From NCBI RefSeq assembly GCF_027587195.1, contig NZ_JAPDDP010000073.1, positions 1 through 40,801 on the forward strand: 40,801 nucleotides of DNA, written 5' to 3'. Position numbers and translations under genes: made by a program. This stretch comes from Solirubrobacter phytolaccae. GTDB taxonomy: Bacteria > Actinomycetota > Thermoleophilia > Solirubrobacterales > Solirubrobacteraceae. The notes under the pieces were generated by a model. The model saw only the letters and a list, made by a program, of their open reading frames with translations, ran no database searches and had not been told where the DNA came from. The stretch's first letter is position 1. Each line of letters begins with the position of its first letter. Positions 1 to 40,801 of this stretch are shown one piece after another.

Positions 1-1438
1 CCGGATACATCGGGTCCATCGTCGCTCGCCGGCTGCTGGCCCGTGGGGCGGCCCGTCGCGGCGTCCTCGCGAGGCGCGCCTGTGGCGGCGGCCGACGACG
101 TGCCCGCGGGGCGGCCCGTCGCGGCGTCGTCGCGCGGTGCGACCGGAAAGGCGAGGCGGACGTCGTTCACGAAGGCCTCGACCGCGGCCGGGCGGCGGCG
201 GGCGCCGAGCAGCGCGGCGAACGCGAGGACCGGGCCGGCCCAGCCGAGGACGACCGGGAGGCCGTCCGCCATCGCGACCAGCGCGAGGTCCGCCAGGCCG
301 ACGGCGATGCCGAGCGTGACGAGGGCGACCGGGCGCGAGATCCCTGGGGTGCGGGTCGCGGCAAGGCCGGCGACGAAGTGCGCGGCGGCCAGCGCGATCA
401 GCCAGCCGTCGTGGTCGCCGTAGGAGACGGCCAGCAGCAGCGCGTTGAGGACGAGCAGGGCGGCCGCGTTCCAGTTGACGGACGCGCGGCGCGCCTCCAG
501 GCCGAACGCGAGCGCGGCGGTCAGAAGGCCGAACGTCACGAGCACGACGAGCCGCCCCGTCTCGGTGGGGCTCGCGTCCCACAGCCACACGATCAGCTGC
601 AAGGCGGCGGTGACGAACGCGGCCCACGCGAGGGCGTTCCAGCGCTGCCACACGACGACGGCGACGGTCGCCGCGTACGCGACCGCGAGGAACGCGACGG
701 CGTCGAGCGCGCCGAGCGCCGTCGGTGCCCAGAGCGCGCCGAGCAGTCCGAGCCAGCCCATCAGCGGGGCGTTCCAGCGGATGGCGAGGACCGTCGCGGT
801 CGTGCCGACGATGAGCGCCCCGACGAGGGCCGTGGCGGTCGGGATGAGCTCGTAGCCGGCGCCCGCGATCAGGAGCGTGCCGAACAGGCCGGCGACGCCG
901 ACCGCGGCTGCGGCGAGGGCCGCTTCGGTGCGGTCCTTGTGCTCGCGCAGGTAGACGCCGGTGGCGAGCAGCGCCGCGGAGAGCGCGCCGCCCAGCACGG
1001 TCCGCATCGTCTCGTCGAGCCAGCCGCGGGAGATCGCGATCGTGAGGAGGAACGCGAGGCCCGCGAGGATGGCGACGCCGCCGAGCCAGGCGAGGATTGA
1101 GCCGCCGACGACGTCCTCGAGATCGCGCTTCGGAGGAGCGCCGGCCGCGTGGTGGCCGGGTGCGCGCGACCCCGGTCGTGCGGAACCGGCTTCGCCGAAA
1201 AGGGGGGATGTTCCGCGCGGACCGGGTCGCGCACACCCGGCTGGGGCGGCGCGACGGACCGCTCGCCGTGAGGCGGCGCGGAGGTCCGGGCCTTGGGCGG
1301 CGGCCAACTCTGTGGCGCGGGCACTTCCGGGTGCGTGCGATACCACGCCACGCCGCGGCGGGCGCCCTCCAGCTCGCGGACGCGCTCCTCGAGCGTCGCG
1401 GCGTGCTGCTCCAAAGCGGTGATGCGGTCCTCGACCAT
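1..1438 (-). CDS. DUF2339-like polytopic membrane protein, frameshifted, runs off the left edge
   Basis: The start at 1438 gives an N-terminal coiled-coil (heptad-like MVEDRITALEQHAATLEERV) followed by a Pro-rich linker, as is usual for DUF2339 proteins. The conserved part begins with RDLEDVVGGSILAWLGG and a long series of Ala/Leu/Val-rich membrane helices continuing to position 1. It is in a different frame (codons starting at 1139 minus multiples of 3; offset 2 mod 3 from 1438). The frame is lost across the palindrome at 1156-1240. The downstream frame stays open to the window edge, so either the interruption is recent, or there is a sequencing error, or translation starts at an internal GTG near 1346. 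Function of the family is unknown; the protein must lie in the inner membrane. Near the edge a 27-bp segment is repeated with a 63-bp period and encodes a repeated DAATGRPxG motif in a linker. Confidence 0.6.
45..134. repeat. Two copies of a 27-bp direct repeat, 63-bp period
   Basis: Copies at 45-71 and 108-134 differ by one base (C/G). They lie inside the DUF2339 coding frame and encode a repeated Ala/Thr/Gly/Arg/Pro linker on the minus strand, probably a local duplication in a non-membrane loop. Confidence 0.7.
1156..1240. repeat. 85-nt three-tier imperfect palindrome (REP/MITE-like)
   Basis: The left arm 1156-1186 and the reverse complement of the right arm 1210-1240 match at 26 of 31 positions. 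The 23-nt loop contains its own mini-hairpin CGGC-TTC-GCCG (1187-1197). It sits exactly where the DUF2339 reading frame is lost. No second copy was seen in this window. Confidence 0.65.
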
Positions 1439-1456
1439 CCCAGCGGCTCCCTTTGT

Positions 1457-1525
1457 TGACCATCGGTCGATAACCGCAATACGGAGAAGTGGGCCAAGGG
1501 TTACAGCGCTATCGACCGATGGTCA
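1457..1525. promoter_or_regulatory. Pair of inverted TetR-type operators in the divergent promoter region
   Basis: TGACCATCGGTCGATA at 1457-1472 is repeated as its exact reverse complement at 1510-1525. Each copy contains a GACC-N3-GGTC palindrome. The centres are 53 bp apart, about five helical turns. They lie between the divergent DUF2339 gene and the TetR gene; the second copy is 17 bp before the TetR start. Autoregulation of TetR and control of the DUF2339 gene is inferred. Confidence 0.6.
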
Positions 1526-1542
1526 GATACGCTGACCCGCAG

Positions 1543-2136
1543 ATGTCCGACGGACCCGCCTATACGCGGCTCGCGGTGGACGAGCGGCGGCGTCGCCTGC
1601 TCGAGCTCGGCTCGGAGCTGTTCACCCGCCACGCGTACGACGAGCTGTCGATGGCAAAGATCGCGAAGGAAGCCGGGATCAGCAAAGCGCTGCTCTACCA
1701 CTACTTCCCGAGCAAGGAGGCGTACTTCGTCGCCACGCTCGAGGAGAAGGCGAACGAGCTGCAGCGGCGCACCGTCCCGGACCCGGCGCTGCCGCCGTTC
1801 GAGCAGCTGTCGGCGAGCCTCGACGAGTACCTGAAGTGGGTCGAGGAGAACGCGGGCGCCTACGACAAGATGATCCGCAACGCGGGAGCGGCGCCGGAGG
1901 TGCGGGCGCTGCTCGACCGAGTGCGCTCGCAAACCGCGAACCGCATCCTCGTCGGCCTCAGCCCGGACGGCCCGCCGTCACCGCTGCTCAGAACCGCGAT
2001 CCGCGGCTGGCTCGGCTTCCTGGACGGCGCGTGCCTGGACTGGGTCAACCACGACGACGTGGACCGGGAGACCTTGCACGGCCTCCTCGTGTCCACGCTC
2101 GTGGCCTCGGTCCTCGCGCTCAGCGAGGACGAGTGA
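1543..2136 (+). CDS. TetR/AcrR family transcriptional regulator
   Basis: About 197 aa. The N-terminal third has the TetR helix-turn-helix: RRRRLLELGSELF, then the recognition segment SMAKIAKEAGISKALLYHYF with the family's typical YxYF ending. The rest is an all-helical ligand/dimer domain with no recognisable ligand signature. The ATG at 1543 is preferred over an upstream start at 1489 because the upstream extension would overlap the operator at 1510-1525 and adds no HTH sequence. It is divergent from the DUF2339 gene, which is the likely target, and ends 4 bp before the convergent FKBP gene. The inverted operator pair upstream suggests autoregulation. Ligand unknown. Confidence 0.85.
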   Translation: MSDGPAYTRLAVDERRRRLLELGSELFTRHAYDELSMAKIAKEAGISKALLYHYFPSKEAYFVATLEEKANELQRRTVPDPALPPFEQLSASLDEYLKWVEENAGAYDKMIRNAGAAPEVRALLDRVRSQTANRILVGLSPDGPPSPLLRTAIRGWLGFLDGACLDWVNHDDVDRETLHGLLVSTLVASVLALSEDE

Positions 2137-2140
2137 CGCG

Positions 2141-2734
2141 CTACGGCGCCGTGATGTCTTCCATGTCGACGACGAAGACCAGCGCCGCGCCGGGCGGGAT
2201 CGGGCCGGAGCCGCCGTCGCCGTAGCCGAGGTCGGACGGGATGACCAGCACGCGCCGGCCGCCCTTCTTCATGCCGACGACGCCCTGGTCCCAGCCGGGG
2301 ATGACCTGGCCACCGCCGAGCGGGAAGGTGAAGCCCTCGCCGCGGTCGAACGAGTTGTCGAACGGCTCGCCGCCGTCGAGCAGCACGCCCGAGTAGTTCA
2401 CGGTGACGCTCTGGCCGGCCTGGGCGGGGTCGCCCGTGCCCTCCTCGAGGTCCTCGACGATGAGGCCGTCGGGCGCCTTGGCACCGGACGTGTCGATCTC
2501 GGGCTTCTCGCCGACCTTGCCCGTCACCTTCACGCCGGAGTCGGTGGACTCGGGCGCCTCGCCCGTGGGCGCGGCCTCCGTCGGGGCTTCGGTCGGAGCC
2601 TCCGTCGGAGCCTCGGTGACTTCCTCGGTCGGGGTGGCGGTGGCGGCCGTCTCGTCGTCGGACGAGTCATCGCCGCACGCCGCGAAGGCGAGCGCGAGGG
2701 CCACGGCGGGCAGGGCTAGTAGATGTCGGCGCAT
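2141..2734 (-). CDS. FKBP-type peptidyl-prolyl cis-trans isomerase, lipoprotein
   Basis: 197 aa. The N-terminus is a signal peptide with a lipobox-like AFAAC (Cys20), followed by an acidic, Thr/Glu/Ala/Pro repeat linker (four TEAP units, mirrored by a short DNA repeat at about 2575-2630). The C-terminal ~105 residues form a complete FKBP domain: VTVNYSGVLLDGGEPFDNSF, FPLGGGQVIPGWDQGVVGMK, and the typical PSDLGYGDGG and IPPGAALVFVVDM ends. It probably catalyses prolyl isomerisation in exported proteins while anchored to the outer face of the membrane. It lies downstream of upp on the same strand, 78 bp away, with no clear functional link to it. Confidence 0.9.
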   Translation of the reverse strand: MRRHLLALPAVALALAFAACGDDSSDDETAATATPTEEVTEAPTEAPTEAPTEAAPTGEAPESTDSGVKVTGKVGEKPEIDTSGAKAPDGLIVEDLEEGTGDPAQAGQSVTVNYSGVLLDGGEPFDNSFDRGEGFTFPLGGGQVIPGWDQGVVGMKKGGRRVLVIPSDLGYGDGGSGPIPPGAALVFVVDMEDITAP

Positions 2735-2812
2735 AGCGGCGACTGAGGGTAGAGGGCGACGCTCGCGTAGGACGCTCGCGTCGCTGGCTCGCTCTCCCGC
2801 CGCGGGATGGGC

Positions 2813-3442
2813 TTAGCGGTCAGTACCGAAGATGCGGTCGCCCGCATCGCCGAGCCCGGGCCGGATGTAGCCCGTCTCGTCCAGCTCGCGATCGAGCGCG
2901 GCCATGGTGATGTGCACGTCCGGATGCGCCTCACGCACCGCGGCGACGCCCTCGGGCGCCGCGACGAGGCACACGAAGTGAATCCGCCGAGCGCCCGCGC
3001 GCTTCAGACGCGCGATGGCCTGCACGCCCGACCCGCCCGTCGCGAGCATCGGGTCCACGACGAACACCTCGGCGTCCTCCACACCCGACGGGATGTTCTC
3101 GTAGTAGCCGACCGGCCGCAGGGCCTCTTCGTCGCGGTACATGCCCAGGTGCCCCACGCGCGCTTCCGGCACCAGGCGTAGGAAGCCGTCGACCAGGCCG
3201 AGGCCCGCGCGCAGGATCGCGACGACGAACACCTCGTCGGCGAGCCGCGTCCCGGGCGTGCGCTCCAGCGGCGTCTCGAGCTCGATGTCGGCGCCGCGCA
3301 GTCCGCGCATCGCCTCGTAGCCGAGGATCAGCGCGGCGTCCGTCATCGTCTCGCGGAAGACGCGGTGCGGCGTGTCCTTGTCGCGGAGAATCGAGAGAAG
3401 CCGCCGCAGCAGCACGTGATCGACGACCGTGACCCCATCCAT
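2813..3442 (-). CDS. upp: Uracil phosphoribosyltransferase
   Basis: 209 aa, the usual length. It converts uracil and PRPP to UMP in pyrimidine salvage. The PRPP-binding loop VFVVDPMLATGGSG is followed by the LKRAGARRIHFVCLVAAPEG core, and the protein ends with the characteristic GYIRPGLGDAGDRIFGT uracil-binding segment. The N-terminal conserved RDKDTPHRVFRETM is also present. The start ATG at 3442 matches the family N-terminus; the much longer open frame upstream is antisense to the next gene. It is divergent from the nucleoside operon with only 27 bp between start codons, so both promoters must lie largely inside or between these starts. Confidence 0.95.
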   Translation of the reverse strand: MDGVTVVDHVLLRRLLSILRDKDTPHRVFRETMTDAALILGYEAMRGLRGADIELETPLERTPGTRLADEVFVVAILRAGLGLVDGFLRLVPEARVGHLGMYRDEEALRPVGYYENIPSGVEDAEVFVVDPMLATGGSGVQAIARLKRAGARRIHFVCLVAAPEGVAAVREAHPDVHITMAALDRELDETGYIRPGLGDAGDRIFGTDR

Positions 3443-3453
3443 CCCCCGGAACC

Positions 3454-3459
3454 TACTAG
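3454..3459 (+). promoter_or_regulatory. Candidate -10 element (TACTAG) for the nucleoside salvage operon
   Basis: TACTAG lies 10 nt before the ATG at 3470, predicting a leaderless or very short-leader mRNA. The overlapping ACTAGT is palindromic and could also serve the divergent upp gene. No convincing -35 was found. Confidence 0.35.
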
Positions 3460-3469
3460 TGTCGGGCCG

Positions 3470-4372
3470 ATGGCAGCGCCGCGCCGCAACATCGAGCTCA
3501 AGGCGTCGGACCCCGACCCCGAGCGCTCGCTGGCCGTCGTCAAGGGTCTCGGAGCGCACGACAAAGGCGTGCTCCGTCAGCGGGACACGTACTTCCGGGT
3601 GCACACGGGTCGCCTCAAGCTGCGGGAAGAGGACCCCGGCGGCGCGACCCTGATCCAGTACGACCGCGTCGACGCCGACGAGGCCCGCGAGTCCCGCTAC
3701 CGGCTCACGCCGATCGACGATCCGCAGACGCTCAAGGCCAGCCTCGAGGCGACGCTCGGCGTGCTCACCGTGGTCGAGAAGGAACGCCACCTGCTGCTGT
3801 GGCAGAGCGTCCGCATCCACCTGGACGTCGTCAAGGGCCTCGGCAACTTCCTCGAGCTGGAGGGCGTCGCGACCGCCGATTCCGACCTCGCGCTGGAGCT
3901 GGAGCGCGTCACGCGGCTGACGGAGGCGCTGGAGATCGCCCCGGAGCGGATCCTGCGCAACTCCTACAGCGACCAGGTGGTCGGCTCCGGCGCGCTGGTC
4001 GACGCCGCGCGCGACGTCATGCAGCGCGCCCACGCGCCGTATTCGAACTACAAGGTCGGCGCCGCGCTGCGCGCCGAGGACGGCTCGATCCACGTCGGCG
4101 CGAACGTCGAGAACGCGGCGTATCCCCAGGGTCAGTGCGCGGAGGCCTCGGCGATCGGCGCAATGGTCGCCTCCGGCCGCACGCAGATCACCGAGGTGGC
4201 CGTGATCGCCGACTCCGACGACTTCTGCGTCCCGTGCGGCGGCTGCCGTCAGCGGCTGCGCGAGTTCATCGCGCCCGGCGCCGAGATCCACCTGTGCGCG
4301 CGCAACGGCGCGCGCCAGACGACGACCCTGGAGACGCTGTTGCCTCGCTCGTTCGGCCCGGAGTTCCTTTGA
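3470..4372 (+). CDS. CYTH domain-cytidine deaminase fusion protein
   Basis: 300 aa in one uninterrupted frame. Residues ~6-168 form a CYTH (triphosphate tunnel) domain: an N-terminal RNIELK strand (a degenerate ExExK), the YFRVHTGRLKLREE strands, RYRL, VVEKERHLLLW and a GLGNFLELEG strand. Residues ~175-300 are a complete cytidine deaminase: APYSNYKVGAAL, the zinc/catalytic C223-A-E225 in GQCAEASAIG, and P255-C-G-G-C259 with the two other zinc cysteines. The deaminase converts (deoxy)cytidine to (deoxy)uridine. The CYTH half may bind or hydrolyse a nucleotide or (tri)phosphate; that is inference. First gene of the salvage operon; its TGA overlaps the next start. Frameshift-made fusion is unlikely because linker and both domains are intact in frame. 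Confidence 0.9.
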   Translation: MAAPRRNIELKASDPDPERSLAVVKGLGAHDKGVLRQRDTYFRVHTGRLKLREEDPGGATLIQYDRVDADEARESRYRLTPIDDPQTLKASLEATLGVLTVVEKERHLLLWQSVRIHLDVVKGLGNFLELEGVATADSDLALELERVTRLTEALEIAPERILRNSYSDQVVGSGALVDAARDVMQRAHAPYSNYKVGAALRAEDGSIHVGANVENAAYPQGQCAEASAIGAMVASGRTQITEVAVIADSDDFCVPCGGCRQRLREFIAPGAEIHLCARNGARQTTTLETLLPRSFGPEFL

Positions 4373-5130
4373 CGCCGCGCGTCGGAATCGTCCTGGGCTC
4401 CGGCCTCGGCGCCATCGCCGAGGCGCTCACCGACGCCACGCACACGCCGTACGCGGAGCTCGAGGGCTTCCCGCGGCCGAGCGTGGCGGGCCACGGCGGG
4501 ACGCTCAGCCAAGGGCTGCTCGGCGGCCTGCCCGTCGCCATCTTCCAGGGCCGCAAGCACGTCTACGAGACGGGCGACGCGTACGGGATGCGGGTCCCGA
4601 TCCGCTGGCTGAAGGAGGCCGGCGCCGAGACGCTCTTCCTCACCAACGCGGCCGGATCGCTTAACGCCGACGTCGGCCCCGGCCGGCTGATGGCGATCAG
4701 CGACCACATCAACTTCCTCGGCGTGAACCCGCTGACGGGCCCGAACGACGACGCGGTCGGCCCGCGCTTCCCGAGCCTGCGCGACGCGTACGACCCGGAG
4801 CTGCGCGCGAAGCTGCACGCGGCGGCGACCGGCCTCGACATCAACCTCGCCGAAGGCGTCTACCTCGCCACGGCCGGCCCGACGTTCGAGACCCCGGCGG
4901 AGATCCGCGCGTTCCGCACGCTCGGTGCCGACGCGGTGGGCATGAGCACCGTGCCCGAGGTCATCCTCGCCCGGCACGCCGGCCTGCGGGTCGCGGCGGT
5001 GTCGGCGATCACGAACCTCGCCGAGGGCATGGGCGGCGAGGAGCTCTCGCACGAGCAGACGTTGCGCAACGCCGAGGTGGCGGCGCGTGACCTCGTGCGG
5101 CTCGTACTCAAGTTCGCGGAGGACTATTAG
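4369..5130 (+). CDS. punA: Purine-nucleoside phosphorylase (trimeric class)
   Basis: 253 aa. It phosphorolyses purine (deoxy)nucleosides to free base and (deoxy)ribose-1-phosphate. Visible family motifs are VGIVLGSGLG at the start, the GHGGTLSQGLLGG and FQGRKHVYETG phosphate/sugar segments, TNAAGSLN, GPTFETPAEIRAF, GADAVGMSTVPEVI and AVSAITNLAEGM with the base-binding Asn. The start is TTG at 4369 within a TTGA overlap with the upstream stop, which is the only start that keeps the VGIVLGSG strand at the N-terminus. The protein is slightly shorter than the ~270-aa norm because the N-terminal helix is missing. Part of the operon with cytidine deaminase, DeoA and Add. Confidence 0.92.
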   Translation: MTPRVGIVLGSGLGAIAEALTDATHTPYAELEGFPRPSVAGHGGTLSQGLLGGLPVAIFQGRKHVYETGDAYGMRVPIRWLKEAGAETLFLTNAAGSLNADVGPGRLMAISDHINFLGVNPLTGPNDDAVGPRFPSLRDAYDPELRAKLHAAATGLDINLAEGVYLATAGPTFETPAEIRAFRTLGADAVGMSTVPEVILARHAGLRVAAVSAITNLAEGMGGEELSHEQTLRNAEVAARDLVRLVLKFAEDY

Positions 5131-6429
5131 TTGCTGGCACCCGAGGTCATCCGGAAGAAGCGCGACGGCGCCACGCTCACGCGCGAGGAGATCGGCTTCC
5201 TCGTCGGCGGGATCACGGACGGAGGGCTGAGCGACGCGCAGGTCGGCGCGCTCGCCATGGCCTTCTTCCTGAAAGGCCTCGACGCCGAGGAGCGGCTGAA
5301 CCTCACGACCGCGATGCGCGACTCGGGCAGCGTGATGACGTGGGACCTCGATCGCCCGGTGCTCGACAAGCACTCCACGGGCGGCGTCGGCGACAAGGTC
5401 TCCCTGATGCTCGCGCCGATCCTCGCGGCCTGCGGCGCGGCCGTGCCGATGATCAGCGGCCGCGGGCTCGGCCACACCGGCGGGACGCTCGACAAGCTCG
5501 ACAGCATCCCGGGCTACGTCTCCACGCCCGCGACGGAGGTCATCCGGCGCGTCGTGCAGGACGTCGGCTGCGCGATCGTCGGCCAGACGAGCGACCTCGC
5601 GCCCGCCGACAAGCGCCTGTACGCCACGCGTGACGCCACGGGCACGGTCGAGTCGATCCCGCTGATCGTGGCGAGCATCCTCTCCAAGAAGCTCGCGGAG
5701 GGCCTCGACGCGCTCGTGCTGGACGTCAAGACCGGCAGTGGCGCCTTCATGGCCGCGCCGGAGGACGCCCGAGCGCTCGCCACCGCGCTCACGGAAGTGG
5801 CCAACGGCGCCGGCGTGAACACGGTCGCGCTGATCACCGACATGAACGAGGTGCTCGGCACCACCGCGGGCAACGCGCTCGAGGTCCGCGAGGCCGTCGA
5901 CTACCTGACCGGCACGGCGCGCGAGCACCGGCTGCACGAGGTCACCGCCTCGCTGGCGTCCGCCGTGCTCGTCCAGGCGCGCCTCGTGGCCGACGACGAG
6001 TCCGCGCGCGCCCAGGTGGACGAGGTGCTGGAGAGCGGCGCCGCGGCGGAGGTCTTCGGCGCGATGGTCAGCGCCCTCGGCGGCCCGAGCGACTTCGTCG
6101 AGAATCCCGCGCTCCCATCCGCCTCCGTCACCCGCCCCGTCGCCCCGGAGCGGCCGGGCTACGTGACGAGCGTCGACACGCGGGCCGTCGGCCTCGTCGT
6201 CACCGGCCTCGGCGGCAACCGCCGCCGCGAGGACGACCAGATCGACTACGGCGTGGGGCTGAGCCGGATCGCCCCGATCGGCGCGCAGGTCGGCCCGGAC
6301 CGCCCGCTCGCGCTCGTCCACGCCCGCGGCGACAGCAGCGCCGCCGAGGCCGCCACGGCGCTCCTCCGAGCCGTCAAGATCGGCGACGAGCCGCCCGCCG
6401 CGCGCCCCGTCCTGCTGGATCGCGTATGA
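5131..6429 (+). CDS. deoA: Thymidine/pyrimidine-nucleoside phosphorylase
   Basis: 432 aa, the usual length. It cleaves thymidine, deoxyuridine or uridine to base and sugar-1-phosphate. The glycosyltransferase-family-3 pattern is complete: DKHSTGGVGDKVSL phosphate loop, the family signature SGRGLGHTGGTLDKLDSIPG, ATRDATGTVESIPLI, SKKLAEG and LVLDVKTGSGAFM, then the C-terminal alpha/beta domain ending near GDEPPAARPVLL. The TTG start at 5131 directly follows the TAG of punA, so the two are translationally coupled. The released uracil would be used by Upp encoded just upstream on the other strand. Confidence 0.94.
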   Translation: MLAPEVIRKKRDGATLTREEIGFLVGGITDGGLSDAQVGALAMAFFLKGLDAEERLNLTTAMRDSGSVMTWDLDRPVLDKHSTGGVGDKVSLMLAPILAACGAAVPMISGRGLGHTGGTLDKLDSIPGYVSTPATEVIRRVVQDVGCAIVGQTSDLAPADKRLYATRDATGTVESIPLIVASILSKKLAEGLDALVLDVKTGSGAFMAAPEDARALATALTEVANGAGVNTVALITDMNEVLGTTAGNALEVREAVDYLTGTAREHRLHEVTASLASAVLVQARLVADDESARAQVDEVLESGAAAEVFGAMVSALGGPSDFVENPALPSASVTRPVAPERPGYVTSVDTRAVGLVVTGLGGNRRREDDQIDYGVGLSRIAPIGAQVGPDRPLALVHARGDSSAAEAATALLRAVKIGDEPPAARPVLLDRV

Positions 6430-7421
6430 CTCAGCTCCCGCTCGCCGAGCTGCACGTCCACTTGGAGGGCACGGCGCCGCCCGCGCTCATCCGCAAGCTC
6501 GCCGACCGCAACGGGTTGACCGTCCCCGAGGGCGTCTTCGAGACGCCCGAGAAGTTCCGCTGGGTGGACTTCCTGGACTTCCTGCGCACGTATGACCTCG
6601 CCGCGAGCGTCATCCGCACGCCCGAGGACTACCGCGACGTCACCTACGAGTACCTCGTCGGCTGCGCGCGTGAAGGCGCCATCTACGTCGAGCTGATCGC
6701 CTCGCCCGACCACGCGGCGAACGTCGGGCTCAGCGACGCCGATCACTACGCGGGGATCGCCGCCGGGATCGACGACGCGCGCGCCGCGACCGGCATCGAG
6801 GCGCGCATCCTCGTCACCGCGATCCGCAACTTCGGGGTGGAGGCGGCGGTGGAGATCGCCCGCCGGCACGCGGAGGAGCGCCATCCCTACGTCGTCGGCT
6901 TCAACCTCGCGGGCGACGAGGCGGGCTACCCGCCGGCGCAGTTCCACGAGGCGTACGCGATCGCGGCGGCGTCCGGCCTGGGCTGCACGGTGCACGCGGG
7001 TGAGCACGCGGGCGCCGAGTCCGTCCGGGAGGCGCTCACGCTGCCCGTCAGCCGCCTCTCGCACGGCGTGCGGGCGATCGAGGATCCGGCGCTGGTGGCG
7101 GAGATCGCCGAGCGCGGCATCGTGCTCGAGGCGTGTCCGACCTCCAACGTCGCCACGCACGTGTTTGCTTCGTACGAGGAACATCCACTTCGCAAACTCC
7201 ATGAAGCGGGTGTGAAGTGGACGTTGGGTTCTGACGACCCTCCCTATTTCGGCTGTAGCATCGGCGGCGAGTACGCCGTAGCGCGTGAGCGTTTCGGCTT
7301 CGAGGAGGGTGAGTTGAGGACGATCACGCGCACGGCGGTCCAGGCGTCCTTCGCGGACGATGCGGCCAAAGCCACCCTGCTCAATCGAATTACTGCCTCA
7401 GACGACCGCCACGACCACTAG
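6426..7421 (+). CDS. add: Adenosine deaminase
   Basis: 331 aa. It deaminates adenosine/deoxyadenosine to inosine/deoxyinosine, feeding PunA. Metal ligands and catalytic residues are visible: H10-V-H12 in ELHVHLEGT, the CTVHAGE motif with His and catalytic Glu, SHGVRAI with its His, and LGSDDPPYFG with the metal-binding and neighbouring Asp. The ATGA overlap (6426-6429) with deoA marks one operon. An adenine-deaminase-like or aminodeoxyfutalosine-deaminase specificity cannot be excluded from sequence alone, but the neighbours favour adenosine. Confidence 0.92.
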   Translation: MTQLPLAELHVHLEGTAPPALIRKLADRNGLTVPEGVFETPEKFRWVDFLDFLRTYDLAASVIRTPEDYRDVTYEYLVGCAREGAIYVELIASPDHAANVGLSDADHYAGIAAGIDDARAATGIEARILVTAIRNFGVEAAVEIARRHAEERHPYVVGFNLAGDEAGYPPAQFHEAYAIAAASGLGCTVHAGEHAGAESVREALTLPVSRLSHGVRAIEDPALVAEIAERGIVLEACPTSNVATHVFASYEEHPLRKLHEAGVKWTLGSDDPPYFGCSIGGEYAVARERFGFEEGELRTITRTAVQASFADDAAKATLLNRITASDDRHDH

Positions 7422-7463
7422 GGTCGCGGCTCGGTCGTTCCAATTCGAAAAGGAGTCCCGGCC

Positions 7464-8510
7464 GTGCGCCGACCACTTCATTTCATCGCCTTGCTGGCCA
7501 TGCTTTGTTCTTTCTTCGTAGCCGCGTGCGGCTCCGACGAGGAGGAACCGGCCACCGGCGGTAGCCCCTCCGCTGAGGAGACCCCGGCCAAGGAAGCGAT
7601 CAAGGTCGGCCTGGTCACCGACATCGGCGGCCTGAACGATCGCTCGTTCAACCAGCTCGCCAACGAAGGGCTCGAGCGGGCCAAGTCCGAGTTGGGCGTG
7701 GAGACGCGAGTGCTGATCTCCAAGGCCAACTCCGACTACGTGCCGAACCTCAGCACGCTCGCGCAGCAGCAGTACGACCTGGTCATCGGCGTCGGCTTCC
7801 TGATGGCCGAGGCGATGAACACCGTCGCCCCGAAGTTCCCCAAGACGAACTTCGCGATCATCGACGTGGACGCCACGGGCCTCGAGTCCAAGCCGACCAA
7901 CACCGCGGGCGTGCTCTTCAAGGAGAACGAAGCGGGTTACCTCGTCGGCTACATGGCGGGCCTGTACATCAAGGACGAGGGCGGCGGAACGGCGAGCTCG
8001 GTCGGCGGTCAGAAGATCCCGCCGGTCGACGCGTACATCGCCGGCTACCAGGCGGGCGTGAAGGCCGCCAACCCGGACGCGAAGGTCGTCAACGGCTACT
8101 CGCAGAAGTTCGACGACCCGGCGCCGTGCAAGGAGCTCGCGCTCGACCACATCGCGCAGGGTGCGAAGGTCGTCTTCCAGGTCGCCGGTGGCTGCGGCCT
8201 CGGCGCGCTGGACGCGGCGAAGGAGAAGGGTGTGCAGGGCATCGGCGTGGACGCCGACCAGGCCTACCTGGGTGACCAGATCATGACCTCGGCGCTCAAG
8301 AAGGTCGACGTCGCGGTCTACGACGAGATCAAGGCCGTGCAGGACGGCACGTTCAAGGGCGGTGCCAACACGATCTTCGACGTCAAGTCGGGCGCGGTCG
8401 GCATCGGCGAGACGAACGAGGTCGGCGCCAAGTACGCCGACCAGATCAAGGCGGAGCAGGAAAAGATCGCCTCGGGCGAGCTCACCGACATCCCCAACAC
8501 CGTCAAGTAA
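7464..8510 (+). CDS. nupN: BMP-family nucleoside-binding lipoprotein of an ABC transporter
   Basis: 348 aa. The N-terminus is a signal peptide ending in a lipobox (FVAAC), then an acidic linker. The BMP/PnrA fold follows: VGLVTDIGGLNDRSFNQLANEGLERAK, a DLVIGVGFLMAEAM segment, AGYLVGYMAG, and GCGLGALDAAKEKGVQGIGVDADQ, which contacts ribose in PnrA-type proteins. It would capture nucleosides at the outer membrane face and deliver them to the permeases encoded downstream. The start GTG at 7464 has a strong AAAGGAGT Shine-Dalgarno 8 nt upstream. This is the first intergenic gap (42 bp) in the operon and may hold a separate translation signal, but no clear promoter or terminator was seen. Confidence 0.92.
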   Translation: MRRPLHFIALLAMLCSFFVAACGSDEEEPATGGSPSAEETPAKEAIKVGLVTDIGGLNDRSFNQLANEGLERAKSELGVETRVLISKANSDYVPNLSTLAQQQYDLVIGVGFLMAEAMNTVAPKFPKTNFAIIDVDATGLESKPTNTAGVLFKENEAGYLVGYMAGLYIKDEGGGTASSVGGQKIPPVDAYIAGYQAGVKAANPDAKVVNGYSQKFDDPAPCKELALDHIAQGAKVVFQVAGGCGLGALDAAKEKGVQGIGVDADQAYLGDQIMTSALKKVDVAVYDEIKAVQDGTFKGGANTIFDVKSGAVGIGETNEVGAKYADQIKAEQEKIASGELTDIPNTVK

Positions 8511-10020
<1,510 letters not shown>

Positions 10021-10037
<17 letters not shown>

Positions 10038-11220
10038 CGACGAGCTGCCGCCCAACATGACCGTCGCCTCACGGGCCGCGGTCTATCTGCGCAGCGGCGG
10101 CTTCGTCGCACCGCTCATCACCGTGCTGGTCGCGTTCCTCGCGGGCGGCCTCGTCGTGCTCGCGACGGGCCACAACCCGATCGAGACCTACCAGGCGATC
10201 TTCAAGGGCACGGGCTTCAACTGGGTCTTCCCGTGGCTGTCCGAGGACGACCGGACCATCGCGGCGCTGGCCCTCCAGCAGACGCTGATCACCACGACCC
10301 CGCTGATCCTCACGGGCCTCGCGGTCGCGTTCGCGTTCCGCTGCGGCCTGTTCAACATCGGCGGCCAGGGTCAGTACATCGTGGGCTCGATCCTCGCGGT
10401 CTGGGTCGGCTCCTCGTTCGACGGGATGCCGGCGCTGCTGCACATCGTCGTCGCGATCCTCGCGGGCATCCTCTCCGGCGCGGCGTGGGCGGGCATCGCC
10501 GGCCTGCTGAAGGCGGTCACGGGCACCAACGAGGTGATCACGACGATCATGCTCAACTGGATCGCGATCTGGGTGGGCGTGTGGCTGTTCGGCCTCGGCG
10601 GCCCGCTGCAGAACGACGATCCGACGCGGGTCGACGTGCCGGTGTCCAACGACGTCCTGGCCGGCGCGAAGCTCCCGGTGTTCTGGGGCGACGCGCAGCT
10701 GCAGGGTCTGCACATCGGCATCTTCATCGCGCTCGCGGCGCTCGTCGTCTTCTGGGTGCTGCTGAACCGCACCACACTCGGCTACGAGGTGCGCGCGGTC
10801 GGCTTCAGCCCGGACGCCGCCGAGGCGTCCGGCATCAACGTGCGCCGCAACTACATCCTCGTGATGGCGATCTGCGGGGCGTTCGCCGGGCTCGGCGGCG
10901 CGCTGGACGTCATGGGCTGGCAGTTCCGGATCGCGACCAACGACATCCCGGCGAACCAGCTCGCGTTCTTCGGCATCGCGGTCGCACTGCTCGGACGCAA
11001 CACCGCGATCGGAACGCTGCTGGGAGCGCTGCTGTTCGCGGGGCTCATCAACGGCACGTCCACGCGCAACCTCGACCCGTCGGTGTTCGAGCCCCAGCTG
11101 GCCACGAACCTCACCTACATGATCCAGGGACTTGTCGTGCTGCTGATCTCGACTGATGTGCTGGTGGTCTACCTGCTGCGGTTGCGCCGCCGGCGCCGGA
11201 CCCAGGCGGTGGCCGCATGA
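10021..11220 (+). CDS. nupP: Nucleoside ABC transporter permease 1
   Basis: About 399 aa, very hydrophobic, with eight or more predicted membrane helices. The BPD_transp_2 pattern is clear: LTGLAVAFAFRCGLFNIGGQGQY, GTNEVITTIMLNWIA, TTLGYEVRAVGFSPDAAEASGI (the coupling segment facing the ATPase) and a GLGGALDVMGWQF loop. The ATG at 10021 is preceded by an in-frame GTG at 10018; either could be used. It overlaps the 3' end of nupO by 17 nt and its own end overlaps the second permease start. The pair would form the heterodimeric channel. Confidence 0.92.
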
Positions 11221-12377
11221 CCCCGAAGCGTGTCGGCTGGGCGGCGGTCGCCCTGGGCATCCTCGCGTTCTTCGTCGCGGTGCCGCCGCTGACGGTGCGC
11301 TCGCCGATCGTCGTGATCGTGCTCGCCGCGCTCGCGATGGCAGCGGGCTCGTACGCCGTCACGGCGGGGGAGAAGCGCATCGGCTGGGGCGGCATCGTCG
11401 CCGGCCTGGTCGGGCTCGTCGGCGGCTACGCGGCGACGCAGTCGGGCGTCGCGAACCTCGAGCGGGTCGTGGTCTGGGGCGCGCTCGGCGCGGCCACGCT
11501 GCGCTACGCGACGCCGCTGATCTTCGGCGCGGTCGGCGGCCTGTTCTCCGAGCGCTCGGGCGTCGTGAACATCGCGCTCGAGGGCATGATGCTGATGGGC
11601 GCGTTCTTCGGCGCGTGGGGCGCGGACATGACCGGCTCGTGGATCCTCGGGTTGGTCATCGCCGTCGTGGCGGGCTCGGCCTTCGCGGCCATCCACGCCC
11701 TGTTCGCGATCAGCTTCCGGGCCGACCAGATCGTCTCCGGCACGGCGCTGAACCTGCTCGCGGTCGGCATCACGGGCTACCTGTACGTGCAGGTCTACGG
11801 GGACCTCGGCACGCCGGACGACCTGCCGTCGGTGCCGAACGTGTCGCTCCCGATCGACTGGCTGCCGCTGTTCGGGGACGTCTTCGGGGACCTGAACCTG
11901 CTCGTCTGGCTCGCGCTCGCGGCCGTGCTCGTCACCTGGATCGTCGTCTTCCGCACGCCGACCGGCCTGCGGCTGCGCTCGGCGGGCGAGAACCCGCTGG
12001 CGGCGGAGACGGCGGGCCTGAACGTCGTGCGCACCCGCTACTACGCGGTGATGGCGTCCGGCGGGCTCGCGGCGCTCGGTGGCGCGTTCCTGTCGATCGG
12101 CTTCCTGCACACGTTCACGCAGAACATGACCGCGGGCCGCGGGTTCATCGCCCTGGCGGCGCTGATCTTCGGGCGCTGGAAGCCGGGCCTCGCGCTCGCC
12201 GCGACGCTGCTGTTCGGGTTCGGCAGCGCGTTGGCGTCGCGGCTGCCGGTGTTCTCGCCGTCCGGCGCGGTGCTCTTCCAGGCCCTGCCGTACGTGCTGA
12301 CGCTGATCGCCGTCACGGGCCTCATCGGCCGTTCGGTCCCGCCGCTGGCGCTCGGACGTCCGCTTCCACGCTCGTAA
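11217..12377 (+). CDS. nupQ: Nucleoside ABC transporter permease 2
   Basis: 386 aa. It starts at the ATGA overlap with nupP. The first ~110 residues are an extra hydrophobic region with three predicted helices not found in the usual ~310-aa NupQ. The conserved part starts at LRYATPLIFGAVGGLFSERSGVVNIALEGMML and includes FRADQIVSGTALNLLAVG and the coupling segment GLRLRSAGENPLAAETAGL. It ends the nucleoside locus. The N-terminal extension is seen in several actinobacterial homologues as far as I recall; its role is unknown. Confidence 0.92.
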   Translation: MTPKRVGWAAVALGILAFFVAVPPLTVRSPIVVIVLAALAMAAGSYAVTAGEKRIGWGGIVAGLVGLVGGYAATQSGVANLERVVVWGALGAATLRYATPLIFGAVGGLFSERSGVVNIALEGMMLMGAFFGAWGADMTGSWILGLVIAVVAGSAFAAIHALFAISFRADQIVSGTALNLLAVGITGYLYVQVYGDLGTPDDLPSVPNVSLPIDWLPLFGDVFGDLNLLVWLALAAVLVTWIVVFRTPTGLRLRSAGENPLAAETAGLNVVRTRYYAVMASGGLAALGGAFLSIGFLHTFTQNMTAGRGFIALAALIFGRWKPGLALAATLLFGFGSALASRLPVFSPSGAVLFQALPYVLTLIAVTGLIGRSVPPLALGRPLPRS

Positions 12378-12414
12378 GGTTCAATTCGGGCGGTCGGGTG
12401 GAATGCTTGACCGC

Positions 12415-12945
12415 ATGATCTCTCGCCGGTGGTTGGGAGCGCTCGCGGCGCTCGGGCTCGCGATCACCGGCTGCGGCGAGGCCGCCGCGCCGGAGCCGGA
12501 TCAGCTGGCGCTCAAGCGGCCGGAGCGGCCGCGCGAGGCTCAGCCGGACAAGCGTGCCCCGGTCACCGGCGCCGAGCGGGGCGTGATCCGCCGCTGGGCG
12601 GAGGAGCTCTCCCGCGGCGACGTCCGCGCCGCGGCGAAGGAGTTCAGCGTGCCGAGCGAGATCGTCAACCTGCAGCCCGATCCGCTCGAGCTGGACACGG
12701 CGCGCCGCGTCGAGGACTTCAACGACAGCCTCCCGTGCGGCGCGAAGCTCATCAAGGTCACGCGCACCGTCAGCAAGCTCGTCGTCGGCGAGTTCGAGCT
12801 CACGGACCGCCCGGGCGGGGATTGCGGCGCCAGCGCCGGCTCGCAGGCGACGTTCGCCTTCCTGATCGACGCCGACGGGCACATCGCGCGCCTGATCTAC
12901 ATCGACACCGACGACGCCGACGCTCCCGGCACGGCCCTAACCTAG
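12415..12945 (+). CDS. Putative lipoprotein of unknown function
   Basis: About 176 aa. It has an Arg-containing n-region, a hydrophobic stretch GALAALGLAI and a lipobox ITGC, so it is probably membrane-anchored outside. The mature part has a charged spacer and then a ~110-residue alpha/beta region (RRWAEELSRGDVRAAAKEF, IVNLQPDPLEL, LPCGAKLIKVTRTVSKLVVGEFEL, FLIDADGHIARLIYID) resembling the NTF2/SnoaL-like cystatin-type fold; that is inference. Two Cys (in LPCG and GDCG) could form a disulfide. An in-frame ATG at 12403 is an alternative start. Its stop overlaps the convergent receiver gene by 9 bp. Confidence 0.7.
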   Translation: MISRRWLGALAALGLAITGCGEAAAPEPDQLALKRPERPREAQPDKRAPVTGAERGVIRRWAEELSRGDVRAAAKEFSVPSEIVNLQPDPLELDTARRVEDFNDSLPCGAKLIKVTRTVSKLVVGEFELTDRPGGDCGASAGSQATFAFLIDADGHIARLIYIDTDDADAPGTALT

Positions 12946-13341
12946 GCTCGGGCTGACATAGCGCTCCCCGCGCGTCACGGCGTCCAGCCCGTCGATCAGC
13001 TCGGGCAGCCCGCCCTCCTTGAGGACGATCCCGTGTGCGCCCGCCTCGAGCACGCCCTGCAGCTCCTGCGGGTCGGTCGTGGCCGTGAACACCACGACCT
13101 TCGTGTGCAGCTCCGCGGCCACGAGCCGCCGGATCAGCCCCTCGCCACCGCCCTCGGAGGCCAGGTGCAGATCCACCACCGCCACGTCGGGCTTGCTGCC
13201 CAGCACGAGCTCCGCGCCGGTCTCCGCCGTACCCGCCACGCCGCACACGGTCCAGCCCCGCTGCTGGAGCACGTCGCGCAGAAAGATCCGCAGCGCCCCG
13301 TGGTCTTCGACGATCGCCACCGTCCGTCCCTCGTTGCTCAT
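12937..13341 (-). CDS. Stand-alone response-regulator receiver protein
   Basis: 134 aa, one REC domain without output domain. Visible: VAIVEDHGALRIFLRDVL with the acidic pair, the phospho-acceptor Asp in DVAVVDLHL, VVFTATTD with the switch Thr, and GAHGIVLKEGG with the conserved Lys. It may relay a phosphate or act by protein-protein contact, like CheY or Spo0F; no kinase is encoded nearby. An ATG at 13353 is an alternative start. It diverges from the DUF4031 gene with only 5-17 bp between them. Confidence 0.85.
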   Translation of the reverse strand: MSNEGRTVAIVEDHGALRIFLRDVLQQRGWTVCGVAGTAETGAELVLGSKPDVAVVDLHLASEGGGEGLIRRLVAAELHTKVVVFTATTDPQELQGVLEAGAHGIVLKEGGLPELIDGLDAVTRGERYVSPSLG

Positions 13342-13358
13342 GCCAGCCTTCATACCCG

Positions 13359-13649
13359 ATGACGGTCCTGGTGGATCCGCTCCGGCGCTACGAGCACGTC
13401 CCGTTCACGGTCAAAGACTGGTGCCACATGGCCGTCGACGGCTCGTTCGAGGAGCTCCACGCGTTCGCCGCGGCTCTCGGCATCCCGCGCTCGCGCTTCC
13501 AGGGCGACCACTACGACCTGGTGCCGTGGATCCGCGAGCGTGCGGTGACGTTGGGCGCGGTCGAGGTCGAGACGTCTGAGCTCTTGGTGCGCATGGCGGG
13601 TCCGCGCGGCGACCGTGCCCGACGGCGCACCGCCGCGCGGTCGTCGTAA
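13359..13649 (+). CDS. DUF4031 family protein
   Basis: 96 aa. The pattern is that of DUF4031: MTVLVDPL at the start, then KDWCHMAVDGSFEELHAFAAALGIPRSRFQGDHYDLV and a short helix with LGAVEVETSELLVRM, followed by a basic tail. The function is not known; conserved Trp, His and Asp suggest a small enzyme or nucleic-acid-binding unit. It lies just upstream of the gasdermin-protease pair on the same strand with a 77-bp gap that contains a candidate promoter, so it is probably a separate transcription unit. Confidence 0.75.
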   Translation: MTVLVDPLRRYEHVPFTVKDWCHMAVDGSFEELHAFAAALGIPRSRFQGDHYDLVPWIRERAVTLGAVEVETSELLVRMAGPRGDRARRRTAARSS

Positions 13650-13667
13650 GCGCCCGGCTCGCGCGCA

Positions 13668-13696
13668 TTGACAACGGCGGCGGCCTCATGTGAGAT
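13668..13696 (+). promoter_or_regulatory. Candidate promoter of the gasdermin-protease operon
   Basis: TTGACA at 13668-13673, a 17-nt spacer, and a weak -10 TGAGAT at 13691-13696. Transcription would begin near 13703, about 24 nt before the TTG start at 13727. The -35 and spacing are ideal, the -10 is poor. Confidence 0.4.
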
Positions 13697-13726
13697 CGCG
13701 CATCCGTCTCCTACTCGCTGAGCTCC

Positions 13727-14560
13727 TTGCCAAGACTTCCACTCTGCTCGGGCGATCCGCTCGTCCACACGCTGCGCGACCTGTTCGACGCGGTTCCCCT
13801 CCGCACGCCGGAGGAGCGCGTCACGACGATGTCCGTGGTCGCGAGCCAGGACGGCCGTTCGCGGTTCCTCGGGCCGCTCGGCCCGATCCTGGACGGCGAT
13901 GAGGCACTCGACGTCGACGCGATCGAGTCCCGCATCGCCTCGCTCGCGGGCAAGCGCTCGCGCGTCGTCGAGCGCAAGCTGGCGCTCGAGATCCTCGAAG
14001 GCTTCCTCGCCCCGCTCGGCGTGCCGCTGCCCGCGGTGGCCGCCGCCGTCGGCCGCTCGACGAAGGTCTCGTTCCGGTTCGACGACGTGCGCCGTCGTTA
14101 CGTCGAGGTCACGCGTGTCGGCAAGCTGCTGCGTGATCGGCGCATCGACACCGCCAACGCGACCGCGACGATGTTCCTCGAGCAGCGCGCGGACTTCCTC
14201 CTGGTCGACTCGGTGCTCCAGAGCTCCGGCTTCGCGATCGAGGTGGACGACGAGCGCAGCCGCAGCGCGGAGTTCGACGCCGGGGCAATCAGCGAGCTGA
14301 TCGGGACGGTCCAGCCGTCGACGACGACCGTCACGGCGGATCAGCGGCAGATCACGTTCGCGGGGACCCGCCCGCTGACGTTCGCGTTCTCGTGCGTCCG
14401 GTTCTTCGTCGACGAGTACGGCGCGCTGGCCTCGATCGAGCCCGACCGCGGGCCCGCGAGCCTGGGCTTCGGCCCGTCCGGTGTCGTCATCGAGACACCG
14501 AACCGCGTGCTGCTCACCCAGGAGCCGGCGCTGCTCGAGTGGGACGACGACGGGCTATGA
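13727..14560 (+). CDS. Bacterial gasdermin-like pore-forming protein
   Basis: 277 aa, the size of bacterial gasdermins. The N-terminus CSGDPLVHTLRDLFDAVPLRTPEERV matches the family pattern C..DP.V..LR......R.P, with a Cys (residue 7) near the start where family members are palmitoylated. Then VSFRFDDV (111-121), an FLLVDSVLQSSGFAIEVDDE segment (157-176) and ITFAGTRPLTFAFSCVRFFVDEYG (209-232), which correspond in order to the family's FxFxDV, VITxVLxSxxFxVxA and ITYxGPxPLVFGFxAVxLFxD strands. A ~40-residue tail follows, in the position of the short autoinhibitory C-terminus removed by proteases. The TTG start is the only reasonable one (upstream in-frame stop at 13691, next ATG loses the Cys). 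Family assignment is by pattern recall and needs an HMM or structure check. Stop overlaps the protease gene (ATGA). Confidence 0.78.
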   Translation: MPRLPLCSGDPLVHTLRDLFDAVPLRTPEERVTTMSVVASQDGRSRFLGPLGPILDGDEALDVDAIESRIASLAGKRSRVVERKLALEILEGFLAPLGVPLPAVAAAVGRSTKVSFRFDDVRRRYVEVTRVGKLLRDRRIDTANATATMFLEQRADFLLVDSVLQSSGFAIEVDDERSRSAEFDAGAISELIGTVQPSTTTVTADQRQITFAGTRPLTFAFSCVRFFVDEYGALASIEPDRGPASLGFGPSGVVIETPNRVLLTQEPALLEWDDDGL

Positions 14561-15729
14561 GCTCGACCCCCGCGAACGCGTACCTCGAGCGCCTGCAGCG
14601 CAACCTCTTCGCCGCCACCGGGGAGGATCCCGAGCGCCTTCAGGAGATCGGGGACAAGACGATGGCGACGGTGCTGGGCGGCGCGACGAAGGTCGGGTTC
14701 CCGGACGCCGAGGCGATCCCGAAGATCCTGCAGGAGGAGTTCGCGCGCGGTTTGGCGATGCGGCCGTCCCGCTACGAGGATCCGCTGACGCACATGCTGA
14801 TGGTCCGGCTCGCGGACGACCTCGAGAAGACCGCGGGGACCCTGGGCTATGAGCTGCCTCCGCGGCCGGTGTTCGGCACGTTGCCGCTCGGGCAGCTCAA
14901 CGCGAGCGCGATCGCCGTGCCCGACTCGTCGGAGCACCTCATCGTGTTCCAGAAAGGGCTGTTCGGCTTCATGAACCTCTTGGCGAAGGCGGTCGCGGCG
15001 AGCCTGCCGTGGGTCGACGAGCCGGAGGGCGGCGGGGTGTCGTTCAGCACCGATGTGGACAAGATCCGCGAGCATCTCAAGAGCGACTCCGAGCCGGCGG
15101 CCCGGCTGGCGGACTTCGTCGCCTCCTACGTGGTCGAGGGTGATCCGCACCGCTCGCAGCAGTACTTCCTCGGCGGCCCGGCGATGCGCCTGGCGGAGAT
15201 CCTGCGTTACGGCGGCGAGCTGTTCGTGCTCGCGCACGAGTACGGCCACATCGTCAGCGGGCATCTCGAGAGCGATCACCGGACCGAGCAGGTGGCCGAC
15301 GAGACCCTCACGATCGTCTCCGAGCCGTGGGTGAAGGAGCATCAGGCCGACTACATCGGGATGATCCTGGCCGTCTCGACGATGCACCACGAGAAGGACC
15401 TGGACATCGCGATGGCCTTCGGCGCGGTCGACCTGGTCTTCTCGGCGATGGCCCTGGTCGACGCCGCGCTCGGAGTCGTCGCCGTCAACGACCCTGAGGC
15501 GACGGCCCGGTCGGACACGCACCCTCCGGCTCAGCTGCGCCAGGCGATGCTGCGGGAGATGCTCGACCGCGCACTCGACGACGAGGCTCAGGTCGCGGCG
15601 GCACGCTTGTTCGCCGAGACGCTCGACGAGATCATGCAGGTGCTGTGGGACAGCATCGCGCCCTACCTGAGCGAGCTGCACGCACGCGGCGTGCGGCCCT
15701 CACCCATCTGGGGCATCGCTCCCGCCTAG
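14557..15729 (+). CDS. HExxH zinc metalloprotease, putative gasdermin activator
   Basis: 390 aa, no signal peptide or clear membrane segment. The zinc motif H227-E-Y-G-H231 lies in ELFVLAHEYGHIVSGHL and is followed 30 residues later by E261-H-Q-A-D265, the ExxAD third-ligand pattern of M48-like gluzincins. The N-terminal ~200 residues are helical and of unknown fold (SEHLIVFQKGLFGFMNLL, then an insert); they may be the sensing or regulatory part. The start ATG overlaps the gasdermin stop, so the two proteins are made together. By analogy with known gasdermin operons, it would cut the gasdermin C-terminal tail upon a phage signal. Family members of this protease type have other roles elsewhere, so the role is inferred from the overlap. 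Confidence 0.82.
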   Translation: MSSTPANAYLERLQRNLFAATGEDPERLQEIGDKTMATVLGGATKVGFPDAEAIPKILQEEFARGLAMRPSRYEDPLTHMLMVRLADDLEKTAGTLGYELPPRPVFGTLPLGQLNASAIAVPDSSEHLIVFQKGLFGFMNLLAKAVAASLPWVDEPEGGGVSFSTDVDKIREHLKSDSEPAARLADFVASYVVEGDPHRSQQYFLGGPAMRLAEILRYGGELFVLAHEYGHIVSGHLESDHRTEQVADETLTIVSEPWVKEHQADYIGMILAVSTMHHEKDLDIAMAFGAVDLVFSAMALVDAALGVVAVNDPEATARSDTHPPAQLRQAMLREMLDRALDDEAQVAAARLFAETLDEIMQVLWDSIAPYLSELHARGVRPSPIWGIAPA

Positions 15730-15751
15730 CGCCGGGCGTGAGGCCCCGCGC

Positions 15752-15955
15752 TCACCACGACAGGTAGTCGCGCGCGTCCGGGATCCGCTTCAGCGCCCGG
15801 TCGATCTCGCCGCGCTCGGCGGTCGGGATCTGCACGTCTCGGCCCTTGACCATGACGGGGCACTCCGGGAGAGCGGCTCGAAGTCGCCAGATGGCCATGT
15901 GGGCCTCACTGCTGTCGTTGAGAAGCGTGAGGGTACGGCCGGTCTGAGGGCTCAT
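15752..15955 (-). CDS. Small conserved-looking protein of unknown function
   Basis: 67 aa. Start ATG at 15955 has a GAGGGG Shine-Dalgarno-like sequence about 7 nt upstream; longer starts have Arg/Pro-rich low-complexity sequence. The protein is predicted helix-strand-helix (TLTLLNDSSEAHMAIWRLRAALPECPVMVKGRDVQIPTAERGEIDRALKRI) with one Cys. I do not recognise it. It converges on the protease gene with 22 bp between the stops. Confidence 0.55.
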   Translation of the reverse strand: MSPQTGRTLTLLNDSSEAHMAIWRLRAALPECPVMVKGRDVQIPTAERGEIDRALKRIPDARDYLSW

Positions 15956-16022
15956 GCGCGTCCCCTCGGCCGGCCGGCGTCCCGAGACGAGTCCTGCACG
16001 CGGCGTTGCAGAGGCCACTCGG

Positions 16023-16028
16023 TACGAT
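16023..16028 (+). promoter_or_regulatory. Candidate -10 (TACGAT) for the HEAT-repeat gene
   Basis: TACGAT is 11 nt before the ATG at 16040, fitting the short-leader pattern seen for other genes here. No -35 at the right spacing. Confidence 0.3.
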
Positions 16029-16039
16029 CCGCACTCGCC

Positions 16040-16789
16040 ATGTCGACGGAGTCCCGCTCACCGCTCGAGCTGTTCGAGATCGCCTACGACAGCGAGGGCG
16101 ACGCGTACAGCGACGTCCTGCGAGAGCTGCACTGGAGCGGCGAGCGGGTCACGTTCGAGATCGCCCGCGCGTGGGCGTTCGACCCCGACGAGCTCCGCCG
16201 CATCGTCGGCCTCGACGTGCTGGGCCAGCTCGGCATCGCCCAGTCGGCGCGCCGCTCCCACTGGCCCCACCGCCCGGAGACGATCGAGCTGCTGCGGCGC
16301 ATCCTCCAGGACCCGAACGTGCCGCTGGACGTCCTCGAGTCGGCGATCGTCTCCGCCGGCCATCAGAGCGCCCGCGCGCTGCTGCACGACGTCATCGCCT
16401 TCGTCGACCACCCCGACGACGACATCCGGTCCGCGGTCACGTTCGCCGTCTCCTCCCTCCGCGTCTTCGCCGACGACGACGGCGACCTTTACCCCGCCGC
16501 GCCCGAGATCGTCGACACCCTCATCCACCTCTGCGCCGACGACGTCGCCGAGATCCGCGAGTGGGCGCTGTTCCACCTGCGCATCCTCGAGGACGACCAG
16601 GCCCCGAACGAGTCCCCGGGCGCGCTGGCGGCCTACCTGGCCGGCGTCGAGGACGAGGACGAGGACGTCCGCCTGGAGGCGCGACAGGCGCTCGAAGCGC
16701 TGGGCCTCCGCAGCGAACCCCGCATCGGCCGGCTGTCCCGCCCGATGACGCGCCGGCGCCGAGCGCACCGCCGCTCGCGCCGTCGCTGA
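16040..16789 (+). CDS. HEAT-repeat domain protein
   Basis: 249 aa, acidic, with a strongly basic Arg-rich tail. Helical pairs with the HEAT rhythm are visible: LLRRILQDPNVPLDVLESAIVSAG, ALLHDVIAFVDHPDDDIRSAVTFAVSSL, IVDTLIHLCADDVAEIREWALFHL, AYLAGVEDEDEDVRLEARQALEALG; each has the P-D-xx-[VI]R core. It probably is a protein-binding scaffold. The ATG at 16040 is preferred because the 47 residues upstream are not HEAT-like and overlap the opposite small gene. It is the last gene before the island; its end is 10 bp from attL. Confidence 0.8.
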   Translation: MSTESRSPLELFEIAYDSEGDAYSDVLRELHWSGERVTFEIARAWAFDPDELRRIVGLDVLGQLGIAQSARRSHWPHRPETIELLRRILQDPNVPLDVLESAIVSAGHQSARALLHDVIAFVDHPDDDIRSAVTFAVSSLRVFADDDGDLYPAAPEIVDTLIHLCADDVAEIREWALFHLRILEDDQAPNESPGALAAYLAGVEDEDEDVRLEARQALEALGLRSEPRIGRLSRPMTRRRRAHRRSRRR

Positions 16790-16799
16790 CCCTCGGCCA

Positions 16800-16843
16800 A
16801 GCCGGAGACGGGATTCGAACCCGTGACCTACCGCTTACAAGGC
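16800..16843. repeat. attL: 44-bp tRNA-Thr fragment
   Basis: Identical to 22295-22338. It comprises the anticodon-stem 3' half, variable and T arms and the acceptor 3' strand of the tRNA on the minus strand. It lacks the 5' half and is not a functional tRNA. Confidence 0.9.
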
Positions 16844-16948
16844 CTGAATTTGAAGTGACGCGAGACCTCGATTTTGGCCATGGAAGGCCGATTTCGGGGT
16901 CTCGGTCCTTTCGCGGATTGTCAGCGATCGGGCTGAATCGACTGGGGT

Positions 16949-17815
16949 TTAGGCACGTTTAGGCGCAAATCCGGCGGCGTCGATCGCGTCGACGAGTCCC
17001 TGGACGGCGGCGGCCGCGTCGTGGACGTTCCGGGGCTCGAAGTCGAGTTCGGCGGCGAGGGCGGCGTACTGCTCGGGCCAGCCGTCGAACACCGTGACCG
17101 TCGGCGGCCAGGAGTGCTTCGCGCGGAGTGCGAAGATCTCGACGCAGGCATCGCGCACGCGGGCCAAGTCGTCAATCAGGCCTTCAAGCATCAGAACGTC
17201 GCTGAGATCGCGGAAGCGGTCGTTGGGTGGTGGCTCGGCGAAAACCTCGGTGCACGCGTGGAGCTTCTGGGCGATCTGGTAGCGAACAGCCACGCAGGCG
17301 ACGTCGTCCGGACCGCTCAGACCGAAGGGGCCGAGAGGGATGGCCGGCACGCGATCGATCTCCTGTCCGGCGTCTCCCTCGGTCGGCGCGACTTCGAGCT
17401 TCACGGTGCCCCAGGAGCGGCCACGGTACGCGAGCTTGAGGTCGAGCTGGATGGCGTCGGTGTTGCGGATCGTACGCGGCGGGGTGCGAGTGATCTTGAA
17501 GTCGCCGTAGGTGTCGGCGATCGCCTGGTCCAGGCGATCGAGCATGTCGCCGCTGCGCTCGCGAAAGGCGGTGTCGTAGTCCTTCGTCGCGCGGGCATCG
17601 AGTCCGAGCCGTAGTTCCATCGCCACGCCACCCTTGAGCGCGAACACGGGATCGTCGTCCTCGTCCCGGACCCGCTCGAGAGCCGCCGCGACGACCATGA
17701 ACGAGATCCAGCGCTGGAGTCGCTGCTGGGCAACGCCGGTCGCCTTGGCGTGCTCGCCGACCCAGCGCTGCAGGACCTGCACGTTGTGCGGCGGCTTGCC
17801 GCGCTCGACGGGCAT
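16949..17815 (-). CDS. abiEii: AbiEii-type nucleotidyltransferase toxin
   Basis: 288 aa. Motifs of the AbiEii/AbiGii (DUF1814) family are present: VFALKGGVAMELRLGL (KGG 61-63, the GS-like nucleotidyltransferase motif) followed by KDYDTAF with D79 and D81 as metal ligands, a later D in IQLDLKLAYRG, and YQIAQKLHACTE with the conserved Lys-Leu-His. In type IV systems this toxin modifies RNA or another target with a nucleotide and is opposed by AbiEi. The ATG at 17815 shares one base with the TGA of the antitoxin gene (TGATG), so the pair is coupled. A phage-defence role is inferred from the family. Confidence 0.9.
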   Translation of the reverse strand: MPVERGKPPHNVQVLQRWVGEHAKATGVAQQRLQRWISFMVVAAALERVRDEDDDPVFALKGGVAMELRLGLDARATKDYDTAFRERSGDMLDRLDQAIADTYGDFKITRTPPRTIRNTDAIQLDLKLAYRGRSWGTVKLEVAPTEGDAGQEIDRVPAIPLGPFGLSGPDDVACVAVRYQIAQKLHACTEVFAEPPPNDRFRDLSDVLMLEGLIDDLARVRDACVEIFALRAKHSWPPTVTVFDGWPEQYAALAAELDFEPRNVHDAAAAVQGLVDAIDAAGFAPKRA

Positions 17816-18378
17816 CAGGGCGCCCGGCCTCCGGGACGGGCGAGGCGCTTGAGTTCGGCCTCCTCCGCTTTGCTGATCGCGCCGCGCTGGCGAGCTGTGC
17901 TGATCGCCTGCTTGATCAGATGCGCGCCCAAGTGGACCTCGATGCCGTCGCGGATCGCGCGCGCTGGCGTGACGATCGGGATCCCCTCATGGTTGGTGAC
18001 GTCGCGCTCGTCCAGGTCTCGGTGATGTAGCCGGTAGGCGGACGGGATCTCGCGCGTGATCCGCAAGTCCTTGCGGACTGTCACGTGGACCTTGGTCGGA
18101 TTGATGTCGCACAACTCGTGCAGGTCTAGCGCCGTGTCGTGGCTTAGGACCCCGCCACCGCGCGGCCACAGCGTGGCCTCCATGTACTGATCGAGCCCGG
18201 TGACCGGGATCGCCGGAACGCGGTACAGCCCATAGGCGACGCGTTCGAGCGTGCCCCGCTCTGCCATCTTGCGGAGTCGGTCCGCGACCACGTCGACAGC
18301 GGCAGCGTCTTCGGCTGTCACGTAGCCGTACTGGCCTACCGCTACATCCATCAGGGCGTTGTATCCGGCTCCCGGCAC
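17815..18378 (-). CDS. abiEi: AbiEi-type antitoxin/repressor
   Basis: 187 aa. The N-terminal winged helix is clear: YNALMDVAVGQYGYVTAEDAAAVDVVADRLRKMAERGTLERVAYGLYRVP. The C-terminal AbiEi domain follows (LSHDTALDLHELCDINPTKVHVTVRKDLR, VTPARAIRDGI, KQAISTARQRGAISKAE). It neutralises AbiEii and represses its own promoter. The GTG at 18378 is chosen because it brings the helix-turn-helix into register and stands exactly 7 nt after a TATCTT -10, that is, a leaderless start. The ATG at 18351 is an alternative. The longer frame to 18582 crosses the operator and is rejected. Confidence 0.88.
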   Translation of the reverse strand: MPGAGYNALMDVAVGQYGYVTAEDAAAVDVVADRLRKMAERGTLERVAYGLYRVPAIPVTGLDQYMEATLWPRGGGVLSHDTALDLHELCDINPTKVHVTVRKDLRITREIPSAYRLHHRDLDERDVTNHEGIPIVTPARAIRDGIEVHLGAHLIKQAISTARQRGAISKAEEAELKRLARPGGRAP

Positions 18379-18380
18379 AC

Positions 18381-18415
18381 CGCACAAGATAGGACATTTC
18401 GACCGATCTTGTGCG
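18381..18415 (-). promoter_or_regulatory. abiE promoter and palindromic operator
   Basis: A perfect 10-bp inverted repeat CGCACAAGAT (18381-18390) / ATCTTGTGCG (18406-18415) with a 15-bp spacer. The proximal arm overlaps the -10 TATCTT (18391-18386 on the minus strand). Binding of AbiEi here would block the polymerase, in line with known AbiEi autoregulation at inverted repeats. Confidence 0.7.
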
Positions 18416-18662
18416 AATTGACGTAGATGGCCTACGTGCCCCGTCGAAGCTGGGCTCGTGGCTGAATTGCCGGGGGTCAATACGTTCGAGCTAACTCGGA
18501 GCATCCGGCACTCGGGCGATTCGGGAATCCCACAAGCCACCGACCGCGCGCTTCTCAGGCACGGAACTTCGGCTTCCAACACGTATTCGTGCCCCCAAGA
18601 AGCGACATCGCCTTCCGTAAATCTCGCTGTACGATGGAAGGCACCACGCGTTGCCCGTACCG

Positions 18663-18902
18663 ATGACCTGGACGACCCGAGAGCTCAACGAGATCCAGCA
18701 AGCGGCCACTCGCGAGTTCATGGGCGATGCCGATGTGCTCGGAGTGCGGGTCCGTCGCCAGCACGCTGCGCCCACGCTGCAGATCACGTGTGCCACGGAC
18801 GCCAGTGTTGTTGCCGCGCGGCTACCTGCGACGTTCCGGGGGTTGACAGTTGTCTGTCGCGAGGCCCAGCCGATGGTCCTCGGGTACACGATCGCGCAGT
18901 AG
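18663..18902 (+). CDS. Small hypothetical protein
   Basis: 79 aa from the ATG at 18663 (TTG at 18651 also possible). The composition is protein-like: TTRELNEIQQAATREFMGDADVLGVRVRRQHAAPTLQITC, then VVAARLPATFRGLTVVCREAQPMVLGY. The repeated strand pattern (ADVLGVRVRR / PTLQITC / GLTVVCREAQP) looks like a small alpha/beta fold. A possible promoter, TTCCGT...TACGAT, lies upstream near 18612-18633. I do not recognise the family. It is the only plus-strand gene in the left half of the island. Confidence 0.5.
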   Translation: MTWTTRELNEIQQAATREFMGDADVLGVRVRRQHAAPTLQITCATDASVVAARLPATFRGLTVVCREAQPMVLGYTIAQ

Positions 18903-19140
18903 CCACACCCCCACTGGCCTGCTGGAACGTCCAGGGAGCTGGATCTTCGAGGACACGCCGAGATCCGCCGTCAGCTCGCGATACAGCTCGACATCACATC
19001 CGCGATCGCCTGGCGCAAGCACGTACGACTCCGCTTCGCACAGATCATGACCGTGCTCGCGATCACCGGTTTCGTGCTCGCCGAGACGGCGTTTGGATAG
19101 CGACGCCTAAGGCTGACCACGGAGTAGGCTGTCTGCCGCT
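18903..19140. other. Gap without a supported gene
   Basis: The plus frame that follows the stop of the small protein stays open to about 19098 and reads like real protein with a short hydrophobic segment (IMTVLAITGFVLAETAFG). However, it has no start codon of its own. It may be a gene remnant. Confidence 0.35.
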
Positions 19141-20586
19141 TCATCCGCGGCGGAGAACGCCAGCGATCTCCTGCGAATAGATGATTGGATCGGGCTCGAA
19201 GTCGAACGCGGCATACAGCGGCCCGACAAGCGCCTGCGCGATCTCCGGCAGCGTATTCGGGATGGCGTCGTACGCGACTGCGACGAGCCCCGTCGCCTCG
19301 TCCTGCATGCTCGTGTAGAACGGACCAATCATCCGTCTGCCGCTCGCCCAGGTTGAGAGCTTGCGGCCGTGGAGCCCGCGCCAAGTCATGCGCAGGTGCA
19401 CCTGCGCTCCCGCGTCTGCAAGATGCGCGCCGAGGCGGTGAGCATGCAGAGCCAGCTCGCCCGCTCGAAAGATCGGGATTGTGATGTCCAGCAGCTCGCC
19501 GGGAGGTAATTCTCCTTCGATTTTGCTGTCGTCCTGGTAGCCGCGCAACAGCATCAGACGGCCGGCAGGATGAGCGAGCCAGTAGTCCGAGTGAGCGCCG
19601 TCGTCGAAGACCTGATCGTCGTTGAGGAAGCACTCGAGCATGCCATCAACGACCGTGACCCGCTCCGGCATACGGCCGTCCGGGACCATCCACATCGGCC
19701 AACCACTTTCGTGGCCCTCAACCTCGTGCAGGATTCGCTTGAGTACGGTGAGTGCTTGTGGCTCCGATGCGTTCTCGATCGCGTAGCCGCACGAGTAGAC
19801 CCCGTAGCGAAACCGGGATTCGTTCATCGGCCCGTCCACCTCAGCAACGAGTTCCGTCAACCGGTGAATGGCGAACGTCTCGAGTTCCGTAAGCCGTTCT
19901 TGAGGCCCCATCTCGGCCGGGCCGGGAGCTAGGGCCTCGCGGAGAGCCTGCGGGCCACCCATCGTCCGAGCGATCTCGCGGAACATGTCTGCCAACGTCT
20001 CTCGCTGCGCGCGCATGCAGCGAGAAATCACCGCGTCCCAGTCAGCCGCGTCAGCGATCGGGGCGCTCTGAGGCCCAGGTCGGCGCGTGTAATAGACGTT
20101 GTCGCGCAGTGCATGGCCGGTCGGTCCTGCCGCGCGGGCACGAACGGGGACCCGATGCCCACCCGGAACATCGATGACCACATAAGGGTTGCCAGCTCGG
20201 TCCGTCAAGTGGTGCGTTGCGACTTCGAAGTTCGGATCGGCGTACTTGCTGACGATTGCGTTGATGGCATCAGCTGAATAGCCGCCGATGTCGTACGGAC
20301 ACTGCCCCGACGGAACCCAGCCGTCGGAACGCTCGCTCGCGCCGACAATAAGCCATCCTCCTCCGTGATTCGCGAGCGCCAGGATCTCCTTCGCGAGCGT
20401 GGCCTTCCCGACGTTGTCGGTCGTGAGGTCTAGCCATTCCTTCAGCTCGACGTCGAGCGTCTCGCGTGGTGTCTCTATCAGTACCTGGAGGTCCGCAAGC
20501 GCCTCGCCAGACGTCCACTGTCGGTCCTGACTGGTCAACGCGCACCGGCCCCTTAGTGTGAGCGGATCGTGGCGGTCAGCGACCAA
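19141..20586 (-). CDS. Schlafen-type AlbA_2 domain protein
   Basis: Up to 481 aa. Near the N-terminus stands the AlbA_2 (formerly AAA_4) pattern: ETLDVELKEWLDLTTDNVGKATLAKEILALANHGGGWLIVGASE, followed by INAIVSKYADPNFEVATH and PYVVIDVPGGHRVPVRA...NVYYTRRPG. The rest is a ~300-residue region of unknown fold ending in a segment rich in Leu and aromatic residues. AlbA_2 domains bind or cleave nucleic acids and are common in defence islands and as regulators. The annotated start is TTG at 20586, which overlaps the upstream gene by 34 nt; TTG at 20538 (before TSQDRQW) removes the overlap and is equally possible. Confidence 0.75.
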   Translation of the reverse strand: MVADRHDPLTLRGRCALTSQDRQWTSGEALADLQVLIETPRETLDVELKEWLDLTTDNVGKATLAKEILALANHGGGWLIVGASERSDGWVPSGQCPYDIGGYSADAINAIVSKYADPNFEVATHHLTDRAGNPYVVIDVPGGHRVPVRARAAGPTGHALRDNVYYTRRPGPQSAPIADAADWDAVISRCMRAQRETLADMFREIARTMGGPQALREALAPGPAEMGPQERLTELETFAIHRLTELVAEVDGPMNESRFRYGVYSCGYAIENASEPQALTVLKRILHEVEGHESGWPMWMVPDGRMPERVTVVDGMLECFLNDDQVFDDGAHSDYWLAHPAGRLMLLRGYQDDSKIEGELPPGELLDITIPIFRAGELALHAHRLGAHLADAGAQVHLRMTWRGLHGRKLSTWASGRRMIGPFYTSMQDEATGLVAVAYDAIPNTLPEIAQALVGPLYAAFDFEPDPIIYSQEIAGVLRRG

Positions 20587-20960
20587 TCGATCTTGGATGG
20601 CTTCGGTGCATCATCCGGGAGAGCCAGCGACCACTCTGCAACGCGCGCGGCCCTCAACTCCGGATACTCGCCAGAGCACAGTTGAAGCTCTATAAGCGCG
20701 CGCAGCTCATCCACGTTGGCCAGCGTGGGCGTCGCGGACGCTCGAAGCGGAATCCCTTCTGGCTCCCAGAGGACCGGTAGTCGTAGCTCGATTGTGACTT
20801 GGTTCTCAGCTGACACATCGGCGTCTGGCGCGAAAGCGTTCGGGCGGCGCACGGACCGGACAGCTTGCACCTTGAAACCCCACGGGACGAGGTCCGGCCT
20901 CTCGTGCTCCAGAAATTCGCCTACCCGTGCGAGGAGCCTACGTGCACCGGATTCCGCCAT
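20553..20960 (-). CDS. Hypothetical protein, overlapping partner of the AlbA_2 gene
   Basis: 135 aa from ATG at 20960 (a longer start at 21005 adds a basic, Pro-rich stretch). It begins with AESGARRLLARVGEFLEHERPDLVPWGFK, then beta-rich parts with alternating hydrophobics (VTIELRLPVLWEPEG, AARVAEWSLALPDD, KIDWSLTATI). There is no recognised motif. It lies directly upstream of the AlbA_2 gene on the same strand and may overlap its start, so the two are probably expressed and used together. Confidence 0.6.
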   Translation of the reverse strand: MAESGARRLLARVGEFLEHERPDLVPWGFKVQAVRSVRRPNAFAPDADVSAENQVTIELRLPVLWEPEGIPLRASATPTLANVDELRALIELQLCSGEYPELRAARVAEWSLALPDDAPKPSKIDWSLTATIRSH

Positions 20961-21161
20961 GGTCGGACTCACGGTGCGATCGTACGCCGACGGCCGGCGG
21001 AACACCGGCGATGGTCGCTCGCGCTACCCGTCCTCGTGCCGGAAGCGCGCCCTAGGGCGCCATCGGAAGTCGCGTGTCGGTGCTTGGGCCGCAAGGCCAC
21101 CGTGCCATCGAGCACGAAAGAACCTGGGACAGGCCGACTGCTCCGCCTCCTAGTGGTGACG

Positions 21162-21587
21162 ATGGCGAATCACCACAACAGCTCAATCAGGGAGGAACTC
21201 GTACGCCTCGATCCCGAGAGCGTGCGTGCGGTCGCGCTGGCGGTCGCGGATCTGCTTCGCGCCGAGGACGGGACGGCGCCGGAGACGCTGCTCACGCCGT
21301 CCGAGGTCGCGCTGCGGTACGGGGTCTCTCGCGCGTGGGTGTACGCGCACGCGAGGGAACTCGGTGCCGTGCGGCTCGGGGCCGGTCCGAAGGCTCGGCT
21401 TCGATTCCACGCTGAGCGCGTCGAGGAGGCCCTCGCCACGAACTCGACACGCGGCCCGGCGGCCAAGGGGAGAGGGACCGTCCCGACGAACGCACGACGA
21501 GTCGCCGCCGAGCACGCTTTCGACGCTGGGATTGATGACCTTCCCGACGCGTGGCGCGACGCGGCTTGTTGCGCCGTCCGACGGTGA
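21162..21587 (+). CDS. Helix-turn-helix DNA-binding protein (excisionase/AlpA-like)
   Basis: 141 aa. Helical N-terminus SSIREELVRLDPESVRAVALAVADLLR, then TLLTPSEVALRYGVSRAWVYAHARELGAVRLGAGPKARLRFHAERVEEAL, which is the MerR/excisionase helix-turn-helix plus wing (the ordinary Xis/AlpA layout). A basic tail follows. It precedes the integrase fragment on the same strand, as directionality factors usually do. The ATG at 21162 follows a GTG (21156) that could also start translation. It probably controls integrase action or island genes. Confidence 0.75.
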   Translation: MANHHNSSIREELVRLDPESVRAVALAVADLLRAEDGTAPETLLTPSEVALRYGVSRAWVYAHARELGAVRLGAGPKARLRFHAERVEEALATNSTRGPAAKGRGTVPTNARRVAAEHAFDAGIDDLPDAWRDAACCAVRR

Positions 21588-21731
21588 GCGGACGCATCCC
21601 GTCTCCCTCTTCTGGTCGCTTCGGGTCCGTCCGCGCTGGCGGTAAGTTCGGAGCGTCCTACACGAATCCGGGGCGCTGCGAACGCCTCGCAGGGAAGGAG
21701 CCGCAATGGCAATCCGTAGGAGGTCGGGCTG

Positions 21732-22232
21732 ATGGCCAGACCAGCTACGGGGCAGGTGATCGAGCGAGCCGGGAAGGCGGACACGTCCTTTGCGCTTCGC
21801 TTCTACACGCCGACCGGGGAACGCCGGCAGGTACGACTCGGACGAGCGTCCGAAGGATGGACTCGGCAGCGAGCCAGTGAGGAGCTGCAAGCCGTTCGGG
21901 CGGACTTGCGGCGCGGGATCACGAATCCGCTCGCCCAGGCGCCCGAGGAGACGAAGCCGGTGCCGTTGTTCGCGGTCTTCGCGCACGAGTGGTTCGAGGG
22001 CGTCCGCGGCGAACTCCGGCCGAGCACGGTCTTGGACTACGAGTGGCAGATCACGGCGCATCCGCTCCCGTTCTTCGGGGCGATGCCGCTGTCTGCGATC
22101 AGCGTCCAGGACGTCGATCGCTACCGGCAGGCAAAGGTCCGCGAGGCCGAGAAGCGGCGCCAAGCCGTCGACAAGGGCACGCCGCTTCGCGACAAGGACG
22201 GACGGATTCTCCGCCCGCTCAACGCGACATGA
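21732..22232 (+). pseudogene. Tyrosine recombinase/integrase, N-terminal fragment only
   Basis: 166 aa. It has an arm-type DNA-binding region (SFALRFYTPTGERRQVRLGRASEGWTRQRASEELQAVRADLRRG) and the core-binding SAM-like domain (FAVFAHEWFEGVRGELRPSTVLDYEWQITAHPLPFFGAMPLSAISVQDVDRYRQAKVRE). It stops at DGRILRPLNAT, where intact integrases continue into the catalytic domain; the RKHRHY residues are all absent. Only 62 bp separate the stop from the tRNA gene. The island is therefore probably immobile without a helper. Confidence 0.8.
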
Positions 22233-22294
22233 AGCACCCGGCCCAAGTGGCCTGATTCCCCGCAAACCCGCCTGCACAGCGGTGTTCCGGTGAG

Positions 22295-22368
22295 AGCCGG
22301 AGACGGGATTCGAACCCGTGACCTACCGCTTACAAGGCGGTTGCTCTGGCCAGCTGAGCTACTCCGGC
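22295..22368 (-). tRNA. tRNA-Thr (anticodon UGU)
   Basis: A complete cloverleaf on the minus strand: acceptor GCCGGAG/CTCCGGC, D arm GCTC...GAGC, anticodon stem ACCGC/GCGGT with loop CTTGTAA (anticodon TGT), T arm ACGGG-TTCGAAT-CCCGT, discriminator T at 22295, no encoded CCA. Its 3' part (22295-22338) is the right attachment site of the island. Confidence 0.96.
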
Positions 22369-22426
22369 GGGGAAGGGCAGTGTAGGGATCGCTAAGGCGC
22401 TCGCGCATATGGCCGATTAACGGATC

Positions 22427-24700
22427 GTGACCGTTCCTGCTGCCTTAGAGACCGAACGTGGATCGGCGCTGGAGGCCCTGGTCGACGCAGCCTCGGGCAT
22501 CCTCGCGGCGGATTCGCTGGACGGGACGCTCGGGCGGATCGCGCATCACCTGCGCGCGCTGTTGCGGTACGACGATCTGACGGTGTACGAGATCGACGAG
22601 GCGGCGGCGCTGCTGCGGCCCGTGTTCGCGGTCGGGAACTGGGTGGACGAGGTGCTCTCGGACCCGATTCCGCTCGGGACCGGTGTCACGGGGTGGGCGG
22701 TGAGCCATCGGCGGACGCGCAATGTGCCGAACTCGGTCGAAGAGCCGTTGTGCAACGTGGTGGGCGGGACGCCGGACGACGCCGAGGCGTTCGTGTGCGT
22801 GCCGTTGCTGGCGCGTGAGCGGGTGGTCGGTGCGCTGAACGTCTATCGCGGGATCGACAGCGCGGCGTTCAGCACCGAGGAGGTCGAGCTGGTCGAGCGG
22901 TTCGCGACGATGGCCGCGCTCGCGTACGACTCGGCGCGGCAGCGGGAGACGCTGCGCGAGCAGGTGCAGCGGGACGGGCTGACCGGGCTTTTGAATCATC
23001 GCGCGTGCCATGAGCGGCTCAACGCGGCGCTCGCGGACGGCGACGGCGCCGTGGCCGTGGTGCTGATCGACCTGGACCACTTCAAGGTCATCAACGACAC
23101 GCTGGGGCATGCGGAGGGCGACCGCGTGCTCGTCGCGTCGGCCGAGCGGCTGTGCAGCGCCGTGCGGGTCGGTGACGTGGTCGGCCGGATGGGCGGCGAG
23201 GAGTTCGTGCTGATCCTGCCGGGCGCCGACGCCGAGGCCGCCGAGGACTGCGCCGAGCGTGCGCGGGCGGCGCTTGGGGAGCTCACTGTGCACGGTCGTC
23301 CCGTGGCGGCGTCGGCGGGGGTCGCGGCCGCGCCGACCGACGGGCGCGAGGCGGCCGTGCTGCTCGAGAACGCGGACGCCGCGCTGTACTGGGCCAAGCG
23401 CTCGGGTCGAGGGCGGACCGTGCGCTACGTGCGGGGCGCGATCCGGCCGGAGTCCGAGCAGCGCAACGAGATCGCGGCGCTCCTCGAGAGGGGCACGGCC
23501 GCGATCGAGATCGTCTTCCAGCCGCTGGTGGAGCTCGCCACGGGCCGCGCGGGCGGGTATGAGGCGCTCGCGCGGATCGACGTCGAGCCGCGCCGGGGGC
23601 CGGACGAGTGGTTCGCGCAGGCACATCGCGTCGGCCTGGGCAACGACCTGGAGGCGCTCGCGCTGCGGGCCGCGCTCGAAGTGCCCGGTCGCCCCGACGG
23701 CGCGTTCCTCGCGCTCAACGTCTCGCCGCGCGCGCTGCTCTCCAAGCCGGTCCAGGACGCGCTGCCGGCGCAGCTGACCGGCATCGTCGTCGAGCTCACC
23801 GAGCACGAGGTCTTCGGCGACGAGGACGAGCTGGACGCGGCGCTGGCGGACCTGCGCGCCCGCGGTGCGCAGATCGCGCTCGACGACGCCGGCGCGGGCT
23901 ATGCGGGCCTGCAGCAGATGATCCAGATCGCGCCCGACATCCTCAAGCTCGACCGCACGCTCGTGCACGGCGCGCACGCTGACAGCTCACGGCAGGCGCT
24001 GCTGGAGGCGCTGATCGGCTTCGCGTCCTCGACCGGCGCGGCGATCTGCGCCGAGGGCGTGGAGGACCTCGACGACCTCCGGGCGCTCGTCGCGCTGGAC
24101 GTCACCTACGCGCAGGGCTACGTCCTCTGCCGTCCGGCGCCCGAGTGGCCGCAGCCGGACGCGGCGGCGACCGCCACCAGCGCCTCGCAGATCCGCGCGG
24201 GCCTCCGCGTCGCGCTCAACCCGCGTGGCGGCTCAGGTGCGTTCGCCCGCGGGCTGGCCGAGCTGTCCGACGAGCTCGCGGCGGCCGAGACCGTGTGGGA
24301 CCTGGGCGCCGCGAACTCGCGCGCCGCGCACCTGCTCGGCGCGGACGAGCTGTCGATCATGCTCGTGCACGGCGACCACCTCGAGCAGATCTCCGACGAG
24401 TGCGACGAGGCCGGTGAGCGCTGGCCGATCGCCGACTTCCCCGCCAGCCGCTACGTGCTCGACGCCGGCATCCCCGGCCAGATCGTCGCCGGCGACGCCG
24501 CGGGCGACCAGTCCGAGCTGGAGGAGCTCGCCCGCATGGGCTTCGCGACCGCGCTGCTCGTGCCCGTCACCTACGGCCGCACACCGCGCGCCCTGCTCGA
24601 GGTCTACCGCATCCGCCCGCAGGCGTTCACGTCCCGCGAAGTCGACCGCGCCCGCGTGCTCGCCCAGCAGTTCGGCGCCGCGCTCGACCGCTTCACCTAG
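22427..24700 (+). CDS. GAF-GGDEF-EAL-GAF c-di-GMP turnover protein
   Basis: 757 aa. N-terminal GAF (~15-175) ending in a coiled linker; GGDEF domain with the active-site G-G-E-E-F at 256-260, substrate/metal Asp in IDLDHFK, and a complete inhibitory I-site R247-V-G-D250 five residues upstream. The EAL domain (~355-580) keeps YEALAR, LNVSP, ELTEHE, a DDAGAG loop, ILKLD, AEGVED and QGY, so phosphodiesterase activity is plausible. A second GAF-like domain closes the protein (~600-757). Both synthase and hydrolase activity are possible; GAF ligands decide. It begins at GTG 22427, 59 bp after the tRNA gene, and shares its stop (CTAG) with the convergent epimerase gene. Confidence 0.93.
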   Translation: MTVPAALETERGSALEALVDAASGILAADSLDGTLGRIAHHLRALLRYDDLTVYEIDEAAALLRPVFAVGNWVDEVLSDPIPLGTGVTGWAVSHRRTRNVPNSVEEPLCNVVGGTPDDAEAFVCVPLLARERVVGALNVYRGIDSAAFSTEEVELVERFATMAALAYDSARQRETLREQVQRDGLTGLLNHRACHERLNAALADGDGAVAVVLIDLDHFKVINDTLGHAEGDRVLVASAERLCSAVRVGDVVGRMGGEEFVLILPGADAEAAEDCAERARAALGELTVHGRPVAASAGVAAAPTDGREAAVLLENADAALYWAKRSGRGRTVRYVRGAIRPESEQRNEIAALLERGTAAIEIVFQPLVELATGRAGGYEALARIDVEPRRGPDEWFAQAHRVGLGNDLEALALRAALEVPGRPDGAFLALNVSPRALLSKPVQDALPAQLTGIVVELTEHEVFGDEDELDAALADLRARGAQIALDDAGAGYAGLQQMIQIAPDILKLDRTLVHGAHADSSRQALLEALIGFASSTGAAICAEGVEDLDDLRALVALDVTYAQGYVLCRPAPEWPQPDAAATATSASQIRAGLRVALNPRGGSGAFARGLAELSDELAAAETVWDLGAANSRAAHLLGADELSIMLVHGDHLEQISDECDEAGERWPIADFPASRYVLDAGIPGQIVAGDAAGDQSELEELARMGFATALLVPVTYGRTPRALLEVYRIRPQAFTSREVDRARVLAQQFGAALDRFT

Positions 24701-25596
24701 GCGCGAAAGCTCGCCAACGCGTCGGCGAGCGTGCGCTCGAGCGGGATCTCCGGGGTCCAGCCGGTGGCCGCGTGGAGCTTGGAGGCGTCGCCGCGGATCT
24801 CCATGACCTCGTGGGCACGGACTCGTGATGGGTCCACGGTGTGGTCGACGGGCACGCCCGCGATCTCGGCCAGGCCCGCGACGAGCTCGCGGGCCGAGCG
24901 GGTGACGCCCGAGCAGACGTTGTAGACCTCACCCGACACGCCGTGCTCCGCCAGCAGGCGATAGGCGCGGACGATGTCGCGCACGTCCGTGTAGTCGCGG
25001 CGCGTGTCGGCGTTGCCGGTCGCGATCCGGATCGGGTTCTCGCCCGCGTCGAGCCCGCGGGCGATCTGCTGCGCGAACGCCGCGATCGCGTAGATCGGCT
25101 CCTGGCCTGGACCGGAGTGGTTGAAGGCGCGCGCGTGGATCACCTTCAGGCCGTACGCGTCGGCGTAGAAGCGCGCGGTCAGCCCGCCCGAGGCCTTCGA
25201 CACCGCGTACGGGTTCTGCGGGCGCAGCGGGTGGTCCTCGGTGGTGGGAACGGTCTCCGGCGGCCCGTACTCCTCGCCCGAGCCGACCGAGATGACCGTG
25301 GCCTCCGGCGCCTCGAAGCGGACGGCGTCGAGCACGTTCGCGGTCACGGACACGTTCGCCGCCAGCGTGCCCAGCGGGTCGTCCCACGACTGGCCGACGT
25401 GCGCACGGGCGGCGAGGTGGTAGACGACGTCGGGACGCGCGTCGGCGACGAGCGCGCGCGCGACGGCAGGGTCGCGCAAGTCGGCGGCGGACGACGGCGG
25501 CGCCGAGACGACAAGATCGCCCGCGGCCTCGCACGCGGCGACGAGATGGGAGCCGGCGAAGCCACGCGCGCCGGTGATGAAGACGCGCCGGCTCAC
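24697..25596 (-). CDS. Extended SDR: GDP-sugar epimerase/4-ketoreductase
   Basis: 299 aa. NAD(P)-binding VFITGARGFAGSHL at the N-terminus, YHLAA, active-site Ser in ISVGSGEEYG and catalytic YAVSK. The segment ARAFNHSGPGQ is typical for GDP-mannose 4,6-dehydratase and GDP-6-deoxy-lyxo-hexulose reductase (Rmd). The lack of the dehydratase TDE motif (here VGSGEEYG) fits Rmd or a related reductase, making GDP-D-rhamnose-like sugars; this is inference. The GTG start overlaps the stop of a 28-codon ORF upstream. No dehydratase partner is visible in the window. Confidence 0.85.
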   Translation of the reverse strand: MSRRVFITGARGFAGSHLVAACEAAGDLVVSAPPSSAADLRDPAVARALVADARPDVVYHLAARAHVGQSWDDPLGTLAANVSVTANVLDAVRFEAPEATVISVGSGEEYGPPETVPTTEDHPLRPQNPYAVSKASGGLTARFYADAYGLKVIHARAFNHSGPGQEPIYAIAAFAQQIARGLDAGENPIRIATGNADTRRDYTDVRDIVRAYRLLAEHGVSGEVYNVCSGVTRSARELVAGLAEIAGVPVDHTVDPSRVRAHEVMEIRGDASKLHAATGWTPEIPLERTLADALASFRA

Positions 25597-25679
25597 GCGG
25601 CGAGGGAGGAAGAGGGGCGTGTGGCGGCGGGGCGCGCGGCGACGTGCGGCGCGACCGGCGCCGGGTTGAAGTCGGCCAT
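25593..25679 (-). CDS. Possible 28-aa small protein in the epimerase operon
   Basis: ATG at 25679, 7 nt after the stop of the upstream membrane-protein gene; the TGA overlaps the epimerase start (GTGA). The product begins MADFNPAPVAPHVAARPA and is Ala/Pro/Ser-rich. Spacing and overlap are what a real co-translated gene would show, but there is no Shine-Dalgarno sequence and codon bias is uninformative. Confidence 0.3.
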   Translation of the reverse strand: MADFNPAPVAPHVAARPAATRPSSSLAA

Positions 25680-25686
25680 GCGGGGC

Positions 25687-26217
25687 CTAGTTGAGCGAGA
25701 CGACGTACTCGGCGGAGCCGTGGCCGTTGGAGGCCGCGGCGGCGGGATCGATCGGCTGCGGCTCGGAGTCCGGCGGGTTCAGCCGTCGTTCCAGCTCGCC
25801 GAGGACCGCGCCGAACAGCACGTGGCGCCAGGTGGCCTGCGCGAACGCGCGACCGGAGCCCCACAGCTGCGGCAGCTCGTCGCCCGCGGGGTGCAGGCGC
25901 GAGAGCGCGGCCGTGCCCGGCCAGGTCGCGAAGTGCTCGGCGATCCCGGCGAGCGGCCCGCGCAGCACGCCCGGCACCGGCAGCCCGCGCGCGGCGTTCG
26001 CGTACAGCGCGCCGAACATCGCGCCGTTCGCGAGGTGCATCGCGAGCCCGATCGGATAGGCGGCGCGGCCGTTGGTGACGAAGCGCCCGAGCAGCTCCAC
26101 GTCGTCGTACTCGACGTCGAAGACGCGCTGGTCGAGGGGCTGCTGGGCGGCCCACACGGCCGCGGCGGCGGCGCCGGCGAGAGCGCCTCGGAGGGTGCGG
26201 GTGCGGTCGACGGCCAT
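25687..26217 (-). CDS. Conserved-looking membrane protein of unknown function
   Basis: 176 aa. Hydrophobic stretches at ALAGAAAAAVWAAQQP, AAYPIGLAMHLANGAMFGALYANA and TWRHVLFGAVLGELERRL suggest three or so membrane-associated helices; a polar tail follows. Conserved-looking His and Arg lie within the helices (MHLANG, EHFATW, WRH). I do not recognise a function. It is divergent from the PlsC-GpsA gene (68 bp) and leads the small ORF and epimerase operon. Confidence 0.65.
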   Translation of the reverse strand: MAVDRTRTLRGALAGAAAAAVWAAQQPLDQRVFDVEYDDVELLGRFVTNGRAAYPIGLAMHLANGAMFGALYANAARGLPVPGVLRGPLAGIAEHFATWPGTAALSRLHPAGDELPQLWGSGRAFAQATWRHVLFGAVLGELERRLNPPDSEPQPIDPAAAASNGHGSAEYVVSLN

Positions 26218-26285
26218 GACTCGACTGTAACGCGCGCAACGGCAACGGTGTACGAAATCGGCGAGGAGGACGGCTACCCCACCCT

Positions 26286-27950
26286 ATGGATCACTCACGT
26301 CTGCACACACGCGCCCGCACGAAGGGCGTCAACCCGATCGTCTACTGGCTGATGCGCGCCTGGGTCCAGCCCTTCGCGCACGTCTACTGGCGGCTCTCGC
26401 GCATCGGTCGCGAGCACGTCCCGCAGAGCGGACCGGTGATCTTCGTCTCCAACCACCGGTCGTTCATCGACCCGTTCATCATCGGCCTCTGCAGCCGGCG
26501 CCCCGTCTACTACGTGGCCAAGCAGGAGCTGTTCCACAACAAGGCGCTCGGCTGGTTCCTGTCCAGCCTCGGGGCGTTCCCGGTCCGCCGGGGTGAAGCC
26601 GACGGCGACATGATCGACACGGCGAAGGCGATCCTCGAGCGCGGCGACCCGGTCCTGATCTTCCCCGAGGGCACGCGCACGCGCCCGGGCGCGCTCGGCA
26701 AGCCCAAGCGTGGCGTCGGCCGGCTCGCGCTGGAGACCGGCGCGACCGTCGTCCCCGTCGCGATGATCGGCACCGAGTCGATCCGCAAGGGCTTCAAGAT
26801 CCGCCCGCACAAGATCCGCGTGCGGATCGGCCAGCCGCTGAACTTCCCGAAGACGGAGACCGTCACGGGCCCGCTCGCCGCGGCGGTCACGGACCGCATC
26901 TGGCCGAACGTGATGCTCCAGTGGGAGTGGCTCGGCGGCCTGCCGCCGCTCCGGCGCGCCGCGGTCATCGGCGGCGGCTCGTGGGGCACCGCGATCGCGG
27001 TCATGCTCGCCCGCTCGGGCATCGACGTCGACCTCGGCTGCCGCACGAAGGCCCAGGCCGACCTGATCAACGCGACCCGCGAGAACGACCGCTACCTGCC
27101 GGGCGTCCAGCTCGCCACCCGCATCAACGCCGTCCGCGCCGCCGACCTCGAGCTCGGCCGTCACGACCTCGTCGCGTTCGCCGTCCCCGCCGCCGAGCTG
27201 CCGCAGGTCGTCGCCGCGCACGCGTCCAAGCTCGCGCCGCGCACGGGTGTGCTCGTGCTCAGCAAGGGCCTCGTCCCGCCGCTCGGCACGCTCCCGTCGG
27301 CGTTCGTCGCCGAGCGCACGCAGTCGTGGGCGGTCGGTGTCCTGGGCGGCCCGGCGCACGCCGCGGACGCGCTGTCGGACGGTGCGAGCCTCGTCCTCGC
27401 CGCCAAGGATCCGTCCTTCTCGCGCCAGCTGTCGGACGCCCTGCAGGCCGCCGGCCTGCAAGTCACGCCGACCACCGACGTGATCGGGGTGGAGCTCGCA
27501 GGCTGCGCGAAGAACGCCGCCGCGCTGGCCGCGGCCGCGGCGGCCGGCAACGGCCCGAACGCGGCCGGCGCCGCCGCCGGGAAGGTGTTCGCGGAGGTCG
27601 ACGCCTTCGCTCGCGCGTCCGGCGCGCAGCCGGAGACGTTCGCGGGCCTGGCCGGCACCGGCGACCTCGTCGCCACCGTGCTTGCCGAGGGCTCGCGCAA
27701 CCGCCGCGCCGGCGAGCTGCTCGCGCAGGGGATGCCGGCGGAGGAGATCGGCGCCGCGATCGGTCAGACCGCGGAGGCCGTCGACACGGTCCCGCTGCTC
27801 GCCGCCCGGCTCAAGGAGGCCGGCGTCGACGCGCCCGTCCTGCGCGGCCTCGCGAGCATGATCGAGGGCAAGATCGAACCCGACCGCTGGCGGGCCTCGA
27901 TCACCGCTCCGAAAAAGGCGAAGAAGGCGCAGCGGGCGAAGGCCGCGTAG
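26286..27950 (+). CDS. Fusion: 1-acylglycerol-3-phosphate acyltransferase (PlsC) + glycerol-3-phosphate dehydrogenase (GpsA)
   Basis: 554 aa in one frame. Residues ~1-210 are PlsC: N56-H-R-S-F-I-D62 (NHx4D motif) and FPEGTR (126-131), with an amphipathic N-terminal helix for membrane contact. Residues ~222-540 are GpsA: GGGSWGTA (229-236) for NAD(P), VLSKGL, LGGPAHA, catalytic K409 in LAGCAKN, and GLAGTGDLVAT. GpsA makes sn-glycerol-3-phosphate and PlsC acylates lysophosphatidate, so both act in phospholipid precursor synthesis; PlsB/PlsY would act between them. The basic Lys/Ala tail could touch the membrane. The ATG at 26286 is the natural start. Its TAG is part of the -10 of the next gene. 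Confidence 0.93.
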   Translation: MDHSRLHTRARTKGVNPIVYWLMRAWVQPFAHVYWRLSRIGREHVPQSGPVIFVSNHRSFIDPFIIGLCSRRPVYYVAKQELFHNKALGWFLSSLGAFPVRRGEADGDMIDTAKAILERGDPVLIFPEGTRTRPGALGKPKRGVGRLALETGATVVPVAMIGTESIRKGFKIRPHKIRVRIGQPLNFPKTETVTGPLAAAVTDRIWPNVMLQWEWLGGLPPLRRAAVIGGGSWGTAIAVMLARSGIDVDLGCRTKAQADLINATRENDRYLPGVQLATRINAVRAADLELGRHDLVAFAVPAAELPQVVAAHASKLAPRTGVLVLSKGLVPPLGTLPSAFVAERTQSWAVGVLGGPAHAADALSDGASLVLAAKDPSFSRQLSDALQAAGLQVTPTTDVIGVELAGCAKNAAALAAAAAAGNGPNAAGAAAGKVFAEVDAFARASGAQPETFAGLAGTGDLVATVLAEGSRNRRAGELLAQGMPAEEIGAAIGQTAEAVDTVPLLAARLKEAGVDAPVLRGLASMIEGKIEPDRWRASITAPKKAKKAQRAKAA

Positions 27951-27953
27951 TGT
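27948..27953 (+). promoter_or_regulatory. Candidate -10 (TAGTGT) for the first ECF sigma gene
   Basis: TAGTGT, made partly by the stop codon of the PlsC-GpsA gene, is 9 nt before the ATG at 27963. It predicts a short-leader mRNA. Confidence 0.35.
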
Positions 27954-27962
27954 CCGTGCCGG

Positions 27963-28523
27963 ATGGCCACAGCACCACCGGACAAGGCCAGGCTCGACGC
28001 CGACTTCAGCGAGCTCTACAAGGCGCACCTGAAGGACGTCTACTCGTACGCGTACTACCGCGTGGGCAATCACCACGACGCGGAGGACCTGACCGAGCAG
28101 ACGTTCCTGCAGGCGTACCGCCACTTCGCGCGCGCCCAGCAGGAGTCCGACGGGCGCCCGCTGCGGCCGTGGCTGATCCGCATCGCGCACAACCTGGCGG
28201 CGAACTACTACCGCGACCGCTCGCGCCGGCCGCAGACCAACATCGACGACGCGGGGGCGATCAGCACCCCGCACACGACCGAGGGGCTGGTGCAGGACCG
28301 CGACGATCTGGCGCGGATCCTGCGCGGCGTCCAGCAGCTCCCGGACGACCGCCGCGAGGCGCTGATCATGCGCTTCGCGCTCGGGATGGACAACCGCGAG
28401 ATCGCGCGGGCGCTGGACCGCACGGACGGCGCCACGAAGGTGCTGATCCATCGCGCGATCCGGCAGCTGGAGGAGATCGTGCAGGCTGACGAAAACGGAA
28501 ACGGACAGGACGGCAGGCAGTGA
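27963..28523 (+). CDS. ECF-type sigma-70 family RNA polymerase sigma factor
   Basis: 186 aa. Region 2: FSELYKAHLKDVYSYAYYRVGNHHDAEDLTEQTFLQAYRHF with the family D-x-E-D-L-T-Q/E-x-F core, then RPWLIRIAHNLAANYYRDRSRRP. Region 4: LPDDRREALIMRFALGMDNREIARALDRTDGATKVLIHRAIRQLEEI. The 28520 start of the following gene overlaps its stop (GTGA), so they act as a pair. Target promoters are unknown. Confidence 0.9.
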   Translation: MATAPPDKARLDADFSELYKAHLKDVYSYAYYRVGNHHDAEDLTEQTFLQAYRHFARAQQESDGRPLRPWLIRIAHNLAANYYRDRSRRPQTNIDDAGAISTPHTTEGLVQDRDDLARILRGVQQLPDDRREALIMRFALGMDNREIARALDRTDGATKVLIHRAIRQLEEIVQADENGNGQDGRQ

Positions 28524-28894
28524 GCACACCGTTCCCGGACATCGAGGCGCGCCTGCGCGCGGCCCTCTCACCCGTCGAGCCCCCGGTCCACATGCAGGAG
28601 CGGCTCGAGACCACGCTGGACTCGATCGTCGAGCTCGCGGCCGACGAGCTGGAGTCGTGGGAGCTGGAGGCGATCAAGGACCCACGGAACTGGCCTCGCG
28701 CCGCGGTCGGCCCCGCGGCTGCGGTCGTCGTGGGCGGCGGCGCAGCGGTCGGCCTCGTGCTGCTCAGGACCCAGCGCAAGCGGCACAAGCGCAGAGCCGC
28801 GTCACGCGGCGCGCGGGACCTGCTCGCACGCACGCTCAAGGACGCCGGGCGCGAAGCGCTGAAGGTGTTCGACGACTTAGCGCCAAGACGCTGA
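28520..28894 (+). CDS. Small membrane protein, probable partner of the sigma factor
   Basis: 124 aa. A helical N-terminal part (DIEARLRAALSPVEPPVHMQERLETTLDSIVELAADELESWELEAIKDP) precedes one membrane helix (AVGPAAAVVVGGGAAVGLVLL) and a very basic cytosolic tail. It has no zinc-binding anti-sigma motif. Because it overlaps the sigma gene by four bases, an anti-sigma or sensor role is likely but only inferred. Confidence 0.7.
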   Translation: MSTPFPDIEARLRAALSPVEPPVHMQERLETTLDSIVELAADELESWELEAIKDPRNWPRAAVGPAAAVVVGGGAAVGLVLLRTQRKRHKRRAASRGARDLLARTLKDAGREALKVFDDLAPRR

Positions 28895-28903
28895 TCCAAA
28901 GTC

Positions 28904-29497
28904 ATGGCTCGCGCGCAGACCGACCACATGGACGTCCGCGCATTCGCCGACGAAGACCTCATCCCGATGATGGCCCGGGGTGATGCCCGGGCGTTCGAGA
29001 CGCTCTACGAGCGCCACTCGGGCGCCGCGTACTCGCTCGCCTACCGCATGGTCGGCAAGCAGGCGCTGGCCGAGGACGTCATCCAAGAGGCCTTCCTCAA
29101 CCTCTGGCGCTCCGGCGCCCACTACGACCGTGGGCGCGGGTCCGTGCGCACGTGGATCCTCGGGATCGTCCACCACCGGGCGATCGACGCGCTGCGACGC
29201 AACTCGGTGCACGCCAAGCGCCGCTCGGACGACGACACCGCCGCCGAGCGCCTGGAGTCGCCCGAGCGCGTCGAGGAGGACGTGGCCCGGCGCGACGAGG
29301 CGAGCATCGTGCGCGGCGCGATGGACGTCCTGCCCGCCGACCAGCTCAAGGTGATCGAGCTCGCCTACTTCGGCGGCTTCACCCATACGGAGATCGCCGA
29401 CATGCTCGAGTCGCCGATCGGCACGGTCAAGGGCCGGATGCGGCTCGGCCTGAAGAAGATGCGTGAGGCCCTGGCACACGGGGCGGTGGAGGCATGA
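28904..29497 (+). CDS. ECF sigma factor (SigK/SigL-like)
   Basis: 197 aa. Region 2: ARGDARAFETLYERHSGAAYSLAYRMVGKQALAEDVIQEAFLNLWRSG, then GSVRTWILGIVHHRAIDALRR (the WILGIxHHxxID motif). Region 4: LPADQLKVIELAYFGGFTHTEIADMLESPIGTVKGRMRLGLKKMREAL. The pattern and the RskA-type partner fit the SigK/SigL clade that controls envelope or redox stress genes. ATG at 28904 used; ATG at 28928 would remove eight residues. Start lies 9 bp after the previous gene, so the two sigma pairs may be co-transcribed. Confidence 0.9.
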   Translation: MARAQTDHMDVRAFADEDLIPMMARGDARAFETLYERHSGAAYSLAYRMVGKQALAEDVIQEAFLNLWRSGAHYDRGRGSVRTWILGIVHHRAIDALRRNSVHAKRRSDDDTAAERLESPERVEEDVARRDEASIVRGAMDVLPADQLKVIELAYFGGFTHTEIADMLESPIGTVKGRMRLGLKKMREALAHGAVEA

Positions 29498-30207
29498 ACG
29501 TGGGTCCTGATCACGAGCGCTGGGCGGATGCCGCGGGCGTGTACGTCCTGGGCGCGCTGCCGACGGACGAGTGCGCTGCCTACGAAGACCACCTCGCCGC
29601 CTGCCCGACCTGCCGGGCCGAGACGGAGGAGCTGCGCGTCGCCGCACAGGCGCTGCCGCTCTCCGCACCGGCGATGCGCCCGCCGCCGGCGCTCAAGTCG
29701 CGGATCATGGCCGAGGTCGAGCGCGAGGCGGAGCTGCTCGCGAGCGCGAGCGGCGCGCCCCGGCGTGCACCGGAGCCCAAGCGCCGTCGCTTCAACTTCA
29801 GCCTGCGTGGGGTGATCCCGGCCGTCGGGCTCGCGTGCGCGGCCCTGGTCGCCGGCGCCTTCGGGGGCGCGGCGCTGTTCGGCAGCTCGAGCCCGCAGAC
29901 GATCCCGTTCGAGTCGACGATCTCCAACACGTCGGCCGAGCTCGAGATGACCGACGACGGCGCGACCATCGTCGCCAACAACCTGCCGCTCCCGCCCGAG
30001 GGCAAGGTCTACATGGTCTGGATCCAGAAGCCCGGGCAGGCGCCCGAGCCGACGTCGGCGCTGTTCACGCCCCGGCGCGACGGCTCGGCCACGGCGTCGG
30101 TGACGGGGGACATGGACGCGGTCGAGACCGTGCTGGTCAACACCGAGCCGATCGGCGGCTCGACCACGCCGACCTCACAGCCCGTCCTGACCGCCAGCGT
30201 CTCGTAG
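29494..30207 (+). CDS. Zinc-binding anti-sigma factor, RskA family
   Basis: 237 aa. N-terminal anti-sigma domain with H33-xxx-C37-xx-C40 (EDHLAACPTC) preceded by the YVLGALPTDE segment typical of RskA. One membrane helix at ~110-135, then an extracytoplasmic RskA domain ending in a Ser/Thr-rich strand region (VYMVWIQKPGQ, SALFTPRRDGSATASV). It would hold the adjacent sigma factor at the membrane until cleaved by a site-1/site-2 protease; the rhomboid encoded 2 kb further is not known to do this. ATGA overlap with the sigma gene. Its 3' end overlaps the convergent TetR gene by 33 bp. Confidence 0.92.
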   Translation: MNVGPDHERWADAAGVYVLGALPTDECAAYEDHLAACPTCRAETEELRVAAQALPLSAPAMRPPPALKSRIMAEVEREAELLASASGAPRRAPEPKRRRFNFSLRGVIPAVGLACAALVAGAFGGAALFGSSSPQTIPFESTISNTSAELEMTDDGATIVANNLPLPPEGKVYMVWIQKPGQAPEPTSALFTPRRDGSATASVTGDMDAVETVLVNTEPIGGSTTPTSQPVLTASVS

Positions 30208-30807
30208 CGACTCCAGCCCGCGGACGAGCAGTTCGAGCGCCCACTCGAAGCGCTCGTCCAGATCACCGGCCACGAGCTCGTCGGCCAGGCCGGTGATCAC
30301 CGGGAACTGCTCCGGCGGCAGCGAGCTGAAGACCCCGCGCATCTGCTCGATGTCCGGCGCCGGCATCGACTCCTCGTAGGCGAACGCGCCGACGTAGAGG
30401 CTGAACATGTCGGCGGCGTACGCGATCACCTGCGCGGGCAGCGCCGCGGCCGCCAGCACGGCCAGGTAGCGCTCCAGGACGGGGAGCGCGTTCGGCCCGC
30501 TCGGGATCCGGCCCATCGACAGCTGGGCGGCGTCGCGGCGGCTGTTGAGCAGCGTGCGCGTGGCGCGCGCGAGGTCCTTGACCTGCTCGCGCCAGTTCTC
30601 GGGGTCCGGGTCGGGCACGACGTTCTCGCCGACGATCCGGTCGAGCATCAGCCCGAGCAGCTGCTCCTTGTCGCCGACGTGCCAGTAGAGCGTCGCGGCG
30701 CCCGCGTCCAGCTCCTGCGCGAGCTTGCGCATCGAGATCCCCTGCATTCCCTCGCGTTCCAGGAGCGCCAGGGCGGCGTCGACGATCTTGTCGCGGGAGA
30801 GCGCCAT
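30175..30807 (-). CDS. TetR family repressor with TetR_C-like ligand domain
   Basis: 210 aa. N-terminal HTH: SRDKIVDAALALLEREGMQGISMRKLAQELDAGAATLYWHVGDKEQLLGLMLDRI, with the classical ATLYWHV motif of the TetR/drug-responsive group. The C-terminal helical domain has several Met/Phe-rich stretches suited to a hydrophobic drug. The ATG at 30807 fits; the frame extending to 31590 is antisense to the exporter. It is divergent from a DrrAB-type ABC exporter with 39 bp between the starts and two palindromic operators there, so it likely represses the exporter and itself. Confidence 0.9.
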   Translation of the reverse strand: MALSRDKIVDAALALLEREGMQGISMRKLAQELDAGAATLYWHVGDKEQLLGLMLDRIVGENVVPDPDPENWREQVKDLARATRTLLNSRRDAAQLSMGRIPSGPNALPVLERYLAVLAAAALPAQVIAYAADMFSLYVGAFAYEESMPAPDIEQMRGVFSSLPPEQFPVITGLADELVAGDLDERFEWALELLVRGLESLRDAGGQDGL

Positions 30808-30867
30808 TTGACAGCGACAGCGTAGTCGACTAGAACACTGTTCGAGATGACTCGTACAGTGTTCGAG
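30808..30867 (+). promoter_or_regulatory. Exporter promoter with two 17-bp palindromic TetR operators
   Basis: -35 TTGACA (30808-30813), 17-nt spacer, -10 TAGAAC (30831-30836), ATG 30847. Operator 1 at 30830-30846 (CTAGAACACTGTTCGAG) covers the -10 and start site. Operator 2 at 30851-30867 (CTCGTACAGTGTTCGAG) lies in the first codons. Each has seven of eight half-site pairs matching. Centres are 21 bp apart, two helical turns, suiting two dimers on one face. Confidence 0.75.
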
Positions 30868-31614
30868 AAGGCGATCGAGGCGGTTGGCCTCGTCAAGCGC
30901 TACGGCGAGGTGCAGGCCCTTGACGGGGTCGACCTCGAGGTCGAGGCCGGGACGGTGTTCGGCCTGCTGGGGCCCAACGGGGCCGGCAAGTCCACGACGG
31001 TCCGCATCCTCACCACGCTCTCCCGGCCCGACGCCGGGACCGTGTGCGTGGCGGGCGTGGACGCGCTGCGGGACCCCGTCGGCGTGCGGCGGGCGATCGG
31101 CGTCGTCGCGCAGAAGCACAGCGCCGACCCCGACGCGACCGCGCGGGAGAACCTGGTGCTGCAGGCCGAGCTCTACGGGCTGCGCGACCGCTCCCGCGTG
31201 GACGAGCTGCTGGAGCGGTTCGGCCTGCAGGACGCCGCCGATCGGCAGGCGAAGACCTACTCGGGCGGGATGATGCGGCGCCTCGACGTCGCGATCGGCC
31301 TCATCCACACGCCCAAGGTGCTGTTCCTCGACGAGCCGACCACCGGCCTGGACCCCGAGGCCCGCGCCGACCTGTGGGCCGAGATCGAGCGGCTCGCGCG
31401 CGAGGAGCGGATGACGATCCTGCTCACCACGCACTACCTGGAGGAGGCCGACCGGCTCGCTTCCCAGATCGCCATCGTCGACCGCGGCCGGATCGTCGCG
31501 CGCGGGACGCCGGACGAGCTCAAGGCCGAGCTGCGCGCCGAAGCCCCGAGCGACGAGCCGGTGTCGCTCAACGACGTCTACCTCAAGCACGCCGGACGGG
31601 CGGTGGCGGCATGA
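30847..31614 (+). CDS. DrrA-type ABC exporter ATP-binding protein
   Basis: 255 aa. Walker A GPNGAGKST, signature YSGGMMRRLDVAIGL, Walker B VLFLDEPTTGLDPEAR, switch His in TTHYLEEAD, and the DrrA/CcmA-like C-terminal part. It pumps, with the following permease, drugs or lipids outwards (daunorubicin-resistance family by sequence type; actual substrate unknown). Start ATG at 30847 immediately follows operator 1, and operator 2 lies within the first seven codons. ATGA overlap with the permease gene. Confidence 0.92.
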   Translation: MTRTVFEKAIEAVGLVKRYGEVQALDGVDLEVEAGTVFGLLGPNGAGKSTTVRILTTLSRPDAGTVCVAGVDALRDPVGVRRAIGVVAQKHSADPDATARENLVLQAELYGLRDRSRVDELLERFGLQDAADRQAKTYSGGMMRRLDVAIGLIHTPKVLFLDEPTTGLDPEARADLWAEIERLAREERMTILLTTHYLEEADRLASQIAIVDRGRIVARGTPDELKAELRAEAPSDEPVSLNDVYLKHAGRAVAA

Positions 31615-32348
31615 CTGCGGTCCGGCAGAGTTGGCAGGTGTCCCTGCGCTACTTCCGCGTGCTGCTGCGCCAGCCCGCGTTCCTGCTGATCACGATCGTC
31701 CAGCCGCTGATCTGGCTGCTGCTGTTCGGCGCGCTGTTCAAGGCGGTCACGCAGATCCCGGGCTTCGGCGGCAACGGGAGCTACCTGGACTACCTCACGC
31801 CCGGCATCGTCGTGATGCTCGCGGTGTCGTCGGCCGGCTGGACCGGCATGGGCTTCATCGAGGACATCAACAGCGGCGTGATGGACCGCCTGCTCGTCAC
31901 GCCCGCCTGGCGCGGCGCGTTCAACGTGGGCAGCGTCGCGCAGTGCGTCGTGTCCGTCGTGCTGCAGACGCTGCTCATCATCGGGCTCGCGCTGCTGATG
32001 GGCGCGGAGATCGCGCACGCGGGCGTGCTGCTGCTCGTCGCCGCGCTGCTCGCGGCCGCGTTCGCCTCTTTGAGCAACGGGCTCGGCGTGCTCACGCGCC
32101 AGCGCGAGTCGCTGATCGGCGCCGTCTCGCTGCTCCTGCTCCCGCTCACGTTCCTGTCGAGCGCGCTGATGCAGCTCAGCCTCGCGCCCGGCTGGATCGA
32201 GACCGTGGCCAAGTTCAACCCGGTCGACTGGGCCGCCGTCGCCGCGCGCGACCCGGACCTGCTGCGGATCGGGCTGCTCGCCGCGCTCACCGTGCTCTCA
32301 GGCTGGTTCGCCACCCGCGCGTTCGCGATCTACCAGCGGTCGTTGTGA
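31611..32348 (+). CDS. DrrB-type ABC exporter permease
   Basis: 245 aa, ABC-2 type. Six membrane helices: the first in PAFLLITIVQPLIWLLLFGALF, then SYLDYLTPGIVVMLAVSSAGWTGMG, the EDINSGVMDRLLVTPAWRG cytosolic loop typical of ABC-2 proteins, and four more, ending with ARDPDLLRIGLLAALTVLSGWFATRAFAIYQRSL. It forms the membrane channel for the exporter with the ATPase encoded just upstream. Confidence 0.9.
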   Translation: MTAVRQSWQVSLRYFRVLLRQPAFLLITIVQPLIWLLLFGALFKAVTQIPGFGGNGSYLDYLTPGIVVMLAVSSAGWTGMGFIEDINSGVMDRLLVTPAWRGAFNVGSVAQCVVSVVLQTLLIIGLALLMGAEIAHAGVLLLVAALLAAAFASLSNGLGVLTRQRESLIGAVSLLLLPLTFLSSALMQLSLAPGWIETVAKFNPVDWAAVAARDPDLLRIGLLAALTVLSGWFATRAFAIYQRSL

Positions 32349-32383
32349 CTTCCTAAAGGAACCGCTGCTAGCTTCGCTCACCG

Positions 32384-33187
32384 ATGGCCACCTGCTACCG
32401 CCACCCCAATCGTGAGACGGGCGTCTCGTGCTCGAACTGCGGGCGCCCGATCTGCCCGGACTGCATGACGCCGACGCCCGTCGGCATGCGCTGCCCGGAG
32501 TGCTCGCAGCAGAAGACGCAGGTGCGCAACCTGCGGTCGATGAACGTCGAGCCGATCGCGACGTACATCCTGATCGCGATCAACGTGATGCTCTTCGTCG
32601 GGGTGCAGTCGAACCCGTCGATCGAGATCGACCTCGCGCTCATCAGCGAGAACATCTACGGGCAGCCGGTCGGCGTCGGTGACGGCGAGTGGTGGCGGCT
32701 GATCTCCTCGGGCTTCCTGCACACCGAGATCCTCCACCTCGGCCTGAACATGCTCGCGCTGTTCTGGCTCGGGCGGATGATCGAGCCGGCGCTCGGCCAC
32801 GCGCGGTTCCTCGGCATCTACTTCGCGGCGCTGCTCGCCGGCTCGTTCGGCGCGCTGCTCCTGGACCCGGACGCCCTCACCCGTGGTGCCTCGGGCGCGA
32901 TCTACGGCCTGCTCGGCGCGGCGATCGTGATGGCCCGCAACCGCAACATCGACCTGATGCAGTCGGGCCTGCTGCCGATCCTCGGCTTCAACCTGCTCTT
33001 CACGTTCGTGGTCGGCGGCATCTCCATCGGCGGCCATATCGGCGGGCTCGTGGGCGGCCTCATCACGGCCTTCGTGGTCGAGGAGCTCGCGCGGCGCCGG
33101 CGCAACGCGACGCCGATCGCCGTGGGCTTCTGCGCCGTGTTCGCCGTCGCCGTGGGCGTGGCCACGGTCCTGATGGTCTCGCCCTAG
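32384..33187 (+). CDS. Rhomboid intramembrane serine protease with N-terminal zinc finger
   Basis: 267 aa. Residues 1-45 form a B-box-like zinc-binding region (CYRHPNRETGVSCSNCGRPICPDC...CPEC). The rhomboid core has LGLNMLALFWLG with His/Asn, the catalytic S170 in GASGAIYG and H218 in GGHIGG, with six or seven membrane helices. It cuts membrane proteins within or near the membrane; the substrate is unknown. A candidate -10, TAGCTT (32369-32374), lies 9 nt before the start. Its stop overlaps the convergent gene's stop (CTAG). Confidence 0.93.
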   Translation: MATCYRHPNRETGVSCSNCGRPICPDCMTPTPVGMRCPECSQQKTQVRNLRSMNVEPIATYILIAINVMLFVGVQSNPSIEIDLALISENIYGQPVGVGDGEWWRLISSGFLHTEILHLGLNMLALFWLGRMIEPALGHARFLGIYFAALLAGSFGALLLDPDALTRGASGAIYGLLGAAIVMARNRNIDLMQSGLLPILGFNLLFTFVVGGISIGGHIGGLVGGLITAFVVEELARRRRNATPIAVGFCAVFAVAVGVATVLMVSP

Positions 33188-34068
33188 AGCACTCGCACGC
33201 CGCCCGGGGGCTCGGGGACGCGGTCCGGATGGAGCGCGTGGCCGAGCCACTCCAGGCCGTCGACGAGCCGCGGGCCGGGGCGGGAGAACCAGGCGGACGC
33301 GTCGCCGACGACGATCCGGTCGGCGCCCAGCGCCGCCAGCTCGTCCGCGTAGTCGGCCGCCTCCCGCGCGCCGCGCTCGACGTCGTAGCCGCACGGCGCG
33401 ACGATCACGACCTCCGGGCGCGCCGCGGCGACCTGCGCCCACGTGCGCTGCTCGGACGGCTCGCCCGGCAGGCCGAGCAGGTCCACGCCGCCGGCGTGCT
33501 CGATCAGCTGCGGCACCCAGTGACCGCCGACGAACACCGGGTCCAGCCACTCGAGCATCGCGACACGGACGTGCCGCTCGTGGCGCACGGCGAGCCGGAC
33601 GCGGTCGATCCGCGCCGCGGCGTCGTTGACGAGGTCCACGCCGGCGTCCTTGCGGTCCGTGGCCTGGGCGAGCGTGCGCACGTCGCCGAGCACCTCGCCG
33701 AGCGTGTGCGGGTCCAGGCTGACGATCTCCGGCACCGGGTCCATCCGCGCGGCGATCGCGCGCACGTCGTCGACGGAGACCGCGCAGACGCTGCACAGCG
33801 CCTGGGTGACGATCAGGTCGGGCTTCAGGCGCCGCAGGCCGGGCTCGTCGAGCTCGTAGATCGAGCGGCCCTCCTCGGTGAGCGCGCGGACGGCCGCGTC
33901 GATCTCGGCGGGTGCGAGCCCGGGCGGGAGGACGTCGCGCGTGACCTTGGGTAGGTTCAGGGCGTCCAGCGGGTAGTCGCACTCGTGCGTCACGGCGGTG
34001 ACGTCCGGGCCCACGCCCAGCGCGAACAGGGTCTCGGTGGCGGACGGCACAAGGGAGACGATGCGCAT
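33184..34068 (-). CDS. BtuF-like cobalamin-type ABC substrate-binding protein without signal peptide
   Basis: 294 aa. It begins directly with the mature domain RIVSLVPSATETLFALGVG, then THECDYP, LCSVCAVS, and EWLDPVFVGGHWVPQLIEHAGG, all typical for the periplasmic-binding-protein class III fold of BtuF/HutB. No signal peptide or lipobox exists, so it is probably cytosolic and not part of a transporter here; such forms are common and poorly understood. The canonical MRIVSLVPS start makes 34068 secure. The start codon overlaps that of the divergent PCD gene. Confidence 0.87.
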   Translation of the reverse strand: MRIVSLVPSATETLFALGVGPDVTAVTHECDYPLDALNLPKVTRDVLPPGLAPAEIDAAVRALTEEGRSIYELDEPGLRRLKPDLIVTQALCSVCAVSVDDVRAIAARMDPVPEIVSLDPHTLGEVLGDVRTLAQATDRKDAGVDLVNDAAARIDRVRLAVRHERHVRVAMLEWLDPVFVGGHWVPQLIEHAGGVDLLGLPGEPSEQRTWAQVAAARPEVVIVAPCGYDVERGAREAADYADELAALGADRIVVGDASAWFSRPGPRLVDGLEWLGHALHPDRVPEPPGGVRVL

Positions 34069-34309
34069 GGCCTCAGACGCAGTATGGCGGCAGGAAGGTG
34101 AGTCGCTGGTGCGCGACTACGAGTTCGAAGACTTCAAGGCGGCGATGGCGTTCGTGAACCGCGTGGCGGACGCCGCGGAGGCGGCGAACCACCACCCCGA
34201 CATCCTCGTGCACGAGTGGAACAAGGTGCGTTTGACGCTCACGACCCACTCCGAAGGTGGGCTGACCGACAACGACCACAAGATGGCGGAGCGCATCGAC
34301 GCGCTGTGA
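34067..34309 (+). CDS. Pterin-4a-carbinolamine dehydratase
   Basis: 80 aa, slightly short (usual ~95 aa). The catalytic segment is complete: YEFEDFKAAMAFVNRVADAAEAANHHPDILVHEWNKVRLTLTTHSEGGLTDNDHKMAERID, with the NHHPD motif. It dehydrates 4a-hydroxytetrahydrobiopterin or acts as dimerisation-type cofactor. ATG at 34067 (or 34061) is used; no later start is possible without breaking the fold. Start codons of this gene and the BtuF-like gene overlap in CATG. Confidence 0.88.
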   Translation: MASDAVWRQEGESLVRDYEFEDFKAAMAFVNRVADAAEAANHHPDILVHEWNKVRLTLTTHSEGGLTDNDHKMAERIDAL

Positions 34310-34315
34310 GTGGGG

Positions 34316-34321
34316 TATTCT
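34316..34321 (+). promoter_or_regulatory. Candidate -10 (TATTCT) for the leader ORF-CNNM unit
   Basis: TATTCT is 18 nt upstream of the leader ATG at 34339, predicting a start site near 34328. No strong -35. Confidence 0.35.
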
Positions 34322-34338
34322 CCGCGAGTCGCCCCTTG

Positions 34339-34383
34339 ATGACCGACGACGAAGACCCCTCCCGAAGTAGGGAGGACGGATGA
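34339..34383 (+). CDS. 14-codon acidic leader ORF upstream of the CNNM gene
   Basis: Product MTDDEDPSRSREDG. The first residues are a run of acidic residues and a proline, the type known to destabilise ribosomes at low Mg2+ (as in MgtL). Its TGA overlaps the transporter ATG (ATGA). No Shine-Dalgarno precedes it. It lies in the same leader as an SD-sequestering hairpin. Regulatory role is inference. Confidence 0.5.
   Translation: MTDDEDPSRSREDG
34358..34375 (+). promoter_or_regulatory. SD-sequestering hairpin before the CNNM start
   Basis: CCTCCC (34358-34363) pairs with GGGAGG (34370-34375, the Shine-Dalgarno of the CNNM gene) around a GAAGTA loop. Translation of the leader ORF passes through it and would open it. 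Confidence 0.55.
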
Positions 34384-35702
34384 TCGCCCTGCTGCTGCTG
34401 GCGGTCCTCGTCCTCATCCTCCTCAACGCGTTCTTCGTGGCCGCCGAGTTCGCCCTTGTGCGCTCGCGCAAGGCCCACCTGCAGACGGACGCGGACGAGG
34501 GCAAGAAGGGCGCCGCGACCGCGGTGAACATGATGGACGACCTCTCGCGCTACCTGAGCGCGGCACAGGTCGGCATCACGCTCACCTCGCTCGGCCTCGG
34601 CTTCCTCGGCGAGCCGGCGATCGGCTCGCTGATCGAGGACGTGATCGGCGAGGACGTCCCGCACTGGCTCTCGACCCTCATCTCGGTCGGCCTCGCGTAC
34701 CTGATCACGACGTCGATCCACATCACGCTCGGCGAGCAGGTGCCGAAGATCTACGCGATCCAGAAGGCCGAGCCGGTCGCGCGCTGGGTCGCGCGGCCGC
34801 TGCTGATCTTCACCCGGATCTTCTCGCCCTTCATCAGCGCCCTGAACGCGACCTCCAACGGCATCCTGCGGATGGTCGGCGTCAAGACGGCGGGACAGCT
34901 CAACGAGGGCGAGTCGCCGGAGGAGCTGCGGGTGCTGATCCAGGAGTCCGTCATCGGCGGCAAGCTGGACCCGGGCGAGGCGGGGATGCTCACGGGCGTC
35001 TTCCACCTGCACGAGCAGCAGGCGCGCCAGGTCATGACGCCCGCGCCGGCGGTCATCACCGTCGACACGAGCGAGGACGTGGAGACCGCGCTGCGGCGCT
35101 GCGTCTCCAGCGGGCACACGCGGCTCGTCGTCACCGAGGACGAGAACCGCGATCGCGTCAAGGGCATCGTGCACTCCAACCAGCTCGCGCAGCTGCTGCT
35201 CACCGAGGGGCCGCGCGCCACGCTCGACGGCCTCGTGCGCGAGGTGCCGATCGTCCCGGAGACCAAGCCGCTCGACGACCTGCTGGCCGACCTGCAGCGC
35301 GCGCGCTCGTCGCTGGCGGTCGTGATCGACGAGTACGGGCGCACCGCCGGCATCGTCACCGTCGAGGACATCATCGAGGAGGTCGTCGGCGAGATCGACG
35401 ACGAAACCGACCCGCAGGGCGGCGAAGTTCGCAGGCTCGCGAACGGCGACTGGTTCGTCCGCGGGCACGTCGCGATCAACGACCTCATCGACTACGGGCT
35501 CGAGCTGCCGGTGGACTCGGACGCCTACAACAGCGTCGGCGGCTTCGTCTTCGGCGAGCTGGGGCGCCTGCCCAAGCGCGGCGACACCGTGGTCCACAAC
35601 GGCTACTCGATCCGCGTCGAGTCCGTTCGTGAGAACCGGATCGAGGCCGTTCGCATCCGCGATCGGCACGTTCCGAAGGCCGAGTCGAACGTCCAGTCCT
35701 GA
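34380..35702 (+). CDS. CNNM/CorC-family transporter (DUF21-CBS-CorC_HlyC)
   Basis: 440 aa. DUF21 membrane domain (~1-190) with LILLNAFFVAAEFALVRSRKAHL, the QVGITLTSLGLGFLGEPAIGSLIE segment and the SIHITLGEQVPKIYAIQKAE motif. Two CBS domains (~200-330: RQVMTPAPAVITVDTSED, VIDEYGRTAGIVTVEDIIEEVVGEIDDE). C-terminal CorC_HlyC domain (~345-430: RRLANGDWFVRGHVAINDLIDYGLELP...VGGFVFGELGRLPKRGD). Members export or transport Mg2+ or Co2+ or affect their balance. The start at 34380 is set by the GGGAGG SD four nt before and by the ATGA overlap with the leader ORF. Confidence 0.92.
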   Translation: MIALLLLAVLVLILLNAFFVAAEFALVRSRKAHLQTDADEGKKGAATAVNMMDDLSRYLSAAQVGITLTSLGLGFLGEPAIGSLIEDVIGEDVPHWLSTLISVGLAYLITTSIHITLGEQVPKIYAIQKAEPVARWVARPLLIFTRIFSPFISALNATSNGILRMVGVKTAGQLNEGESPEELRVLIQESVIGGKLDPGEAGMLTGVFHLHEQQARQVMTPAPAVITVDTSEDVETALRRCVSSGHTRLVVTEDENRDRVKGIVHSNQLAQLLLTEGPRATLDGLVREVPIVPETKPLDDLLADLQRARSSLAVVIDEYGRTAGIVTVEDIIEEVVGEIDDETDPQGGEVRRLANGDWFVRGHVAINDLIDYGLELPVDSDAYNSVGGFVFGELGRLPKRGDTVVHNGYSIRVESVRENRIEAVRIRDRHVPKAESNVQS

Positions 35703-35721
35703 AATGAAACTGCGTGACGAA

Positions 35722-35750
35722 TTGCACTTTCGTCTCTGACGCGCTACCTT
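35722..35750 (+). promoter_or_regulatory. Promoter of an orphan structured transcript
   Basis: -35 TTGCAC (35722-35727), exactly 17 nt, -10 TACCTT (35745-35750), start near 35757. It lies 19 bp after the CNNM stop, with no coding gene on this strand downstream. Confidence 0.55.
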
Positions 35751-35756
35751 CCCGCC

Positions 35757-36050
35757 AGCCAACTTGCCGCTCCGGCGGTTGAGGAGGAGAGAGAGGGAGA
35801 TCCTGGGGAGGATCGACCGAGTAAGCACGCAGCGCCCGGGCTCAGGGGAGCGAGACCCGGGCGCGACGTGTTTAACGGGTCAGTTCGCCGTGACGATGCC
35901 GGCGCGCGACCAGCCCTTTAAACACTTACGGCCGCCTCAGGGGAGCGAGGCGGCCGAAAGTGGTTCTGGAGGAGGGGTGCGATGAGAAGATCGTCGCGAA
36001 GCAGATGCTCCCAACGCGATCTCAATCGTAGCTAAACATTCCCTCGATGT
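35757..36050 (+). ncRNA. Candidate structured RNA, 0.3-kb gene-free stretch
   Basis: Three hairpins show G-rich tips: GATCCT-GGGG-AGGATC (35799-35814); GCGCCCGGG/CCCGGGCGC (35832-35864) with an apex CTC-AGGGGAGC-GAG; and GGCCGCCTC-AGGGGAGC-GAGGCGGCC (35930-35955) with the very same octaloop. A long-range pair GTGTTTAA (35868-35875)/TTAAACAC (35918-35925) closes the middle. A short ORF with a good SD stands at the 3' side. The stretch 36000-36053 is AT-rich. No known RNA family was recognised. Confidence 0.5.
35982..36035 (+). CDS. Possible 17-aa Arg-rich small protein
   Basis: ATG at 35982 with a perfect GGAGGAGG Shine-Dalgarno (35968-35975), 6 nt spacing. Product MRRSSRSRCSQRDLNRS with six Arg. 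It lies in the orphan transcript and has no known relative that I recognise. Confidence 0.4.
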   Translation: MRRSSRSRCSQRDLNRS

Positions 36051-36053
36051 AAA

Positions 36054-36845
36054 TCAATATGTGTGGAAGCCGCGTCCGGTCTTGCGGCCGAGCGCGCCCT
36101 CGGCGACCAGCCGCTCGATCGTCTCGGGGATCTCCACGTCGATCGTGCGCCCGATCGCGGCGCTGACGTCGAGGCCGACGAGGTCCAGCAGCGCGAGCGG
36201 ACCCATCGGGTGGCCGGCGCCGAGCCGCATGCAGGTGTCGACCGCCTCGGCGCTGAGCTCCGTGCGCTCCATCAGGCGCACCGCCTCGAACAGGAACGGG
36301 AACAGCAGCCGGTTGACGACGAACCCGGGCGTGTCCGGCACCTCGACCGCGGTCTTGCCCAGCGCTTCGCACAGCTCGTGCGCGCGCCGGCGGGTCATGT
36401 CGTCGGCCTCGGGCGGGAACGCGAGCTCGACCAGGTCCATCTTCGGCACCGGGTTGAACACGTGCAGGCCGACGAAGCGCTCGGGGTGGCCGCTCGCGTG
36501 CGCGAGGTCGGTCACCGGCAGGCTCGAGGTGGTCGTGGCGAGGATCGCGTCCTGCGGGACGTGCCCGTTCAGGCCCTGCCAGAAGGCGGCCTTGGTGTCC
36601 GGGTCCTCCACGATCGCCTCGACGACGAACGTGGCGTCGCTCAGCACGTCCGGGTCACGGCTGACGGTCACGTTGCCGTTGACGTGCGCGCCGAGCTTCT
36701 CGCAGATGGAGTGGACCTTCGCCGTCGCCCGGTCGCACGAGGCGTCGGAGCGCGCGAATACGGTTACCTCGCCTCGCGTGGCGGCGACGGCCGCCAGGCC
36801 GCATGCGATGGCTCCGGATCCCGCGATGGCGAGGCGCTCCGACAC
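36054..36845 (-). CDS. 3-hydroxyacyl-CoA (3-hydroxybutyryl-CoA) dehydrogenase
   Basis: 263 aa, slightly short of the usual ~280. NAD-binding start LAIAGSGAIACGLAAVAA, then VVEAIVEDPDTKAAFW, ILATTTSSLPVTDLA, the catalytic His in GLHVFNPVPKMDLVEL, DTPGFVVNRLLFPFLFEAVRLMER, and GHPMGPLALLDLVGLD. It oxidises 3-hydroxyacyl-CoA (or works in reverse). A perfect palindrome 17 bp upstream of its start (36862-36877) suggests TetR-type control as in other acyl-CoA genes. Specificity (C4 or longer) cannot be read here. Confidence 0.9.
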   Translation of the reverse strand: MSERLAIAGSGAIACGLAAVAATRGEVTVFARSDASCDRATAKVHSICEKLGAHVNGNVTVSRDPDVLSDATFVVEAIVEDPDTKAAFWQGLNGHVPQDAILATTTSSLPVTDLAHASGHPERFVGLHVFNPVPKMDLVELAFPPEADDMTRRRAHELCEALGKTAVEVPDTPGFVVNRLLFPFLFEAVRLMERTELSAEAVDTCMRLGAGHPMGPLALLDLVGLDVSAAIGRTIDVEIPETIERLVAEGALGRKTGRGFHTY

Positions 36846-36861
36846 TGGGTTCTCTCCTTCG

Positions 36862-36877
36862 TTGACTCGTGAGTCAA
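36862..36877. promoter_or_regulatory. Perfect palindromic operator TTGACTC-GT-GAGTCAA
   Basis: 16-bp perfect dyad 17 bp upstream of the dehydrogenase start. This type of site (TGACTNxAGTCA) is typical of TetR/GntR regulators of acyl-CoA metabolism. The regulator is not encoded in this window. Confidence 0.55.
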
Positions 36878-36917
36878 TCTGGATCGTAAGGCCTGGGCGC
36901 TATGGTCGTGTGACGAA

Positions 36918-36956
36918 CCGCACGGACTTGCCGTAAGCGTTCGTGCGGCGTAGGGT
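36918..36956 (+). promoter_or_regulatory. FHA gene promoter with overlapping inverted repeat
   Basis: -35 TTGCCG (36928-36933), 17 nt, -10 TAGGGT (36951-36956), ATG 12 nt further. An inverted repeat CCGCACG (36918-36924)/CGTGCGG (36942-36948) surrounds the -35 and the spacer, so a repressor or an RNA-independent operator is possible. Confidence 0.45.
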
Positions 36957-36968
36957 CACCCTCAACCC

Positions 36969-37661
36969 ATGGAGCCCTTGACGCTCGGCAGCAGGACACC
37001 CGAAGAACACGAAGAGCGCCAGGCAGCGGTCGATCGTGGGGTGCCCTTCCTCGTGTTCCGTGACGGCGACGGTCGTCAGCGCATCTTCAACCTCGAGGCG
37101 TCCACGGACTCGGTGACGGTCGGCCGCCGCTACGAGGCGGACATCTCGCTGCCGTGGGACCCGGAGGCCTCGCGCCTGCACGCGGAGCTGTCCTACCGCG
37201 CGGGCGAGTGGACGATCTGCGACGACGGCTGGTCCCAGAACGGCACCTGGGTCAACGGGCTGCGGCTCGCGGGCCGGCGCCGGCTGGCGGACGGGGACCT
37301 CGTGAAGATCGGCCGCACGATCATGGGCTTCCAGCAGCCCGGCGTCGGCGGCCCCGGCCCGACCATGGTCGAGGCCGAGCTGTCCTCCACGCCACGCTTC
37401 TCCGAGCAGCAGCAGCGCATCCTGCGCGCGCTCTGCCGGCCACTGTTCGCCGACGGCGACGGGTTCAACCCGAACTCGGACCTCGAGGTCGCCGAGGAGA
37501 CGGGCGTCGACGTGGACATCGTCACCCAGGAGCTGGACCTCCTCGCCCGCCTGTTCGGGCTCGAGGACATGCCGCGCCCGGAGCGGCGCGCGGAGGTCGC
37601 GCTGCTCGCCGTGCGCTCCGGCCTCGTCGGTGCTGACGAGGGCGGCGGCACCCAGGCGTAA
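36969..37661 (+). CDS. FHA-domain protein with C-terminal helical domain
   Basis: 230 aa. FHA domain (~35-130): VTVGRRYEADISLPWDPEASRLHAELSYRAGEWTICDDGWSQNGTWVNGLRLAGRRRLADGDLVKIG, with the conserved GR, S-RLH and NGT-WVNG residues that read phospho-Thr. The C-terminal ~80 residues (SEQQQRILRALCRPLFADGDGFNPNSDLEVAEETGVDVDIVTQELDLLARLFGL) look like a winged-helix-like unit. It probably reads Ser/Thr kinase signals; no kinase is present here. Gene stands alone on the plus strand. Confidence 0.9.
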   Translation: MEPLTLGSRTPEEHEERQAAVDRGVPFLVFRDGDGRQRIFNLEASTDSVTVGRRYEADISLPWDPEASRLHAELSYRAGEWTICDDGWSQNGTWVNGLRLAGRRRLADGDLVKIGRTIMGFQQPGVGGPGPTMVEAELSSTPRFSEQQQRILRALCRPLFADGDGFNPNSDLEVAEETGVDVDIVTQELDLLARLFGLEDMPRPERRAEVALLAVRSGLVGADEGGGTQA

Positions 37662-37834
37662 GTGGCCGCGGCCGCGACTCGCCGCATTCCGGCGGGTCCC
37701 GCCCGCCGCTGCGCGCGCCCGGCGGGCGCACACGTGCCACCAGCATGCTCGCGCCCACCGGGCACACGCAGCGACGGCCGTTACTGCCACCGGCGATGCG
37801 CCGGCCTCGCGGCCGCGACCACTAGCCTCGCCGT
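37662..37834. other. Gap with GC-rich hairpins, no gene seen
   Basis: Two short palindromes (GGCGGG-T-CCCGCC, 37691-37703; GCGCCC-GGC-GGGCGC, 37715-37729) lie between the FHA and reductase genes. There is no U-tract. They might end transcription of the FHA gene by a structure-based route. A -10, TAGCCT (37823-37828), lies 6 nt before the next ATG. Confidence 0.4.
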
Positions 37835-38782
37835 ATGCGGGCATTCGTTGCGGAGAAGACGGACGACGGGGTCACGCGCGCGGTGCGCGAGGACTTCGAG
37901 CTGGACTCGGACGGCGACGTGGTCGTCGACGTCGAGTTCTCGAGCGTGAACTACAAGGACGGGCTGGCGACGATCGCCAAGGGCCAGGTGGCGCGGATCT
38001 CGCCCCTGGTGCCGGGGATCGACCTCGCGGGGGTGACGTCTGACGGCGCGGCGGTGCTGGCGCACGGCTACGACCTGGGCGTCTCCCGCCACGGTGGCTA
38101 CGCCGAGCAGGCGCGGGTGCCGTCGGAGTGGCTCGTGCCGCTTCCCGACGGGCTGAGCGCGCGGCAGGCGATGGCGATCGGGACCGCGGGCTACACGGCG
38201 GCGCGGTGCGTCATGGCGCTGGAGGCCGCGGGGGTGACGCCGGACGGTGGACCCGTGCTCGTGACGGGGGCGAGCGGCGGCGTGGGGTCCACGGCCGTCG
38301 ACATCCTCGCCGCTCGCGGCTACGAGGTGGTCGCGTCGTCGGGCAAGGACCCGGCGTGGCTGCGCGAGCTGGGCGCTTCCGACGTGATCTCGCGCGAGGA
38401 GGCGGCGGGGGATGCCTCGCGGCCGATGGAGAAGTCGCGCTGGGCGGGCGCGGTGGACTGCGTCGGCGGGGCGACCCTGGCGGGCGTGGTGCGGTCGTTG
38501 AAGTACGGCGGCGCGGTGGCCGCGTGCGGCAACACGGGCGGCATCAAGCTCGAGGCGACGGTCCTGCCGTTCATCCTGCGGGACGTGTCGCTGCTCGGGG
38601 TCGACTCGGTGCAGACGCCGATCGAGGCGCGGCGCGAAACGTGGGCGCGGCTGGCGACGGACCTGCGGCCGCCGCACCTGGACGAGGCGATCACGCGCGA
38701 GATCGGGCTGGACGGGCTAGAAGAGGCGTTGAGCGCGGTCCTGCGCGGGGAGCTGCAGGGGCGGACCGTGGTGAAGCTCTAG
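37835..38782 (+). CDS. acuI: YhdH/AcuI-type acrylyl-CoA reductase
   Basis: 315 aa. Medium-chain reductase without zinc ligands: VEFSSVNYKDGLATIAKG, GIDLAGVTSDG, AIGTAGYTAARCVMAL, Rossmann VTGASGGVGSTAVDIL, and the YhdH-type tail LLGVDSVQTPIEARRETWARL. It reduces acrylyl-CoA to propionyl-CoA with NADPH, a detoxification and assimilation step. The -10 (TAGCCT) is placed so that transcription would begin at the ATG itself (leaderless). Its stop abuts the stop of xseB (TAGCTA). Confidence 0.88.
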   Translation: MRAFVAEKTDDGVTRAVREDFELDSDGDVVVDVEFSSVNYKDGLATIAKGQVARISPLVPGIDLAGVTSDGAAVLAHGYDLGVSRHGGYAEQARVPSEWLVPLPDGLSARQAMAIGTAGYTAARCVMALEAAGVTPDGGPVLVTGASGGVGSTAVDILAARGYEVVASSGKDPAWLRELGASDVISREEAAGDASRPMEKSRWAGAVDCVGGATLAGVVRSLKYGGAVAACGNTGGIKLEATVLPFILRDVSLLGVDSVQTPIEARRETWARLATDLRPPHLDEAITREIGLDGLEEALSAVLRGELQGRTVVKL

Positions 38783-39004
38783 CTAGGCCGCTTCGAGGCG
38801 GGCGACGAGCTCGTCGAGGCGCAGCTCTTCGAGGCCCTGGCCGACCGCTTCGAGCTCCGCGGCGCAGAACTCGACGAGCCCGCGACCCTCCCGACAGAGA
38901 TCCAGTGTTTCGCGCAGCCCGGCCTCCCCGGAGTCCAGGCGAGCGATGATCGCCTCCAGGCGCGTGCTGGCGGTCTCGTAGGTCAGCGTGTCCTCTGCGG
39001 CCAT
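38783..39004 (-). CDS. xseB: Exodeoxyribonuclease VII small subunit
   Basis: 73 aa, normal size. TYETASTRLEAIIARLDSGEAGLRETLDLCREGRGLVEFCAAELEAVGQGLEEL is the classical XseB pattern. It binds the large subunit for degradation of single-stranded DNA. The start at 39004 fits; a TAGGGT -10 (39012-39017 on the minus strand) stands exactly 7 nt upstream, predicting a leaderless transcript. Unusually it is separated from xseA by an opposite-strand HD-GYP gene. Confidence 0.93.
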   Translation of the reverse strand: MAAEDTLTYETASTRLEAIIARLDSGEAGLRETLDLCREGRGLVEFCAAELEAVGQGLEELRLDELVARLEAA

Positions 39005-39057
39005 CCAATTGACCCTAGCGGGGGGATCGGCGGGTAAAGAGCAGCGTTCACGCGCCG

Positions 39058-40173
39058 ATGTACCGGGGCGTGCGTTTGATTCCATCCCGCAAGATCCGCG
39101 ACGGCGTAGAGCTGGCGCGGGACGTGGTGGCCGGCCCTCCAGGGACGGCACCACTGCTGCGGGCGGGGGTCAAGCTGTCCGCGCGCTACGCGGTCCTGCT
39201 CCCGAAGGCGGGTGTGGGATCGGTCTGGATCGAGGACGAGCTCGGCGCCGACATCGACGTCACGGAGCCGTTGACGCCCGAGACGCGAGCGAAGGTACAC
39301 AAGGCCACGGCCGGCGCGCTGAGCGCCGCCAACACCGCGCTGCGGTCGGGCTCCGGGATGCCGCGTGAAGTGGTCGAGTCGCTCGGCGACGTCGCGGGCT
39401 CGATGGTCAACGACCTGCTCGACTGCCCCGAGGCCGCGCTCGCGCTCGAGGACCTCGGCGCCTTCGACGACTACACGCACAAGCACAGCGTCCAGGTCAC
39501 GCTGCTCGGGCTGCTGATCGCCCGCCGCGTCTGGCAGACCGAGGGCTGGATCGACTACCGCGGGCGCCGGCGCTTCGACCGCATCGAGGACCGGCTGCGC
39601 AAGCTCGGCCTCGGGCTGCTGGTGCACGACGTCGGCAAGCTCGCCGTCCCGCCCGAGATCCTCAACAAGCCCGGCCGCCTGACCGACCCCGAGATGGAGA
39701 TCATGAAGGGCCACGCGATGGCCGGTGTCGAGCTGCTGCGCCCCGCCGACCTGTCGCCGCTGTCGCTGTCCGTCGTGCGCGACCACCACGAGCGCGTTGA
39801 CGGCTCCGGCTACCCGGAGGGCCTCTTCGGCTCGCAGGTCCAGGAGTTCCCCCGCATCGCCGCCGTGGCCGACGTCTTCGACGCCGTGACCAGCCAGCGC
39901 GTCTACAAACCCGCCGCGCCGCCGCACGTCGGCGTCCGCGTCATCCGCGAAGGCTCCGGCACCCAGTTCTGCCCGAGCATCGTCCGTCACTTCCGCGCGG
40001 TCGTCATGCCGTACCCCGTCGGCCACGAGATCACCCTGCCCGACGGTCGCGCCGGCGTCGTCGCGAGCGTCTCGATCGACGACCCCGACTCCCCGACCGT
40101 GCGCGTGAAGGGCCCGGTCGGCGTCGAGGAGCTCGTCGTCGACATGACGGTCGAGCGCGCGAAGGTCGCCTAG
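39058..40173 (+). CDS. HD-GYP domain c-di-GMP phosphodiesterase
   Basis: 371 aa. An N-terminal ~110-residue region (SRKIRDGVELARDVVAGPPGTAPLLRAGVKLSARYAVLL) as in other HD-GYP proteins of the DUF3391-like type. The HD-GYP core has HKHSVQVTLLG, H190-D191 in LLVHDVGKL, IMKGHAMAGVELL, and HHERVDGSGYPEGL (243-256) with the GYP at 251-253. The metal-binding set looks complete, so it should cleave c-di-GMP. The C-terminal extension of ~60 residues (PSIVRHFRAVVMPYPVGHEITLPDGRAGVVASV) is a small beta domain. It is inserted, in the opposite direction, between xseB and xseA; the stop overlaps that of xseA (CTAG). Confidence 0.93.
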   Translation: MYRGVRLIPSRKIRDGVELARDVVAGPPGTAPLLRAGVKLSARYAVLLPKAGVGSVWIEDELGADIDVTEPLTPETRAKVHKATAGALSAANTALRSGSGMPREVVESLGDVAGSMVNDLLDCPEAALALEDLGAFDDYTHKHSVQVTLLGLLIARRVWQTEGWIDYRGRRRFDRIEDRLRKLGLGLLVHDVGKLAVPPEILNKPGRLTDPEMEIMKGHAMAGVELLRPADLSPLSLSVVRDHHERVDGSGYPEGLFGSQVQEFPRIAAVADVFDAVTSQRVYKPAAPPHVGVRVIREGSGTQFCPSIVRHFRAVVMPYPVGHEITLPDGRAGVVASVSIDDPDSPTVRVKGPVGVEELVVDMTVERAKVA

Positions 40174-40801
40174 AAGAGGCGCACCGTGTCGTCCTCGGCG
40201 GCGCGCCCGGCCGCCGTGGCGGGCTTCGGCGCGCGCAGTCGGCGCGCGACGGGCGCGGGCTCGTCGCCGGCCGCCACGATCTCGCCGCCCGTCTCCGCGA
40301 GGTCGTCGCCGTGAACGGCCGCATCGAGAGAGGGCGTCTCGTCGCGCGCCCGCGACTCGTCCGCCGCGATTATCGCGTCGGCTGGCGTGCCGTCGTCGTC
40401 CGGCCGCGTGGGCGCGGCCTCGTCGGGCGCCGCCTCGGGCGCGTCGCCGGCCGCCACGGCGTCGTCACCCGGCGGCGCGGGCGCGGCGGTCTCCGGGCGG
40501 GCCGTGATGCGGCCGTCGTGGAGGCGGATCGTGAGCGACTGCTGGTCGCGGGCGGCGGCCGCGGTCGTGATCGGCTCGCCGTCGGCGTCCTCCAGCAGGG
40601 CGTAGCCGCGTTCCAGCGTGCGTTGCGGGTCGTGGGCGGCGAGCGTGCCCAGGATGCGGTCCAGGTCGCGCCGACGGCGCTCTAGGGCGGCCGCGGAGGC
40701 GCGGTCGAGCGTCGCCGCGTCCGCGCGGGCGCGGCCGGTGGCGCGCTCGGCGCCGAAGGCCGCGGCGGTGGCCTTGCGGGTGAGGGCGGCGGCGCGCTGC
40801 T
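40170..40801 (-). CDS. xseA: Exodeoxyribonuclease VII large subunit, 3' part (runs off the right edge)
   Basis: About 209 residues are in the window. The conserved C-terminal helices and end are visible: RRRDLDRILGTLAAHDPQRTLERGYALLEDADGEPITTAAAARDQQSLTIRLHDGRITA, the standard XseA ending. Then follows an unusual ~110-residue acidic, Ala/Pro/Asp-rich tail (EAAPDEAAPTRPDDDG...) that ends in ATAAGRAAEDDTVRLF. The tail is of low complexity and probably disordered. The 5' portion with the OB fold is outside the window. Confidence 0.88.
   Translation of the reverse strand, partial: QRAAALTRKATAAAFGAERATGRARADAATLDRASAAALERRRRDLDRILGTLAAHDPQRTLERGYALLEDADGEPITTAAAARDQQSLTIRLHDGRITARPETAAPAPPGDDAVAAGDAPEAAPDEAAPTRPDDDGTPADAIIAADESRARDETPSLDAAVHGDDLAETGGEIVAAGDEPAPVARRLRAPKPATAAGRAAEDDTVRLF

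Follow-up and report, generated by a model that had tools for sequence, protein, structure and literature searches.

A bacterial gasdermin gene overlapping the gene for an M48-like zinc metallopeptidase in Solirubrobacter phytolaccae

Gasdermins act both in the inflammatory death of human cells and in the defence of bacteria against phages, and the usual account has them cut by caspase-like or serine proteases, the textbook partner being a caspase-like protease. Bacterial gasdermins (bGSDMs) are described, in the passages cited here, as kept inactive by a buried lipid together with a short C-terminal peptide, large pores being formed by the N-domain once a linked protease has cut the protein (PMC10989679, PMC9612521, PMC9079055), and as often encoded beside the proteases that take off the C-terminal peptide (PMC9612521, PMC10989679). 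Where these proteases are named in the passages reviewed, they are caspase-like, trypsin-like or unspecified; the stem “metallo” is absent from the main text of PMC10989679 and PMC12547243, and the portion of the literature searched describes no gasdermin-metallopeptidase pair (the tables of Johnson 2022, Johnson 2024 and Wein 2025 lie outside that portion and may list one). Here we analyze a stretch of 40,801 nucleotides from Solirubrobacter phytolaccae (hereafter “the window”; contig NZ_JAPDDP010000073.1) in which a gasdermin adjoins a predicted zinc metallopeptidase (Table 1). Zincin-linked gasdermins are probably not a wholly new idea, since PADLOC already has a model for the zincin that adjoins a gasdermin in another genome (G693, see below). 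The new part is the M48-like branch, together with its membrane-protein neighbours elsewhere.

Table 1. Coordinates of the features discussed, in the window unless a locus handle (L) is given.
Feature	Position or loci	Strand	Details
Bacterial gasdermin ORF	13727..14560	+	277 aa, TTG start; Cys7; C-terminal tail from ~residue 228
M48-like zinc metallopeptidase, predicted activating protease	14557..15729	+	390 aa; HEYGH 227-231, E261-HQAD, H322-P, R328
DUF4031 gene, conserved, at the left edge of the variable stretch, outside the system	13359..13649	+	PF13223 E = 3e-22; 7/7 genus genomes
HEAT-repeat protein, next clear + strand gene past the pair	16040..16789	+	PF13646 E = 1.4e-6 on the ORF from 15899
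Left attachment-like site of the integrated element	16800..16843	+	44-nt exact direct repeat of the tRNA-Thr 3' end
tRNA-Thr(TGT), bounding the variable stretch on the right	22294..22368	-	second repeat copy at 22295-22338; same tRNA in L057, L059
~160-residue membrane family beside the peptidase	L004, L011, L022, L024, L025, L026, L027, L030 (upstream); L043 (downstream)		
Second membrane-protein family near the peptidase	L008, L009, L013, L015, L017, L020, L021, L032, L035		

By its sequence, the ORF at 13727-14560 encodes a genuine bacterial gasdermin, an assignment that stands because two gasdermin profiles and the sequences of solved bGSDMs agree. The 277-aa protein matched NCBIfam NF051890 (prok_gasdermin) at E = 2.8e-52 and 177.4 bits, above the curated cut-off of 100, and the PADLOC bGSDM model at E = 2.6e-52, over model positions 1-256 of 257 and up to residue 271 of the protein. 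Against the PDB (phmmer), 7n51 (E = 6.6e-15) and 8sl0 (E = 4.6e-14) came first and aligned to the same stretch, with 7n50 at only 0.36; we take 7n51 and 8sl0 to be the Bradyrhizobium protein. Pfam gave no match. These results bear out an earlier note that had called the ORF a bacterial gasdermin from its letters and had proposed HMM similarity as one test, both the NCBIfam and PADLOC profiles matching strongly. The motif blocks, early Cys and short tail that it had pointed to are likewise all present and in order: Cys7, then SGDPLVHTLR, FRFDDV, LVDSVLQSSGF and ITFAGTRPLTFAF, followed by a tail of ~50 residues. The GC content by codon position (0.71/0.48/0.93) is similar to that of the neighbouring ABC and DUF4031 genes. 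The exact start codon is uncertain, as no strong or clear ribosome-binding site could be seen by eye ahead of the TTG. Neither a promoter-like nor a terminator-like site turned up in a consensus scan of 13300-16900.

To the solved bGSDM 7n51 the window protein aligns over nearly its full length, sharing an N-terminal Cys closely before DP, the central strands and a short C-terminal tail, but the two are only 22% identical over the alignment. In an alignment of the window protein, the 7n51 chain and five gasdermins from other genomes, Cys7 falls at the position that is palmitoylated in relatives; it aligns with the N-terminal Cys of 7n51 and of L061 and P0010, one of them a Gloeothece and the other a Bacteroidia protein, a Cys that is absent from the other three. 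By the alignment and the PADLOC coverage, only the ~50-residue tail follows the last conserved strand, with no large C-domain. Among the five aligned gasdermins, the one of locus L061 is the most similar to that of the window (26% identity) and has C14 caspase and CHAT genes within ~4 kb. The window locus resembles such pairs of a bGSDM and a caspase-like protease (Runella type; L061) in its short-tailed gasdermin and protease-bearing neighbourhood, but here the gasdermin adjoins a zinc metallopeptidase. A model predicted by AlphaFold from the single sequence, with no alignment, had a pLDDT of 34.9. Pore formation and proteolytic release would be properties inherited from the gasdermin family.

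The earlier note had held that the neighbouring gene also fits a gasdermin, and the product of this gene indeed appears, from its sequence and predicted structure, to be an M48-like zinc metallopeptidase. It carries HExxH, ExxAD and a downstream HP....R, which we take to be the marks of M48. Across an alignment of 33 members (the window protein and those of 32 of the 43 other loci of its family, 11 loci being left out), H227, E228, H231, E261, A264, D265 and the HP....R are invariant, and the variable positions within the motifs are the G of HEYGH and the H-Q of EHQAD. The pattern HE..H...E..[ASG]D is kept in 41 of the 42 ORFs of the family. The Pfam M48 model (PF01435) gave the window peptidase 13.8 bits, below the gathering cut-off of 20.3, and touched 31/33 aligned members at E <= 0.1 (best 5.9e-7). 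The PADLOC peptidase_U41 model (PDLC03011) matched 23/33 members at E <= 0.1 (best 1.7e-11) and the window protein only at residues 205-249 around the active site (E = 5.1e-5), not over its full length.

Predicted by AlphaFold2 on its family alignment, the peptidase gave a confident model (pLDDT 90.7, pTM 0.91), whose best solved structural match among those listed was 3c37_B (Z 10.7 over 169 residues, 3.4 A; helical folds reach middling Z by chance), followed by DPP III (Z 7.2) and Ste24p (4il3, Z 6.7). The 3c37 chain is titled “Peptidase, M48 family” and is touched by the peptidase-family profile at E = 0.26. Foldseek with the same model returned nothing at E <= 0.001, and it is for this reason, together with the score below the Pfam cut-off, that we write “M48-like” and do not place the protein in M48 itself. 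With the M48 members 3c37 and Ste24p the window peptidase would share HExxH, ExxAD, the downstream HP....R and the predicted fold, but it scores below the Pfam gathering threshold and lacks the multi-span membrane domain of Ste24p: a hydropathy scan found one hydrophobic stretch only, at 290-308, so that the peptidase may nevertheless contact the membrane.

We consider it likely that gasdermin and metallopeptidase form a two-gene abortive-infection cassette, in which the peptidase would remove the C-terminal tail and so give rise to pores. For this pair we infer cleavage, a trigger, pore formation and phage defence along the following lines. The gasdermin would be made autoinhibited, restrained by its C-terminal tail and probably by a lipid on Cys7, and the M48-like metallopeptidase would stay idle until it detects infection or some comparable insult. 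Once activated, it would cut the gasdermin ahead of its tail, and the freed N-terminal part would oligomerise and open large pores in the membrane of its own cell, so that the infected cell dies. We counted in favour of this reading the identity of the gasdermin, the intact metalloprotease motifs, the confident predicted fold of the peptidase, the overlap of the two genes, their lineage-restricted presence, the AbiE-adjacent variable stretch, the second pair in G693 and the reviews that describe bGSDMs as often neighbouring proteases of this function. Counted against it were the lack of a gasdermin at the other peptidase loci, the scores of the peptidase below the M48 cut-off and in Foldseek, the three gasdermin loci (L062, L067 and L068) at which no protease was recognised, and the precedent, in the Shield system, of a metallopeptidase-like protein that restrains. 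No trigger or sensor domain was identified for the cassette.

The two genes are coupled in an operon-like way, the stop codon of the gasdermin overlapping the ATG of the peptidase by 4 nt (ATGA). A zincin is also encoded in the gene adjoining one further gasdermin, that of G693 (locus L070, 5504-7440), a genome sampled within the family to which the Tardiphaga genome L012 belongs. There the gasdermin begins 2 nt after an HEYGH peptidase gene, and the two likely form one operon. This gasdermin matched PADLOC bGSDM at 4.1e-50 and the NCBIfam model at 69.6 bits, below its cut-off. The peptidase of G693 matched peptidase_U41 over its full length (7.2e-145); among 11 genomes of its genus, only G693 had a full match, and two others weak ones. 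We infer that PADLOC made this model for its gasdermin system. An hhalign comparison of the window and G693 peptidase families aligned 108 columns ending just past HEYGH, with a probability of 76%. As at the window locus, an HEYGH zincin thus lies directly beside the gasdermin in what is likely one operon, but in G693 the gene order is reversed, the gasdermin lacks the N-terminal Cys, and the peptidase_U41 model that spans the G693 peptidase meets that of the window over 205-249 only. Neither the gasdermin nor the peptidase of G693 was found in plasmids. Taken together, the window pair and the second kind of zincin in G693 suggest that the pore is conserved and the protease interchangeable.

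Six gasdermins can be considered clear (PADLOC E <= 1e-25 or near): those of the window, L061, L062, L067 (2.6e-25), L068 and L070, two of which (window and G693) have a zincin in the adjoining gene. No protease was recognised near the gasdermins of L062, L067 and L068, where the neighbourhood was covered by a scan for HExxH, by ORF listings or annotations and, for a few neighbours, by Pfam; gasdermins may therefore not always have a linked protease. The family of the window peptidase, for its part, turned up at 43 other loci, 39 of them in bacterial genomes and 4 on plasmids (of which L006 and L007 are near-copies). Neither the window peptidase in phages nor the peptidase alignment in viral contigs found a match. 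None of these 43 other loci showed a gasdermin by phmmer, a search that can miss divergent gasdermins and whose sensitivity for the family is weak (one divergent gasdermin was recovered only at 0.0068, and others were missed). With the gasdermin profile, 1 of 30 genomes with peptidase loci had a match (E <= 0.001), on a contig other than that of the peptidase; these 30 genomes cover part of the 39 genomic loci. The pairing of an M48-like peptidase with a gasdermin hence comes from one genome, no gasdermin having been detected beside the peptidase at the other loci.

Both the peptidase family without gasdermin neighbours and the gasdermin loci without a recognised adjacent protease speak for a reading in which the gasdermin is real and the peptidase is not its activator, the trigger being instead another host protease or independent of cleavage, and the peptidase cleaving, e.g., a phage or host protein; ancient eukaryotic gasdermins can, according to the passages of PMC12547243 consulted, function without cleavage. 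We regard this as unlikely, given the 4-nt overlap, the joint absence of both genes from sampled relatives, the second gasdermin with an adjacent zincin in G693, and the rule, stated for the family in the relevant passages of PMC10989679 and PMC9612521, that a bGSDM is cut by its linked protease.

The gasdermin is rare around the window genome, which holds one copy. The gasdermin model matched only this genome among 201 of its order and among 396 of its phylum, and 1 of 6 genomes searched in the genus, and in a seventh genome the gene was missing from 19 kb of syntenic sequence; the peptidase was likewise found in the window genome only, among 151 of the order. In other samples, which overlap in part, the model matched (E <= 0.001) 4/345 genomes from the phylum of G604 (3 above cut-off, G604 included), 1/248 from the family of G588 (below cut-off), 2/199 from the phylum of G594 (both weak) and 1/329 from the phylum of G590 (E = 9.7e-4, below cut-off and doubtful). 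The window gasdermin itself found no relative in genome contigs, plasmids, phages or viral contigs, the scans of genome contigs and viral contigs being pattern-based and reaching close relatives only. WhiB, which we take to be an actinobacterial marker family, was not found in the window genome, a result that does not exclude the phylum; among 14 controls, Corynebacterium alone matched.

The pair lies in a stretch that varies within the genus. DNA similarity to genus relatives ends near 13.64 kb in 6/6, just past the DUF4031 gene, and resumes at 22.29 kb in two of the six stretches fetched, both with tRNA-Thr there, so delimiting an 8.6-kb variable stretch ahead of this tRNA that holds gasdermin and peptidase. 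Near DUF4031, the six relatives all keep four further upstream genes, and five a response-regulator gene; a search of the 18-19 kb fetched from each of them for seven genes of the window, the gasdermin through to 20.6 kb, found none. The HEAT-repeat gene, the start of which (16040) was chosen by us, had no match in the six syntenic loci either. Direct repeats bound an integrated element at 16800-22338, the cargo of which comprises AbiEii, AbiEi, a Schlafen/AlbA_2 protein and a protein resembling HTH_17 that scored under its cut-off, and Pfam found no caspase, trypsin or subtilase among seven further ORFs of the island. One frame of the element reads, from its translation by eye, like a truncated integrase, with no profile match. 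A position of the gasdermin inside this tRNA-bounded element was considered and rejected, as the repeats span 16800-22338 and the pair, with the HEAT-repeat gene, lies to their left, still within the genus-variable stretch.

Such a distribution bears on a role of the pair in programmed lysis outside phage defence, e.g., content release or development, for which the passages of PMC13236601 consulted offer a precedent in a CARD-NLR-like system, without gasdermin, that controls gene-transfer-agent release in Caulobacter. The presence of the gasdermin in a single genus genome of those compared, and its location in a variable stretch next to the element with the AbiE genes, argue against this role, which we consider very unlikely. 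That the peptidase is a restraint which degrades the gasdermin in healthy cells, as in a toxin-antitoxin pair, would suit the coupled two-gene layout beside the AbiE toxin-antitoxin pair and the Shield protein ShdB, which is structurally related to metallopeptidases and negatively regulates ShdA, likely by degrading it (passages of PMC10270631), but is highly improbable given that bGSDMs have a built-in inhibitory tail, present by alignment in the window gasdermin, and that the linked proteases described for bGSDMs activate (passages of PMC10989679 and PMC9612521).

While the favoured reading, an activating peptidase beside a gasdermin, concerns the window, other loci of the peptidase family have neighbours of their own. 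Nine of the 43 loci encode a member of a ~160-residue family in which a transmembrane stretch is predicted (two stretches in 2 members); it precedes the peptidase at 8 loci and follows it at the ninth, and one copy is split over two frames. The members of this family share a EQRKGGQVIDLR-like motif and had no match of useful score in Pfam (two members) or PADLOC (one member); we consider this family a candidate membrane effector. A second family of small proteins, predicted to have two transmembrane stretches each (one member has three), lies close to the peptidase at another 9/43 loci, on the opposite strand and downstream in 8 of the 9 (1.7 kb away in L020), and is accompanied in 8/9 by a cysteine-bearing companion gene containing CPRC. 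Either family was thus seen at 18 of the 43 loci, and missing neighbours are in part due to contig ends, as several loci end near the peptidase. Pepco-domain proteins are encoded at two more, L029 (7.8e-7, 30 bits) and L014 (8.7e-6, 26.6 bits, just under the cut-off of 27); a Trypco label given by eye to these small proteins was rejected, the Pfam match being Pepco. In a tree of the peptidases (43 rows with the window, from the 42 loci also used to list neighbours; L046, without a phmmer peptidase match, was left out and was included in the gasdermin and partner searches), the window protein fell in no supported subgroup, its highest identity being 34%.

It is tempting to speculate, if only tentatively, that the M48-like peptidase may be a trigger module portable between defence systems that attack membranes, a class still largely undescribed, its partner differing between bacteria: one of two unrelated small transmembrane proteins, Pepco-domain proteins or, in the window, a gasdermin. 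If this holds, zinc metallopeptidases (the window family and peptidase_U41) would, like caspases, have recruited gasdermins, and more than once; the small membrane proteins would then be functional equivalents of the gasdermin. The small membrane proteins beside relatives of the window peptidase offer candidate effectors, and the two-gene system is small enough for direct testing.

A few further genes were noted at the peptidase loci. Relatives of DUF1508 adjoin the peptidase at three loci (Pfam was run on one). At L034 (2981-5179), an S8 subtilase gene directly precedes the M48-like peptidase, and similar-looking genes occur in L038 and L039 (Pfam was run for L034 only). A gene at the Bosea locus L010 looked caspase-like by eye, a label that was rejected when neither of the two genes tested there matched a Pfam family at E <= 0.01.

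Several of the gasdermins from other genomes have features of their own. Those of L067 (6664-7374, - strand) and L068 (6459-7160, + strand), both from the phylum of G604, are only 234-237 residues long, and lack the N-terminal Cys and most of the usual tail. Locus L074, taken from the phylum of G594, holds a divergent gasdermin candidate (6894-7784, - strand; PADLOC bGSDM 3.1e-9, NCBIfam 7.2e-5), and the peptidase profile found nothing in this 15-kb locus. On a Gloeothece verrucosa plasmid (L062, 6001-8391), the gasdermin is followed by a hypothetical protein that appears, by eye, to have multiple transmembrane stretches, and a CRISPR RAMP gene lies ~5 kb away.
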